Below, one piece after another: positions 1-37,112 of a stretch of DNA of 37,112 nt. Positions within the stretch are counted from its first letter, which is position 1. The number at the start of each line of letters is the position of its first letter. Below the pieces are notes generated by a model. That model was not told where the DNA came from and searched no databases. It was given only the letters and a program-made list of their open reading frames with translations. The position numbers were made by a program, and so were the translations under genes. The DNA is taken from IMG/VR virus record IMGVR_UViG_3300009502_000118, positions 1 through 37,112 of that record. The stretch is one strand, 5' to 3'. The stretch comes from a virus.

Positions 1-694
1 AAAGTCTTTCACTAAAAGTTTCTCCTACTAGAGTAGAACCTAAACCAACTTTATCAGTTAGTGTTGATGGATATAATCTTCCGTTTACTGCATCACGAGA
101 CCATAATTCTTCGCCAGCACCTCCTCCTTCATTTATTTGGTCTTGTAATCTTTTCAAATCAGAAAAACTTGGTCCCATTGTAGGATTAAAAGCATTCATC
201 TTGGCTATCTTTTCAATATCCTCTAGTCCTTCAACTCGTTCCTTTTTTATTAAGTCTTTACCTTTATTTATTTTATAAATTATTTGGTCGGGTTCTTCAT
301 AAAGAGCCTTTTCTACTATATTTTTAGTAACTATCGGTGTTTCACGAATAACCTCTGTCTTTTCAATTATTTTTTCTACGATAGTCGTATCACCCTTGTC
401 GCCTTTTTCTCCTTTCTCACCTTGAATACCTTGCTCTCCTTTTTCTCCTTGATCTCCTTTGATAGGTTCAGGTATTTCTATTGCATTAACTACTTCTTCA
501 AAAGAAGGAAATGAGTCTTTAACTTCGGCTATTTGGTCGGCTAATTTCTTATCAAACTCGGCTACTATTTCTGTGTCGGCTTGTTCTAACTCTTCTTGGA
601 CTGTGTCTATATGTTTTAAAAGAGCAACCTCGGAAGGGCTTTTTAGTTCGGTTACGAGTTTTAGTTTTTTTGCTCTTTTTTTAACTTCTTCCAT
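1..694 (-). CDS. Collagen-like tail fibre protein, C-terminus cut by window edge
   Basis: The reading frame opens at an ATG at 692-694 and runs off the left edge with 231 complete codons. The N-terminal 75 residues are charged and helical. Eight Gly-X-Y triplets follow at about residues 79-102 (GDQGEKGEQG then IQGEKGEKGDKGDT), rich in Glu and Lys. Next comes a Lys/Glu-rich stretch, then a segment ending NGRLYPSTLTDKVGLGSTL, which resembles the repeat region before trimer-forming tips in phage fibres. Collagen-like triplets are a known trimerisation element in phage fibres and spikes. The gene is the last of the tail block. A C-terminal receptor-binding or S74 peptidase domain may lie outside the window. 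The fibre role is inference from architecture and position. Confidence 0.7.
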   Translation of the reverse strand, partial: MEEVKKRAKKLKLVTELKSPSEVALLKHIDTVQEELEQADTEIVAEFDKKLADQIAEVKDSFPSFEEVVNAIEIPEPIKGDQGEKGEQGIQGEKGEKGDKGDTTIVEKIIEKTEVIRETPIVTKNIVEKALYEEPDQIIYKINKGKDLIKKERVEGLEDIEKIAKMNAFNPTMGPSFSDLKRLQDQINEGGGAGEELWSRDAVNGRLYPSTLTDKVGLGSTLVGETFSERL

Positions 695-797
695 TGTTTT
701 TATTTCTTATATGTGGTAATATTAAGTTATGTTTAAATGTTTACTACAAGCTATTCGTGATATATTTTATGACCTTGAAAGGGGTCATTGGTGGTAA

Positions 798-2336
798 TTA
801 TTTTGGTGGTATACTTTTATTTAAATACTCTTGCATTTTTGTAAATGCTTCAGGATTTGTTATTTTAAGATTTTGTAAAAATGAATCTCTCATTGGATTT
901 GTCATATTTTCTATAAATTTTTCTACTACTTTACCTATTTGATAACCAGCAAAAGAAGATACAACATCGCCACCAAACATAGCCCCAAGTTTAGCCCCAC
1001 CAAATTTTGCAACATTTCTAGCTATATTTTGAACAATATCAACAGGAGCTTTAACTCCATTTAAGGATTTTAAATAATCTGCTGCTCTATAATTTTTAGA
1101 TTGTTCAGCAAAAAAATCTTCAATAGGTAAATCTTTTGGAGCTTTAGTAATAAGTTGAGTTCGTAAATTATCTGCAATAGCACGATTAGCTATTGCATCA
1201 TTAGTATCAGCATTACTTTTAAATTGACTATATCCCCCATTTTTATCGTAAGTTATTTTTTCATCTAACATATTTGTTAGACTCATACCATCAGGGTATT
1301 TTCTTTGCAAGGCTTCTAGTTTTGTATTTAATCTTTTTGTTATCATTTCTGCATCATCTGGGGTAACACCAAAGTCATTCGCCTTTGGTTTAATATCAGT
1401 AATTTGTGTTTTTTCAACAGTATAATCTGCTTTTTCTAATGAAGGTCGTAAAATATCACGACTCAGTTTCCCTGTATCTGCTCTTAATTGTTTAACAGTA
1501 TCTAATGTTAAATACTTCCCATCTTCAATATGAGCAAAAGGATTAAGTCCATTTTGTGCTAGAGTTTTTGTTACTTCTGGGTCTTTTTCTAATACTGCCC
1601 TTGCATTGTTATACTTTGGTTCATTTAAAGTAGTTGGTTTAGCCCAGTCATCTGCTACACTTTGCAAATTTATTTTCATTTCTTCAGGTGTCATAGGTTT
1701 TTCAGTAGTTAAATCTGAAACTTTATTCTTTATAGCATTTACTCCTGTATTAACTGCATTTGATATTTCAGGTGCTTTTTCTACTACTTTTTCTCCACCT
1801 TTAGTCATTAAAATAGTATTAGCAATAGTTCCTAAATTACTCAAATCTTTAAGAGGTTGAGTTGCTTTAGTAAAATCTTCTTCTGACATATTACCTAATT
1901 CTTTTTGAAATTCAGGAGTATATAATTTAGATAATTGTTCGCCTGCAAAATTTACTCCTTTGCCAAAAACTTCGCCAATTTGTTTTAGTATTGGTAGTTG
2001 TCCTACAGAACTAAAAACATCAGTAGTAGCTTGTATTCCTTTTGATAAAGGAGAACCTTGAGTATTAGGTGATAAATCATTTTTTACCTGACTAATAGTA
2101 TTACTAATTATTCCTTTATCTGTATTTGGTGTTCCATCTTGGTTTTTTATTCCCATAGATACTTCATAGGGAGTTGCAGGAGGAGTTGGTGCTTGCCCAT
2201 AAGTAGCCTGGAACTGTGCTTTTGTCATAGTTATAGGTGTTTGGTCTACTGGTGGGGATTGCACTACAGGGGCAGGCACGTTTGGTGGTGCTCCATAAGT
2301 TGCTTGGTATTCAGCTCTTGTCATTGTTATAGGCAT
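798..2336 (-). CDS. Internal virion / ejection protein candidate with duplicated N-terminal motif
   Basis: 512 residues, no family recognised. The first 50 residues carry two copies of a motif, PITMTRAEYQATYG (residues 2-15) and PITMTKAQFQATYG (34-47), joined by a Pro/Val-rich linker. The middle is helical and charged. Near the C-terminus (about 450-490) is a Gly/Ala-rich, weakly hydrophobic segment containing GGAKLGAMFGGDVVSSFAG. It starts one base after the stop of the 780-aa protein, so the two are probably cotranscribed. Large helical proteins placed after the tail genes in podoviruses are often carried inside the capsid and ejected with DNA. That role is inference here. The duplicated N-terminal motif could be a packaging or docking tag. 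Confidence 0.55.
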   Translation of the reverse strand: MPITMTRAEYQATYGAPPNVPAPVVQSPPVDQTPITMTKAQFQATYGQAPTPPATPYEVSMGIKNQDGTPNTDKGIISNTISQVKNDLSPNTQGSPLSKGIQATTDVFSSVGQLPILKQIGEVFGKGVNFAGEQLSKLYTPEFQKELGNMSEEDFTKATQPLKDLSNLGTIANTILMTKGGEKVVEKAPEISNAVNTGVNAIKNKVSDLTTEKPMTPEEMKINLQSVADDWAKPTTLNEPKYNNARAVLEKDPEVTKTLAQNGLNPFAHIEDGKYLTLDTVKQLRADTGKLSRDILRPSLEKADYTVEKTQITDIKPKANDFGVTPDDAEMITKRLNTKLEALQRKYPDGMSLTNMLDEKITYDKNGGYSQFKSNADTNDAIANRAIADNLRTQLITKAPKDLPIEDFFAEQSKNYRAADYLKSLNGVKAPVDIVQNIARNVAKFGGAKLGAMFGGDVVSSFAGYQIGKVVEKFIENMTNPMRDSFLQNLKITNPEAFTKMQEYLNKSIPPK

Positions 2337-2337
2337 A

Positions 2338-4680
2338 TTAGTCAGTGATTATTATTTGTCTTCCGTCTGGTGCTTTAATAGGTGTTCCTGTTGCTTGAGT
2401 TTTTAATGTTGCTGGGGTAGCGTTTGGTAAGAATGTTTTAATGGTTTGATTTAGAAGATCAAGTGTTCTTTGCATTTTTTCATTACCAATTTTTTGAGAA
2501 TCAATATTACTAGAAAATCCACCTGTTACTCCTCCAGTTATTCCTCCTCCAATAGCTCCAGGAATTGCACCGATTCCACCTGCTACAAAACCAACACCAG
2601 CACCACCTGCTGCACCAATTCCTACTCCCTCAAGTGCATTTGTTAAATGGAACCCATAACCTGATAAATCAGGAAGTGCAGATTCTGCAGTAGATAATAA
2701 ACTTCCCTTAGGTGCAGATTGAGATAATGCTCTGATTTGTTGTGCTAAATTTTCTCTGTTATTATTAAATACTTGAATATCTGCATTTTTATTAGTATCA
2801 AATAATTTTCCAAATAGAGATGATACTTGTAATCCTACTTTACCAATAGTTCCACTAGGAGCAATTTTATTCCAAGCAGGAGCCATGATATCAGTAATAT
2901 TGCGTATTGCTTCATCTGCTCCGTTAACTATTGCTACTTGGTCGGCATTTAATATAGGCACAAGTCCTTTAGTACCTGAAGAATAATTTTGAGCTATTAT
3001 TTTCATACTTTCAGGAACTTTTGAAGAATCAATATATGTAGCTCCAGTTGCTACTGAAGTCATCATCGCAGGTTGCAAGAAAGCTGGAGCATTTTTAACT
3101 AACATTGAAGCTTTCTGTTGAGGAGTTAATTCTTGTCCTGCGTTTGGTTGCGTTGGGTCTACTTGGTTTGGTTGAACTTTTCTTTGAGCTAGATTTTTTG
3201 CAATAGCATCTACCCCTTCTTGTGGTTTCATTTTTACAGTTTTTCCTATCTTCATATTAAAATCTGTATTACCAACATTTCCCCAATTACATTCTTTTGC
3301 TCCTTTACTTCCATCTGTTCCACATTGAGTTTCTGCTTGCATAACACCGATTATAGTTGTTGCATCTACACCATATTTTTGTGCGGCAGACATTACCATT
3401 TGTCCTGTTATGGGACTATTTTTTGCTACTGAATTTATTGCTAATTGTGCAGAATTTACATCTGTGATATTTCCAACAGTTGTTTGAATTTTAGCAGTTG
3501 TAGCTTTTATATTATTTACTTGTGTTTGGGTAGCCGAAGCATAAGCTCCCATTGTAGTTGATGCTCCCATTTGATAACCTTCGCCATTTGCTCCTAGGAT
3601 AGTAGTGTCCGTAGAGCCAGTTTGCCCTAATACATTTCCACCATTTTTAACTTGCATTTGTCCTGTCTTTGTATTGAACCCTGAATAAATAGGAAGCCCT
3701 GTATTTGGATCAAAACCAGTTTGAACTGGTTGATAAGTCCCTTGTTGTAAATATCCACCTGAAGCTTGTGCTACATCACCTATTGTTCCACCTTGGGTCA
3801 TTATTTGACCCATAGCATCTAGTGTTTTTTGGTTAGCCCCTTGTGCAGCTGCATCTTTAATCATTTGTACTTGGGTATCTTTTATTAAGTGGTCATTATA
3901 TACCCCTTGTGTATATGTTTGATTTTGAACTTGAAGTTGAGCATTAAACTTTTCAGTTTGTGCTTCAGAAAGTAAATCTTTGTTTTGTTGTAAGAACTGC
4001 ATACCAAAATCAATACTATCTTTTATGGGAGCATATTTTAATTCTATTTGGTGATTGATTATGTTTTCAGCGTTTGTATAGTTTGTAGAAGCGATACTTG
4101 CTTGAATAGCGGTGTTGGTTAAATCATAACCATGCTGTTGTTGTAGGCTACTTATTTGTTGTGCGGCTTGTTCTCGTGTTACTCCTGGCTTATTAAATAT
4201 ATCGTTATATTGAGCATTATAAGCGGCACTTTGAGTTAGGTATTGATTATTTAGAGAATTAGAGAGAGCTTGCATTTGCAAAACTCCTGCGTCTTGTTCT
4301 TTTTGTAATTGTTCTGTTCCTTTTCCTAGATATTGATTTATAAGTCCAGTAGTTTGTTCTTTTTGCTGATTGTAAGAGTCTAATTGATTTTGATAGTTTT
4401 GTCCTGCAAGTCCTAAAATCGCTCCTTGACTAGCTCCAATAGCTTGATTAGCAGCAGTTGAAGTTCCTTGAGCTGGTGGTGGAATTACTACTGATTTTGT
4501 ATTTCCTATATTACTTGCATTAGGAATATTGTTTACTGGAGTAGTATTTACAATATTTGCATTAGGAGACGAAAGACCTAAAGATTTACCATAGGCAGTT
4601 GGTTGTCCAGTATTTATATCATACCTTGGAGTATTAGTATAATCTGGTTGAGTGTTTTGATTTGTATTTTGTAGATTCAT
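2338..4680 (-). CDS. Large internal virion protein with lysozyme-like (transglycosylase) domain
   Basis: 780 residues. Residues 1-400 are Gln/Asn/Ala-rich and helical. Residues about 420-500 resemble a lytic transglycosylase or glucosaminidase fold: a helix with AAQKYGVDATTIIGVMQAET, putative catalytic Glu450, then CGTDGSKG, then NWGNVGNTD, which is the usual Gly/Asn-rich lobe. Residues 685-723 form a Gly-rich hydrophobic stretch with many GxxxG steps (GIGAAGGAGVGFVAGG), suited to membrane insertion. Muralytic domains within large ejected proteins are known, for example T7 gp16, and would open the cell wall during DNA entry. It lies between the 621-aa tail protein and the 512-aa candidate ejection protein. 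The fold assignment is by motif only. Confidence 0.6.
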   Translation of the reverse strand: MNLQNTNQNTQPDYTNTPRYDINTGQPTAYGKSLGLSSPNANIVNTTPVNNIPNASNIGNTKSVVIPPPAQGTSTAANQAIGASQGAILGLAGQNYQNQLDSYNQQKEQTTGLINQYLGKGTEQLQKEQDAGVLQMQALSNSLNNQYLTQSAAYNAQYNDIFNKPGVTREQAAQQISSLQQQHGYDLTNTAIQASIASTNYTNAENIINHQIELKYAPIKDSIDFGMQFLQQNKDLLSEAQTEKFNAQLQVQNQTYTQGVYNDHLIKDTQVQMIKDAAAQGANQKTLDAMGQIMTQGGTIGDVAQASGGYLQQGTYQPVQTGFDPNTGLPIYSGFNTKTGQMQVKNGGNVLGQTGSTDTTILGANGEGYQMGASTTMGAYASATQTQVNNIKATTAKIQTTVGNITDVNSAQLAINSVAKNSPITGQMVMSAAQKYGVDATTIIGVMQAETQCGTDGSKGAKECNWGNVGNTDFNMKIGKTVKMKPQEGVDAIAKNLAQRKVQPNQVDPTQPNAGQELTPQQKASMLVKNAPAFLQPAMMTSVATGATYIDSSKVPESMKIIAQNYSSGTKGLVPILNADQVAIVNGADEAIRNITDIMAPAWNKIAPSGTIGKVGLQVSSLFGKLFDTNKNADIQVFNNNRENLAQQIRALSQSAPKGSLLSTAESALPDLSGYGFHLTNALEGVGIGAAGGAGVGFVAGGIGAIPGAIGGGITGGVTGGFSSNIDSQKIGNEKMQRTLDLLNQTIKTFLPNATPATLKTQATGTPIKAPDGRQIIITD

Positions 4681-4682
4681 AT

Positions 4683-6548
4683 TTATGATGATGGATTATA
4701 ATTTTGGTTGATAATGATTAGTTTTTCAAGTTCATCTTTCCCTGTGAATAACATCCACACTTTAAATTGAATCCAGTTCGCTAGTTTTCCTATACCTTCT
4801 TGATCAAATGTTACTCCGTCTGTTATTGAGTTATTATAAGTTATTGGCATAGGATATTTAGTCCAATTTTGAAATCTTGCTATTGCTGTTTGATTAGAAG
4901 CACCAGTATAAGTTTCATCTACTGTGACTGTCCAAGTTCCACTATTTAAAACAGCATTTGTAATATGTGAACATCTACCAGCTCCGATACCATTTAAAAC
5001 TTCTACTTCTCCACCAATTCCAACAGTCCAATAGTTTGAAATATTTACTGCAGAGTTTAAAACTGTAAAAGTTGTAGTAGAAGTCCAAGTTATCGTAGCT
5101 TCTACTGGTTCTTGTTCTGAAATCCTATATTTAACTGTAATTTTATCAGTTGCACCTATAAGTTGTTTATATAAAACATATAAATTTTGATACATATTTT
5201 GAATTGATGGATTACCATTAGCATCAATAGCTTGAAGCTTTGTTGTTATAAAAGATCCAGCCTTTTGCTTTGTTCTATTAGAATCATCATACCAAATGCC
5301 ATTTAGAGCAGTTGTGGCGTCTGTATATATGGTTGCTCCAGCTAGAAAAGTACCATTTCTAGTGCTCCCAGTTGAAGGAAAATTAAGTTCACTTAAAGCT
5401 CCAACTGCTGACACTTTAGTCTGTCCAAAATCTTCATTGTCTACTCTTGTTGCACTCCTATCTAAATATGAAAGAGAATATTTATGTTTTAAATCTTTTG
5501 TAGTTTCATCATATTCATATATTCCTGCTGGTATAGTTTCCTCTGTATCTAAAAGAGTATTATAGTTTCTAGTATCTATGAGTACACATATTTTTCCTTT
5601 AATGATACTCATCCCATTTGAATGGATAAATCTATTACCATTATCTGAACGAACTAATGGATTATATAAAAGAAAGTTATCTTTACGATTTAATCCTGTA
5701 AGTTTAACAAAAGTTCCACCATTCCAATAAAGTAAATTTCCATAGACATCCATGACATAAGGAATGTCATCTTTAATCACACAAGAAAGTGTACCCGATG
5801 ATTCAAGTCTATATGATTTTGTTACTTGCGTAGCCGTGCCATCCCATTCATAAATATAACCTTTTCCTCCTAATTGATTTATTGTTCCAATCCAAATACG
5901 ATTAGACGATGAACGTAACCAAACTATTTGGTTAGCTCCTCCACCACCTAATTCTACTGTGTATGCTCCTGAAGTAGCCACCGTATCGGAAGTATCCCAA
6001 GAAATAATATTAGAAGAATTACGAGACATATACATTCTACTAGCATAAGAAGTTAAATGTTTTTCCGTTACATCCGTACCTCCTGCTGTAAAGTTTGTTA
6101 TATTTGGGCTAGCAGTATTTAAACTTGCTATTTTATTTACTACATTAGTATTTCCTGTAGTATAAAGATAACCATTAAAAAGTTCCATATCAGAAGCTCC
6201 TGAAAGATTTGTTGGCAAAGAGCCTGAATTAGGAGTAATCGTATTAAAAGATCCACTTATAACTCCATTATTATTTAAAAGTTTTGCACCAGCTATTGTA
6301 TAAATCCAAGGGGTTGAATCAATCGCTTTAAAAACAACTGGTAATCTCATTTCACTAACTGATGATATTCCATATCCTGAAGTATCTGAAGTATTTAAAA
6401 GCATTCTATCTCCAACTCTTAATTTTCCAATATTTGAACTTGTATCTATATTTGTAGTAGTCCAAAGTGAACCATTAACATCAGAGTCATTTGGTTGATT
6501 CCATTGAGGTAAAGAATATACATTTGGTGCTTTAGGAAGTGTAATCAT
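4683..6548 (-). CDS. Tail protein, beta-rich (nozzle-like or propeller-like)
   Basis: 621 residues, mostly beta: Ser/Thr/Gly/Asn-rich, with recurring short blocks of the type 'WIYTIAG', 'GYLYTTGNT', 'SRMYMSRNS', 'NRIWIGTIN' and 'DIPYVMDVYGNLLYWNGG', as seen in beta-propeller blades. The N-terminal 80 residues and the C-terminal 200 residues lie outside the blades. In podoviruses the protein encoded after the adaptor is often a propeller-containing nozzle, such as T7 gp12. Position and size fit that, but I see no decisive motif. Its ATG overlaps the stop of the preceding coiled-coil gene by 4 bp (ATGA), implying coupled translation. A tail spike or base-plate protein is the main alternative. 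Confidence 0.5.
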   Translation of the reverse strand: MITLPKAPNVYSLPQWNQPNDSDVNGSLWTTTNIDTSSNIGKLRVGDRMLLNTSDTSGYGISSVSEMRLPVVFKAIDSTPWIYTIAGAKLLNNNGVISGSFNTITPNSGSLPTNLSGASDMELFNGYLYTTGNTNVVNKIASLNTASPNITNFTAGGTDVTEKHLTSYASRMYMSRNSSNIISWDTSDTVATSGAYTVELGGGGANQIVWLRSSSNRIWIGTINQLGGKGYIYEWDGTATQVTKSYRLESSGTLSCVIKDDIPYVMDVYGNLLYWNGGTFVKLTGLNRKDNFLLYNPLVRSDNGNRFIHSNGMSIIKGKICVLIDTRNYNTLLDTEETIPAGIYEYDETTKDLKHKYSLSYLDRSATRVDNEDFGQTKVSAVGALSELNFPSTGSTRNGTFLAGATIYTDATTALNGIWYDDSNRTKQKAGSFITTKLQAIDANGNPSIQNMYQNLYVLYKQLIGATDKITVKYRISEQEPVEATITWTSTTTFTVLNSAVNISNYWTVGIGGEVEVLNGIGAGRCSHITNAVLNSGTWTVTVDETYTGASNQTAIARFQNWTKYPMPITYNNSITDGVTFDQEGIGKLANWIQFKVWMLFTGKDELEKLIIINQNYNPSS

Positions 6549-6802
6549 ACATTTAATATTAAAAGACCTGAATTAAATGTTAATGTTTTAGTTGTTTTAG
6601 TTAAACTGTAATTTCCTCCTCCAAGATTATTTAAAACTACATCTGAAACATAAGTAAAAGTTCCTGTAAAATTAGGTGAAGGAAATCCAAGTCTTTCTCT
6701 AAAAGCAGTTTCTATATTTCTAGGTATCTGCGAAGAATTACTTAATTGATTAAATTTCTGAGTTAGTTCATCTATTTGTTTTTGTAATTGTATTAAATCC
6801 AT
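6545..6802 (-). CDS. Small coiled-coil tail-associated protein
   Basis: 85 residues from the ATG at 6800-6802, which forms a TAATG stop-start overlap with the upstream Gly-rich gene. A longer frame to 6826 exists but would overlap by 25 bp. Residues 1-35 have a heptad pattern (MDLIQLQKQIDELTQKF), typical of a short trimeric or dimeric coiled coil. The second half is beta-like (NFTGTFTYVSDVVLNNLGG) and ends LTFNSGLLILNV, similar in pattern to the end of the 138-aa protein at 7640-8056 (FTMTFASGLLTLA). Both may be small tail or decoration proteins with related C-terminal strands. Function is not known. Confidence 0.55.
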   Translation of the reverse strand: MDLIQLQKQIDELTQKFNQLSNSSQIPRNIETAFRERLGFPSPNFTGTFTYVSDVVLNNLGGGNYSLTKTTKTLTFNSGLLILNV

Positions 6803-7635
6803 TATGATTTGTTTTGATCTGTCCAAGTTGTTAAATGTTTTAATTGATTACTCCATCTTGAAAAAATAGTTTTTAATGCATTAAAAATATAAATTGCTGG
6901 AGTACATAACATTAAAAATGTTTTAAAATATCCTGCTGATATACCTGTAAAAAGAAAAGCATTCGGAGTACAAGCTAGTGTATAAATTGTTGGTGGAATT
7001 GCATAGGTTATATAAACTGCACCATTTCCTCCTGCTCCATTATTCCAAGCACCTCCTCCACCAAAAATTCCTCCATTTAATACTGAGCCAGATGCTCCAC
7101 CATAACCTAAATATGTTCCTCCTCCTGCACCAGCTGTTCCACCACCTCCACCACCACCTCCCCCCAATGTACCTCCAACTCCACCAGTTCCACCACTTCC
7201 TGAAGTAGCATTAGCACCATTTGCAGTTGTACCAGCACCTCCTCCACCACCATAAATACTTCTAGCTGCACCTCCACTAAATCCACTATCTCCTGTATAT
7301 CCACCATAACCTCCACCTGTAGAATCACCCATTGCTCCTCCTTGACCACTAACAGTTGATGTATTTATAAAATAACTTGTAACACCATCATAAAAAGGAG
7401 AACCTCCATTCCCAACCACAAAAGCATAATTATTTCCAGGCGTTACTGAATAATTATTTTTCTTTCCGTATCCTCCACCTCCTCCACCTGAACTTGCTCC
7501 CTTTCCACCTCCTCCTCCCCAACATTCTACAACAACAGAAGAAACACTAGCAGGACAAGTCCAATTACTTGACTGTGGAGTCGTGTAAATTTCACTTCTT
7601 AATCCTGAATGGTCTATTATGTGGTCTGCTGCCAT
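6802..7635 (-). CDS. Glycine-rich domain virion protein, adhesin-like
   Basis: 277 residues. After a short N-terminus comes a strand 'VVVECWGGGGGKG', the start of a Gly-rich domain as found in phage adhesins and tail-tip proteins. Residues about 35-210 are extremely Gly-rich, with runs of 5-9 Gly separated by Ser/Ala/Tyr, a pattern consistent with a polyglycine-II sheet domain like T4-type gp38 adhesins. Residues 213-260 are hydrophobic (YTLACTPNAFLFTGISAG, then Phe/Leu/Ile), possibly a strand-rich cap or a membrane-active end. It lies between two small tail genes. A host-receptor role is inference. The antisense frames opened by the Gly codons are artefacts. Confidence 0.6.
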   Translation of the reverse strand: MAADHIIDHSGLRSEIYTTPQSSNWTCPASVSSVVVECWGGGGGKGASSGGGGGGYGKKNNYSVTPGNNYAFVVGNGGSPFYDGVTSYFINTSTVSGQGGAMGDSTGGGYGGYTGDSGFSGGAARSIYGGGGGAGTTANGANATSGSGGTGGVGGTLGGGGGGGGGTAGAGGGTYLGYGGASGSVLNGGIFGGGGAWNNGAGGNGAVYITYAIPPTIYTLACTPNAFLFTGISAGYFKTFLMLCTPAIYIFNALKTIFSRWSNQLKHLTTWTDQNKS

Positions 7636-7639
7636 AAAA

Positions 7640-8056
7640 TTATGCTAATGTTAATAATCCACTTGCAAAAGTCATTGTAAATTGGTCACCATAAACTCCA
7701 TTTAAAGTAACTTCTGAACCATAATCAAACCAACCGATAACATTTTTTGAAGTAGCTGAATCGTTGTAAACTACTACATATCTAAACGGACCAAAATTTC
7801 CAGTTTGCGAAGTTCCTGTCCAAGTAGAAGCATTTAAAGTAGCTGTTCCAGTTGCTTGAGTATAAGTAACTCCTGTTAAAGCTACTGAGGTAGCCATATT
7901 AGTTAAAGCAAGAGGTGATACTATATCTGCATAAACATGTGTTGCAGTTGTAGGTGCAGTATCTGTAAATGCAAGTTTTAAAGTAGCTGTTGTTAGATTA
8001 TGAATTGCTGTTCCTAAATCTACTGTAAAGAAATAATTTTTTTGTAATTGTGCCAT
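7640..8056 (-). CDS. Small beta-rich virion protein
   Basis: 138 residues, Thr/Ala/Val-rich and almost entirely predicted strand. Motifs include FFTVDLGTAIHNLTTATLKL at the N-terminus and an aromatic block 'FRYVVVYNDSATSKNVIGWFDYG' (trimmed here to its core) near residues 95-115, ending FTMTFASGLLTLA. Proteins with this 'VVYND..T....IG..DYG..V.L.G' layout are common beside head-tail joining genes in phages and are presumed decoration or tail proteins. It follows the adaptor gene by 6 bp, in the same operon. No enzyme motif is present. Exact role unknown. Confidence 0.55.
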   Translation of the reverse strand: MAQLQKNYFFTVDLGTAIHNLTTATLKLAFTDTAPTTATHVYADIVSPLALTNMATSVALTGVTYTQATGTATLNASTWTGTSQTGNFGPFRYVVVYNDSATSKNVIGWFDYGSEVTLNGVYGDQFTMTFASGLLTLA

Positions 8057-8062
8057 TTTGTT

Positions 8063-8815
8063 TTATCGCCAATTAAGACGTTTAGCTGATAATTTAACAT
8101 GCTCATCTTTGTTTCTCAGAGCATAATTTTCTACCAAAGAATCTTCTCCTAATTGGACTAATTCGGAAAGAGCTTTGGCTACTGATAATTGTTTAAATAC
8201 TGAATAATCTCTTGAAGCTATAAGTGCTACAAGTCTATGATACATTGAATTAAATCCTGGAACTTTATTAGTATCTGAAGTTGCAAAATATGAAGGTGGT
8301 CTTTGAAACCATATTTTTAATCCATTAGTTGCTGTTACTTGTGTTGCTAAAGGTTTCGGATATAAAAAGACAGAAGCACCTTGTTTGTCATAATATGTTG
8401 GGAGTCCAGGGGTTTTTAGTAAATCAGTTAAAGATTGGTCATAAACATCAGTTTCATCAAGTGGTGTAAGTTTTCGCCAAGCTCCTGTATTATCTAATAC
8501 TTCTGCTCGTAAAATACGAAGCATTGAAATATCAAAACTATAATCTTGTTGTTCTGAACCTGCGGTTGTTACTAAATTAGTTGTTGCTATTGGATAATCA
8601 GTATTATTTGTATCATCAAATTGCCAACGACCATCGGCAGTCATAATTAAATTGACTACTCTATTAAGAGCTTCGTTAATATTTCTAGTAAAAGTTGCTA
8701 ATAATCCAGGGTCGCCTGAAATACGTCCATAAGAATTATCACCAAAAACTTGTGATTCACATTCTTGAATTAATCCTGCCTTAGATGCACTTGTATCTGA
8801 AAATTGTAGAGACAT
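8063..8815 (-). CDS. Head-tail adaptor (gp4 / gp11-like tail tube protein)
   Basis: 250 residues. The layout matches head-to-tail adaptors of podoviruses: an N-terminal helix followed by 'INEALNRVVNLIMTADGRW', then 'FDDTNNTDYPIATTNLV', a Gln-Asp-Tyr strand (QQDYSFD), 'LRAEVLDNTGAWRKLTPLDETD', and a C-terminal helix pair with basic residues. In P22 and T7 this protein forms a ring under the portal and seals or joins the tail. The start codon is preceded by no Shine-Dalgarno sequence. Instead a conserved two-part motif lies at 8849-8876, exactly 33 bases upstream, shared with the portal gene. It begins the tail operon after the sugar cassette. Family call is moderate. Confidence 0.65.
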   Translation of the reverse strand: MSLQFSDTSASKAGLIQECESQVFGDNSYGRISGDPGLLATFTRNINEALNRVVNLIMTADGRWQFDDTNNTDYPIATTNLVTTAGSEQQDYSFDISMLRILRAEVLDNTGAWRKLTPLDETDVYDQSLTDLLKTPGLPTYYDKQGASVFLYPKPLATQVTATNGLKIWFQRPPSYFATSDTNKVPGFNSMYHRLVALIASRDYSVFKQLSVAKALSELVQLGEDSLVENYALRNKDEHVKLSAKRLNWR

Positions 8816-8848
8816 ATTAAAATAATATACTTTGTATTAAAAAGTAGT

Positions 8849-8876
8849 TATTTTATTCGCACATATATGTAAAATA
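8849..8876 (-). promoter_or_regulatory. Two-part regulatory motif upstream of the adaptor gene
   Basis: TATTTTA-N8-TGCGAATAAAATA on the minus strand, 33 bases before the ATG of the head-tail adaptor. It is identical in both blocks and in spacing to the element before the portal gene (21076-21103). It lies in the short gap between the sugar cassette and the tail block, a natural place for a promoter of tail genes. Confidence 0.55.
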
Positions 8877-8883
8877 CCTTTAT

Positions 8884-10032
8884 TTATAAGGCTTTTATCA
8901 CTTTATTTATCGCATTAGAAAAATCATCTCCGTATTGCCAATTTTTCTTTACAAAGTCATAAGCATTTTCGCCAAGTTGTTTTCTTTTTTCTTCATGTAA
9001 GATTAAATCTTCAAGTGCATCAAACCATTCATTTTGTTTTACAAGTAATCCAGTCTTTTCGTGTTGAATAGTTTGTCTACCAAAACAATTAAAATAGTAT
9101 GGATAAACTTTTGATGCAATTACTGGAATTTTATACATTGAATATTCCATCCATTTAATATGAGATTTGCAACGAGTAAAAGCACAGTCAGTTAATGGAG
9201 CTATCCCAATATCCCATTTAAGTGAAGCAAGATATTTAGGATATTCTTTAAAAGTCCAAGTTGAAGGTAAAATATCACAACGTTTTTTAGCTTCATCACT
9301 GAATGGTGTAAATAATTTAATATTGCTTTTTCCTAAAGCTCCCAAACTTTCAAAATATACATTTTGGTATTTTTCCATTATCTTGGCTAGAGCAGGGAAC
9401 ATCATTTCTAAATCATCATCATGAGAATTTGAACCTGAATATCCTATTACTATTTTATCTTTGTGTTTTGGAGCTGGCTTAAATTTCCAAATATTGGCAT
9501 CATTCATGTTAGGAATTACAAAAATCTTTTTATCCATTTTATAAACTTTCTTTAAATGTTCGGCTACTTTTTGTTTAAGTGGTTCAGTTGATACTGTTAT
9601 AGCATCTGCAAAAGTTAAAATAGTAGACATAAAAGCTCTATCTTTTTTTGTTTCTTTAAATCTCTCATAAAGTTGATGGGTTGGTAGCACATCTAAATAG
9701 TTATCATCTAAATCAATTACTACTTTCTTTTTATATTTATCTCGGTGATAAAAAATAGCTGAAGCTAAATGTGGGTCAGTAAAATAACAAGTCCAAAAAA
9801 CATCATACTCTTTAAATATACGAGACCATCTCTGTTCTAGTGTTTCACCTTTCTTATCTAGTTTAACCCCTACTACTGAAACATCATGTCCTTTTAAATA
9901 TTTAGCAGGTTGCACTATGCGATAGTATCCTACTCCACCATAACCATCTTGTGATTGTCTGGCTACACTAGCACCAAAGTCATTACGAAAAAAAAGAACT
10001 TTCTTAACTTTGTTTTTTTTGTGGTCTTCCAT
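8884..10032 (-). CDS. Glycosyltransferase, GT-B fold (GT1/GT4-like)
   Basis: 382 residues from the ATG at 10030-10032. An upstream start to 10077 would lie deep inside the HNH gene. The N-terminal Rossmann half has 'KKVLFFRNDFGAS' and a 'YGGVGYYRIVQPAKYL' loop. The C-terminal half has 'IVIGYSGSNSHDDDLEMM' and the donor-binding block 'WDIGIAPLTDCAFTRCKSH', with 'KWMEYSMYKIPVIAS', the usual GT4 pattern of Lys/Glu residues followed by 'P(V/I)IAS'. It would transfer a sugar from a nucleotide donor, but the acceptor is unknown. The 5' end overlaps the HNH gene by 29 bp, so the endonuclease appears inserted right at its start. The last gene of the sugar cassette before the tail block. Confidence 0.8.
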   Translation of the reverse strand: MEDHKKNKVKKVLFFRNDFGASVARQSQDGYGGVGYYRIVQPAKYLKGHDVSVVGVKLDKKGETLEQRWSRIFKEYDVFWTCYFTDPHLASAIFYHRDKYKKKVVIDLDDNYLDVLPTHQLYERFKETKKDRAFMSTILTFADAITVSTEPLKQKVAEHLKKVYKMDKKIFVIPNMNDANIWKFKPAPKHKDKIVIGYSGSNSHDDDLEMMFPALAKIMEKYQNVYFESLGALGKSNIKLFTPFSDEAKKRCDILPSTWTFKEYPKYLASLKWDIGIAPLTDCAFTRCKSHIKWMEYSMYKIPVIASKVYPYYFNCFGRQTIQHEKTGLLVKQNEWFDALEDLILHEEKRKQLGENAYDFVKKNWQYGDDFSNAINKVIKAL

Positions 10033-10543
10033 AAGTATGAGTTTTATAATGACAAGATTTACATAATGTTCGACCATTATTTATATTCCAAAGTTCATCA
10101 CAATTTATTGCTTTTTCTACACAATCAATTTTACACTCTTGGACAATTAAAGCTAATGGTTTTATATGGTCAGCTTCAATATAGCCTCCTCTCATAAAAC
10201 AATGCTGACAAGTATAATTATCTCTTTTATAAATATCTGAACGCCATAGACGATAATTAAAAGTATTTCTTATTTGCTGATGCAAAGAACTTAATCCACC
10301 TTTCCAATTATTATTTAATATACCAATTCTTTTTCTCATTGCTATTGCTGTTTGTGGTTTTGGTTTCCCTTTATGTGCTAAACTTATTTTCTTTTTAACT
10401 TCTTCAGAAACTTTATAACCTAATTTAGCTTTTCGCATATTATCTCTCCATTCTTTTGAAAATGGTGGTCTAGGTCTTCCTTTATTTATATATGGTTTAC
10501 TTTTTTTTCTTATTTTTTTATTTTTCATTTCTTTTTGGGTCAT
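10004..10543 (-). CDS. NUMOD3/HNH homing-type endonuclease 1
   Basis: About 179 residues. The start is uncertain: ATG at 10543 or 10528, neither with a good ribosome site. The N-terminal half has DNA-binding NUMOD3-like repeats: 'RPRPPFSKEWRDNMRKAKLG' then 'VSEEVKKKISLAHKGKPKP'. The C-terminal half is an HNH nuclease: 'WRSDIYKRDNYTCQHC', 'EADHIKPL', then 'LWNINNGRTLCKSCH', giving zinc Cys pairs and a His-containing active site. It is clearly paralogous to the gene at 11165-11785. It overlaps the end of the DUF616 gene and the start of the glycosyltransferase gene. Homing endonucleases of this family spread by cutting alleles that lack them, so this is a mobile gene inside the sugar cassette. 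Confidence 0.85.
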   Translation of the reverse strand: MTQKEMKNKKIRKKSKPYINKGRPRPPFSKEWRDNMRKAKLGYKVSEEVKKKISLAHKGKPKPQTAIAMRKRIGILNNNWKGGLSSLHQQIRNTFNYRLWRSDIYKRDNYTCQHCFMRGGYIEADHIKPLALIVQECKIDCVEKAINCDELWNINNGRTLCKSCHYKTHTYGRPQKKQS

Positions 10544-11168
10544 TAAAATTACCTGATAAGTTCTTATGCCAATGCATCTCAGCAATATCAGCTAATATTG
10601 CTTTACCATCTTTTTCTTCCCAGTTTAAATCTATTGCATTTACAACGACACCTGATTCGTCTATCGCAGGCATAATACTTAATTGGTCTCGTCTTGAATA
10701 TCTACAATAATCAGCCCACCAAGCCTCGTTAAAGCGTCTGGTTCGTTCATTGTTGCGTCTAATAATAAATCCACCTTGTAAGAAACCTATGTCCTTTGGA
10801 AAGCCCATATCTTCATAGTGTTTGGCTTGTTCTATGATGGTTTCAACGTCATCCATCTGTAATTTAGCTACAACCATAGCTTCTTTATATAAACAACCTC
10901 TTGAATGTTTAAGCATAGCCATATCGTAGCCATCCATATAACGCTTAATAAGTTCTTCAGGTGGAATTAAGAGTTTCATATTACCATCATGGTAAATAGA
11001 AAATGTTTCGTTAAAATATTTATGTGATAGTATTTTCTGTATTCTTGAGTTTCTTCGAGGGTCTCTAAACCTATCATAAGCATCATTGAAAATAGTTATC
11101 GGATAATCTCTTTTAATAGGAGCATCCTTATTCCCCGTAATACAGGTATAAACGACTATATCTTTCAT
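10518..11168 (-). CDS. DUF616-type glycosyltransferase
   Basis: 216 residues. It starts 'MKDIVVYTCITGNKD', followed by 'RFRDPRRNSRIQKILSHKYF' and 'SIYHDGNMKLLIPPEEL', the signature of the DUF616 (TOD1/MUCI70-like) glycosyltransferase group. The Asp in 'YHDGN' stands where a GT-A enzyme places its metal-binding Asp. A later block has 'MDGYDMAMLKHSRGCLYKEA' and 'GGFIIRRNN', then an acidic segment. The ATG overlaps the stop of HNH 2 by 4 bp and the 3' end overlaps HNH 1, so this gene is flanked on both sides by related endonucleases. Substrate unknown. Confidence 0.7.
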   Translation of the reverse strand: MKDIVVYTCITGNKDAPIKRDYPITIFNDAYDRFRDPRRNSRIQKILSHKYFNETFSIYHDGNMKLLIPPEELIKRYMDGYDMAMLKHSRGCLYKEAMVVAKLQMDDVETIIEQAKHYEDMGFPKDIGFLQGGFIIRRNNERTRRFNEAWWADYCRYSRRDQLSIMPAIDESGVVVNAIDLNWEEKDGKAILADIAEMHWHKNLSGNFNDPKRNEK

Positions 11169-11785
11169 AAAAAGTTTTTATATTTCCAACCATAAGTATC
11201 TGTATTTTTATGACATTCAATACAGAGTGTTCGACCATTATTTAGGTTCCATAATTCTTCACATTCAAATCCTTTCTCTGTTGAATCAATTTTATTTTCT
11301 CTGATTATTAAAAAGAAAGGTTTGATGTGGTCTGCATGTAATTTATTGCCATGTTCTTTTCCGCCAATAACACATTGAAAATTATCTCTAGTAAATATAT
11401 CACTTCGCCACTGTCTATATTTTAGTGATTCCCTTAACAGATGTATAACAGAAGATAATCCTCCTTGCCAGTTTGGATTAAGTTCTTTTCTTCTTTTCAG
11501 ACTCATTTTAAGTCTAGCTTCTGGGGAAATAATATTTACTAAACCTTTTTTCCATGATGTTTTACCCTTACGGGATAGACTCATATTGCGTTTAATTTCT
11601 TCTGATAGTTTGGAACCTCGCATTTTTACATAATGAGGAGCCATTGCAAGTTTTATTTTTCTTTTTGTTTCTTCAGACACAATTCTTCCTTTCTGAAAAC
11701 CGAGCATTCCTTTATTCCAAGGAATATGTCCTTTAAGTTTTTCGCTAAGTTTATTTTTTGTTTCTTGTGTTTGTTTGCGTCCCAT
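11165..11785 (-). CDS. NUMOD3/HNH homing-type endonuclease 2
   Basis: 206 residues. The N-terminal part carries NUMOD3-like basic repeats: 'ETKNKLSEKLKGHIPWNKGM', 'VSEETKRKIKLAM', 'LSEEIKRNMSLSRKGK'. The HNH part has 'WRSDIFTRDNFQCVIGG', 'LHADHIKPFFLI' and 'LWNLNNGRTLCIECH'. The first zinc pair is altered: where paralogue 1 has CQHC this copy has CVIGG, so only one Cys remains there. The catalytic His and the Asn/His of the second half are present. It separates the DegT aminotransferase from the DUF616 gene. Probably a selfish element; the altered zinc pair may mean reduced activity. Confidence 0.83.
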   Translation of the reverse strand: MGRKQTQETKNKLSEKLKGHIPWNKGMLGFQKGRIVSEETKRKIKLAMAPHYVKMRGSKLSEEIKRNMSLSRKGKTSWKKGLVNIISPEARLKMSLKRRKELNPNWQGGLSSVIHLLRESLKYRQWRSDIFTRDNFQCVIGGKEHGNKLHADHIKPFFLIIRENKIDSTEKGFECEELWNLNNGRTLCIECHKNTDTYGWKYKNFL

Positions 11786-11800
11786 ACTTATATTATAACA

Positions 11801-12631
11801 CTAAATCTTTATATAATGTCCTATCTTTGAATAATAAAGTGCTTTTGGAGACTGACATTTTCCACCATACATAGGAAAAGTTGATAATGGTTTAAAAAAC
11901 TTTCTATCTCCTACTCCACGAATATTTGGTAATACCCAAACTGCGTCTAACCAAGTATAACCATAAAACTTTTTTTCTATTTCTCTGCGTCTTTTGTTTT
12001 CTTTTGGATAATCCTTCAAAGATTTAAGGGCAAGTTTAGCCTGTGAGTTTGGCATGCGATAGTTATAACCGATTTCTAAGTGCATATAATCATGTGCTGG
12101 TGAGAACGCCATATTCTTTAAATAATTTATTCTGTCTGCATACTTTTTGTTATCAGTTGTGCATATTCCTCCTTCTTCTGCGTGGATTATCTTGTTCTCA
12201 TAGAACGAATAGCATGTTATATCAGCTTTTGACTTATAAACAGCACCTTGAGCCTCACAAGCGTCCTCAATAACTTTTAAATGATACTTCTTAGCAATTT
12301 TTAATATCTTATCCATTCGGCATAATCTACCATATATATGAACAGCCATAATTGCTTTAGTATTTTTAGTTATCTTGGATTCTATTAAATTAGGATCAAT
12401 ACAAAGTGTATCATCACAATCCACAAAAACAGGCTTAGCTCCAGTATAACTAATAGCGAAACCGCATGCAGCCATTGTAAAATCTGGGCAGATAACTTCG
12501 TCTCCTTTACCAATGCCCAAAGAGAGCAAACCAAGATGTAAAGCAGAAGTGCCTGAATTGCAAGAAACTGCGTATTTACTACCAACAAATTTAGCGTATT
12601 CATATTCTAGTTTTTTAAAAGCAAAATCCAT
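11801..12631 (-). CDS. DegT/DnrJ/EryC1 sugar aminotransferase, shortened
   Basis: 276 residues, against about 360-390 usual for the family. PLP-dependent transamination of a nucleotide-linked keto sugar is the known family reaction. Visible motifs are 'AVSCNSGTSALHLGLLSLGI', 'EVICPDFTMAA', 'VIEDACEAQGA' with the PLP-ring Asp123, and 'YSFYENKIIHAEEGGI' with Lys147 as the Schiff-base lysine. After 'EIGYNYRMPNSQAKLALKSL' the protein jumps to 'FFKPLSTFPMYGG', the usual near-C-terminal loop. The segment that normally carries the 'H-Y-Y-L-Y..GI' strand set is missing, as is the terminal helix. The active site core is intact. Its start overlaps the upstream SDR gene by 17 bp. Part of the sugar cassette. 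Confidence 0.8.
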   Translation of the reverse strand: MDFAFKKLEYEYAKFVGSKYAVSCNSGTSALHLGLLSLGIGKGDEVICPDFTMAACGFAISYTGAKPVFVDCDDTLCIDPNLIESKITKNTKAIMAVHIYGRLCRMDKILKIAKKYHLKVIEDACEAQGAVYKSKADITCYSFYENKIIHAEEGGICTTDNKKYADRINYLKNMAFSPAHDYMHLEIGYNYRMPNSQAKLALKSLKDYPKENKRRREIEKKFYGYTWLDAVWVLPNIRGVGDRKFFKPLSTFPMYGGKCQSPKALYYSKIGHYIKI

Positions 12632-13568
12632 TTTTTTTATAATCTTTAATTACTAATTTTAATGCTTCTTCAAGTTTAGTTTGTGGACGATAGGTTATAG
12701 TTGAAAATATTTTAGTATTGTCTGATTGCAAGTGCCAAATTTCCCACGGACGCTTTTTGCTTTCGTCTACTTCTACTATAACATCTTTATGTCCCATTAA
12801 GTGTCCTATAAGAGTAGCTAAATCATAAATCTGTATACCTTCTTCACTTCCCATATTATAGACTTCACCAAATTGTCCTTTTTCTAATAGTTCTACCGCC
12901 ATTCTAACGGCATCACCAGCATATTGAAAATCTCTAAATGAATTATTCCCTAACCAAACTTGATTTGATTTTGAAAGTTGCTTAATGATTTCAGGCACTA
13001 CATAAGGGTGAGTTTCATTCTCTCCTAAACAATTAAATTGTCTTAATGCAACTACAGGTGTATTCCCTTCTTTCCAACGAGCCTGAACTAAAGCATCAAT
13101 GGCTAGTTTAGAAGCTCCATAGGTAGAGTGTGGTCTTGCTGGATATCTTTCATCTATCTTAAAGTTTGGAGCATCACCATAAATCTCGGCTGAAGATACT
13201 TGTAAAATACCCCTAACCCTTGCATCTTGACCTGCATTCATAACCATTAAAGCACCCATAGCATTGATATTAAAAGTATGCAAAGGTCTGTCGAAAGATA
13301 CAGGGATATAGGGTTCTGCAGCGTAATTAAATATGTAATCGACCATATTGTCTTTAAATATTTTGTATAAAGCACTTTCACTAGCAGTTATATCACAATA
13401 GATAAACTTTGCTTTTGGGTGAATAAATTTTCTATGTCCCGAAATAAGATTATCTAAAATAATAACCCTACATTTTCTATCTTCAATTAAATGTTTAACT
13501 AGGTGTGAACCTAAAAATCCACAACCACCTATCACTGCTACTGTGCAATTTTCTATTTTTCTAACCAT
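12615..13568 (-). CDS. NAD-dependent epimerase/dehydratase (extended SDR) 2
   Basis: 317 residues from the ATG at 13566-13568, chosen because the dinucleotide-binding fold starts there; a longer frame to 13616 lies within the upstream gene. The Rossmann motif is 'VIGGCGFLG' (about residues 12-20), the catalytic pair is Tyr150/Lys154 in 'TYGASK', and 'SSAEIYGD' supplies the Ser. These are marks of nucleotide-sugar epimerases or 4,6-dehydratases such as GalE/RmlB relatives. The substrate cannot be told from sequence. It overlaps the preceding SDR gene by 16 bp and the aminotransferase by 17 bp, so the three are translationally coupled and likely act in sequence on one sugar nucleotide. Confidence 0.85.
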   Translation of the reverse strand: MVRKIENCTVAVIGGCGFLGSHLVKHLIEDRKCRVIILDNLISGHRKFIHPKAKFIYCDITASESALYKIFKDNMVDYIFNYAAEPYIPVSFDRPLHTFNINAMGALMVMNAGQDARVRGILQVSSAEIYGDAPNFKIDERYPARPHSTYGASKLAIDALVQARWKEGNTPVVALRQFNCLGENETHPYVVPEIIKQLSKSNQVWLGNNSFRDFQYAGDAVRMAVELLEKGQFGEVYNMGSEEGIQIYDLATLIGHLMGHKDVIVEVDESKKRPWEIWHLQSDNTKIFSTITYRPQTKLEEALKLVIKDYKKNGFCF

Positions 13569-14425
13569 TTTATTGTCTTCTTTAAGCCATCTTCGAAAGA
13601 AGTTTTGGCTTTCCAATTAAGTAATAATTCTGCTTTAGATACATCAAAGTCTTCGTGAAAAGTTTGATTTTCTCTTTGATTAACATAAACAATTTCAGAT
13701 TTTGTTTTAGTTAATCGTTGTATATCTTTAGCCATTTTTTCTGCTGAGATACTTTCTGAGTTAGTAAGGTTAAATGTTTGTCCTTTAGCATTTTTAGGAT
13801 AATCAAAAACTGCAACGCATCCATCAATCAAATCGTCAATATAAGTTTGGGTTCTGTCTTGTTTTCCATCTCCATGAACTGTTATATCTTTTCCTTTGAG
13901 AGCTTGGCTAATAAATATATGAATACCCAAAGCTGGACGCATCCCTTCTCCGTAAATAGTAGCAAATCTTAAAATAGTATAAGGCATATCATAATTCTTT
14001 GCATAACCCTTAACTATCCATTCAGCTGAGTATTTTGAGCAAGCATAAAGTTCAGATGGATTAGGCAAGGTTGTGTCTTCTGTTTCAGGATGTTTGTCTT
14101 GATTTCCATATACACATACTGTTGAAACATAAATCATCCACTTTTTATATTTAGTGCAAAGATATGCAACATTATCAGTTGCATAAACATTTTGAGCTAT
14201 TGCATCTCTACCTTTTTCTAAATCTGTAAGTTTCGTTAGATCAGCTTGTGCCGCCATATGAAAAACTACATCAACATCTTTGATATAACTTTCTAATGTC
14301 TTTAAATCTAGTAAATCAAAACCATCTATAATATCATAACCAATTACTTCGTGTCCTAAACTAACTAATCTTTTACTTAATGTACTTCCTATAAATCCCT
14401 TGTCTCCTGTTAATAAAATACGCAT
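13553..14425 (-). CDS. NAD-dependent epimerase/dehydratase (extended SDR) 1
   Basis: 290 residues. 'LLTGDKGFIGSTL' gives the NAD-binding Gly motif at residues 6-13, 'VFHMAAQAD' the structural strand, and 'LYACSKYSAEW' the catalytic Tyr127/Lys131; 'VSTVCVYGNQD' supplies the Ser. 'HGDGKQDRTQTYIDDLIDG' is the nucleotide-sugar binding loop typical of UDP-glucose epimerase-like enzymes. About 300 residues is normal for the family. It is only distantly similar to the next SDR, so the pair is not a recent duplication. Likely a nucleotide-sugar epimerase or dehydratase acting in the cytoplasm of the infected cell. Confidence 0.85.
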   Translation of the reverse strand: MRILLTGDKGFIGSTLSKRLVSLGHEVIGYDIIDGFDLLDLKTLESYIKDVDVVFHMAAQADLTKLTDLEKGRDAIAQNVYATDNVAYLCTKYKKWMIYVSTVCVYGNQDKHPETEDTTLPNPSELYACSKYSAEWIVKGYAKNYDMPYTILRFATIYGEGMRPALGIHIFISQALKGKDITVHGDGKQDRTQTYIDDLIDGCVAVFDYPKNAKGQTFNLTNSESISAEKMAKDIQRLTKTKSEIVYVNQRENQTFHEDFDVSKAELLLNWKAKTSFEDGLKKTIKWLEK

Positions 14426-14484
14426 TTTACTTATAAGCTATTATTTGATAATCTCGACTTGGCTTTTTAAAACCTATTTTAATT

Positions 14485-15330
14485 CTATTTTTTCAACTTC
14501 TTCCATAATTTAAAATGTTGTTTTGCATAATTATCCCAAGTCCAGTCGGCTACTGGATTATAAGTTAGCTTTTGAAATATAGCATTTAGTTCTTCTTGAT
14601 TTTTAAAAGGATAATCTACTCCAACGTCTATGTTAAATCCTACGTTCGGAGCAATAATCTTCAGTCCAGCATTTTTAGAATCAAGGACAGCCATTGAGCC
14701 ATCGTCTATCCCCATGTACAGATTGTAATCAGAACTTTCTAAAATCTTTTGGTGAATACTTGGTTCAAATTGAGCGTAGTAATCAACTTGTAACCCTTTG
14801 GCAACGAGCGGAACTAAAATATCTTTCCAACCACTCCCCATGATTCGGAAAGCCCACTTGTTGAGGTCAATAGTTTCCACAAGTTTAGTAAACATTTCTT
14901 CTCGCTTGCAACCATCAGCGTATACGTTGGTTAAGATAGCGACTACTTGAAAGCGTCTTGGTATCCCGTCATGAGCTGGCAACACAGTAGTTAGTTTTTT
15001 TTTATCAAATCCCCATTTAACTAATTGCTTTTTGGTATCGTTTGACATACAGATACCAAAAGCTGTTTTCATTTGCTCAGTTAAAGCGTCCTTTTTATAA
15101 CCCTCAAAGATATGCGTAACCATTAAAGTATCAATGCCTTTGTATTCAGGGTTGTGCTTATAAGGCAAGTAATTCACATGGTGATTAATATCAGCTTCTA
15201 AATTAGGAGTTTTACTGATAGTGACTTCTAATCCGTCTATCTTTTTAAGTTCCTCGTATAATTTATTAGCAAACTTTGAAAGTATGCCATCGTTAAATCC
15301 TAATTCATAATTTACTATGTGTATTTTCAT
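14485..15330 (-). CDS. Glycosyltransferase, GT-B fold
   Basis: 281 residues, shorter than the usual 350-400 for the class. The N-terminal half has 'MKIHIVNYELGFNDGILSKFA' (first 20 residues are the Rossmann strand and helix), a 'NHHVNYLP' loop and 'DTLMVTHIFEGYK'. The C-terminal half has 'WAFRIMGSGWKD', 'GLQVDYYAQF', and the donor block 'SDYNLYMGIDDGSMAVLDSKNAG' (shortened), followed by 'IIAPNVGF'. That matches a family-1/4 type C-terminal lobe where an acidic loop binds the nucleotide sugar. It sits 59 bases before the epimerase gene and 21 bases after the nucleotidyltransferase. Acceptor unknown. Confidence 0.7.
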   Translation of the reverse strand: MKIHIVNYELGFNDGILSKFANKLYEELKKIDGLEVTISKTPNLEADINHHVNYLPYKHNPEYKGIDTLMVTHIFEGYKKDALTEQMKTAFGICMSNDTKKQLVKWGFDKKKLTTVLPAHDGIPRRFQVVAILTNVYADGCKREEMFTKLVETIDLNKWAFRIMGSGWKDILVPLVAKGLQVDYYAQFEPSIHQKILESSDYNLYMGIDDGSMAVLDSKNAGLKIIAPNVGFNIDVGVDYPFKNQEELNAIFQKLTYNPVADWTWDNYAKQHFKLWKKLKK

Positions 15331-15351
15331 TTTATAAAAAAGGGTTTGATG

Positions 15352-15792
15352 CTATCGCCCCCTATTGTTTTGTGCTTCTTTTAATAAAACTTCTTTGATT
15401 TGCGAAGTCCTTGTAGCTCCAAAGTCTGGAGTAATTCTGATTTCACCACCTTTTGATTTAATGTAGGCGATTTCGAGTGCTTTACTTTCAATCCATTCAT
15501 AACCTATAACATAAACATCAACATCATACTTTTTAAGTAATTCCATTGGACTAAAATGTGTTGCTGGAACAACTTTGTCTACCCATTTGATAGATTCAAG
15601 TATAAACTTTTTCTGTTCGTAAGGAATGACTGGCTCTCTGTGTTTGTAAGACTTAACTAATTTATCAGAGTTAAGTCCAACAATAAGTGTGTCTCCAAAG
15701 GTTTTACATAATTCAAATGCTTTGACGTGTCCATAATTCAGGATTTCAAATGTTCCCTGAAAGAATACGATTTTTTGTTTTTTTGTTTTCAT
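15352..15792 (-). CDS. Cytidylyltransferase-like nucleotidyltransferase with NxGH motif
   Basis: 146 residues, the usual length for TagD/RfaE2-type enzymes, which join a nucleotide to a sugar or polyol phosphate. The Rossmann start 'IVFFQGTFEILNYGH' holds the family signature, but the first His of the usual HxGH is Asn19 here (NYGH, His22 kept). 'GDTLIVGLNSD' is standard, as is a 'TSQIKE' segment (residues 129-134) near the C-terminus in place of the common 'ISTSxI'. It begins the sugar cassette and would supply an activated sugar to the glycosyltransferases downstream. The Asn substitution may alter catalysis. Confidence 0.8.
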   Translation of the reverse strand: MKTKKQKIVFFQGTFEILNYGHVKAFELCKTFGDTLIVGLNSDKLVKSYKHREPVIPYEQKKFILESIKWVDKVVPATHFSPMELLKKYDVDVYVIGYEWIESKALEIAYIKSKGGEIRITPDFGATRTSQIKEVLLKEAQNNRGR

Positions 15793-15916
15793 ATTGCTAG
15801 TTTTTAATTTTACGACCTAATAACCATTATACATTATTTGTTCTTGCATATATTCCAAAATGTTCTTTCGACAATTCATTATATTTTCTTTTTTATTTGT
15901 ATATAAATACATAAAA

Positions 15917-16231
15917 TTAGTATCCATTACGACCCCAGAATGCATCTGCATTCTCAGGATTATTTATAAGTTTTAAAGTATGTATTACTAAAGCTATTGC
16001 TTCTTCCTTGCAACGGTGTTTAACAACTGAACCATTAGGAAGTTCCATTGTATATGTTGGGTCAGAGAACTCTCTTATTTCATAAGCTGGAATAGGACAA
16101 ATATCTTGACCATCTAGTTTAATATTAGCTATTTTTGGTCTATTAGTATTAGGCACGATTGATAGACGAGGGTCTATCGCTTTTAATTCATTTTCGAAAT
16201 CAGGGAACACTCTAGTTATTTTATTTTCCAT
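15917..16231 (-). CDS. Hypothetical protein, 104 aa
   Basis: 104 residues, not recognised. Mixed composition with a strand-rich middle ('TYTMELPNGSVVKHRCKEEA'), then a helix 'IALVIHTLKLINNPENADAF'. The single Cys does not suggest a zinc site. It overlaps the end of the 75-aa zinc-finger-like gene by 11 bp and belongs to the three-gene set driven by the promoter at 16666-16694. An NGSVVKHRC pattern is reminiscent of small ssDNA or head-completion proteins, but nothing definite. Downstream of it lies a 124-base gap that contains a TATAAT near 15830 and no good gene. Confidence 0.5.
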   Translation of the reverse strand: MENKITRVFPDFENELKAIDPRLSIVPNTNRPKIANIKLDGQDICPIPAYEIREFSDPTYTMELPNGSVVKHRCKEEAIALVIHTLKLINNPENADAFWGRNGY

Positions 16232-16448
16232 TTATTTCTAATTTTTCTCTAATAATTTCATCTAAAGTGAACCCATGCGTAGATTTTAAATGAAAATCTA
16301 AATCTAACGCATCCTTTGGATTTTTAAAACTACACATAAAACAGGTAGGATATTCCATTATCATTTTAAATAATCTTAAATAATTTTGGTGCTTTTCAGC
16401 TACTTCATCCCATTGATCTAAATTTAGTTTATTTAAAACTTTACTCAT
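16221..16448 (-). CDS. Small C2H2-type zinc-finger-like protein
   Basis: 75 residues. 'CFMCSFKNPKDALDLDFHLK' followed by 'STHG' forms C-x2-C-x14-H-x4-H, close to a C2H2 finger. The N-terminal 35 residues are helical and the C-terminal tail is 'FTLDEIIREKLEIN'. Small C2H2-like proteins occur in phages, where some bind DNA or capsid parts. It is located between two small unknown genes just after the capsid terminator. Its start is 1 base after the stop of the gene before it. Function not known. Confidence 0.55.
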   Translation of the reverse strand: MSKVLNKLNLDQWDEVAEKHQNYLRLFKMIMEYPTCFMCSFKNPKDALDLDFHLKSTHGFTLDEIIREKLEINGK

Positions 16449-16449
16449 A

Positions 16450-16659
16450 CTATTTTTGAAGCTCTTTATAAGTTTCTTGTGCGTTAGTTATTAAAAGTAA
16501 ACAAGCAGTTGCAATATCTGCAACCTTTCGAGATTTTGGTTTTACGGCAGTACCATAATTGTTTCCTTCATATAAAAAAGTGTAGCCAATTTTCCCATTC
16601 TTAATAAGAATGTCAATATCAAATCCTGGGGGGATAGTGAGTGTTGTTATTTCGTTCAC
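16450..16659 (-). CDS. Hypothetical protein, 69 aa, GTG start on a probable leaderless mRNA
   Basis: I place the start at the GTG at 16657-16659. It lies 6 bases after the -10 box of the promoter at 16666-16694, so the transcript would begin at or next to the start codon; no ribosome site is seen. A TTG start at 16677 would sit inside the promoter. The product begins 'MNEITTLTIPPGFDIDILIK', has 'KIGYTFLYEGNNYGTAVKP' and ends in a helix 'DIATACLLLITNAQETYKEL'. No family recognised. Confidence 0.5.
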   Translation of the reverse strand: MNEITTLTIPPGFDIDILIKNGKIGYTFLYEGNNYGTAVKPKSRKVADIATACLLLITNAQETYKELQK

Positions 16660-16665
16660 CAAATT

Positions 16666-16694
16666 ATTATATACCAAACAAAAAAGCCATGCAA
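16666..16694 (-). promoter_or_regulatory. Promoter TTGCAT-N17-TATAAT, next to a start codon
   Basis: On the minus strand -35 TTGCAT (plus 16689-16694), a 17-base spacer, and -10 TATAAT (plus 16666-16671). The GTG start of the downstream gene follows 6 bases after the -10. The -35 overlaps the capsid-gene terminator hairpin. The same -35 hexamer and arrangement occur at 23215-23242. It would restart transcription into the small genes and sugar cassette. Confidence 0.6.
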
Positions 16695-16708
16695 GTTGTG
16701 CATGACTT
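16678..16708 (-). terminator. Intrinsic terminator after the capsid gene
   Basis: On the minus strand AAGTCATGCA and TGCATGGCTT pair (10 bp with one G-U) around a 5-base loop CAACT, followed by a run of T (TTTTTT). It begins 23 bases after the stop codon of the major capsid gene. It probably separates the head operon from the small-gene and sugar operon, whose promoter overlaps it. Confidence 0.8.
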
Positions 16709-16730
16709 AATTGTGGAAAACTCAGATACT

Positions 16731-17696
16731 TTAGAAAGTAGCTGTCGTTGCTCCTGCGGTAGAAGTCTTAATCGCAATAACCCAATTACTATTAAGAGTC
16801 TTAACAGCGAATGGCATTTTCCATCCAACAGTTGAGAACATATTAAGAGGATTACTTGTGTCGTTAGGACCAGGATTTTTAACGATAACAGTTGGAGCTG
16901 TTATTGATCCTAGATTAACTACACCATAAGCATTCTTACCGAATACGAATGTTGAGTAGACGTTTGCAACACTTGTCGTTGAGGCAGAGAATCCACCTGA
17001 AATAGCGATATATTGGTTGTTAGTTTCTACGAACTCTACACCGTGAAGTTTTCCAACAACTCCACGTTCGATTGCATCGGAAGTAGTATATCGGTGTGCA
17101 TCTAACCATTCAGAGTTACCGAATAGGTCATAAGATGATGCTGGACCAATAATACCTCGATACAAACCTGATTCGAATCTTTGAGCCTTATTAAGTTTCA
17201 AAGTACGAACTGCTTTACGAATTTCCAAACCAGACATAACGTCTGTTAAGTGAATACCTGAAGTTGAGGAAACTTCTGATACGCCAGCAGGCAACTGTTG
17301 AGTTGCTCCTGATGCTAATTCGTTACGGATAAGAACGTCGATTGATTCACCTGCGTTTTGTCCGTGGACTTCGATGTGTTCCTTGAGGTCTACATCTATT
17401 TGCGTCATTGAGAATAGTGAAGATACGTTTGTAACATTTCCATATTCAGCCAATGTTGCAGATACCTGGGTAGCTGTCATTGCTACTTCAGTAGGATTTG
17501 TTGCTTCAGAAAGAGCTGCGGTGATCAATGCTAGAGGAGAAAATCTCGTCCAGCGAACTACTGCACCACTATTCAAAGGAACATTTTTTACTTGTGCTCC
17601 GAAATCGTGTCTTAGCTCAATCTTTGCTCGGTCTAAGAATACTTTATCGTAGTAGACTTGGACTGGGGTTATGAGTGATGATGCGGCTGATGCCAT
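16731..17696 (-). CDS. Major capsid protein, N4-gp56 family
   Basis: 321 residues, normal for the family. Characteristic blocks: N-terminal 'YYDKVFLDRAKIELRHDFGA', then 'NSGAVVRWTRFSPLALITAA' with 'LSEATNPT', then 'SATLAEYGNVTNVSS', a long helix 'KEHIEVHGQNAGESIDVLIR', then 'FFGP'-like middle 'YRGIIGPASSYDLFGN', 'GVVGKLHGVEFVETNN', and C-terminal 'STVGWKMPFAVKTLNSNWVI'. These match N4-gp56-type HK97-fold capsid proteins. It forms the capsid shell. It follows the scaffold-like gene by 22 bases and is closed by the terminator at 16678-16708, as expected for a highly expressed gene. Strong call. Confidence 0.92.
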   Translation of the reverse strand: MASAASSLITPVQVYYDKVFLDRAKIELRHDFGAQVKNVPLNSGAVVRWTRFSPLALITAALSEATNPTEVAMTATQVSATLAEYGNVTNVSSLFSMTQIDVDLKEHIEVHGQNAGESIDVLIRNELASGATQQLPAGVSEVSSTSGIHLTDVMSGLEIRKAVRTLKLNKAQRFESGLYRGIIGPASSYDLFGNSEWLDAHRYTTSDAIERGVVGKLHGVEFVETNNQYIAISGGFSASTTSVANVYSTFVFGKNAYGVVNLGSITAPTVIVKNPGPNDTSNPLNMFSTVGWKMPFAVKTLNSNWVIAIKTSTAGATTATF

Positions 17697-17718
17697 ATTA
17701 ATAATAGTAAGATATTAG

Positions 17719-18201
17719 CTATTTATCAACGTGAGGTATGAGTTTTTCCAAATCTTCTTTCTTCATATTTCGCATATCTTGTTCAGTATACTTTCTTTCA
17801 ATATCTGACAAACCTGATGAGTCTACTGTTCCGTTAGCAGCTATTTCAGCATTTCGCTGTTCTTTCGCTGCCTGTAAACCTAATACTAAAGGATTTTTTA
17901 AATCTTCTAGTATCTTTGCTCCACCGTTGTGCATAATCAAATCAATTTCTGATTCACTATATCCAGCTCGGTAAAGTTTAAACTCATCTGCCTTTAGAAT
18001 ATCTGAAGGTTTTTGAATAACTGGTTGCTCACTAATCGCAGGTTTCGCCTTGAGTTCCTTAGCTAATGCTTCGGCACTTTTGGCACGCTCGTATAACTTT
18101 TTGTTAGTTTCTTCGAGCCTACTTACACGTTGTTCAGCTGTTTCACCTGCTGGTGGTGTGATATTTAAAGAGTTACCATTCTCATATAATTCATTTTCCA
18201 T
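17719..18201 (-). CDS. Scaffolding-like protein
   Basis: 160 residues, helical and charged. Residues 20-60 form a coiled-coil stretch ('AEQRVSRLEETNKKLYERAK', 'ALAKELKAK'), a Pro-rich linker follows, then 'YRAGYSESEIDLIMHNGG', helices, and a C-terminal acidic and basic tail 'MRNMKKEDLEKLIPHVDK'. Size, coiled coil and position just before the capsid gene are typical for scaffolds that guide head assembly and then leave. No sequence family is evident, so the role rests on layout. Confidence 0.65.
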   Translation of the reverse strand: MENELYENGNSLNITPPAGETAEQRVSRLEETNKKLYERAKSAEALAKELKAKPAISEQPVIQKPSDILKADEFKLYRAGYSESEIDLIMHNGGAKILEDLKNPLVLGLQAAKEQRNAEIAANGTVDSSGLSDIERKYTEQDMRNMKKEDLEKLIPHVDK

Positions 18202-18300
18202 AATATATAAGCTATATTAATTGGTTTAAAAAGTTTTCCTTCTTATGAGCTGTGTTTTTTAAATGAGGTAGACTATGCTCTAAGCCCTCAATGTCTGTAT

Positions 18301-18657
18301 TTATGTGTGGTCGTTGTATTGGGTAGTTGGCTGACTTTTACTTGGAATGTCTTGATGCACATTTGGATATTTATATTTTGCTGAAAGATTAGTATGGTCG
18401 TAATTTGTTTCAACTTCTCCTTTTGGACCATTGATATCTACTTCTGCGTTCATTGATGGCATTCCATAACCTAAACCAATTTTAGCCACTCCTATAACTC
18501 CTCCTGTATCTCCTGCATCTAATGGTGTTGGTTTAGCTGGATTTGCATTTTCAGGATCATAGGCAAAGTTACCTCTTTTAGGTTCAGGTTGAACACTTCC
18601 TGGTAACCTTCTATCATTATTATCATCGGGCATAAACCCTACTTCGTATTTATTCAT
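18301..18657 (-). CDS. Hypothetical head-region protein, possible frameshifted extension
   Basis: 118 residues, Pro/Asn/Gly/Asp-rich and probably disordered. Segments such as 'PDDNNDRRLPGSVQPEPKRG' and 'GDTGGVIGVAKIGLGYGMPS' are visible. The ATG overlaps the preceding stop by 4 bp (ATGA). In the -1 frame an open stretch continues past its stop to 18212 (about 30 codons) and reads as a credible helix. Unknown role. Its place between portal and scaffold suggests a minor head protein. Confidence 0.5.
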   Translation of the reverse strand: MNKYEVGFMPDDNNDRRLPGSVQPEPKRGNFAYDPENANPAKPTPLDAGDTGGVIGVAKIGLGYGMPSMNAEVDINGPKGEVETNYDHTNLSAKYKYPNVHQDIPSKSQPTTQYNDHT

Positions 18658-18899
18658 TTGAATATATTTTCTTTATCACCTGTTAATTTACTCGACCTAG
18701 TTAAACTTCTACTTGTTATAAATCCCTCTAATGCTTCGTATGCTTTAAGTCTTCCTATTACCTCAGCTTTGACATCTTCTGCCCGTGCTGTGATGTCAAT
18801 ATCTCTGATAGACAATAGAGGTGTAACAAATTCACTGATTACTTCCTCTACTTGATACCATTCTGGGTCAGTTAAAAATCTTTGTGGGATTGTTTTCAT
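18654..18899 (-). CDS. Hypothetical protein, 81 aa
   Basis: 81 residues, helical: 'TDPEWYQVEEVISEFVTPLL', then 'ITARAEDVKAEVIGRLKAYE', then a basic end 'SRSLTRSSKLTGDKENIF'. Resembles in layout small head-associated proteins found between portal and capsid genes, but no family is recognised. It starts on the base where the upstream gene's stop ends (1-base overlap), and its own stop overlaps the next start by 4 bp. Confidence 0.5.
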   Translation of the reverse strand: MKTIPQRFLTDPEWYQVEEVISEFVTPLLSIRDIDITARAEDVKAEVIGRLKAYEALEGFITSRSLTRSSKLTGDKENIFK

Positions 18900-19138
18900 T
18901 AGATTCCTTGTTGTTCTTCTTCCCCACTATCCTGTGCGACTCTCATAGGACTGTAATTATCTTTGTCATCAGGAACTCCTTTAGCATTCCTTGAATCGTC
19001 TGCATAAATTGATTCACCATATCCGTTCTTATAAAACTTTGTTTCACCAACTACTCTCATAGGAATTGGGTTAGTCATTTTGTTTGGGATAGTTGCGTTT
19101 GCGTCTATTACGAAATTTTTATTATCTTTGTGTTCCAT
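18899..19138 (-). CDS. Hypothetical protein, 79 aa
   Basis: 79 residues, hydrophilic, rich in Asn, Asp and Lys, with 'GETKFYKNGYGESIYADDSR' and an acidic tail 'DSGEEEQQGI'. It contains two 'PMRV' motifs (residues 27-30 and 64-67), flanking a region of about 33 residues, possibly a short internal repeat. No known family. Lies 14 bases after the portal gene. A small head or portal-associated role is possible by position only. Confidence 0.5.
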   Translation of the reverse strand: MEHKDNKNFVIDANATIPNKMTNPIPMRVVGETKFYKNGYGESIYADDSRNAKGVPDDKDNYSPMRVAQDSGEEEQQGI

Positions 19139-19152
19139 TATTTTGTGGTTAA

Positions 19153-21042
19153 TTATTGCGGAATCATTGAAGGTTGGGGCGTTGGCAACTGTTTTTGCTG
19201 TGGCTGTCCTTGCGGATTCCCTTGTAATGTAGGCAATCGACCATCTTGTTGCATCTGTGTTGCCTGGCTATCAGCAAATTCTATTTCAGCAGGAGCGATA
19301 CCAAATTGTTCGGCTGCTTGATAGAATAATAATTTTGCTCTTGGGTCTTGTAATACTGCTGGATTTTGTAAGAAAGTAAATAGAAATTGAATACCTTGCA
19401 ACATCTTATTTGGGTCGGTATCTTGATTCTCTATATCAAAATCAAAATCAAATTCTGCGTCTTTGTAAAATTGTTCTTTAATCTTTAAGAAACGATTAGT
19501 TCCGTTCTTCCTATATTCCTTTATAGCTTTTTGTCTAGCTGCGTCTTGTAGAGCTTGGTCTATCTTTCCACCTTCAATAGCTGTCTTAATAATTACTTCG
19601 TTTGCATAAAGTTCGGCTGCTGCTTCATCTAATTTATCTAACTCTTGAGCAGTTCCAGTAAATCGCATTATATGTTCAGGAGTTAAATCTTTGACGAGTT
19701 GTGGTAATACTAAATCATTGAAGAAAGATTTTAAGAAGTAGCGTAAATTCTTTTTCTTAAAGCCATATACTCCCGTTGCACTGGCTACTTGGATTTGAAC
19801 TTCGCCTAATGTTTGGTCACCAGGAGCATTATCACCTCTTATAGCTTCGTAGGCAAAAGATAATTTATCTACTTGATTAGCATAACTTTCTTCTTCTTGT
19901 TGAAATGCTGGTAAGTTTCTTTCTTCATTAGCTACTGGCTCTACACCATTTGGTGAGAACATAATATCTCCGTTCTCTAAATCTGTAAGCACATTTCTAA
20001 CTAAACTTTTATCTTTTGTCTGGAATAAATGAAGTGTAGAAAGTTCCATTGATAACCTCTTTTGATTTTTAAGTTCATTGAATCGTGTTTGAACATCAAA
20101 TAGCATTTCAACTACTCCCATACCAAGTAATCGTCCTTTAATTTTTGTGTAATGAAAATCTTTAAATGGATAATCATCTTTCCAAACTCCTTTCCATAAA
20201 GTAACCCCTAATTCACCAACTACTTGTCCGCTTGTGTTTCGTTGTAACACATCAGGTCCAGCACAGATAAATAAAGCTCTAACCATTTTGACAACTCCAT
20301 CTTTGGGTATCGGAGCTTTAGTATCTAACCAGTAATCAGGAACTTCACCATATCGTTTATAAACTTTAACTTGTGGGCTAGAACGCATTACATTTAAGTT
20401 TCCTGAGAAATCTTCCATCGCTTGTGCTGCTTGAGTATTTCCAAATCTCTCAATAGCAAGTTCAACGGCTTCTTTGTCCCAACCATTCTCTTGAGCAGCT
20501 TTTCTAAGGTCAGTATCAGCCATATAAGTAATCGTAGTAATGAAACGAGAATCTAAAATTCTTTCAACTGATGGGTCATACATAATTCTCCGAATATCAC
20601 AGACTTTTGCTCCATCTTTTGTTTTTTCTAGGAATACAGAACCATAACGAGGTGCTTCTTCAGCAATTTGATTAAGTATCTTTCCCATTTCTGAGTTTTT
20701 AAGCCATTGACGAAGTTCTTTTTCAAGTAAGTATGTAGGAAAGTATGCTTCTGGTTTAGTTGGAATAAGTTTAATGTTCTTTGGGTCAATACTTAACATC
20801 TTAGTTGCTACTTCCACAGGAGGCATAACTATATTAAAAAATAGTTTCTCTCGCCCAAGATAAAAAGAGCCATTTTCATAGCGATTGCTCAAGTATAGAA
20901 ATATTCTTTTTATTGTTTGGTAAGTATTGAAAGCGTAACCAGGAACAGGACTAATAAAGTTATATAAAAATTGGTCTACCTCATAACGAATTTGTGCATA
21001 AATATTTTGAGGTGGAGTTGGTGGTGTTAAAAATGGAGGCAT
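19153..21042 (-). CDS. Portal protein
   Basis: 629 residues, helical, acidic and basic mix, in the range of podovirus portals. It sits between terminase and the scaffold/capsid genes, the standard site. Features include an N-terminal clip-like part, 'AEEAPRYGSVFLEKTKDGAK' (wing strand), 'DIRRIMYDPSVERILDSRF', 'GRLLGMGVVEMLFDVQTRFN' and a long helix 'ELKNQKRLSMELSTLHLF', as in the portal stem, then a 'GDQTLGEVQIQVASATGVYG' region typical of portals, and a Gln/Pro-rich C-terminal tail (crown or disordered). It forms the 12-fold ring through which DNA passes. No Shine-Dalgarno is present. A 15-bp palindrome lies 3 bases upstream and a conserved motif 33 bases upstream. Confidence 0.85.
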   Translation of the reverse strand: MPPFLTPPTPPQNIYAQIRYEVDQFLYNFISPVPGYAFNTYQTIKRIFLYLSNRYENGSFYLGREKLFFNIVMPPVEVATKMLSIDPKNIKLIPTKPEAYFPTYLLEKELRQWLKNSEMGKILNQIAEEAPRYGSVFLEKTKDGAKVCDIRRIMYDPSVERILDSRFITTITYMADTDLRKAAQENGWDKEAVELAIERFGNTQAAQAMEDFSGNLNVMRSSPQVKVYKRYGEVPDYWLDTKAPIPKDGVVKMVRALFICAGPDVLQRNTSGQVVGELGVTLWKGVWKDDYPFKDFHYTKIKGRLLGMGVVEMLFDVQTRFNELKNQKRLSMELSTLHLFQTKDKSLVRNVLTDLENGDIMFSPNGVEPVANEERNLPAFQQEEESYANQVDKLSFAYEAIRGDNAPGDQTLGEVQIQVASATGVYGFKKKNLRYFLKSFFNDLVLPQLVKDLTPEHIMRFTGTAQELDKLDEAAAELYANEVIIKTAIEGGKIDQALQDAARQKAIKEYRKNGTNRFLKIKEQFYKDAEFDFDFDIENQDTDPNKMLQGIQFLFTFLQNPAVLQDPRAKLLFYQAAEQFGIAPAEIEFADSQATQMQQDGRLPTLQGNPQGQPQQKQLPTPQPSMIPQ

Positions 21043-21044
21043 AA

Positions 21045-21059
21045 TAGCATATTATGCTA
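21045..21059. repeat. 15-bp palindrome at the portal start
   Basis: TAGCATA-T-TATGCTA is a perfect dyad with a one-base centre, 3 bases upstream of the portal ATG. It could be an operator or an RNA hairpin that hides the start. It is part of the 33-base leader between the shared motif and the start codon. Confidence 0.45.
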
Positions 21060-21075
21060 AATGTCTTATGAAGTA

Positions 21076-21103
21076 TATTTTATTCGCATTAAAACTTAAA
21101 ATA
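21076..21103 (-). promoter_or_regulatory. Two-part regulatory motif upstream of the portal gene
   Basis: On the minus strand TATTTTA, 8 bases, TGCGAATAAAATA, then exactly 33 bases to the portal ATG. The same two blocks with the same spacing and the same distance to the start occur at 8849-8876 before the adaptor gene. TAAAAT within the second block could be a -10 box with an extended TGCG element. Probably a promoter or binding site of a phage factor. Confidence 0.55.
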
Positions 21104-21110
21104 AGCGATA

Positions 21111-21473
21111 TTATATGATTGTTTTAGGTTTTTTATTCGCACCATTTTTTAATGGTTTAACTAATTCATTCATTAAATATTCTTCATAATCTCCAAAAAT
21201 ACATGAATTAACGTGTTCTACTCCTTTTTCAATTAATGGATTTGCTATCATATAAATTTCACCCCTATATATCCATCGTTTCATTGAATCAAAGCCTAAA
21301 TTTCTAGCATACTTTACAAATAAATAATCTCTTAAATCACCATTAGAGTAATCTAGTAATTTATATCTTCGCCAAACTTCTTTCCAAACATCTTTTGATA
21401 ATCCATATTCTTTTGAAAATCTAATAGAAGGGTCTATTTTAAATATTTTGCTTTGCGTAATATTTATAATCAT
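21111..21473 (-). CDS. Hypothetical conserved-looking protein between terminase and portal
   Basis: 120 residues, basic and aromatic. A helical core reads 'LSKDVWKEVWRRYKLLDYSN', 'LRDYLFVKYARNLGFDSMKR', 'WIYRGEIYMIANPLIEKGVE', and ends 'EYLMNELVKPLKNGANKKPK'. No nuclease motif is evident. It is 2 bases after the large terminase gene, and a tight operon position in the packaging block hints at a packaging or head role. The 3' end contains a 12/13 match to the GTGCGAATAAAA motif, probably by chance. Function unknown. Confidence 0.55.
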   Translation of the reverse strand: MIINITQSKIFKIDPSIRFSKEYGLSKDVWKEVWRRYKLLDYSNGDLRDYLFVKYARNLGFDSMKRWIYRGEIYMIANPLIEKGVEHVNSCIFGDYEEYLMNELVKPLKNGANKKPKTII

Positions 21474-21475
21474 AG

Positions 21476-22744
21476 TTAGTTAAAACTTACATTTCTATTT
21501 CTATTTTGTGCAACTCTTTGAGCTGTAAACATATCTGGTTTAATTGGTTCACTCGCCCCCCAAACTGCTAAGGCTAAACTCATAACTCTGTCATCGTGCA
21601 ATCCTTCGGGTGCTTTTACTTTTATTTTACCTTGTTCGCTTAAAGAATATTGAAATGATTCAAGTTCAGCAATTAGTCCTTCATCATCAGGTATTTTTAT
21701 TTTATCTTGTTCTAATAAAATTGCAAGATTATTTAATATATTCATACGAGAAGTTTCAGTAAATTTAAAACCTGCTCCTTCATTACAAATATTTAATCCA
21801 CGAGCTTTTAAATCTTCCACTATTGGGTCGCCAACCCCTGTGCTATCAGGCATAATCAAAGCATTATTAAATCTACGAGCCATAGCTTCAATTTTTGCTT
21901 TCTGTAAATTATAATCTATTTGGTTAAAGCGTTCTTGTTGATGAACTATAAAAGTATTCAAGTTAAAAGGTGTAAGCACAGTCCAGTCATTATATTTAGC
22001 TAAATCTACTCCTAGTTGATATTCTCCATCTTCATTCAACATATAATCTTTTGGATAGCAATTTTGGTTTATTCTTTTAAAGAATTGACTAGCACCTTCT
22101 AAAAATTTACATTCATATTCTTGTTCGTAAAGTGCTTGAGGAGTATTGCGTCTTATCTCGGCTAGTTCTTCTTCGGTAAATACGTTTGTATCTTTAACTG
22201 ATTTTACAGAAGTAAACCATAATGGGTTCTCTTTCGCTTTCACTAATAGCTTCCAAGAGTGGTTTTTACCTTTTGGAGTAAAGACAAAGGTTGCAGTTCC
22301 ACCATTTTCCATCAAGACAGGTTGGAAAATAGCAGTCCATATTTGTTCTGGTTGTTCTGAGAACTCGTCAAAGACTACATCAAAAGGGTTTGTCCCTCGG
22401 TGCTTATCGTAATCTTCTGCTCCAATAAATCTTTGGATAACTCCATTCTTGTAGTAAATTGCTAGTTCGCTGTCATTTTTCTTGTCGTAAAGTTCTTTGG
22501 GAATATGGTCGTTTATTAAAACATCCCAAACAACTTGCTTGGCTTGTTTGTATGTCGGAAGAACATAATAACAAACACCTGGCTCGGTTCTTTTAAAAAT
22601 TCTTTTTACTTGTTTATTTAAAGCAGTTCTTGTTTTTCTAGCTCGTCTATGCCAAACGAGAATTGCAAATCTATGCGTATCTTTTAAATATTCTATCTGG
22701 TAACTGGTGGGAGCTTTAAAATTATGGGGTATCGTTATTTCCAT
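21476..22744 (-). CDS. terL: Terminase large subunit
   Basis: 422 residues. The ATPase half has an unusual Walker A 'WHRRARKTRT' (residues 31-40; Lys37 and Thr38 kept, but the Gly before Lys is Arg), an adenine motif near 'VLPTYKQAKQVVWD', Walker B 'VVFDEFSE' (Asp126/Glu127), and coupling motif 'FVFTPKGKNHSW'. The nuclease half has Asp247 in 'GVDLAKYNDWT', Asp300 in 'IMPDSTGVGDP' and 'HDDRVMSLALAVW' (Asp384/385), the RNase H-like metal triad. It packages DNA into the prohead through the portal. Its start overlaps the small-subunit gene by 23 bp. Confidence 0.93.
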   Translation of the reverse strand: MEITIPHNFKAPTSYQIEYLKDTHRFAILVWHRRARKTRTALNKQVKRIFKRTEPGVCYYVLPTYKQAKQVVWDVLINDHIPKELYDKKNDSELAIYYKNGVIQRFIGAEDYDKHRGTNPFDVVFDEFSEQPEQIWTAIFQPVLMENGGTATFVFTPKGKNHSWKLLVKAKENPLWFTSVKSVKDTNVFTEEELAEIRRNTPQALYEQEYECKFLEGASQFFKRINQNCYPKDYMLNEDGEYQLGVDLAKYNDWTVLTPFNLNTFIVHQQERFNQIDYNLQKAKIEAMARRFNNALIMPDSTGVGDPIVEDLKARGLNICNEGAGFKFTETSRMNILNNLAILLEQDKIKIPDDEGLIAELESFQYSLSEQGKIKVKAPEGLHDDRVMSLALAVWGASEPIKPDMFTAQRVAQNRNRNVSFN

Positions 22745-23060
22745 ATTCTACAATGTTTACTGTTAGCTTTTCTCCACCAGAAGTTATATCAGTAGGTTGT
22801 TTAGATTTATCCATTACTCTATCGTGGATTTCTCGAATCGCTGTCATATCTCCTTCTAATGCTTTGGCAATCAACACAGGTTTTATTAAAGGCAATGCTT
22901 CTCCCAGAGATTCCTTGTATTCGGCAATCAGTTCCTTAGTAGCTTTTTTAATTATTTTATCTTCTTCCGTTTCAGGCGGTCTACCAGGACCAGGGGCAGT
23001 TCCAATATCGAAAGTCCCATCTTCTTTCCGTTTAATTCCGTTTTCATCGGTTTCTGCCAT
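22722..23060 (-). CDS. terS: Terminase small subunit-like protein
   Basis: 112 residues. An acidic and Gly/Pro start ('FDIGTAPGPGRPPETEEDKI') leads into helices 'KKATKELIAEYKESLGEALP' and 'LIKPVLIAKALEGDMTAIRE', with 'IHDRVMDKSKQPTDITSGG' near the end. The 'GRP..TEED', 'AxxxLP.I.PVL..KA.EGD..AI.E.HDRVM.K' arrangement is common to phage small terminase or terminase-associated proteins directly upstream of terL. It would recognise packaging-site DNA and guide TerL. Overlap with terL by 23 bp supports coupling. Confidence 0.8.
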   Translation of the reverse strand: MAETDENGIKRKEDGTFDIGTAPGPGRPPETEEDKIIKKATKELIAEYKESLGEALPLIKPVLIAKALEGDMTAIREIHDRVMDKSKQPTDITSGGEKLTVNIVEYGNNDTP

Positions 23061-23061
23061 A

Positions 23062-23208
23062 TTACTTTTTAGGTTCTACAACTTCTTTTACAATAGGTAG
23101 TTTATCAAATAAATCTTTTACTGAAAAGTACGCTTGGATTGGGATGTTTAACTGCAATAGAATCTTCATAACTAAATCTATATTACTTTGCGAGATTTTT
23201 TTATCCAT
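23062..23208 (-). CDS. Small protein, 48 aa, first gene of packaging operon
   Basis: Begins at the ATG at 23206-23208 and ends one base before the small terminase start. The product starts 'MDKKISQSNIDLVMKILLQL' and ends 'KLPIVKEVVEPKK', helical and amphipathic. There is no Shine-Dalgarno. The -10 box of the promoter at 23215-23242 lies 6 bases upstream, implying a leaderless mRNA. Not recognised. The tight junction to terS and the promoter support that it is real. Confidence 0.6.
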   Translation of the reverse strand: MDKKISQSNIDLVMKILLQLNIPIQAYFSVKDLFDKLPIVKEVVEPKK

Positions 23209-23214
23209 AAATTG

Positions 23215-23242
23215 ATTATACTACTTTTAATTTTTAATGCAA
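23215..23242 (-). promoter_or_regulatory. Promoter TTGCAT-N16-TATAAT, next to a start codon
   Basis: Minus strand -35 TTGCAT (23237-23242), spacer of 16 bases, -10 TATAAT (23215-23220), then 6 bases to an ATG. It lies right after the stop codon of the 150-aa gene and would drive the packaging operon. The -35 is identical to that at 16689-16694. Confidence 0.65.
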
Positions 23243-23244
23243 CC

Positions 23245-23697
23245 CTATTCCCCTAACTTTGATAAAATATCTTGTAATGCTTTTTCGTGGGCATAGCACA
23301 TATTGCAATCACAATCTATTCCCATTTTTTTCCAACTTATCTCATCTATTTTCTCCTTTATCTCTTTTACTTTTTCGGCAACTGCATAAGGAATAGAATA
23401 GGAATTACAAACCATAGTAGTTTCTGCCGAACCTTCGTCATATCCAAGTTCTTTAGCTTCTTTTATAGCTTCACTTTTGGCTTGTTCTATGGCTTTCCTT
23501 TTTTGTTCACAAACAAATTCATAAAGTTTTCTATAACATTCACTTGTTTGGTAAATTCCAAATTCATCTGGCTTGTCTAGCATATCACTTACTATTTTCC
23601 ACGCACCCCATTCTTCTTTGTCGTAATCCTCATTTGGCGACTCCATCTTCTTACTGGTGAAGGAGGAAGGGATATTCTCTTGTTTGTTTTGTTTCAT
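23245..23697 (-). CDS. Hypothetical protein, 150 aa
   Basis: 150 residues, acidic and helical, Lys/Glu-rich ('QKRKAIEQAKSEAIKEAKEL'). A C-terminal Cys cluster 'CDCNMCYAHEKAL' (Cys129, 131, 134 with nearby His137) could hold a metal. An early block 'EEWGAWKIVSDMLDKPDEF' is seen. No family recognised. It is the last gene of the accessory region before the packaging promoter. Confidence 0.5.
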   Translation of the reverse strand: MKQNKQENIPSSFTSKKMESPNEDYDKEEWGAWKIVSDMLDKPDEFGIYQTSECYRKLYEFVCEQKRKAIEQAKSEAIKEAKELGYDEGSAETTMVCNSYSIPYAVAEKVKEIKEKIDEISWKKMGIDCDCNMCYAHEKALQDILSKLGE

Positions 23698-23716
23698 TAT
23701 TCCTTAGTAAAATTAG

Positions 23717-24055
23717 TTAATAATATATCTGCTCTAATTTATTTACTACTGTCTTTGAGCCAAAAACATTAATTCCAAAATCTTTAAACTCATTATCAAT
23801 CCAATATTCACAAATTATTTTACAATCAATGAGTAAAAGAGTTGCTAGTTGTTTTAGTGTTGGTTTTTTGTAAATTCTAATATTCATAATACAAGTGCTA
23901 TCTTTTCGGTATGTTATATTCCCCCAATAAAATGGGTCAATATGGTCGTGCTGTCTTGACCAATCACCCTTTTGTGTTGAAAGAGAAAAAACGGCACCAT
24001 TTCTTTTGATATACCCAACGCCATTATTTATTTTCTCTTTTTTGCCTTCTTTCAT
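23717..24055 (-). CDS. Hypothetical protein, 112 aa
   Basis: 112 residues with a beta-rich first half ('NGAVFSLSTQKGDWSRQHDH', 'WGNITYRKDSTCIMNIRIYK') followed by a helix 'KPTLKQLATLLLIDCKIICE' and a strand end. It contains His/Asp residues near 'HDHIDPFYWGN' but no defined active site. It lies between HNH 3 and the 150-aa protein. Not recognised. Confidence 0.5.
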   Translation of the reverse strand: MKEGKKEKINNGVGYIKRNGAVFSLSTQKGDWSRQHDHIDPFYWGNITYRKDSTCIMNIRIYKKPTLKQLATLLLIDCKIICEYWIDNEFKDFGINVFGSKTVVNKLEQIYY

Positions 24056-24070
24056 TTTATTCCTTACTAT

Positions 24071-24583
24071 TTAAAATGTTTTTCTTAATAATTTCAACCA
24101 GTAATCACGATTGTAATTTGTTTTTACGTGACATCTTATACAAACACTTATCAGATTATTTGGGTTGCAGTTTTCTTTGTTGTAGTCTATGTGATGAACA
24201 GACAAAGCTCTATCCCCTTGTTTTTCACCACAAATTTGACAAGTATATTTATCTCTCTCCCGAATACTCTGTCTTAAGGTTCTAGTCCAATCAAGAGAAT
24301 AAGGTTCAAAAGATTTTCCTCCTCTCCAGTTTGGTGATAGTGCCCCTGTTTTTCCAAACATATAAGAGAGTTTTCCTTTATGTGCTTTACTCATCTTTTC
24401 TATGGTTTCTGTGTTGTGTTTCTTACCACGCATTCCACAAGAAGAAGTATGTCTACTACTTTCCTTCATTCTTTTTCTCGTGATTTCAGAAAGTTTCCAC
24501 CCTCCTCTTTTCTTTGTTCTCTCGTAAATTCCAACTTTTCCTTTTAAGGCACCTATTTTTCTTTTATATACTCCCTTTGGCAT
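24071..24583 (-). CDS. NUMOD3/HNH homing-type endonuclease 3
   Basis: 170 residues. The N-terminal half has basic repeats 'KLSEITRKRMKESSRHTSSC' and 'NTETIEKMSKAHKGKLSYMF', NUMOD3-like. The HNH half has 'LRQSIRERDKYTCQICGEKQ', 'LSVHHIDYNKENCNPNNLIS' and 'CIRCHVKT', giving the CxxC...HH...N...CxxCH layout of an active enzyme. It is only distantly related to the two copies in the sugar cassette, so it looks like an independent arrival. It lies in the accessory region between two unknown genes. Confidence 0.87.
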   Translation of the reverse strand: MPKGVYKRKIGALKGKVGIYERTKKRGGWKLSEITRKRMKESSRHTSSCGMRGKKHNTETIEKMSKAHKGKLSYMFGKTGALSPNWRGGKSFEPYSLDWTRTLRQSIRERDKYTCQICGEKQGDRALSVHHIDYNKENCNPNNLISVCIRCHVKTNYNRDYWLKLLRKTF

Positions 24584-24590
24584 ATAGTTA

Positions 24591-24911
24591 TTATAGCATT
24601 TTTTTCCTTAATTGGCTTTGTTTTTTCTCTATCCAATGTTGGATATTTGGGCTTGTTGAGCCATCTTCGTTTGGGTTGCTTTCTAGTTCATTGATTATCT
24701 CTTTAACCCAAGAGGAGTGGAGGGAGGAGATATGATCTACTAATTTATCTTCTGCTTCTGATAGTCCTTTTTGTAGTTGTTCTTCGCAATCCTTGTCTTG
24801 ATACCAAACTCTATCTGCCACTTCTCTTTGAATAATAAACCTAACTGCTTGTTTTAATGCGTGTTTCACTAAATCTATTTGTTCCTCTTTCCTTATTTCT
24901 TCTGTTTCCAT
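24591..24911 (-). CDS. Hypothetical protein, 106 aa
   Basis: 106 residues, acidic and helical: 'EEIRKEEQIDLVKHALKQAV', then 'KDCEEQLQKGLSEAEDKLVD', 'WVKEIINELESNPNEDG' and a C-terminal basic helix. Likely all-alpha, possibly a dimer. The ATG is 3 bases after the stop of the 74-aa gene before it. No family assigned. Confidence 0.45.
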   Translation of the reverse strand: METEEIRKEEQIDLVKHALKQAVRFIIQREVADRVWYQDKDCEEQLQKGLSEAEDKLVDHISSLHSSWVKEIINELESNPNEDGSTSPNIQHWIEKKQSQLRKKML

Positions 24912-24914
24912 AGG

Positions 24915-25139
24915 TTATTGGTTAGATTTATAAGTTATGGTAATTGAAATAACTTTTGCTTTGCGTTTGCCGTTTTTTCCTGTCGCATAAAGCCAACCTC
25001 TTAATTGTTCCATAGCTTCTGCTTTTGATTCGTGGATAGAAAACGACCTTTGCATTCCACCCACTACTATCTTGTTTAAAATTCCATCAAAACACGCCCA
25101 CGCTTTTATCTTCTTCTCTTTTTGTTTGGAGGGAGGCAT
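24915..25139 (-). CDS. Hypothetical protein, 74 aa
   Basis: 74 residues, basic. Starts with a Lys-rich head 'PPSKQKEKKIKAWACFDGIL', has 'IVVGGMQRSFSIHESKAEAM' with a Ser/His/Glu/Ala turn, and ends in a beta strand 'AKVISITITYKSNQ'. A two-strand/helix layout is possible. Its ATG is 1 base after the preceding stop. No function can be given. Confidence 0.5.
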   Translation of the reverse strand: MPPSKQKEKKIKAWACFDGILNKIVVGGMQRSFSIHESKAEAMEQLRGWLYATGKNGKRKAKVISITITYKSNQ

Positions 25140-25140
25140 A

Positions 25141-25428
25141 TTAGTTTAACCAATTAAGAATAAAATCTTGTAATTCTTCAAAGTCATTTCTAATCCCAAG
25201 TTCTGTATCCGTTATTCCACTTTCAATAGATACATACTCACAATTAGCGACCAGCGATGGTATATCTTCGTGTAATGCTTCGTCTAAAGTATGTTCTATT
25301 TGTTGCGAAGCCCACGCTAATATTGTCCCCGCAAGATATTTTACTTCTTCTTTAGTAAATGACTCTTGGTCGGGCAGTGAGCCACTTACTATATCATTTG
25401 CATATTTTTGTTTTTGTTCTTCTTTCAT
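25141..25428 (-). CDS. Hypothetical protein, 95 aa
   Basis: The ATG at 25426-25428 is chosen because GGGGGAAG sits 6-12 bases upstream; a GTG at 25443 would place that site inside the gene. The 95-residue product is acidic and helical ('FTKEEVKYLAGTILAWASQQ', then 'IEHTLDEALHEDIPSLVANC') and ends 'FEELQDFILNWLN'. No family known. The ribosome site can pair with a C-rich stretch upstream in a hairpin (25432-25470). Confidence 0.5.
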   Translation of the reverse strand: MKEEQKQKYANDIVSGSLPDQESFTKEEVKYLAGTILAWASQQIEHTLDEALHEDIPSLVANCEYVSIESGITDTELGIRNDFEELQDFILNWLN

Positions 25429-25431
25429 ATC

Positions 25432-25470
25432 TTCTTCCCCCACAAGTTTATTGACTTGGGGAGGGGGTTA
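25432..25470 (-). promoter_or_regulatory. Hairpin covering the ribosome site of the 95-aa gene
   Basis: On the minus strand CCCCAAGT, loop CAATAA, then ACTTGTGGGGG: a stem of about 9 bp with one bulged U. The G run is the Shine-Dalgarno of the next gene. The C-rich stretch directly follows the stop codon of the 66-aa gene at 25468, so ribosomes finishing that gene would open the stem. This suggests translational coupling. Confidence 0.45.
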
Positions 25471-25668
25471 GTTAATAATTAAATCCGCTTCTTCTAGTAA
25501 TTCTTTTTGTCGAGCTTCTGCTTTAGCAATTATTTCATCATAGTTTTTTATTTCTCTATAAATTTGGCAAGGAGTTTTTATTTCTTTCCCTATTCCCATT
25601 AAAATACCAATTTCTCTTTTTGGAAGTGGCATATTTGAGAATTTTCTATAAAAGATGTGTTTTTCCAT
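25468..25668 (-). CDS. Hypothetical protein, 66 aa
   Basis: 66 residues, basic N-terminus ('MEKHIFYRKFSNMPLPKREI'), a 'GILMGIGKEIKTPCQIYREI' middle and a helical end 'AKAEARQKELLEEADLIIN'. A good ribosome site GGGGAAG lies 5-11 bases upstream. No known family. Same small-gene operon as its neighbours. Confidence 0.5.
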   Translation of the reverse strand: MEKHIFYRKFSNMPLPKREIGILMGIGKEIKTPCQIYREIKNYDEIIAKAEARQKELLEEADLIIN

Positions 25669-25699
25669 TTTTTCTTCCCCATTCTTAGTGGGTGTTAAT

Positions 25700-26392
25700 T
25701 TATAATGCTTTTACATTTTTAAGAGCTTGTTCTACTTCTTGTTTGTCAAAGGTTTTGTCGCCAATTTTAATGGTTTCTTTTTCACCAATTCGGATACCTG
25801 TGATTTCTTCAAAGATTTGACTATTGAAGCAAGGAAGATTCTTAAACCATTCTTTATCACTTTGACTTGCTCTATTCCAATATTCTTTCCACGCTTCTTT
25901 GTAGGTAAGAGTTTTAAGTAGTCCTCCCATTTGTTTGGCACTTTCTGATTGCTCATCTTTAGGTAAGTCGTTTAATTCTACCCAAGCACAGATTTTTAAA
26001 TCAGGATATATCCAAGATTTTTTACTAAATTCTGAATAGGTAATATCACTATCTTGATTAAAGAAACGCATTTTAGGTTCGTTGGTGTTGAACCATCCGC
26101 TGTTGCGGTTTCCGCTGTTGAAGTTTCCGCTGTTGCGGTTTCCGCTGTTGTAGTCTCCGCTGTTGACGTATCCGCTGTTGCGGTTTCCGCTGTTGAAGTT
26201 TCCGCTGTTGAAGTCTCCGCTGTTGAAGTCTCCGCTGTTGACGTATCCGCTGTTGAAGTCTCCGCTGTTGAAGTATCCGCTGTTGACGTCTCCGCTGTTG
26301 AAGTTGCCAGAGTTGCGGTTGCCAGAGTTGTTACACCCTGTATTATTTTTTAAATGCTCTTCTTTACAATACTCACATATTTTTTTACACAT
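25700..26392 (-). CDS. Asn-Ser-Gly pentapeptide-repeat protein
   Basis: 230 residues. The N-terminus has CxxC-type cysteines ('MCKKICEYCKEEH'). Residues 22-101 hold 16 units of NSGxx, with xx drawn from NR, NF, DV, YF, DF, YV, DY and WF. This is the NxGxxNxG class of pentapeptide repeats (Pfam Pentapeptide_2-like), expected to form a right-handed beta-helix. Residues 110-230 form a separate domain with 'WIYPDLKICAWVELNDLPKD', 'GGLLKTLTYKEAWKEYWNR' and 'GIRIGEKETIKIGDKTF'. Similar proteins occur in phages with unknown role. The repeat DNA has a 15-bp period and can gain or lose units. Target unknown; DNA-mimicry of the Qnr type is not supported, as those use A(D/N)LxX. Confidence 0.75.
   Translation of the reverse strand: MCKKICEYCKEEHLKNNTGCNNSGNRNSGNFNSGDVNSGYFNSGDFNSGYVNSGDFNSGDFNSGNFNSGNRNSGYVNSGDYNSGNRNSGNFNSGNRNSGWFNTNEPKMRFFNQDSDITYSEFSKKSWIYPDLKICAWVELNDLPKDEQSESAKQMGGLLKTLTYKEAWKEYWNRASQSDKEWFKNLPCFNSQIFEEITGIRIGEKETIKIGDKTFDKQEVEQALKNVKAL
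26090..26329. repeat. 15-bp coding tandem repeat, 16 units
   Basis: Sixteen units of 15 bases with plus-strand core CCGCTGTTG followed by 6 variable bases. The unit encodes NSGxx on the minus strand. The last two units towards the gene start use diverged Gly/Asn codons (ccagagttg), so the array has aged at one end and been homogenised at the other. Confidence 0.9.
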
Positions 26393-26424
26393 ATATTTTT
26401 TATTTTACTTTTAATTGATAATGT

Positions 26425-26523
26425 TATCCTGTGCTTGTTTCCTCCGTTCAAGGCAATGATAGGGCGAATTTTGCAGAAACTCCCTTAATTAACCTTGAAC
26501 TGCGAGGGAATAAACACAGGATA
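26425..26523. other. Imperfect inverted repeat between two accessory genes
   Basis: TATCCTGTG (425-433 of the 26-kb block) pairs with CACAGGATA (515-523), and GTTCAAGG (446-453) with CCTTGAAC (493-500). Most of the bases between the two helices also pair (TT, TT, CCTC with partners). Read as plus-strand RNA it has two G-U pairs and one mismatch, as minus-strand RNA one G-U and two mismatches, so the strand is unclear. It fills the 147-base gap before the pentapeptide gene. Could be a structured leader, an RNA or a protein site. Confidence 0.5.
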
Positions 26524-26539
26524 TTTAACTTTAAAGGAA

Positions 26540-26755
26540 CTACTTATTAAACACACATTTATTGATAAAGAAATACCTTTTAATCGTTGAACGAATTTTA
26601 TAACACCCAAAGCAAACTTGTGTAAGAGCATCGTGAAAAGTGGAATAAATCGCTTGTTGAGTATGTTTTCCTTCACAATTCTTAATATGCTCTCTAACTT
26701 CTTCTTGTTTCTCTATGTATTCATAGTCAAATTTTTTATCCATAAAATTATTCAT
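26540..26755 (-). CDS. Small putative zinc-binding protein, 71 aa
   Basis: 71 residues. 'VREHIKNCEGKHTQQAIYST' followed by 'FHDALTQVCFGCYKIRSTIK' holds Cys, His, and a CxxC pair, a possible zinc knuckle. The start overlaps the end of the repeat protein gene by 8 bp; an alternative ATG lies at 26743. No ribosome site is seen at either. Function unknown. Confidence 0.5.
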   Translation of the reverse strand: MNNFMDKKFDYEYIEKQEEVREHIKNCEGKHTQQAIYSTFHDALTQVCFGCYKIRSTIKRYFFINKCVFNK

Positions 26756-27776
26756 TACTATCGTCTGTTTCTATAAACTTACCACTGACCAATTTATACC
26801 AAGTATCAGATTTAATTTTCTTTCCGTCTACTTTAGCAGATTTTACTGCTATAGGGTGAACTTTGGTTAAATCATTATCTTCGTTCCATTCAGCTAATAC
26901 AATAAATGAACCAAGTGATGCTTTAGCTTTTGATTTTCTTCCGATAGCACACGCAATAGCATCGGATGTTTTAGTTGCGGAGTGAGCACCATAACCAGAG
27001 GTTGCGGAGTTAGCACGATTACCAGAGGTTGCGGAGTGAGCATATTCACCAGAGGTTGCGGAGTGAGCATCATTACCAGAGGTTGCGGAGTGAGCATATT
27101 CACCAGAGGTTGCGGAGTGAGCACGATTACCAGAGGTTGCGGAGTGAGCATATTCACCAGAGGTTGCGGAGTGAGCATCATAACCAGAGGTTGCGGAGTG
27201 AGCATATTCACCAGAGGTTGCGGAGTGAGCATATTCACCAGAGGTTGCGGAGTTAGCACGATTACCAGAGGTTGCGGAGTGAGCATATTCACCAGAGGTT
27301 GCGGAGTGAGCACCATAACCAGAGGTTGCGGAGTGAGCATATTCACCAGAGGTTGCGGAGTGAGCATCATTACCAGAGGTTGCGGAGTGAGCACGATTAC
27401 CAGAGGTTGCGGAAGTTTTTTTAAAAATTTTCTTTTCAGATGCTTTACTCCAAATAAAATCAACAGATGCCTTAACCATAGTTTCTATTGAAAGACGAGC
27501 ACCAATCTTAATATTGGAGCAAGATATTTTAGTATCACTATTTTTTTCTTTATCTATTTTCCCACTTCCTTCTACTTCGTGAAAAATACTATCGTTCAAT
27601 CTATAATAATATAGACAATCTAAAGGATTTTCACAAAAATGGAAGCCTGAATTACATATTTTTACTTCTCCATTATGGATATATTCTTTACCTTCTTCAT
27701 ATTTGAAACCATTACAAGTTAAATCTTTATTAAATCCTTTGAAACCTTTTATTATTTTTTTGTCTTTTTTCTCCAT
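26748..27776 (-). CDS. Repeat protein with DUF7666-like ends and 16 nine-residue units
   Basis: 342 residues. The N-terminus reads 'GFKGFNKDLTCNGFKYEEGK' then 'CNSGFHFCENPLDCLYYY', and the C-terminus has 'GSFIVLAEWNEDNDLTKVHP', 'AVKSAKVDGKKIKSDTWYKL'. Both match a prophage protein type (DUF7666-like, from memory) whose centre carries tandem Ala/Ser/Thr/Gly repeats. Here residues 122-265 are 16 units of SATSGxxA(H/N), with xx only NR, ND, EY, YG or YD. The repeats probably form a beta-solenoid. Known homologues have no assigned role. It is the largest gene of the accessory region. Confidence 0.75.
   Translation of the reverse strand: MEKKDKKIIKGFKGFNKDLTCNGFKYEEGKEYIHNGEVKICNSGFHFCENPLDCLYYYRLNDSIFHEVEGSGKIDKEKNSDTKISCSNIKIGARLSIETMVKASVDFIWSKASEKKIFKKTSATSGNRAHSATSGNDAHSATSGEYAHSATSGYGAHSATSGEYAHSATSGNRANSATSGEYAHSATSGEYAHSATSGYDAHSATSGEYAHSATSGNRAHSATSGEYAHSATSGNDAHSATSGEYAHSATSGNRANSATSGYGAHSATKTSDAIACAIGRKSKAKASLGSFIVLAEWNEDNDLTKVHPIAVKSAKVDGKKIKSDTWYKLVSGKFIETDDSNE
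26982..27413. repeat. 27-bp coding tandem repeat, 16 units
   Basis: Sixteen 27-base units with plus-strand core CCAGAGGTTGCGGAGT and a 6-base variable part. Bases outside the variable part are nearly identical in all units, which implies recent amplification or gene conversion. The variable dipeptide order is NR, ND, EY, YG, EY, NR, EY, EY, YD, EY, NR, EY, ND, EY, NR, YG. Confidence 0.92.
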
Positions 27777-27883
27777 TTTTTTATTCTTTTAATTTTTAAT
27801 CTTCGTTTTGTTTCTTCTATACTTTCTCCTACATAGCCAACATTTTTTAGATAATCTTTTGAGTCTTTTTTCATTTTAGTCAT
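27752..27883 (-). CDS. Small basic protein, 43 aa
   Basis: Open frame from ATG 27881-27883 to TAA at 27752-27754, overlapping the gene before it by 8 bp and the repeat protein start by 25 bp. The product starts 'MTKMKKDSKDYLKNVGYVGE' and ends in a Lys/Arg-rich helix. It fills a gap of about 100 bases otherwise empty. Basic composition in AT-rich DNA can arise by chance, so support is modest. Confidence 0.4.
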   Translation of the reverse strand: MTKMKKDSKDYLKNVGYVGESIEETKRRLKIKRIKKWRKKTKK

Positions 27884-28061
27884 ATTTTAAGTCTAGTGAA
27901 TAAAGTCTTTGACGGGCTAAAACTAAATCATTGTGCGTTTTAGTTTTTTCTCTTGCGACCTCAATTTCTTTACGCTTTGCTTTTAAATCAGCTAACATAG
28001 CATTGTGTAAATCATTGATAACTTCTTCTATTTCTTGTTCGGGTTTCAATTCTTGTTTCAT
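27876..28061 (-). CDS. Hypothetical coiled-coil protein, 61 aa
   Basis: 61 residues, one long charged helix: 'MKQELKPEQEIEEVINDLHN' to 'LKAKRKEIEVAREKTKTHND', ending 'LARQRLYSLDLKYD'. Probably forms a coiled coil. It is first after the DnaA-box-like and dyad element at 28083-28113, which could control it. No family. Confidence 0.5.
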   Translation of the reverse strand: MKQELKPEQEIEEVINDLHNAMLADLKAKRKEIEVAREKTKTHNDLVLARQRLYSLDLKYD

Positions 28062-28082
28062 ATCTTAATTCTATACTTTTGT

Positions 28083-28113
28083 TTTACACTTGTAAAGCCT
28101 ACTATGCGGATAA
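28083..28113 (-). promoter_or_regulatory. Composite element: DnaA-box-like site plus TTTACA/TGTAAA dyad, copy 1
   Basis: On the minus strand TTATCCGCA (28105-28113, one base from the DnaA box TTATCCACA) is followed after 8 bases by TTTACA-AG-TGTAAA (28083-28096). A closely similar pair is at 32070-32101. The upstream flanks are alike too (TTATG, four bases, then A-x-TAG). It lies just before the 61-aa gene. It may be an operator or replication site. Confidence 0.45.
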
Positions 28114-28299
28114 CTAATTCTCCATAATTTCCCTAATTTTGGCTAATCTTTTAAGGTGCATTTTCTCCTTATCTTTCTTGGGTATTTTGTTCATTATCGG
28201 GGTTATGCTTTGTCTAGTGTGTCCTTTAATGTCGGCTAATTCTTGAAAGGTTGGGTTGTAAATAAGTGTGCGGACAATTTTTTTTTGGAGTTTTTTCAT
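28114..28299 (-). CDS. Small HTH-like protein, 61 aa
   Basis: The ATG at 28297-28299 overlaps the NinG stop by 4 bp, so I prefer it to a longer frame reaching 28332. The product contains 'TFQELADIKGHTRQSITPIM', a helix-turn-helix pattern with 'ELADIKGHTRQSI' as the turn and recognition helix, flanked by basic helices ('KKLQKKIVRTLIYN' and 'KEKMHLKRLAKIREIMEN'). Probably a small DNA-binding regulator. It sits right before the composite element at 28083-28113, which it could bind. Confidence 0.55.
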   Translation of the reverse strand: MKKLQKKIVRTLIYNPTFQELADIKGHTRQSITPIMNKIPKKDKEKMHLKRLAKIREIMEN

Positions 28300-28766
28300 A
28301 TAGTTTCTAAAAATAATTCTATCTGCTCCCAAGTTCCATTTTTGTATAAATCGGTGAGCGTTAAATAATAATCTGCGTCTACTTTAATAAATTGGTCTTT
28401 GAGTTTATCTAATTTGTCTACTGTTTCTTGTCCGTATTTTTTTACTTGGTTTTGATAATATACTCTCCCATTGCCTCCCAAGTTCACATTTTCGTGATAA
28501 CTTTGACAATGAAGATTTTTCGGATGGTAGCGTAATCTTCCGCCACATATTGAACTTGGAGTTCCATGTCCGCAGTGAGCATTACTTCCGACTACATACT
28601 TCCCACTAGTAAAACAGATATTTTTATCTCGTTCCTTAATTCTCTTACTTACTACTTCCCAAAGTTTCCTTTTTAAGATAGAGAGTTTTACTTTAGATTT
28701 TTTGGCAAGTTTTCCTCTTTTCATTGGTTTTGTTAATTTTTGTTTAAATCCTGTGCGTTTTAACAT
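28296..28766 (-). CDS. ninG: NinG-like recombination protein
   Basis: 156 residues. The N-terminus is Lys-rich ('LKRTGFKQKLTKPMKRGKLA'), followed by helix 'LWEVVSKRIKERDKN', a Cys-containing turn 'ICFTSGKYV', 'NAHCGHGTPSSICGGRLRYH', 'NLHCQSYHENVNLGGNGRVY', and a C-terminal helical part. This is the layout of lambda NinG (Rap), an HNH-like Holliday junction endonuclease of phage recombination; the Cys of the usual 'CISCG' is only partly kept (CFTSG). It overlaps the DUF3268-type gene by 7 bp. Together with the nuclease and NinB-like genes it forms a recombination module. Confidence 0.8.
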   Translation of the reverse strand: MLKRTGFKQKLTKPMKRGKLAKKSKVKLSILKRKLWEVVSKRIKERDKNICFTSGKYVVGSNAHCGHGTPSSICGGRLRYHPKNLHCQSYHENVNLGGNGRVYYQNQVKKYGQETVDKLDKLKDQFIKVDADYYLTLTDLYKNGTWEQIELFLETI

Positions 28767-29128
28767 AATAATAAATCCATTTTATTGATAATATCTTTGA
28801 GAGTTTCGGCGGATTGTTCTCCAAAATGTTCTATACCGAATTTTTCTTTTAATAATCTGTATGCTTCTTTTCTACTTACTTTTCCACTTTCCCAAATTTT
28901 ATCAAAGTTGTGGTGAGCATTTCTACGAAGTTTTATTGTGTAATTATCAGCCATAGTTCCTAGTGGTTTTCTGGTATTCTGGTGGCAACCTACATAAGTT
29001 CCACAAGGTGAACAGTAGTAGCACATATACGACTTGCCAAAATTCCGCCCATATCGCATTTTATTCTCTACCCACGGGGCTTCTTTACCGCATTTTGGAC
29101 ATATTACTTTGTAAAAAACTTCTTTCAT
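28760..29128 (-). CDS. DUF3268-type zinc-finger protein
   Basis: 122 residues. 'VICPKCGKEAPWV' (Cys10, Cys13), 'YMCYYCSPCGTYVGCHQNTR' (Cys36, Cys39, with His49) and 'KPLGTMADNYTIKLRRNAHH' then 'NFDKIWESG' match the DUF3268 family of phage and bacterial zinc proteins. The family is frequent beside recombination and replication genes and lacks a proven role. Located 7 bp into ninG, so likely co-translated. Confidence 0.75.
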   Translation of the reverse strand: MKEVFYKVICPKCGKEAPWVENKMRYGRNFGKSYMCYYCSPCGTYVGCHQNTRKPLGTMADNYTIKLRRNAHHNFDKIWESGKVSRKEAYRLLKEKFGIEHFGEQSAETLKDIINKMDLLLC

Positions 29129-29130
29129 TT

Positions 29131-29469
29131 TTAATTATTAACTTTTAATCTTTCTAACATTAAATGACTTGATAATTCGTGGGGGGTGGGGATATAACGA
29201 TATATTGCAATTTCGCTATCTGGGTTTTTTCCTTCTTCGTGAAACTTCTCTATCAATTTATCTTGTTCAAGAAGTCTTAACTGTCTGTTTATATTTGCGT
29301 GGGTATAATGGAATGGAACTTGTTTGCCTATTTTGCTATCTTTTTTATAGTGAGTTTCTTCGTGTAATTTATCTTCAATTTGTTGATGATGATAAAATGC
29401 TAGACTTCCACCTTTCCACTTTTCTCTTAATTTTTGTAATATTATATTTTTAAGAGAAGTTTTTTCCAT
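29131..29469 (-). CDS. Putative winged-helix protein, 112 aa
   Basis: The ATG at 29467-29469 overlaps the end of the NinB-like gene; a longer frame to 29490 has no advantage. The product has 'MEKTSLKNIILQKLREKWKG', a His-rich helix 'AFYHHQQIEDKLHEETHYKK', then 'VPFHYTHANINRQLRLLEQD' with 'KLIEKFHEEGKNPDSEIAIY', which reads as recognition helix plus wing. It could be a small DNA-binding regulator. No family certain. Confidence 0.5.
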   Translation of the reverse strand: MEKTSLKNIILQKLREKWKGGSLAFYHHQQIEDKLHEETHYKKDSKIGKQVPFHYTHANINRQLRLLEQDKLIEKFHEEGKNPDSEIAIYRYIPTPHELSSHLMLERLKVNN

Positions 29470-29470
29470 T

Positions 29471-29917
29471 TTAGTTTGATATATACCCAAGTTCTTGTTT
29501 CGTTGGAACGACTATATCCAATTCAAAACATTTCTCTAAAGCAAATTCAATCTGTTCTATCATATCTACTTTTTTAAATCTTGCCCCATTTGAAATTGAT
29601 TTGCGAACTTCTACTATATCTTTGCCGATTTTTACTTTTTGTTTACCCCATTTTAATACCATTAGAGCTTCGTGCATTTCTTCCCAAGTATTGCCTGTAT
29701 AATCTGCAATCAATCCAACGATAACTGCATAATATCTTAATTGCTGTTCGCTACGAGTAGGTTTGGCTAAAGTTATCGTCATTGTGCCTTTGTCGCCTTC
29801 TTTGGTTTTTGTATTTAAGAAGTGCTGATAATATCTTTGCGAAATTAAAGCAATTTTTTTAATGCCGTCTTTCTTGACTATCTGAAATTGGAAACTGTCC
29901 GTTGGTATTTTCTTCAT
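29471..29917 (-). CDS. NinB-like recombination protein (tentative)
   Basis: 148 residues. 'ITLAKPTRSEQQLRYYAVIV' followed by 'GLIADYTGNTWEEMHEALMV' resembles NinB (lambda Orf) type proteins, where a helix with basic and Gln residues precedes 'DYTG.T.EEMHE.L'. NinB helps load recombinase on SSB-coated DNA. It begins 59 bp inside the OB-like gene, an unusually long overlap. A later start at an internal Met (about residue 46) is possible. Location beside an OB-like protein and NinG supports the call. Confidence 0.5.
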   Translation of the reverse strand: MKKIPTDSFQFQIVKKDGIKKIALISQRYYQHFLNTKTKEGDKGTMTITLAKPTRSEQQLRYYAVIVGLIADYTGNTWEEMHEALMVLKWGKQKVKIGKDIVEVRKSISNGARFKKVDMIEQIEFALEKCFELDIVVPTKQELGYISN

Positions 29918-30326
29918 ATAAGTTTATATCTTCTAAAGTTTCTTCATCATCTTCCATTTCAACTTGTCCACCACCGACCACAGGCGAAACATCTATATAA
30001 TTTTTAATTCCTTGCTTTTTCATTTCTAGAATAACTTCTTGTCCTTCGTTTATTGAAGATAATTCTTGAACTAGATAAGACAATTCTCCTTTTTCGTTTA
30101 ACTTCTTGGTTTGATAGGTTTTTGTTTCGCCATTTTCTTCTACAAGATAGCGAACATATTCAATTTTTTTGCCTGTTTTTGGGTCTGTTCCTTTGACTAC
30201 TTTATCGGCTACCATTTTTACTCGGTGAGCTCCATTTGGGATAACTCCACCACCAGCTTTTTTCTTGCCTAGTTTTAGTTTAGGCTGTATGTTCGCTTCC
30301 TTCATCAATGCTTTTGATGTTTTCAT
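29859..30326 (-). CDS. Putative ssDNA-binding protein (OB-like) with acidic tail
   Basis: 155 residues. After a basic start ('LKLGKKKAGGG'), strands such as 'NGAHRVKMVADKVVKG', 'IEYVRYLVEENGETKTYQTK' and 'EGQEVILEMKKQGIKNYIDV' look like an OB-type barrel. The C-terminal 35 residues are acidic ('EMEDDEETLEDINLYEENTN'), as in SSB tails that recruit partners. Overlap with the nuclease (47 bp) and the NinB-like gene (59 bp) suggests tight coupling of all three. An OB-like SSB is inference; no strong motif. Confidence 0.5.
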   Translation of the reverse strand: MKTSKALMKEANIQPKLKLGKKKAGGGVIPNGAHRVKMVADKVVKGTDPKTGKKIEYVRYLVEENGETKTYQTKKLNEKGELSYLVQELSSINEGQEVILEMKKQGIKNYIDVSPVVGGGQVEMEDDEETLEDINLYEENTNGQFPISDSQERRH

Positions 30327-31305
30327 ATTTTTTAATTAAATTATTTATAATCTCCTCAAAACCATATTGCTTAATTTGCTCTATGATTTCTAAATTTTTA
30401 TCCGTCATTTTATCTTTGTTAGTAATTCTTTTTACGACTCTATTAAAACTACTAACTAACGGACTAATTTCGTCAAAATATTCATCGGGAGTTTCTATCT
30501 TTTTATCGTGGATAGTGTAAAGCATAGTCAAGTATGGAGAGTATTGAATTTTCCAGTTAGTTTTAAACTTTCCGTTTTCCCATAAAATCAATTCTTCTTT
30601 TGGCGGTTCAATATCTTCTTTGTGATACTTCGTGATTAACTCTAAATCTTTTTTAATTTCTCTTTCTAAATCGGGGATAATTTTATCTATGTTGTATTGA
30701 AGTAATCGGCAGTCATCTCGGCAAACATAAACAATATCTACTGGTAATTTTGTAGCGAGTCCATAGATAGCCCCTTGAAGCATATGATGAGTTCGTGGGT
30801 TGTCCTGTTCGGATAAACTTTCAAAGATAAAAGAGCCAACAGATTTGATTTCTAGTATTTTTTTTGGAATTTCGTTTGGATAGGTAGCTTGTAATGCGTT
30901 TATAATCGCTCTAGCGGGGGTTTTAATAAAATCGGGGATATCTTCCCTATCTAGTCCTTCTATCGCTGTGTCGTAGTCCATAACCCCACCTATAATGAAA
31001 TCTAGGCGACCTGTGATAGACAAAAGTCCTTCATAGTTCATTTCTACCCTATCTTGGGTAGTAAATGGTATTCCTGCTCGGATTAAAACTGTTTTGATTA
31101 TCCATTCCCATATATCCCCAGCCATAAATTTTCTCATACTTCGGCTATTAGGCGGATTGGTATAGGGAGTTCCTTTTAGTTTATGAAATCGGTCAATCAT
31201 ACTTCCGCCAAGTTCACTAGCAAAAAGTCTTTCACGAGCCATAATAGGTCTATCTTTTTTTTCTATCGCACTATTCCAAACTTGGGCTAGGTTAAAATTT
31301 TCCAT
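30280..31305 (-). CDS. PD-(D/E)XK nuclease, RecB/Cas4/exonuclease-like
   Basis: 341 residues. A nuclease core is visible: 'SITGRLDFIIGG' (Asp102), 'KKILEIKSVGSF' (Glu152, Lys154) and 'TRTHHMLQGAIYGLAT' type motif 'HHMLQGAIYGLAT' (Gln177), the order D-ExK-Q of RecB-like nucleases. The N-terminus has 'FASELGGSMIDRFHKLKG', typical of phage homologues, and 'RSMRKFMAGDIWEWII' with a His/Glu-type support motif. Such enzymes degrade DNA ends in phage recombination. No iron-sulphur Cys cluster is evident, unlike Cas4. It heads the recombination module. Confidence 0.82.
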   Translation of the reverse strand: MENFNLAQVWNSAIEKKDRPIMARERLFASELGGSMIDRFHKLKGTPYTNPPNSRSMRKFMAGDIWEWIIKTVLIRAGIPFTTQDRVEMNYEGLLSITGRLDFIIGGVMDYDTAIEGLDREDIPDFIKTPARAIINALQATYPNEIPKKILEIKSVGSFIFESLSEQDNPRTHHMLQGAIYGLATKLPVDIVYVCRDDCRLLQYNIDKIIPDLEREIKKDLELITKYHKEDIEPPKEELILWENGKFKTNWKIQYSPYLTMLYTIHDKKIETPDEYFDEISPLVSSFNRVVKRITNKDKMTDKNLEIIEQIKQYGFEEIINNLIKKYENIKSIDEGSEHTA

Positions 31306-31307
31306 TT

Positions 31308-31460
31308 TTATAATATTACTTTAATAAACGCAAATAATCCTTGAAATATAAAATATGCACTTGCTACTATCAAAACCCACTTCATTACTAATTCTTCTCG
31401 CTTTTCTTTTTTTATTCTAATCAATTCTCTGTCTTGCAAACAAATGTAATTATTTTTCAT
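31308..31460 (-). CDS. Small membrane protein, 50 aa
   Basis: Frame from ATG 31458-31460 to TAA at 31308-31310. A charged start ('MKNNYICLQDRELIRIKKEK') precedes one hydrophobic span 'WVLIVASAYFIFQGLFAFIK' near the C-terminus, oriented N-inside by the positive residues. It fills a gap left between the 54-aa gene and the nuclease. The overlap of 11 bp with the 54-aa gene agrees with the dense layout. Function unknown. Confidence 0.55.
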   Translation of the reverse strand: MKNNYICLQDRELIRIKKEKREELVMKWVLIVASAYFIFQGLFAFIKVIL

Positions 31461-31614
31461 TTTTTAATTCTTTGTTAAATTGAATTTCTAATTCTCTTAA
31501 AATTGTAATTACATTGTCGGGTATAATTTCGCCACGAGTTTTTGCTTCTAGTATTTTTAGTTCTACATCTCGTAAGGTTGATTTTTTAATTAAGTTTTCT
31601 ATTTCTTTATTCAT
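31450..31614 (-). CDS. Small helical protein, 54 aa
   Basis: Frame from ATG 31612-31614 to TAA at 31450-31452. 'MNKEIENLIKKSTLRDVELK' and 'NVITILRELEIQFNKELKNE' show two amphipathic helices around a short turn 'KTRGEIIPD'. It overlaps the zinc protein gene by 8 bp and the membrane protein gene by 11 bp. Not recognised, but composition looks coding and no start of another gene explains the space. Confidence 0.55.
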   Translation of the reverse strand: MNKEIENLIKKSTLRDVELKILEAKTRGEIIPDNVITILRELEIQFNKELKNEK

Positions 31615-31945
31615 AAATATATTTTATTAAATCTTCTAATAATAATTTACCTAACCAACTTTCAAACAAACTTTCGCAATTATCTTTTGTGATAGGTATT
31701 CCGCCAATTTCTCTTTCTTCCATAAATATCTTTTGTAATTTTTCTTCTTGTTCTTCGGATAAATCTTCTATAATTCTTTCTACTACTATTTCTTCGTTTG
31801 GTTCTTCGCCAGTTCCATTACAGTTATCGCAGTTTACCCAATCGCCAGTTCCTCTTTCAATATTGTGGTCAGAATTTTCGTAATCTTGGTTTCCACCACC
31901 ATTACCTTTACACTCTACACACATTTTAGCTTTTTTTAATTCCAT
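31607..31945 (-). CDS. DnaJ-type zinc-finger protein
   Basis: 112 residues. Two CxxCxGxG knuckles, 'CVECKGNG' (Cys9, Cys12) and 'CDNCNGTG' (Cys39, Cys42), form one DnaJ-like zinc centre. Residues 45-112 are acidic and helical ('ERIIEDLSEEQEEKLQKIFM'), with no J-domain. Such short proteins occur in phages and may bind protein partners. It is transcribed from the promoter at 32104-32133. Confidence 0.65.
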   Translation of the reverse strand: MELKKAKMCVECKGNGGGNQDYENSDHNIERGTGDWVNCDNCNGTGEEPNEEIVVERIIEDLSEEQEEKLQKIFMEEREIGGIPITKDNCESLFESWLGKLLLEDLIKYIYE

Positions 31946-32039
31946 AATAATATTTGTTAATGATAATTTTATATGAAGGGTTAGCTGATGGATTTACGAT
32001 ATTCACAGGTTTAGCCACAAAGTCGTTCACCACCAGCAT
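31926..32039 (-). CDS. Possible short protein, 37 aa
   Basis: Open frame from ATG 32037-32039, with a GTG two codons later as alternative. An SD-like AAGGGG touches the ATG and is 6 bases from the GTG. The frame reads 'MLVVNDFVAKPVNIVNPSAN' then 'KIIINKYYYGIKKS', a plausible protein sequence, and overlaps the next gene by 20 bp. The same frame is open further upstream (codons reading YICKSQAYDKEVKG). It may be a real short gene or the remnant end of a longer one. Confidence 0.35.
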   Translation of the reverse strand: MLVVNDFVAKPVNIVNPSANPSYKIIINKYYYGIKKS

Positions 32040-32069
32040 CCCCTTCACTTCTTTATCATACGCTTGTGA

Positions 32070-32101
32070 TTTACAAATGTAAAGGAATTAACTGGGGATA
32101 A
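32070..32101 (-). promoter_or_regulatory. Composite element: DnaA-box-like site plus TTTACA/TGTAAA dyad, copy 2
   Basis: Minus strand TTATCCCCA (32093-32101) is followed after 9 bases by TTTACA-TT-TGTAAA (32070-32083). It matches copy 1 at 28083-28113. Here it covers the predicted start point of the promoter at 32104-32133, an operator-like place. Confidence 0.45.
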
Positions 32102-32103
32102 CT

Positions 32104-32133
32104 ATTAAAACATAAAATCTATCTAATTGTCAA
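32104..32133 (-). promoter_or_regulatory. Promoter TTGACA-N18-TTTAAT with extended -10
   Basis: Minus strand -35 TTGACA (32128-32133), 18-base spacer, -10 TTTAAT (32104-32109) with TG one base before it (extended -10). It overlaps the stop codon of the methyltransferase gene and would drive the zinc protein and the recombination genes. Confidence 0.65.
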
Positions 32134-32912
32134 AAAAGAGGATTGCTGATTGACTTTATTCTATCCTCTGCAAGTTTTGTATATTCTGCGGAAATTTCGC
32201 TACCAATATAATTCCTTTTAAGCATTAAAGCCATTTTACCTGTCGTGCCACTTCCTATCATTGGATCGTAAATTAAGTCTCCTTCGTTGCTCCAAGATTT
32301 TATGTGGTCTGTGGCAAGAATTTCAGGGAAAGGTGCAGAGTTTGTTATATCTGATGAAGCAACATTCATAAACCATATATTGAATTTATTTTTTTCTTCT
32401 TTTACTACACTAACTTCTTCCCTACTTCTTTTTGCTGATTTTGTTCCATAATCGTTTGTATCATTCCAAGAATAAGTTTTTCCACCAGTTTTAGTATCAA
32501 GTTTTAATGGATTAAAGGTTTTTGGTTTTCCCTTACTTAAAATAAACATATATTCAAATTGTTGTTCATAGCGATTATGGTTTTGTGGTATCGGATTATT
32601 TTTCGCATAAATCATAGTATCGTGCAAATTAAATCCAATTTCTTTAAAGTAAAGTGCCTGTTTGAAACTCGTTCCGCTTTCACTTCCGTTTATTGTGGCA
32701 TCGCCTACTACCCAAACTACCACACCGCCCAGCTTCGTAACCATATAAAGTTCCCTCGCAATACTTTCAAAGTCAAAGGTATATCCTTTGTAATCTCGCA
32801 AATTATCATAAGGTGGAGAAGTTAAAGTCATATCCACGAAGTTATCAGGCATACGCTTCATAGTTTCAAGACAATCTTCGTTATATATTTTGTTTAATTC
32901 TAGTTCTTTCAT
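32130..32912 (-). CDS. DNA methyltransferase (SPPY class, beta order), orphan
   Basis: 260 residues. 'MTLTSPPYDNLRDYKG' holds catalytic motif IV SPPY (32-35), and 'LIYDPMIGSGTTGKMALM' is the AdoMet-binding motif I (DPMIGSGTT 216-224) near the C-terminus; this order marks beta-class N4-cytosine or N6-adenine methylases. 'GGVVVWVVGDATINGSESGT' lies between. A 'KNNPIPQNHNRYEQQFEYMF' segment is typical of N4C/N6A phage enzymes. There is no restriction enzyme beside it, so it probably protects phage DNA. It ends with TGA and overlaps the preceding gene by one base (TAATG). Target sequence not deducible. Confidence 0.9.
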   Translation of the reverse strand: MKELELNKIYNEDCLETMKRMPDNFVDMTLTSPPYDNLRDYKGYTFDFESIARELYMVTKLGGVVVWVVGDATINGSESGTSFKQALYFKEIGFNLHDTMIYAKNNPIPQNHNRYEQQFEYMFILSKGKPKTFNPLKLDTKTGGKTYSWNDTNDYGTKSAKRSREEVSVVKEEKNKFNIWFMNVASSDITNSAPFPEILATDHIKSWSNEGDLIYDPMIGSGTTGKMALMLKRNYIGSEISAEYTKLAEDRIKSISNPLF

Positions 32913-33172
32913 TAAAATTTATTCTCTTCAAACATTTCTTCATAATCTTCTTCGGTGTAATCAGTAGTTGTAGTTATAGGGTCTTCTGGGCGAAAATTAT
33001 TTACCTTAAAATTCCCAAAAAATGGTTTAATAGTTCTTGCTACTTTATCTTTGGGGTTCAAACTTATCTTTACCATTTGAAAATAATCTCGCCAAAAACC
33101 ATCAACTAAAATTCGGCTATGCTCTAATATAAGATTTCCTTTCTTTAATTGTTTTATAAGTCCTTCTTTCAT
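32912..33172 (-). CDS. Hypothetical protein, 86 aa
   Basis: 86 residues, with a basic start ('MKEGLIKQLKKGNLILEHSR'), aromatic middle ('GFWRDYFQMVKISLNPKDKV') and acidic tail ('TTTDYTEEDYEEMFEENKF'). The acidic aromatic tail resembles tails that bind partner proteins, but no fold is apparent. It is coupled to the methyltransferase by a TAATG overlap. No function is known. Confidence 0.5.
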   Translation of the reverse strand: MKEGLIKQLKKGNLILEHSRILVDGFWRDYFQMVKISLNPKDKVARTIKPFFGNFKVNNFRPEDPITTTTDYTEEDYEEMFEENKF

Positions 33173-33185
33173 TGGTTTGGATTAA

Positions 33186-33371
33186 CTAAAAATTAGGTTT
33201 GTATTTTTTTAATAATTCACTTACATCTTGAAATTCTTTTTCGGTTGGTTTTTCTATTGTTTCAGATAATCCATAATTATCTTTCGTTACTACAAAACAA
33301 TGTCGCTTTTCATCAATATAACCTTCAACATTTTTTGTTATTTCTTCTTGTTCTTCTTTTTGTATTTTCAT
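33186..33371 (-). CDS. Hypothetical protein, 61 aa
   Basis: 61 residues: charged head 'MKIQKEEQEEITKNVEGYID', then two short strands 'RHCFVVTKDNYGLSETI', and a helix 'EKEFQDVSELLKKYKPNF'. A small alpha/beta protein of unknown role. It overlaps the replication protein gene by 4 bp, so it is translationally coupled to it and may be a partner in replication. Confidence 0.45.
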   Translation of the reverse strand: MKIQKEEQEEITKNVEGYIDEKRHCFVVTKDNYGLSETIEKPTEKEFQDVSELLKKYKPNF

Positions 33372-34054
33372 TTTACTAATATTTTAATTAAAGTTTCTAA
33401 TGTATAAATATCTTTATACTCTTTTTTTGCATAATCAATCGCCTTGATTATTTGCCCGTCTGTAAAATTCTTTAAAAGCCCAGCTGGTTTTAAATGTCGT
33501 TTTAAAGCTATCTCATATTGTTCTCGGTTTTTTAGGTCGGGTTTTCTATAATCAAAATACAAAGCTATAATGTTTAAATCTCTCCTATTACTATCCTCTA
33601 GTTTTTTAATTTCTTCTTTTAAAGAAAATGGAGTGTCGCTTGCGACAATATTATTCTTTTCATTCTTTTCATTCTTGTTTGTGTCGGTTTGTTGTTGCTT
33701 TGTTGTTGCTTTGTTGTCGGATTTGCTGTTCTTATCTTGATGCTTTACCCAATTAACTATTGTAATTATACGATATTTTGTAGTTTTTTGTTGTTGGATT
33801 TGATGTTGCCTTTCTAGGAATTTCAAAATATCTTCAATAGTAGACTCTGGAATAGATGTTTCCCTTGATAGTTCTTTTCTACCAGTTATCATTTGTCCTT
33901 CTTTTACTAAAATTATATTACCATTCCACATAAATTTTTTATCTTGATGATTTGCTTTTAACAATAAAATAATCCATAAAGCTAAATAATTTGGTTTTTG
34001 AATGATAGGATTTTCAAGTATTTTTCTATGTAGTTTTATCCAACCTTGTTCCAT
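33368..34054 (-). CDS. Replication initiation / replisome-organiser-like protein
   Basis: 228 residues. The N-terminal 110 residues form a winged-helix domain: 'GWIKLHRKILENPIIQKPNY', 'ALWIILLLKANHQDKKFMWN', 'GQMITGRKELSRETSIPEST' with the recognition helix, then 'TKYRIITIVNWVKHQ' as the wing. This 'GWIKLHR' start is common in phage replication proteins related to DnaD/replisome organisers. A charged Gln/Asn/Lys linker follows, then a C-terminal helical domain 'NIIALYFDYRKPDLKNREQY', 'HLKPAGLLKNFTDGQIIKAI'. It would bind origin DNA and load a helicase. The leader RNA upstream is structured. Confidence 0.7.
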   Translation of the reverse strand: MEQGWIKLHRKILENPIIQKPNYLALWIILLLKANHQDKKFMWNGNIILVKEGQMITGRKELSRETSIPESTIEDILKFLERQHQIQQQKTTKYRIITIVNWVKHQDKNSKSDNKATTKQQQTDTNKNEKNEKNNIVASDTPFSLKEEIKKLEDSNRRDLNIIALYFDYRKPDLKNREQYEIALKRHLKPAGLLKNFTDGQIIKAIDYAKKEYKDIYTLETLIKILVK

Positions 34055-34173
34055 AATTTACTACGCAAAAAGGTATTCCCACTGGGCAAGTTAGTGAAAA
34101 CTTGGTGTCCGAAGACACAATGAGAATACCTTTTTGTGTAATAATTATTAAAATGTTTTTCACTATTTCCCAT
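34036..34173 (-). CDS. Possible leaderless 45-aa peptide overlapping the replication gene
   Basis: An open frame starts at the ATG 34171-34173, only 8 bases after the TATAAT box at 34182-34187, so its transcript would start at or near the ATG. It reads 'MGNSEKHFNNYYTKRYSHCV' and ends 'GNTFLRSKLWNKVG', overlapping the replication gene start by 19 bp. The same DNA folds into the structured leader at 34062-34140, so the frame could be accidental. If used, translation would remodel the structure, as in attenuation. Confidence 0.3.
   Translation of the reverse strand: MGNSEKHFNNYYTKRYSHCVFGHQVFTNLPSGNTFLRSKLWNKVG
34062..34140 (-). ncRNA. Three-helix structured leader of the replication gene
   Basis: A 17-bp outer helix pairs 34062-34078 with 34124-34140 (core CAAAAAGGTATTC with GAATACCTTTTTG). 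Two inner hairpins are CAAGTT-6-AACTTG (34087-34104) and GTGTC-4-GACAC (34105-34118). On the minus strand the second is closed by C(UUCG)G, a very stable tetraloop. The outer 3' strand ends ACCTTTTT, like a terminator. It lies between the promoter and the replication gene start, 7 bases away. I infer a leader that tunes expression. A simple terminator is the alternative. Confidence 0.55.
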
Positions 34174-34181
34174 ACCTAAAT

Positions 34182-34212
34182 ATTATACTTTTTAAAAAAT
34201 TCTGCAAGTCAA
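34182..34212 (-). promoter_or_regulatory. Promoter TTGACT-N19-TATAAT for the replication operon
   Basis: Minus strand -35 TTGACT (34207-34212), a 19-base spacer (slightly long) and -10 TATAAT (34182-34187). Upstream, TACCC-6-GGGTA (34242-34257) is a dyad with a trailing T run, either an operator or a weak terminator. The start point would be near 34175. Confidence 0.6.
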
Positions 34213-34399
34213 ACTGTTAATAACTTTTCCTTAACTAAAAATACCCATTCAAGGGTAAGTTAGTCCTAGTAGCATATTGTTAGAAATTTTTTATCATTAT
34301 TTTGTTTGCACTATTAAATTAAAGAGATATACAAGAACTTATAATTACTTTTAGCTAGGCATAAAAGTAAAGGTCATTTAATTATATAAAATCATTGCG
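34213..34399. other. Intergenic region with dyad and second promoter-like site
   Basis: No gene is visible. It holds the dyad TACCCATTCAAGGGTA (34242-34257) and a TATAAT at 34381-34386, preceded at 17 bases by TTGTTT (34404-34409), which lies in the terminator's T run. The rest is AT-rich. It separates the lysis and small-gene operon from the replication operon. Confidence 0.4.
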
Positions 34400-34434
34400 A
34401 AAAAAACAAGGCAACTTTTATTTTGTCGCCTTGT
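34400..34434 (-). terminator. Intrinsic terminator after the 58-aa gene
   Basis: Minus strand ACAAGGCGAC and GTTGCCTTGT pair (10 bp with one G-U) around loop AAAATAAAA, followed by TTTTTT. It starts 6 bases after the stop codon of the 58-aa gene and ends the lysis/small-gene transcript. Confidence 0.9.
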
Positions 34435-34440
34435 AAGTGA

Positions 34441-34617
34441 TTACTCACTTTGATATACCCCATCAATTTTTTGAGTCTTTGGGTCATAGAAAAGAATATC
34501 CCCAGCTTGTTTCCACGCTTCAAGATTTCCTATTCCGTGAGAAAATTTCCAACCACATTCTTTTAATTTTTCAGGAGTAATTATTGCTCCTTTTATAATA
34601 ACATCATCTGTTTGCAT
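34441..34617 (-). CDS. Hypothetical protein, 58 aa
   Basis: I choose the ATG at 34615-34617, with AAAGGA about 10 bases upstream; the longer frame to 34650 lacks this. It starts 'MQTDDVIIKGAIITPEKLKE', then 'WKFSHGIGNLEAWKQAGDIL' and ends 'FYDPKTQKIDGVYQSE'. Aromatic and strand-rich second half. It overlaps the HNH-like gene by 14 bp. Not recognised. Confidence 0.5.
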   Translation of the reverse strand: MQTDDVIIKGAIITPEKLKECGWKFSHGIGNLEAWKQAGDILFYDPKTQKIDGVYQSE

Positions 34618-34837
34618 TTCGTTTTCCTTTCTTTTTAATTGTGATTTCAAATTTGTCTTTCCATAAAGTGTGATTGAGCCACTCTACGATTTCTTCGGGC
34701 AACATATTCCCAAAGAGCCTATGGCTTAAGTCGTGGATTTTTTCTTCTACCATACAAATACCGCATACTCTATCTGAACCTACTCGGCTACTACAAAATA
34801 TGTGATGTCTTGTTTTTTTAACTTGATTTTTTTTCAT
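34604..34837 (-). CDS. Small HNH-like protein, probably degenerate
   Basis: 77 residues. 'TRHHIFCSSRVGSDRVCGIC' resembles the HHIIPRSRGG start of some HNH proteins, and 'VEEKIHDLSHRLFGNMLPEE' with 'IVEWLNHTLW' matches the 'H..xH.LFGN..P.E...WL' end of a small HNH-like family in phages. Asn after the middle is not evident and the Cys residues may form a zinc site instead. A DNA-binding or nuclease role is possible. It follows the Cys-rich gene by 3 bases. Confidence 0.45.
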   Translation of the reverse strand: MKKNQVKKTRHHIFCSSRVGSDRVCGICMVEEKIHDLSHRLFGNMLPEEIVEWLNHTLWKDKFEITIKKKGKRNANR

Positions 34838-34840
34838 AAC

Positions 34841-35074
34841 TCAAGATTTACAGGGTTCATCTTCAACTGGTGTCCATCTATTCCACTCTTTTACAGAGCA
34901 ACTAAAAACTGTTCCTATCGCACATTCACCTTCTTCTTCTATACACTGATTGCAACAGAAGAAGTAATTTATTTGATGAGTGCAAGGATTGTAGTTTAGG
35001 AAAGTGATTTCAAAATCAGCTTCCCCATGAAATTCGCAATTTGATTTTGCATAAAACGATTTAACTGGAAACAT
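34841..35074 (-). CDS. Cysteine-rich small protein, 77 aa
   Basis: 77 residues with about 8 Cys, including 'FFCCNQCIEEEGECAIG' and 'NCEFHGEADFEITFLNYNPC'. It may bind zinc in two knuckles. The start has a near-perfect ribosome site, AAAGGAGG, 7 bases upstream, and this site follows directly after the structured element at 35094-35347. If that RNA is a leader, this gene is its target. No family recognised. Confidence 0.6.
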   Translation of the reverse strand: MFPVKSFYAKSNCEFHGEADFEITFLNYNPCTHQINYFFCCNQCIEEEGECAIGTVFSCSVKEWNRWTPVEDEPCKS

Positions 35075-35093
35075 TTTGTCCTCCTTTCTTTTT

Positions 35094-35347
35094 TAGATGT
35101 GTGTAAGGTGGAGGAAGCAAGGATTTGATAGGATTACGGGAACTTCCCACTAGTGGGCATCCACAGGAGAGCCGAAGCCCTCTACCTTTAGTCACCTTAC
35201 ACGATTTTCAATATTGTTTAATAGATCTCGGCACTCCCAATATTAAGGGCTATTAACCTTTGTTTTACTTCATCTATGCCCGAGAATTATTCGCATAGAT
35301 ATAGCCCGTCACTTTTTAGGCGTATTCCTCCACTTTACACACATCTA
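35094..35347 (-). ncRNA. Multi-helix structured RNA candidate with kissing loop
   Basis: The ends 35094-35116 and 35325-35347 are complementary over 23 positions (one G-U on plus, one A-C on minus). Inside are GGGCTAT/ATAGCCC (35247-35253 with 35301-35307), ATCTATGC/GCATAGAT (35272-35279 with 35293-35300), AATATTG/CAATATT (35210-35216 with 35238-35244), and a minus-strand GAGGGC-UUCG-GCTCTC hairpin (35167-35182). TCTCGG (35226-35231), in the loop of one hairpin, pairs with CCGAGA (35280-35285), in the loop of another. CACCTTACAC (35193-35202) can also pair with 35101-35110, competing with the outer helix. No known RNA class matches from memory. It precedes the ribosome site of the Cys-rich gene by a few bases. 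Confidence 0.6.
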
Positions 35348-35376
35348 TATTCTTTTTTCAATATACTATTCTCTAT

Positions 35377-35398
35377 AAGCGAGCCATAAAGCTCGCCT
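35377..35398 (-). other. Hairpin after the holin gene
   Basis: Minus strand AGGCGAGC-TTTATG-GCTCGCTT is an 8-bp stem (one G-U), 9 bases after the holin stop. There is no T run after it, so if it terminates transcription it is weak; it could also protect the 3' end of the lysis mRNA or mark a processing site before the structured element. Confidence 0.5.
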
Positions 35399-35407
35399 AA
35401 GAAAATA

Positions 35408-35653
35408 CTATTTCTGTAATAAGTTTCCTGTCGTTCCACTTAAAAATCTTTTTGAGAGATATGTAAGTCCTGAAAAAACTGCTACTACAATTATTGCTTG
35501 GATATTGATATGAATTTGAAATGGCTTACCATCTAAAACTAATTCATAAAGTCCACCAAAAATTGCAAGTAAATACATCACTACATCTCCTAAAACTGCG
35601 AATAAAAAACCATTTAAAATATCTTTCCAATTGATACTAAATAAATCTGACAT
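35408..35653 (-). CDS. Holin-like membrane protein
   Basis: 81 residues from the ATG at 35651-35653, after the purine-rich AGAAGAAA; starts at 35701 and 35713 (GTG) are possible but would overlap the endolysin gene. 'MSDLFSINWKDILNGFLFAV' leads into span 1 ('LNGFLFAVLGDVVMYLLAIF'), an extramembrane loop, and span 2 ('IQAIIVVAVFSGLTYLSKRF'), then a short 'TTGNLLQK' tail. The 'INWKD.LNG' start, two spans and NLL tail are seen in phage holins. It lies right after the endolysin gene, so the pair would form the lysis cassette. Confidence 0.65.
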   Translation of the reverse strand: MSDLFSINWKDILNGFLFAVLGDVVMYLLAIFGGLYELVLDGKPFQIHINIQAIIVVAVFSGLTYLSKRFLSGTTGNLLQK

Positions 35654-35693
35654 AACTTTTTTTTCTTCTAATAAAAAGTCCTCTATCTCGTAG

Positions 35694-36668
35694 CTAGGCA
35701 TTAAGAGAAGCACGAGTTAAAGCACCTACTATCCCATCATTGACTAAATTATGAGATAACTGATAATTCTTTACCGCTTTTAATGTTAGCGAACCAAAAA
35801 AGCCTGTTTGTATTACTCCAAGTCTTTTTTGTAATTCTTTAACATCACTACTAATCATACCAAATATTAGAGTTTTGGTAAATTTAAAAAGTGGAAAATT
35901 ATATACCATAGTCCAACAAGACCAAACACCTCCTTTAAAGTAATCCTCTGAAATATATTGCCAACCATATTCACCTACAGAGTTTCCCCATGAGTTAGCA
36001 AAACCAATATATTTTTTTCCATTTATCATTAATGCTTTTCCACAATACAACCAATGAGCCCAGCAATCTGAGTTTATTTTAACTGGTGGAAGTGGAAATT
36101 TAGTTCTCCAAGTTCCGTTGTTCGTTCCATAAATTCCTATTACACAACCTTTATTATTTGATATAGCTTGAGCTACCTCGTCTATGTTTAGATTAACCAT
36201 AGCGTAGGATAGTCCTTTATCATTTAAAGCGTGTGCAAATGCTTCTAAGGTGATATCTTGTGGTCTTTCATAAAAGTCTTCACCTTGGGGCATTCCATTG
36301 ATATAGGAAGGGGTTAAATTCTCATCTCCCCATCCTTTTTTAATAACTAAATCACAATTAGTTCTACCTGCCGAACCACCTTTACCTACGAAAGTTTGAG
36401 AATAAATAAATTTTGCAGATTTTTCTTCGTTATCTATATCAAGTGCTTGCCCGTAATATGACCACGCTTGACCTCCACAACTTGAACTACCATTTTGGTC
36501 TTTGATAGTTAATTTTTTGCCTATTACTTGTTCTATGTCATAACCCATACTCCAATCAAATGGTGGAAATGCCATAGCTACATTAGCATATTGATAATCT
36601 CTATTGTCTGGTGCGTCTGGGATAGCTCCTGTGCCAAATACTTGTTCTCCTACTTGTGCATTATTCAT
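35694..36668 (-). CDS. Papain-like cysteine protease with peptidoglycan-binding domain (endolysin candidate)
   Basis: 324 residues. 'IKDQNGSSSCGGQAWSYYGQ' holds the oxyanion Gln58 and nucleophile Cys64 of C1-type peptidases; His205 in 'CWAHWLYCG' and Asn225 in 'FANSWGNSVGEYGW' complete the triad. Residues 272-322 match a PG_binding_1 domain: 'SSDVKELQKRLGVIQTGFFG', 'LTLKAVKNYQLSHNLVNDGI', 'VGALTRASL'. No signal peptide is seen. A C1 protease fused to a wall-binding domain beside a holin-like gene is an unusual endolysin; it would cut peptide stems or a surface protein. It could instead be a virion-linked protease. Confidence 0.8.
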   Translation of the reverse strand: MNNAQVGEQVFGTGAIPDAPDNRDYQYANVAMAFPPFDWSMGYDIEQVIGKKLTIKDQNGSSSCGGQAWSYYGQALDIDNEEKSAKFIYSQTFVGKGGSAGRTNCDLVIKKGWGDENLTPSYINGMPQGEDFYERPQDITLEAFAHALNDKGLSYAMVNLNIDEVAQAISNNKGCVIGIYGTNNGTWRTKFPLPPVKINSDCWAHWLYCGKALMINGKKYIGFANSWGNSVGEYGWQYISEDYFKGGVWSCWTMVYNFPLFKFTKTLIFGMISSDVKELQKRLGVIQTGFFGSLTLKAVKNYQLSHNLVNDGIVGALTRASLNA

Positions 36669-36669
36669 A

Positions 36670-36963
36670 TTATTTTACTGGAGGTATGCAGTCCAGTTTC
36701 TGCGATTTACATAATAAATAAACATTTGATTCTAAGTTTTGAAATCTTTCGTTGTCAGATGTTTCATGACTTTTTATCTCTTGAACATCAGTAGCAGTTG
36801 TAGCATCAGCTAATTTTAAAGAATTATAGATAATACTAACAAAAGTAAAAAGTATAGTCATTAGTATTCCAATAACCCACTTGAAAAAAGTATTTTCTGT
36901 ATTTTTTATAATTTGTGATGCGTTTGTTACGTCCTGTTTATCATTTACATCTTGTTGTTCCAT
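36670..36963 (-). CDS. Small membrane protein near lysis genes
   Basis: 97 residues. A charged start ('EQQDVNDKQDVTNASQIIKN'), then one hydrophobic span at about 28-47 ('FKWVIGILMTILFTFVSIIY'), then a helix with 'DVQEIKSHETSDNERFQNLE' and a C-terminal 'LLCKSQKLDCIPP' with two Cys. One span followed by a periplasmic coiled coil fits spanin-like or accessory lysis proteins. The stop is one base before the endolysin start. No sequence family is certain. Confidence 0.55.
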   Translation of the reverse strand: MEQQDVNDKQDVTNASQIIKNTENTFFKWVIGILMTILFTFVSIIYNSLKLADATTATDVQEIKSHETSDNERFQNLESNVYLLCKSQKLDCIPPVK

Positions 36964-36965
36964 AA

Positions 36966-37112
36966 CTAATTCTCTAAATTGCTAACTGCTAATATTTTTG
37001 CATTTACATCTTCTAGTTTATTTTGTATTTGAGTAAGTAATTTTGTTTCATTTGTCTTTTGCATATTTAAAATATCCAAAGAAACAAAACCTAAAGATTG
37101 AGAAATTTCAAC
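36966..37112 (-). CDS. Hypothetical protein, 5' end outside the window
   Basis: 48 codons plus a TAG stop at 36966-36968 are open to the right edge. The visible end is helical: 'EISQSLGFVSLDILNMQKTN', then 'LLTQIQNKLEDVNAKILAVS'. It may be a tail- or lysis-associated coiled coil. Two bases separate it from the membrane protein gene, indicating the same operon. Confidence 0.5.
   Translation of the reverse strand, partial: VEISQSLGFVSLDILNMQKTNETKLLTQIQNKLEDVNAKILAVSNLEN

Follow-up and report, generated by a model that had tools for sequence, protein, structure and literature searches.

Lysis-side element and its terminal helix

A 254-nt intergenic element (35094-35347) in IMG/VR record IMGVR_UViG_3300009502_000118, an uncultured phage, is closed by a 23-position terminal helix that is genuine and greatly exceeds chance expectation. 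The record was analyzed at its full length of 37,112 bases and is referred to here as the window. We tentatively favor the reading, at a strength somewhat short of probable, that the element is a structured RNA from an intergenic gap, with a dsRNA-like stem that would serve to separate the lysis and early transcripts as an RNase III-type processing or insulating element.

All plausible genes of the window lie on the minus strand, and this orientation favors the minus strand for the element RNA. The element occupies a gap (35075-35407) between the lysis genes, an endolysin with a peptidoglycan-binding domain (35694-36668) and a holin-like gene (35408-35713) identified solely from its position and size, and a gene for a Cys/His-rich protein of 77 aa (34841-35074, minus strand) that opens the following gene run. 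A search for a family match to the 77-aa protein returned none. The ribosome site of this minus-strand gene (CCTCCTTT on the plus strand, AAAGGAGG on the minus strand) was located at 35080-35087, just outside the helix, where the first-pass annotation had placed it. The element has a GC content of 42% against 33% for the genome, and a promoter scan yielded sites in a number not above chance. Elsewhere in the window we observed three similar HNH-endonuclease-like genes (10004-10585, 11165-11785 and 24071-24583), the first two of them 70% alike over 161 nt, which are probably homing endonucleases, and genes bearing in-frame 27-nt and 15-nt repeat arrays with SATSGxxAH and NSGxx motifs (26748-27776 and 25700-26392).

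The two arms of the inverted repeat, 35094-35116 and 35325-35347, would form the 3' and 5' arms, respectively, of the minus-strand RNA. Over their 23 nt they form 22 Watson-Crick pairs and one mismatch (96% complementary); the mismatch reads G-U on the plus strand and A-C on the minus strand. In three Markov simulations of 908 kb, the combined length of the window and the terminase-related loci, no inverted repeat reached the score of the terminal helix (at least 21), confirming the helix that had been claimed from the letters. The whole 254 nt folded with z-scores of -6.1 (plus strand) and -5.9 (minus strand), and none of 200 shuffles folded as well.

We searched for relatives of the element by several routes. 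BLAST against phages gave only 20-40-base pieces at E 0.3 or worse and no homologue, and BLAST against plasmids gave no relative. Among 41 related virus records only 14-19-base matches were recovered and no DNA homologue, and DNA comparison with all the loci collected did not yield a homologue. The endolysin and the 77-aa protein retrieved no closer relatives when used as IMG/VR queries, the DnaD-like protein retrieved distant relatives only, and a host search by terminase alignment in genomes gave no match. No Rfam family matched the element, in agreement with the earlier statement that no known RNA class has such a layout. Membership in GOLLD or ROOL, large ornate phage-associated RNAs (PMC12286853), was rejected on the same ground, the Rfam models giving no match. 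The element is an orphan carrying a known type of stem, and its interior fold is putative.

Interior of the element

The 208-base interior (35117-35324, minus strand) is predicted to form hairpins that are not better than those of shuffled sequences. Folded without the arms, it gave z-scores of -1.4 (plus strand) and -0.8 (minus strand), and when the arms were kept and the interior was shuffled, 70 of 400 shuffles folded at least as well. The set of nested interior helices described in the first-pass annotation was not confirmed as non-random, its folding energy being within the shuffle range.

Two individual features of the interior were also evaluated. A possible 6-bp loop-loop contact would join TCTCGG (35226-35231) to CCGAGA (35280-35285). 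The two segments match at the positions given in the first-pass annotation; their placement in hairpin loops, the other half of that claim, was recovered only in the minimum-energy fold of the minus strand, and the kissing geometry is confined to that strand. The strand CACCTTACAC (35193-35202) perfectly complements 35101-35110 over 10 bp, as had been noted, and is able to compete for this part of the terminal helix. Each of the two features is individually unlikely by chance: any such 6-bp loop-loop match occurred in 4 of 400 interior shuffles and a terminal-arm match of at least 10 bases in 22 of 5000, figures that are uncorrected for choice since both features were picked from many possible ones. 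An internal duplication of the 5' region was considered as the origin of the competing strand and rejected, the local alignment being equalled in 246 of 3000 shuffles.

Long-stem units in the window and in related phages

The window contains two other long stems. A long hairpin devoid of a T run (35364-35410, minus strand, z -6.7) lies between the end of the holin-like gene and the element, and a second long-stem unit of 87 nt with two inner hairpins (34058-34144) lies directly before the DnaD-like gene. The latter leans to the minus strand, with a z-score of -8.15 against -6.1 on the plus strand. It carries a C-UUCG-G loop on the minus strand and stops four bases short of the DnaD-like ATG; the intervening bases contain no obvious ribosome site. 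The likeness of this unit to the element was equalled in 240 of 1000 shuffles, and we therefore recognize none between the two.

A terminase search recovered 47 relatives with up to 86% identity, and an architecture scan of their non-coding gaps revealed elements of 70-370 bases closed by irregular helices of 13-27 bp, which in some relatives stand in tandem arrays of 3-7 units. G003 has one 143-nt unit, and G002 has four consecutive units of 91-344 nt (L076:11331-12131, minus strand), flanked by a C1-peptidase-like endolysin on one side and a lysozyme-like gene on the other. In G005 (L079:4614-5017, minus strand) we found three units of 129-154 nt, and in a non-coding gap of G007 (L081:8000-8780, minus strand) about seven consecutive units of ~60-130 nt, as judged from the predicted fold. 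The 1.46-kb gap behind the M23 endolysin of G010 (L083:17610-19068) holds at least three units, and further long-stem units are present in G011, G030 and G031. Units lie directly behind lysis genes in G000, G002, G003 and G010. No clear unit was recognized in G004, the closest whole relative: its lysis-side gap lacks a long terminal stem, and a closing helix of 14 bp appeared in just one of the folds.

Other features of the relatives were also observed. The minus strand of the G010 gap includes a tRNA-like sequence (AAGGAGTTCGAGCCCTCCT T-arm and a 6-bp outer stem) that was not called by ARAGORN. In more distant relatives, elements closed by 25-27-nt inverted repeats (L055:8793-9011, 219 nt; L060:7128-7328, 201 nt) occupy gaps upstream of terminase genes, and in the distant terminase relative G040 a 41-nt inverted repeat closes a non-coding element of 222 nt (L196:12134-12355).

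Long-stem units look enriched in the clade relative to other phages. Counting non-coding elements with a score of at least 16 and an arm GC of at least 0.3, we obtained 13 in 495 kb of the clade and 11 in ~1.9 Mb of controls (5 in 751 kb of distant terminase relatives, 6 in 547 kb of other phages and 0 in 591 kb of DnaD-like phage loci), a comparison that is indicative because overlapping loci are counted in the lengths, one element accounts for two of the control matches, and neither GC nor habitat was matched in the controls. Across the units whose gene strand was assigned, the mismatches totaled 26 G-U and 17 A-C, a weak trend toward G-U. The units have no common sequence that would show common descent.

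A processing stem and the alternatives

The processing reading would work as follows. If the element is read with the phage genes from the minus strand, the ends of a transcript crossing the space that separates the lysis genes from the following operon would pair into a dsRNA-like stem of 22-23 positions. A host RNase III-type enzyme would cut or recognize this stem, and the cut would separate the lysis mRNA from the downstream mRNA and place the newly formed 5' end near the ribosome site of the downstream gene; it may also release an RNA of ~200 nt. We favor a processing or insulating stem because the stem is the sole established structure, is as long as RNase III substrates are, stands at the boundary between lysis genes and operon, and has a companion hairpin at 35364-35410. 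RNase III-type processing stems are uninterrupted, or nearly so, over ~20 bp or more, and the 23 positions with one mismatch found here fall within the range of known substrates. The terminal helix, its position, the two neighboring long stems and the recurrence and apparent enrichment of such stems in relatives all back this reading. Against it, the searches gave no homologue, the stem has an A-C mismatch on the minus strand and a G-U only on the plus strand, and some relatives have arrays reaching about seven units, more than a processing site would require. A simple hairpin would suffice for processing, so the 208-base insert is unexplained. A processed phage RNA, as had been proposed from the first reading of the sequence, is possible and is the reading we favor.

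Another reading, which we regard as unlikely, is that the clade encodes a fast-evolving class of non-coding RNAs closed by long stems near the lysis cassette. Such RNAs would be single or in tandem arrays and would resemble one another in architecture while differing in sequence, with the probable Rsr-bound Y RNAs of G005 as one branch and the element as a single-copy member acting in trans.

The G005 array adjoins the gene for a protein of 500 aa that bears TROVE and Ro60 vWA domains (L079:2989-4491, minus strand), and one of its three units carries a permuted tRNA module made up of a T-arm, a closed 7-bp acceptor stem and a stretch resembling a D-arm, with sub-threshold matches to tmRNA halves and to YrlA. 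The first two units have GAGGTTGTAAYGTC in common at the top of the stem. Bacterial YrlA RNAs are reported to combine a tRNA-like domain with an Rsr partner (PMC7790460, PMC4726728), and a Listeria phage that makes abundant RNAs near an Rsr-like gene offers a precedent (PMC12282133); the G005 array probably consists of phage Y RNAs. That the window element is itself a stable trans-acting RNA forming a ribonucleoprotein, such as a Y RNA held through its terminal stem by a host Ro60/Rsr protein, is doubtful. Its paired 5' and 3' ends do close an inner module as in a Y RNA, and the G005 array and the Listeria phage lend the idea some support. However, a search with the pattern of the tRNA-like module that marks the YrlA type (T-arm, closed acceptor, D-arm) found one full case in G005 and none in the window, so that we do not class the element, which has no T-arm/acceptor module, among the Y RNAs; a relaxed pattern was not significant overall, one Markov set alone giving 30 matches. 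The element had no Rfam YrlA match at the curated cut-off and, at 254 nt, is longer than the G005 units. The window record, like 22 other relatives, has no TROVE gene, although the host could supply Ro60/Rsr.

A cis-acting leader switch deserves about the same low weight as a Y RNA. Here 35193-35202 and the 5' arm would compete for the 3' arm and thereby control the next gene, an arrangement suggested by the perfect 10-bp competing helix with its low frequency in shuffles and by the gene start directly downstream of the element. In a model of the 318-nt leader, the internal strand paired with the 3' arm once the 5' arm was blocked. The competing fold was ~22 kcal/mol less stable under these conditions, and the predicted exposure of the Shine-Dalgarno sequence did not differ between the terminal-helix fold and the competing one. 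The leader model thus leaves a ribosome-site switch, one form of the cis switch suggested in the first-pass annotation, unsupported; nor did the searches provide a homologue or the element a ligand-binding core.

It is improbable that the element functions as a DNA-level site, that is, a replication origin or a packaging or protein-binding site using the inverted repeat. The inverted repeat is significant, the mismatch pattern over all units is not clearly in favor of RNA, and a DnaD-like helicase-loader gene lies near the element. Against these points, the arms are 208 bases apart, the element is GC-richer than the genome, and no iterons were found in the gap (35075-35407). Nothing specific favored the suggestion of an origin, and the detrended GC skew had no turning point at the element, which is weak evidence. 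A MITE-like insertion, as the well-defined 23-bp terminal inverted repeats, each bordered by TA on its outer side, might suggest, is very improbable and was rejected: the element is single-copy in the record with no plasmid relative by BLAST, and the terminal-repeat patterns, which occurred at only 2 sites in the genome collection and at 10 in IMG/VR, never had a partner arm within 600 bases.

Significance and comparison with known systems

If the processing stem we favor is indeed cut, it would show how the phage separates its lysis transcripts from those downstream and would point to an unannotated RNA output. The clade pattern is more interesting than the single element, with its tandem arrays and, in one member, a probable Rsr/Y RNA pair making a testable case for the idea that small phages may set aside long non-coding regions for structured RNAs evolving too fast for sequence search.

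The element resembles GOLLD and ROOL in being phage-associated, in its many predicted helices and in its possible loop-loop contact, but it is much smaller, matches no Rfam model and has an interior fold that is only predicted. Its likeness to YrlA (RF02553) and Ro60/Rsr systems lies in ends that pair into a long stem closing an inner module, with a probable case in G005; it differs in that the window has no tRNA-like module, Rfam match or Rsr gene. RNase III processing stems are known from the early mRNA sites of phage T7 and from rRNA precursors. The T7 sites are simple hairpins, whereas the stem described here closes 208 bases and its cleavage is putative. Like both the T7 early mRNA sites and the rRNA precursor stems, the element would place a long stretch of dsRNA within an intergenic transcript, immediately ahead of the gene that follows.
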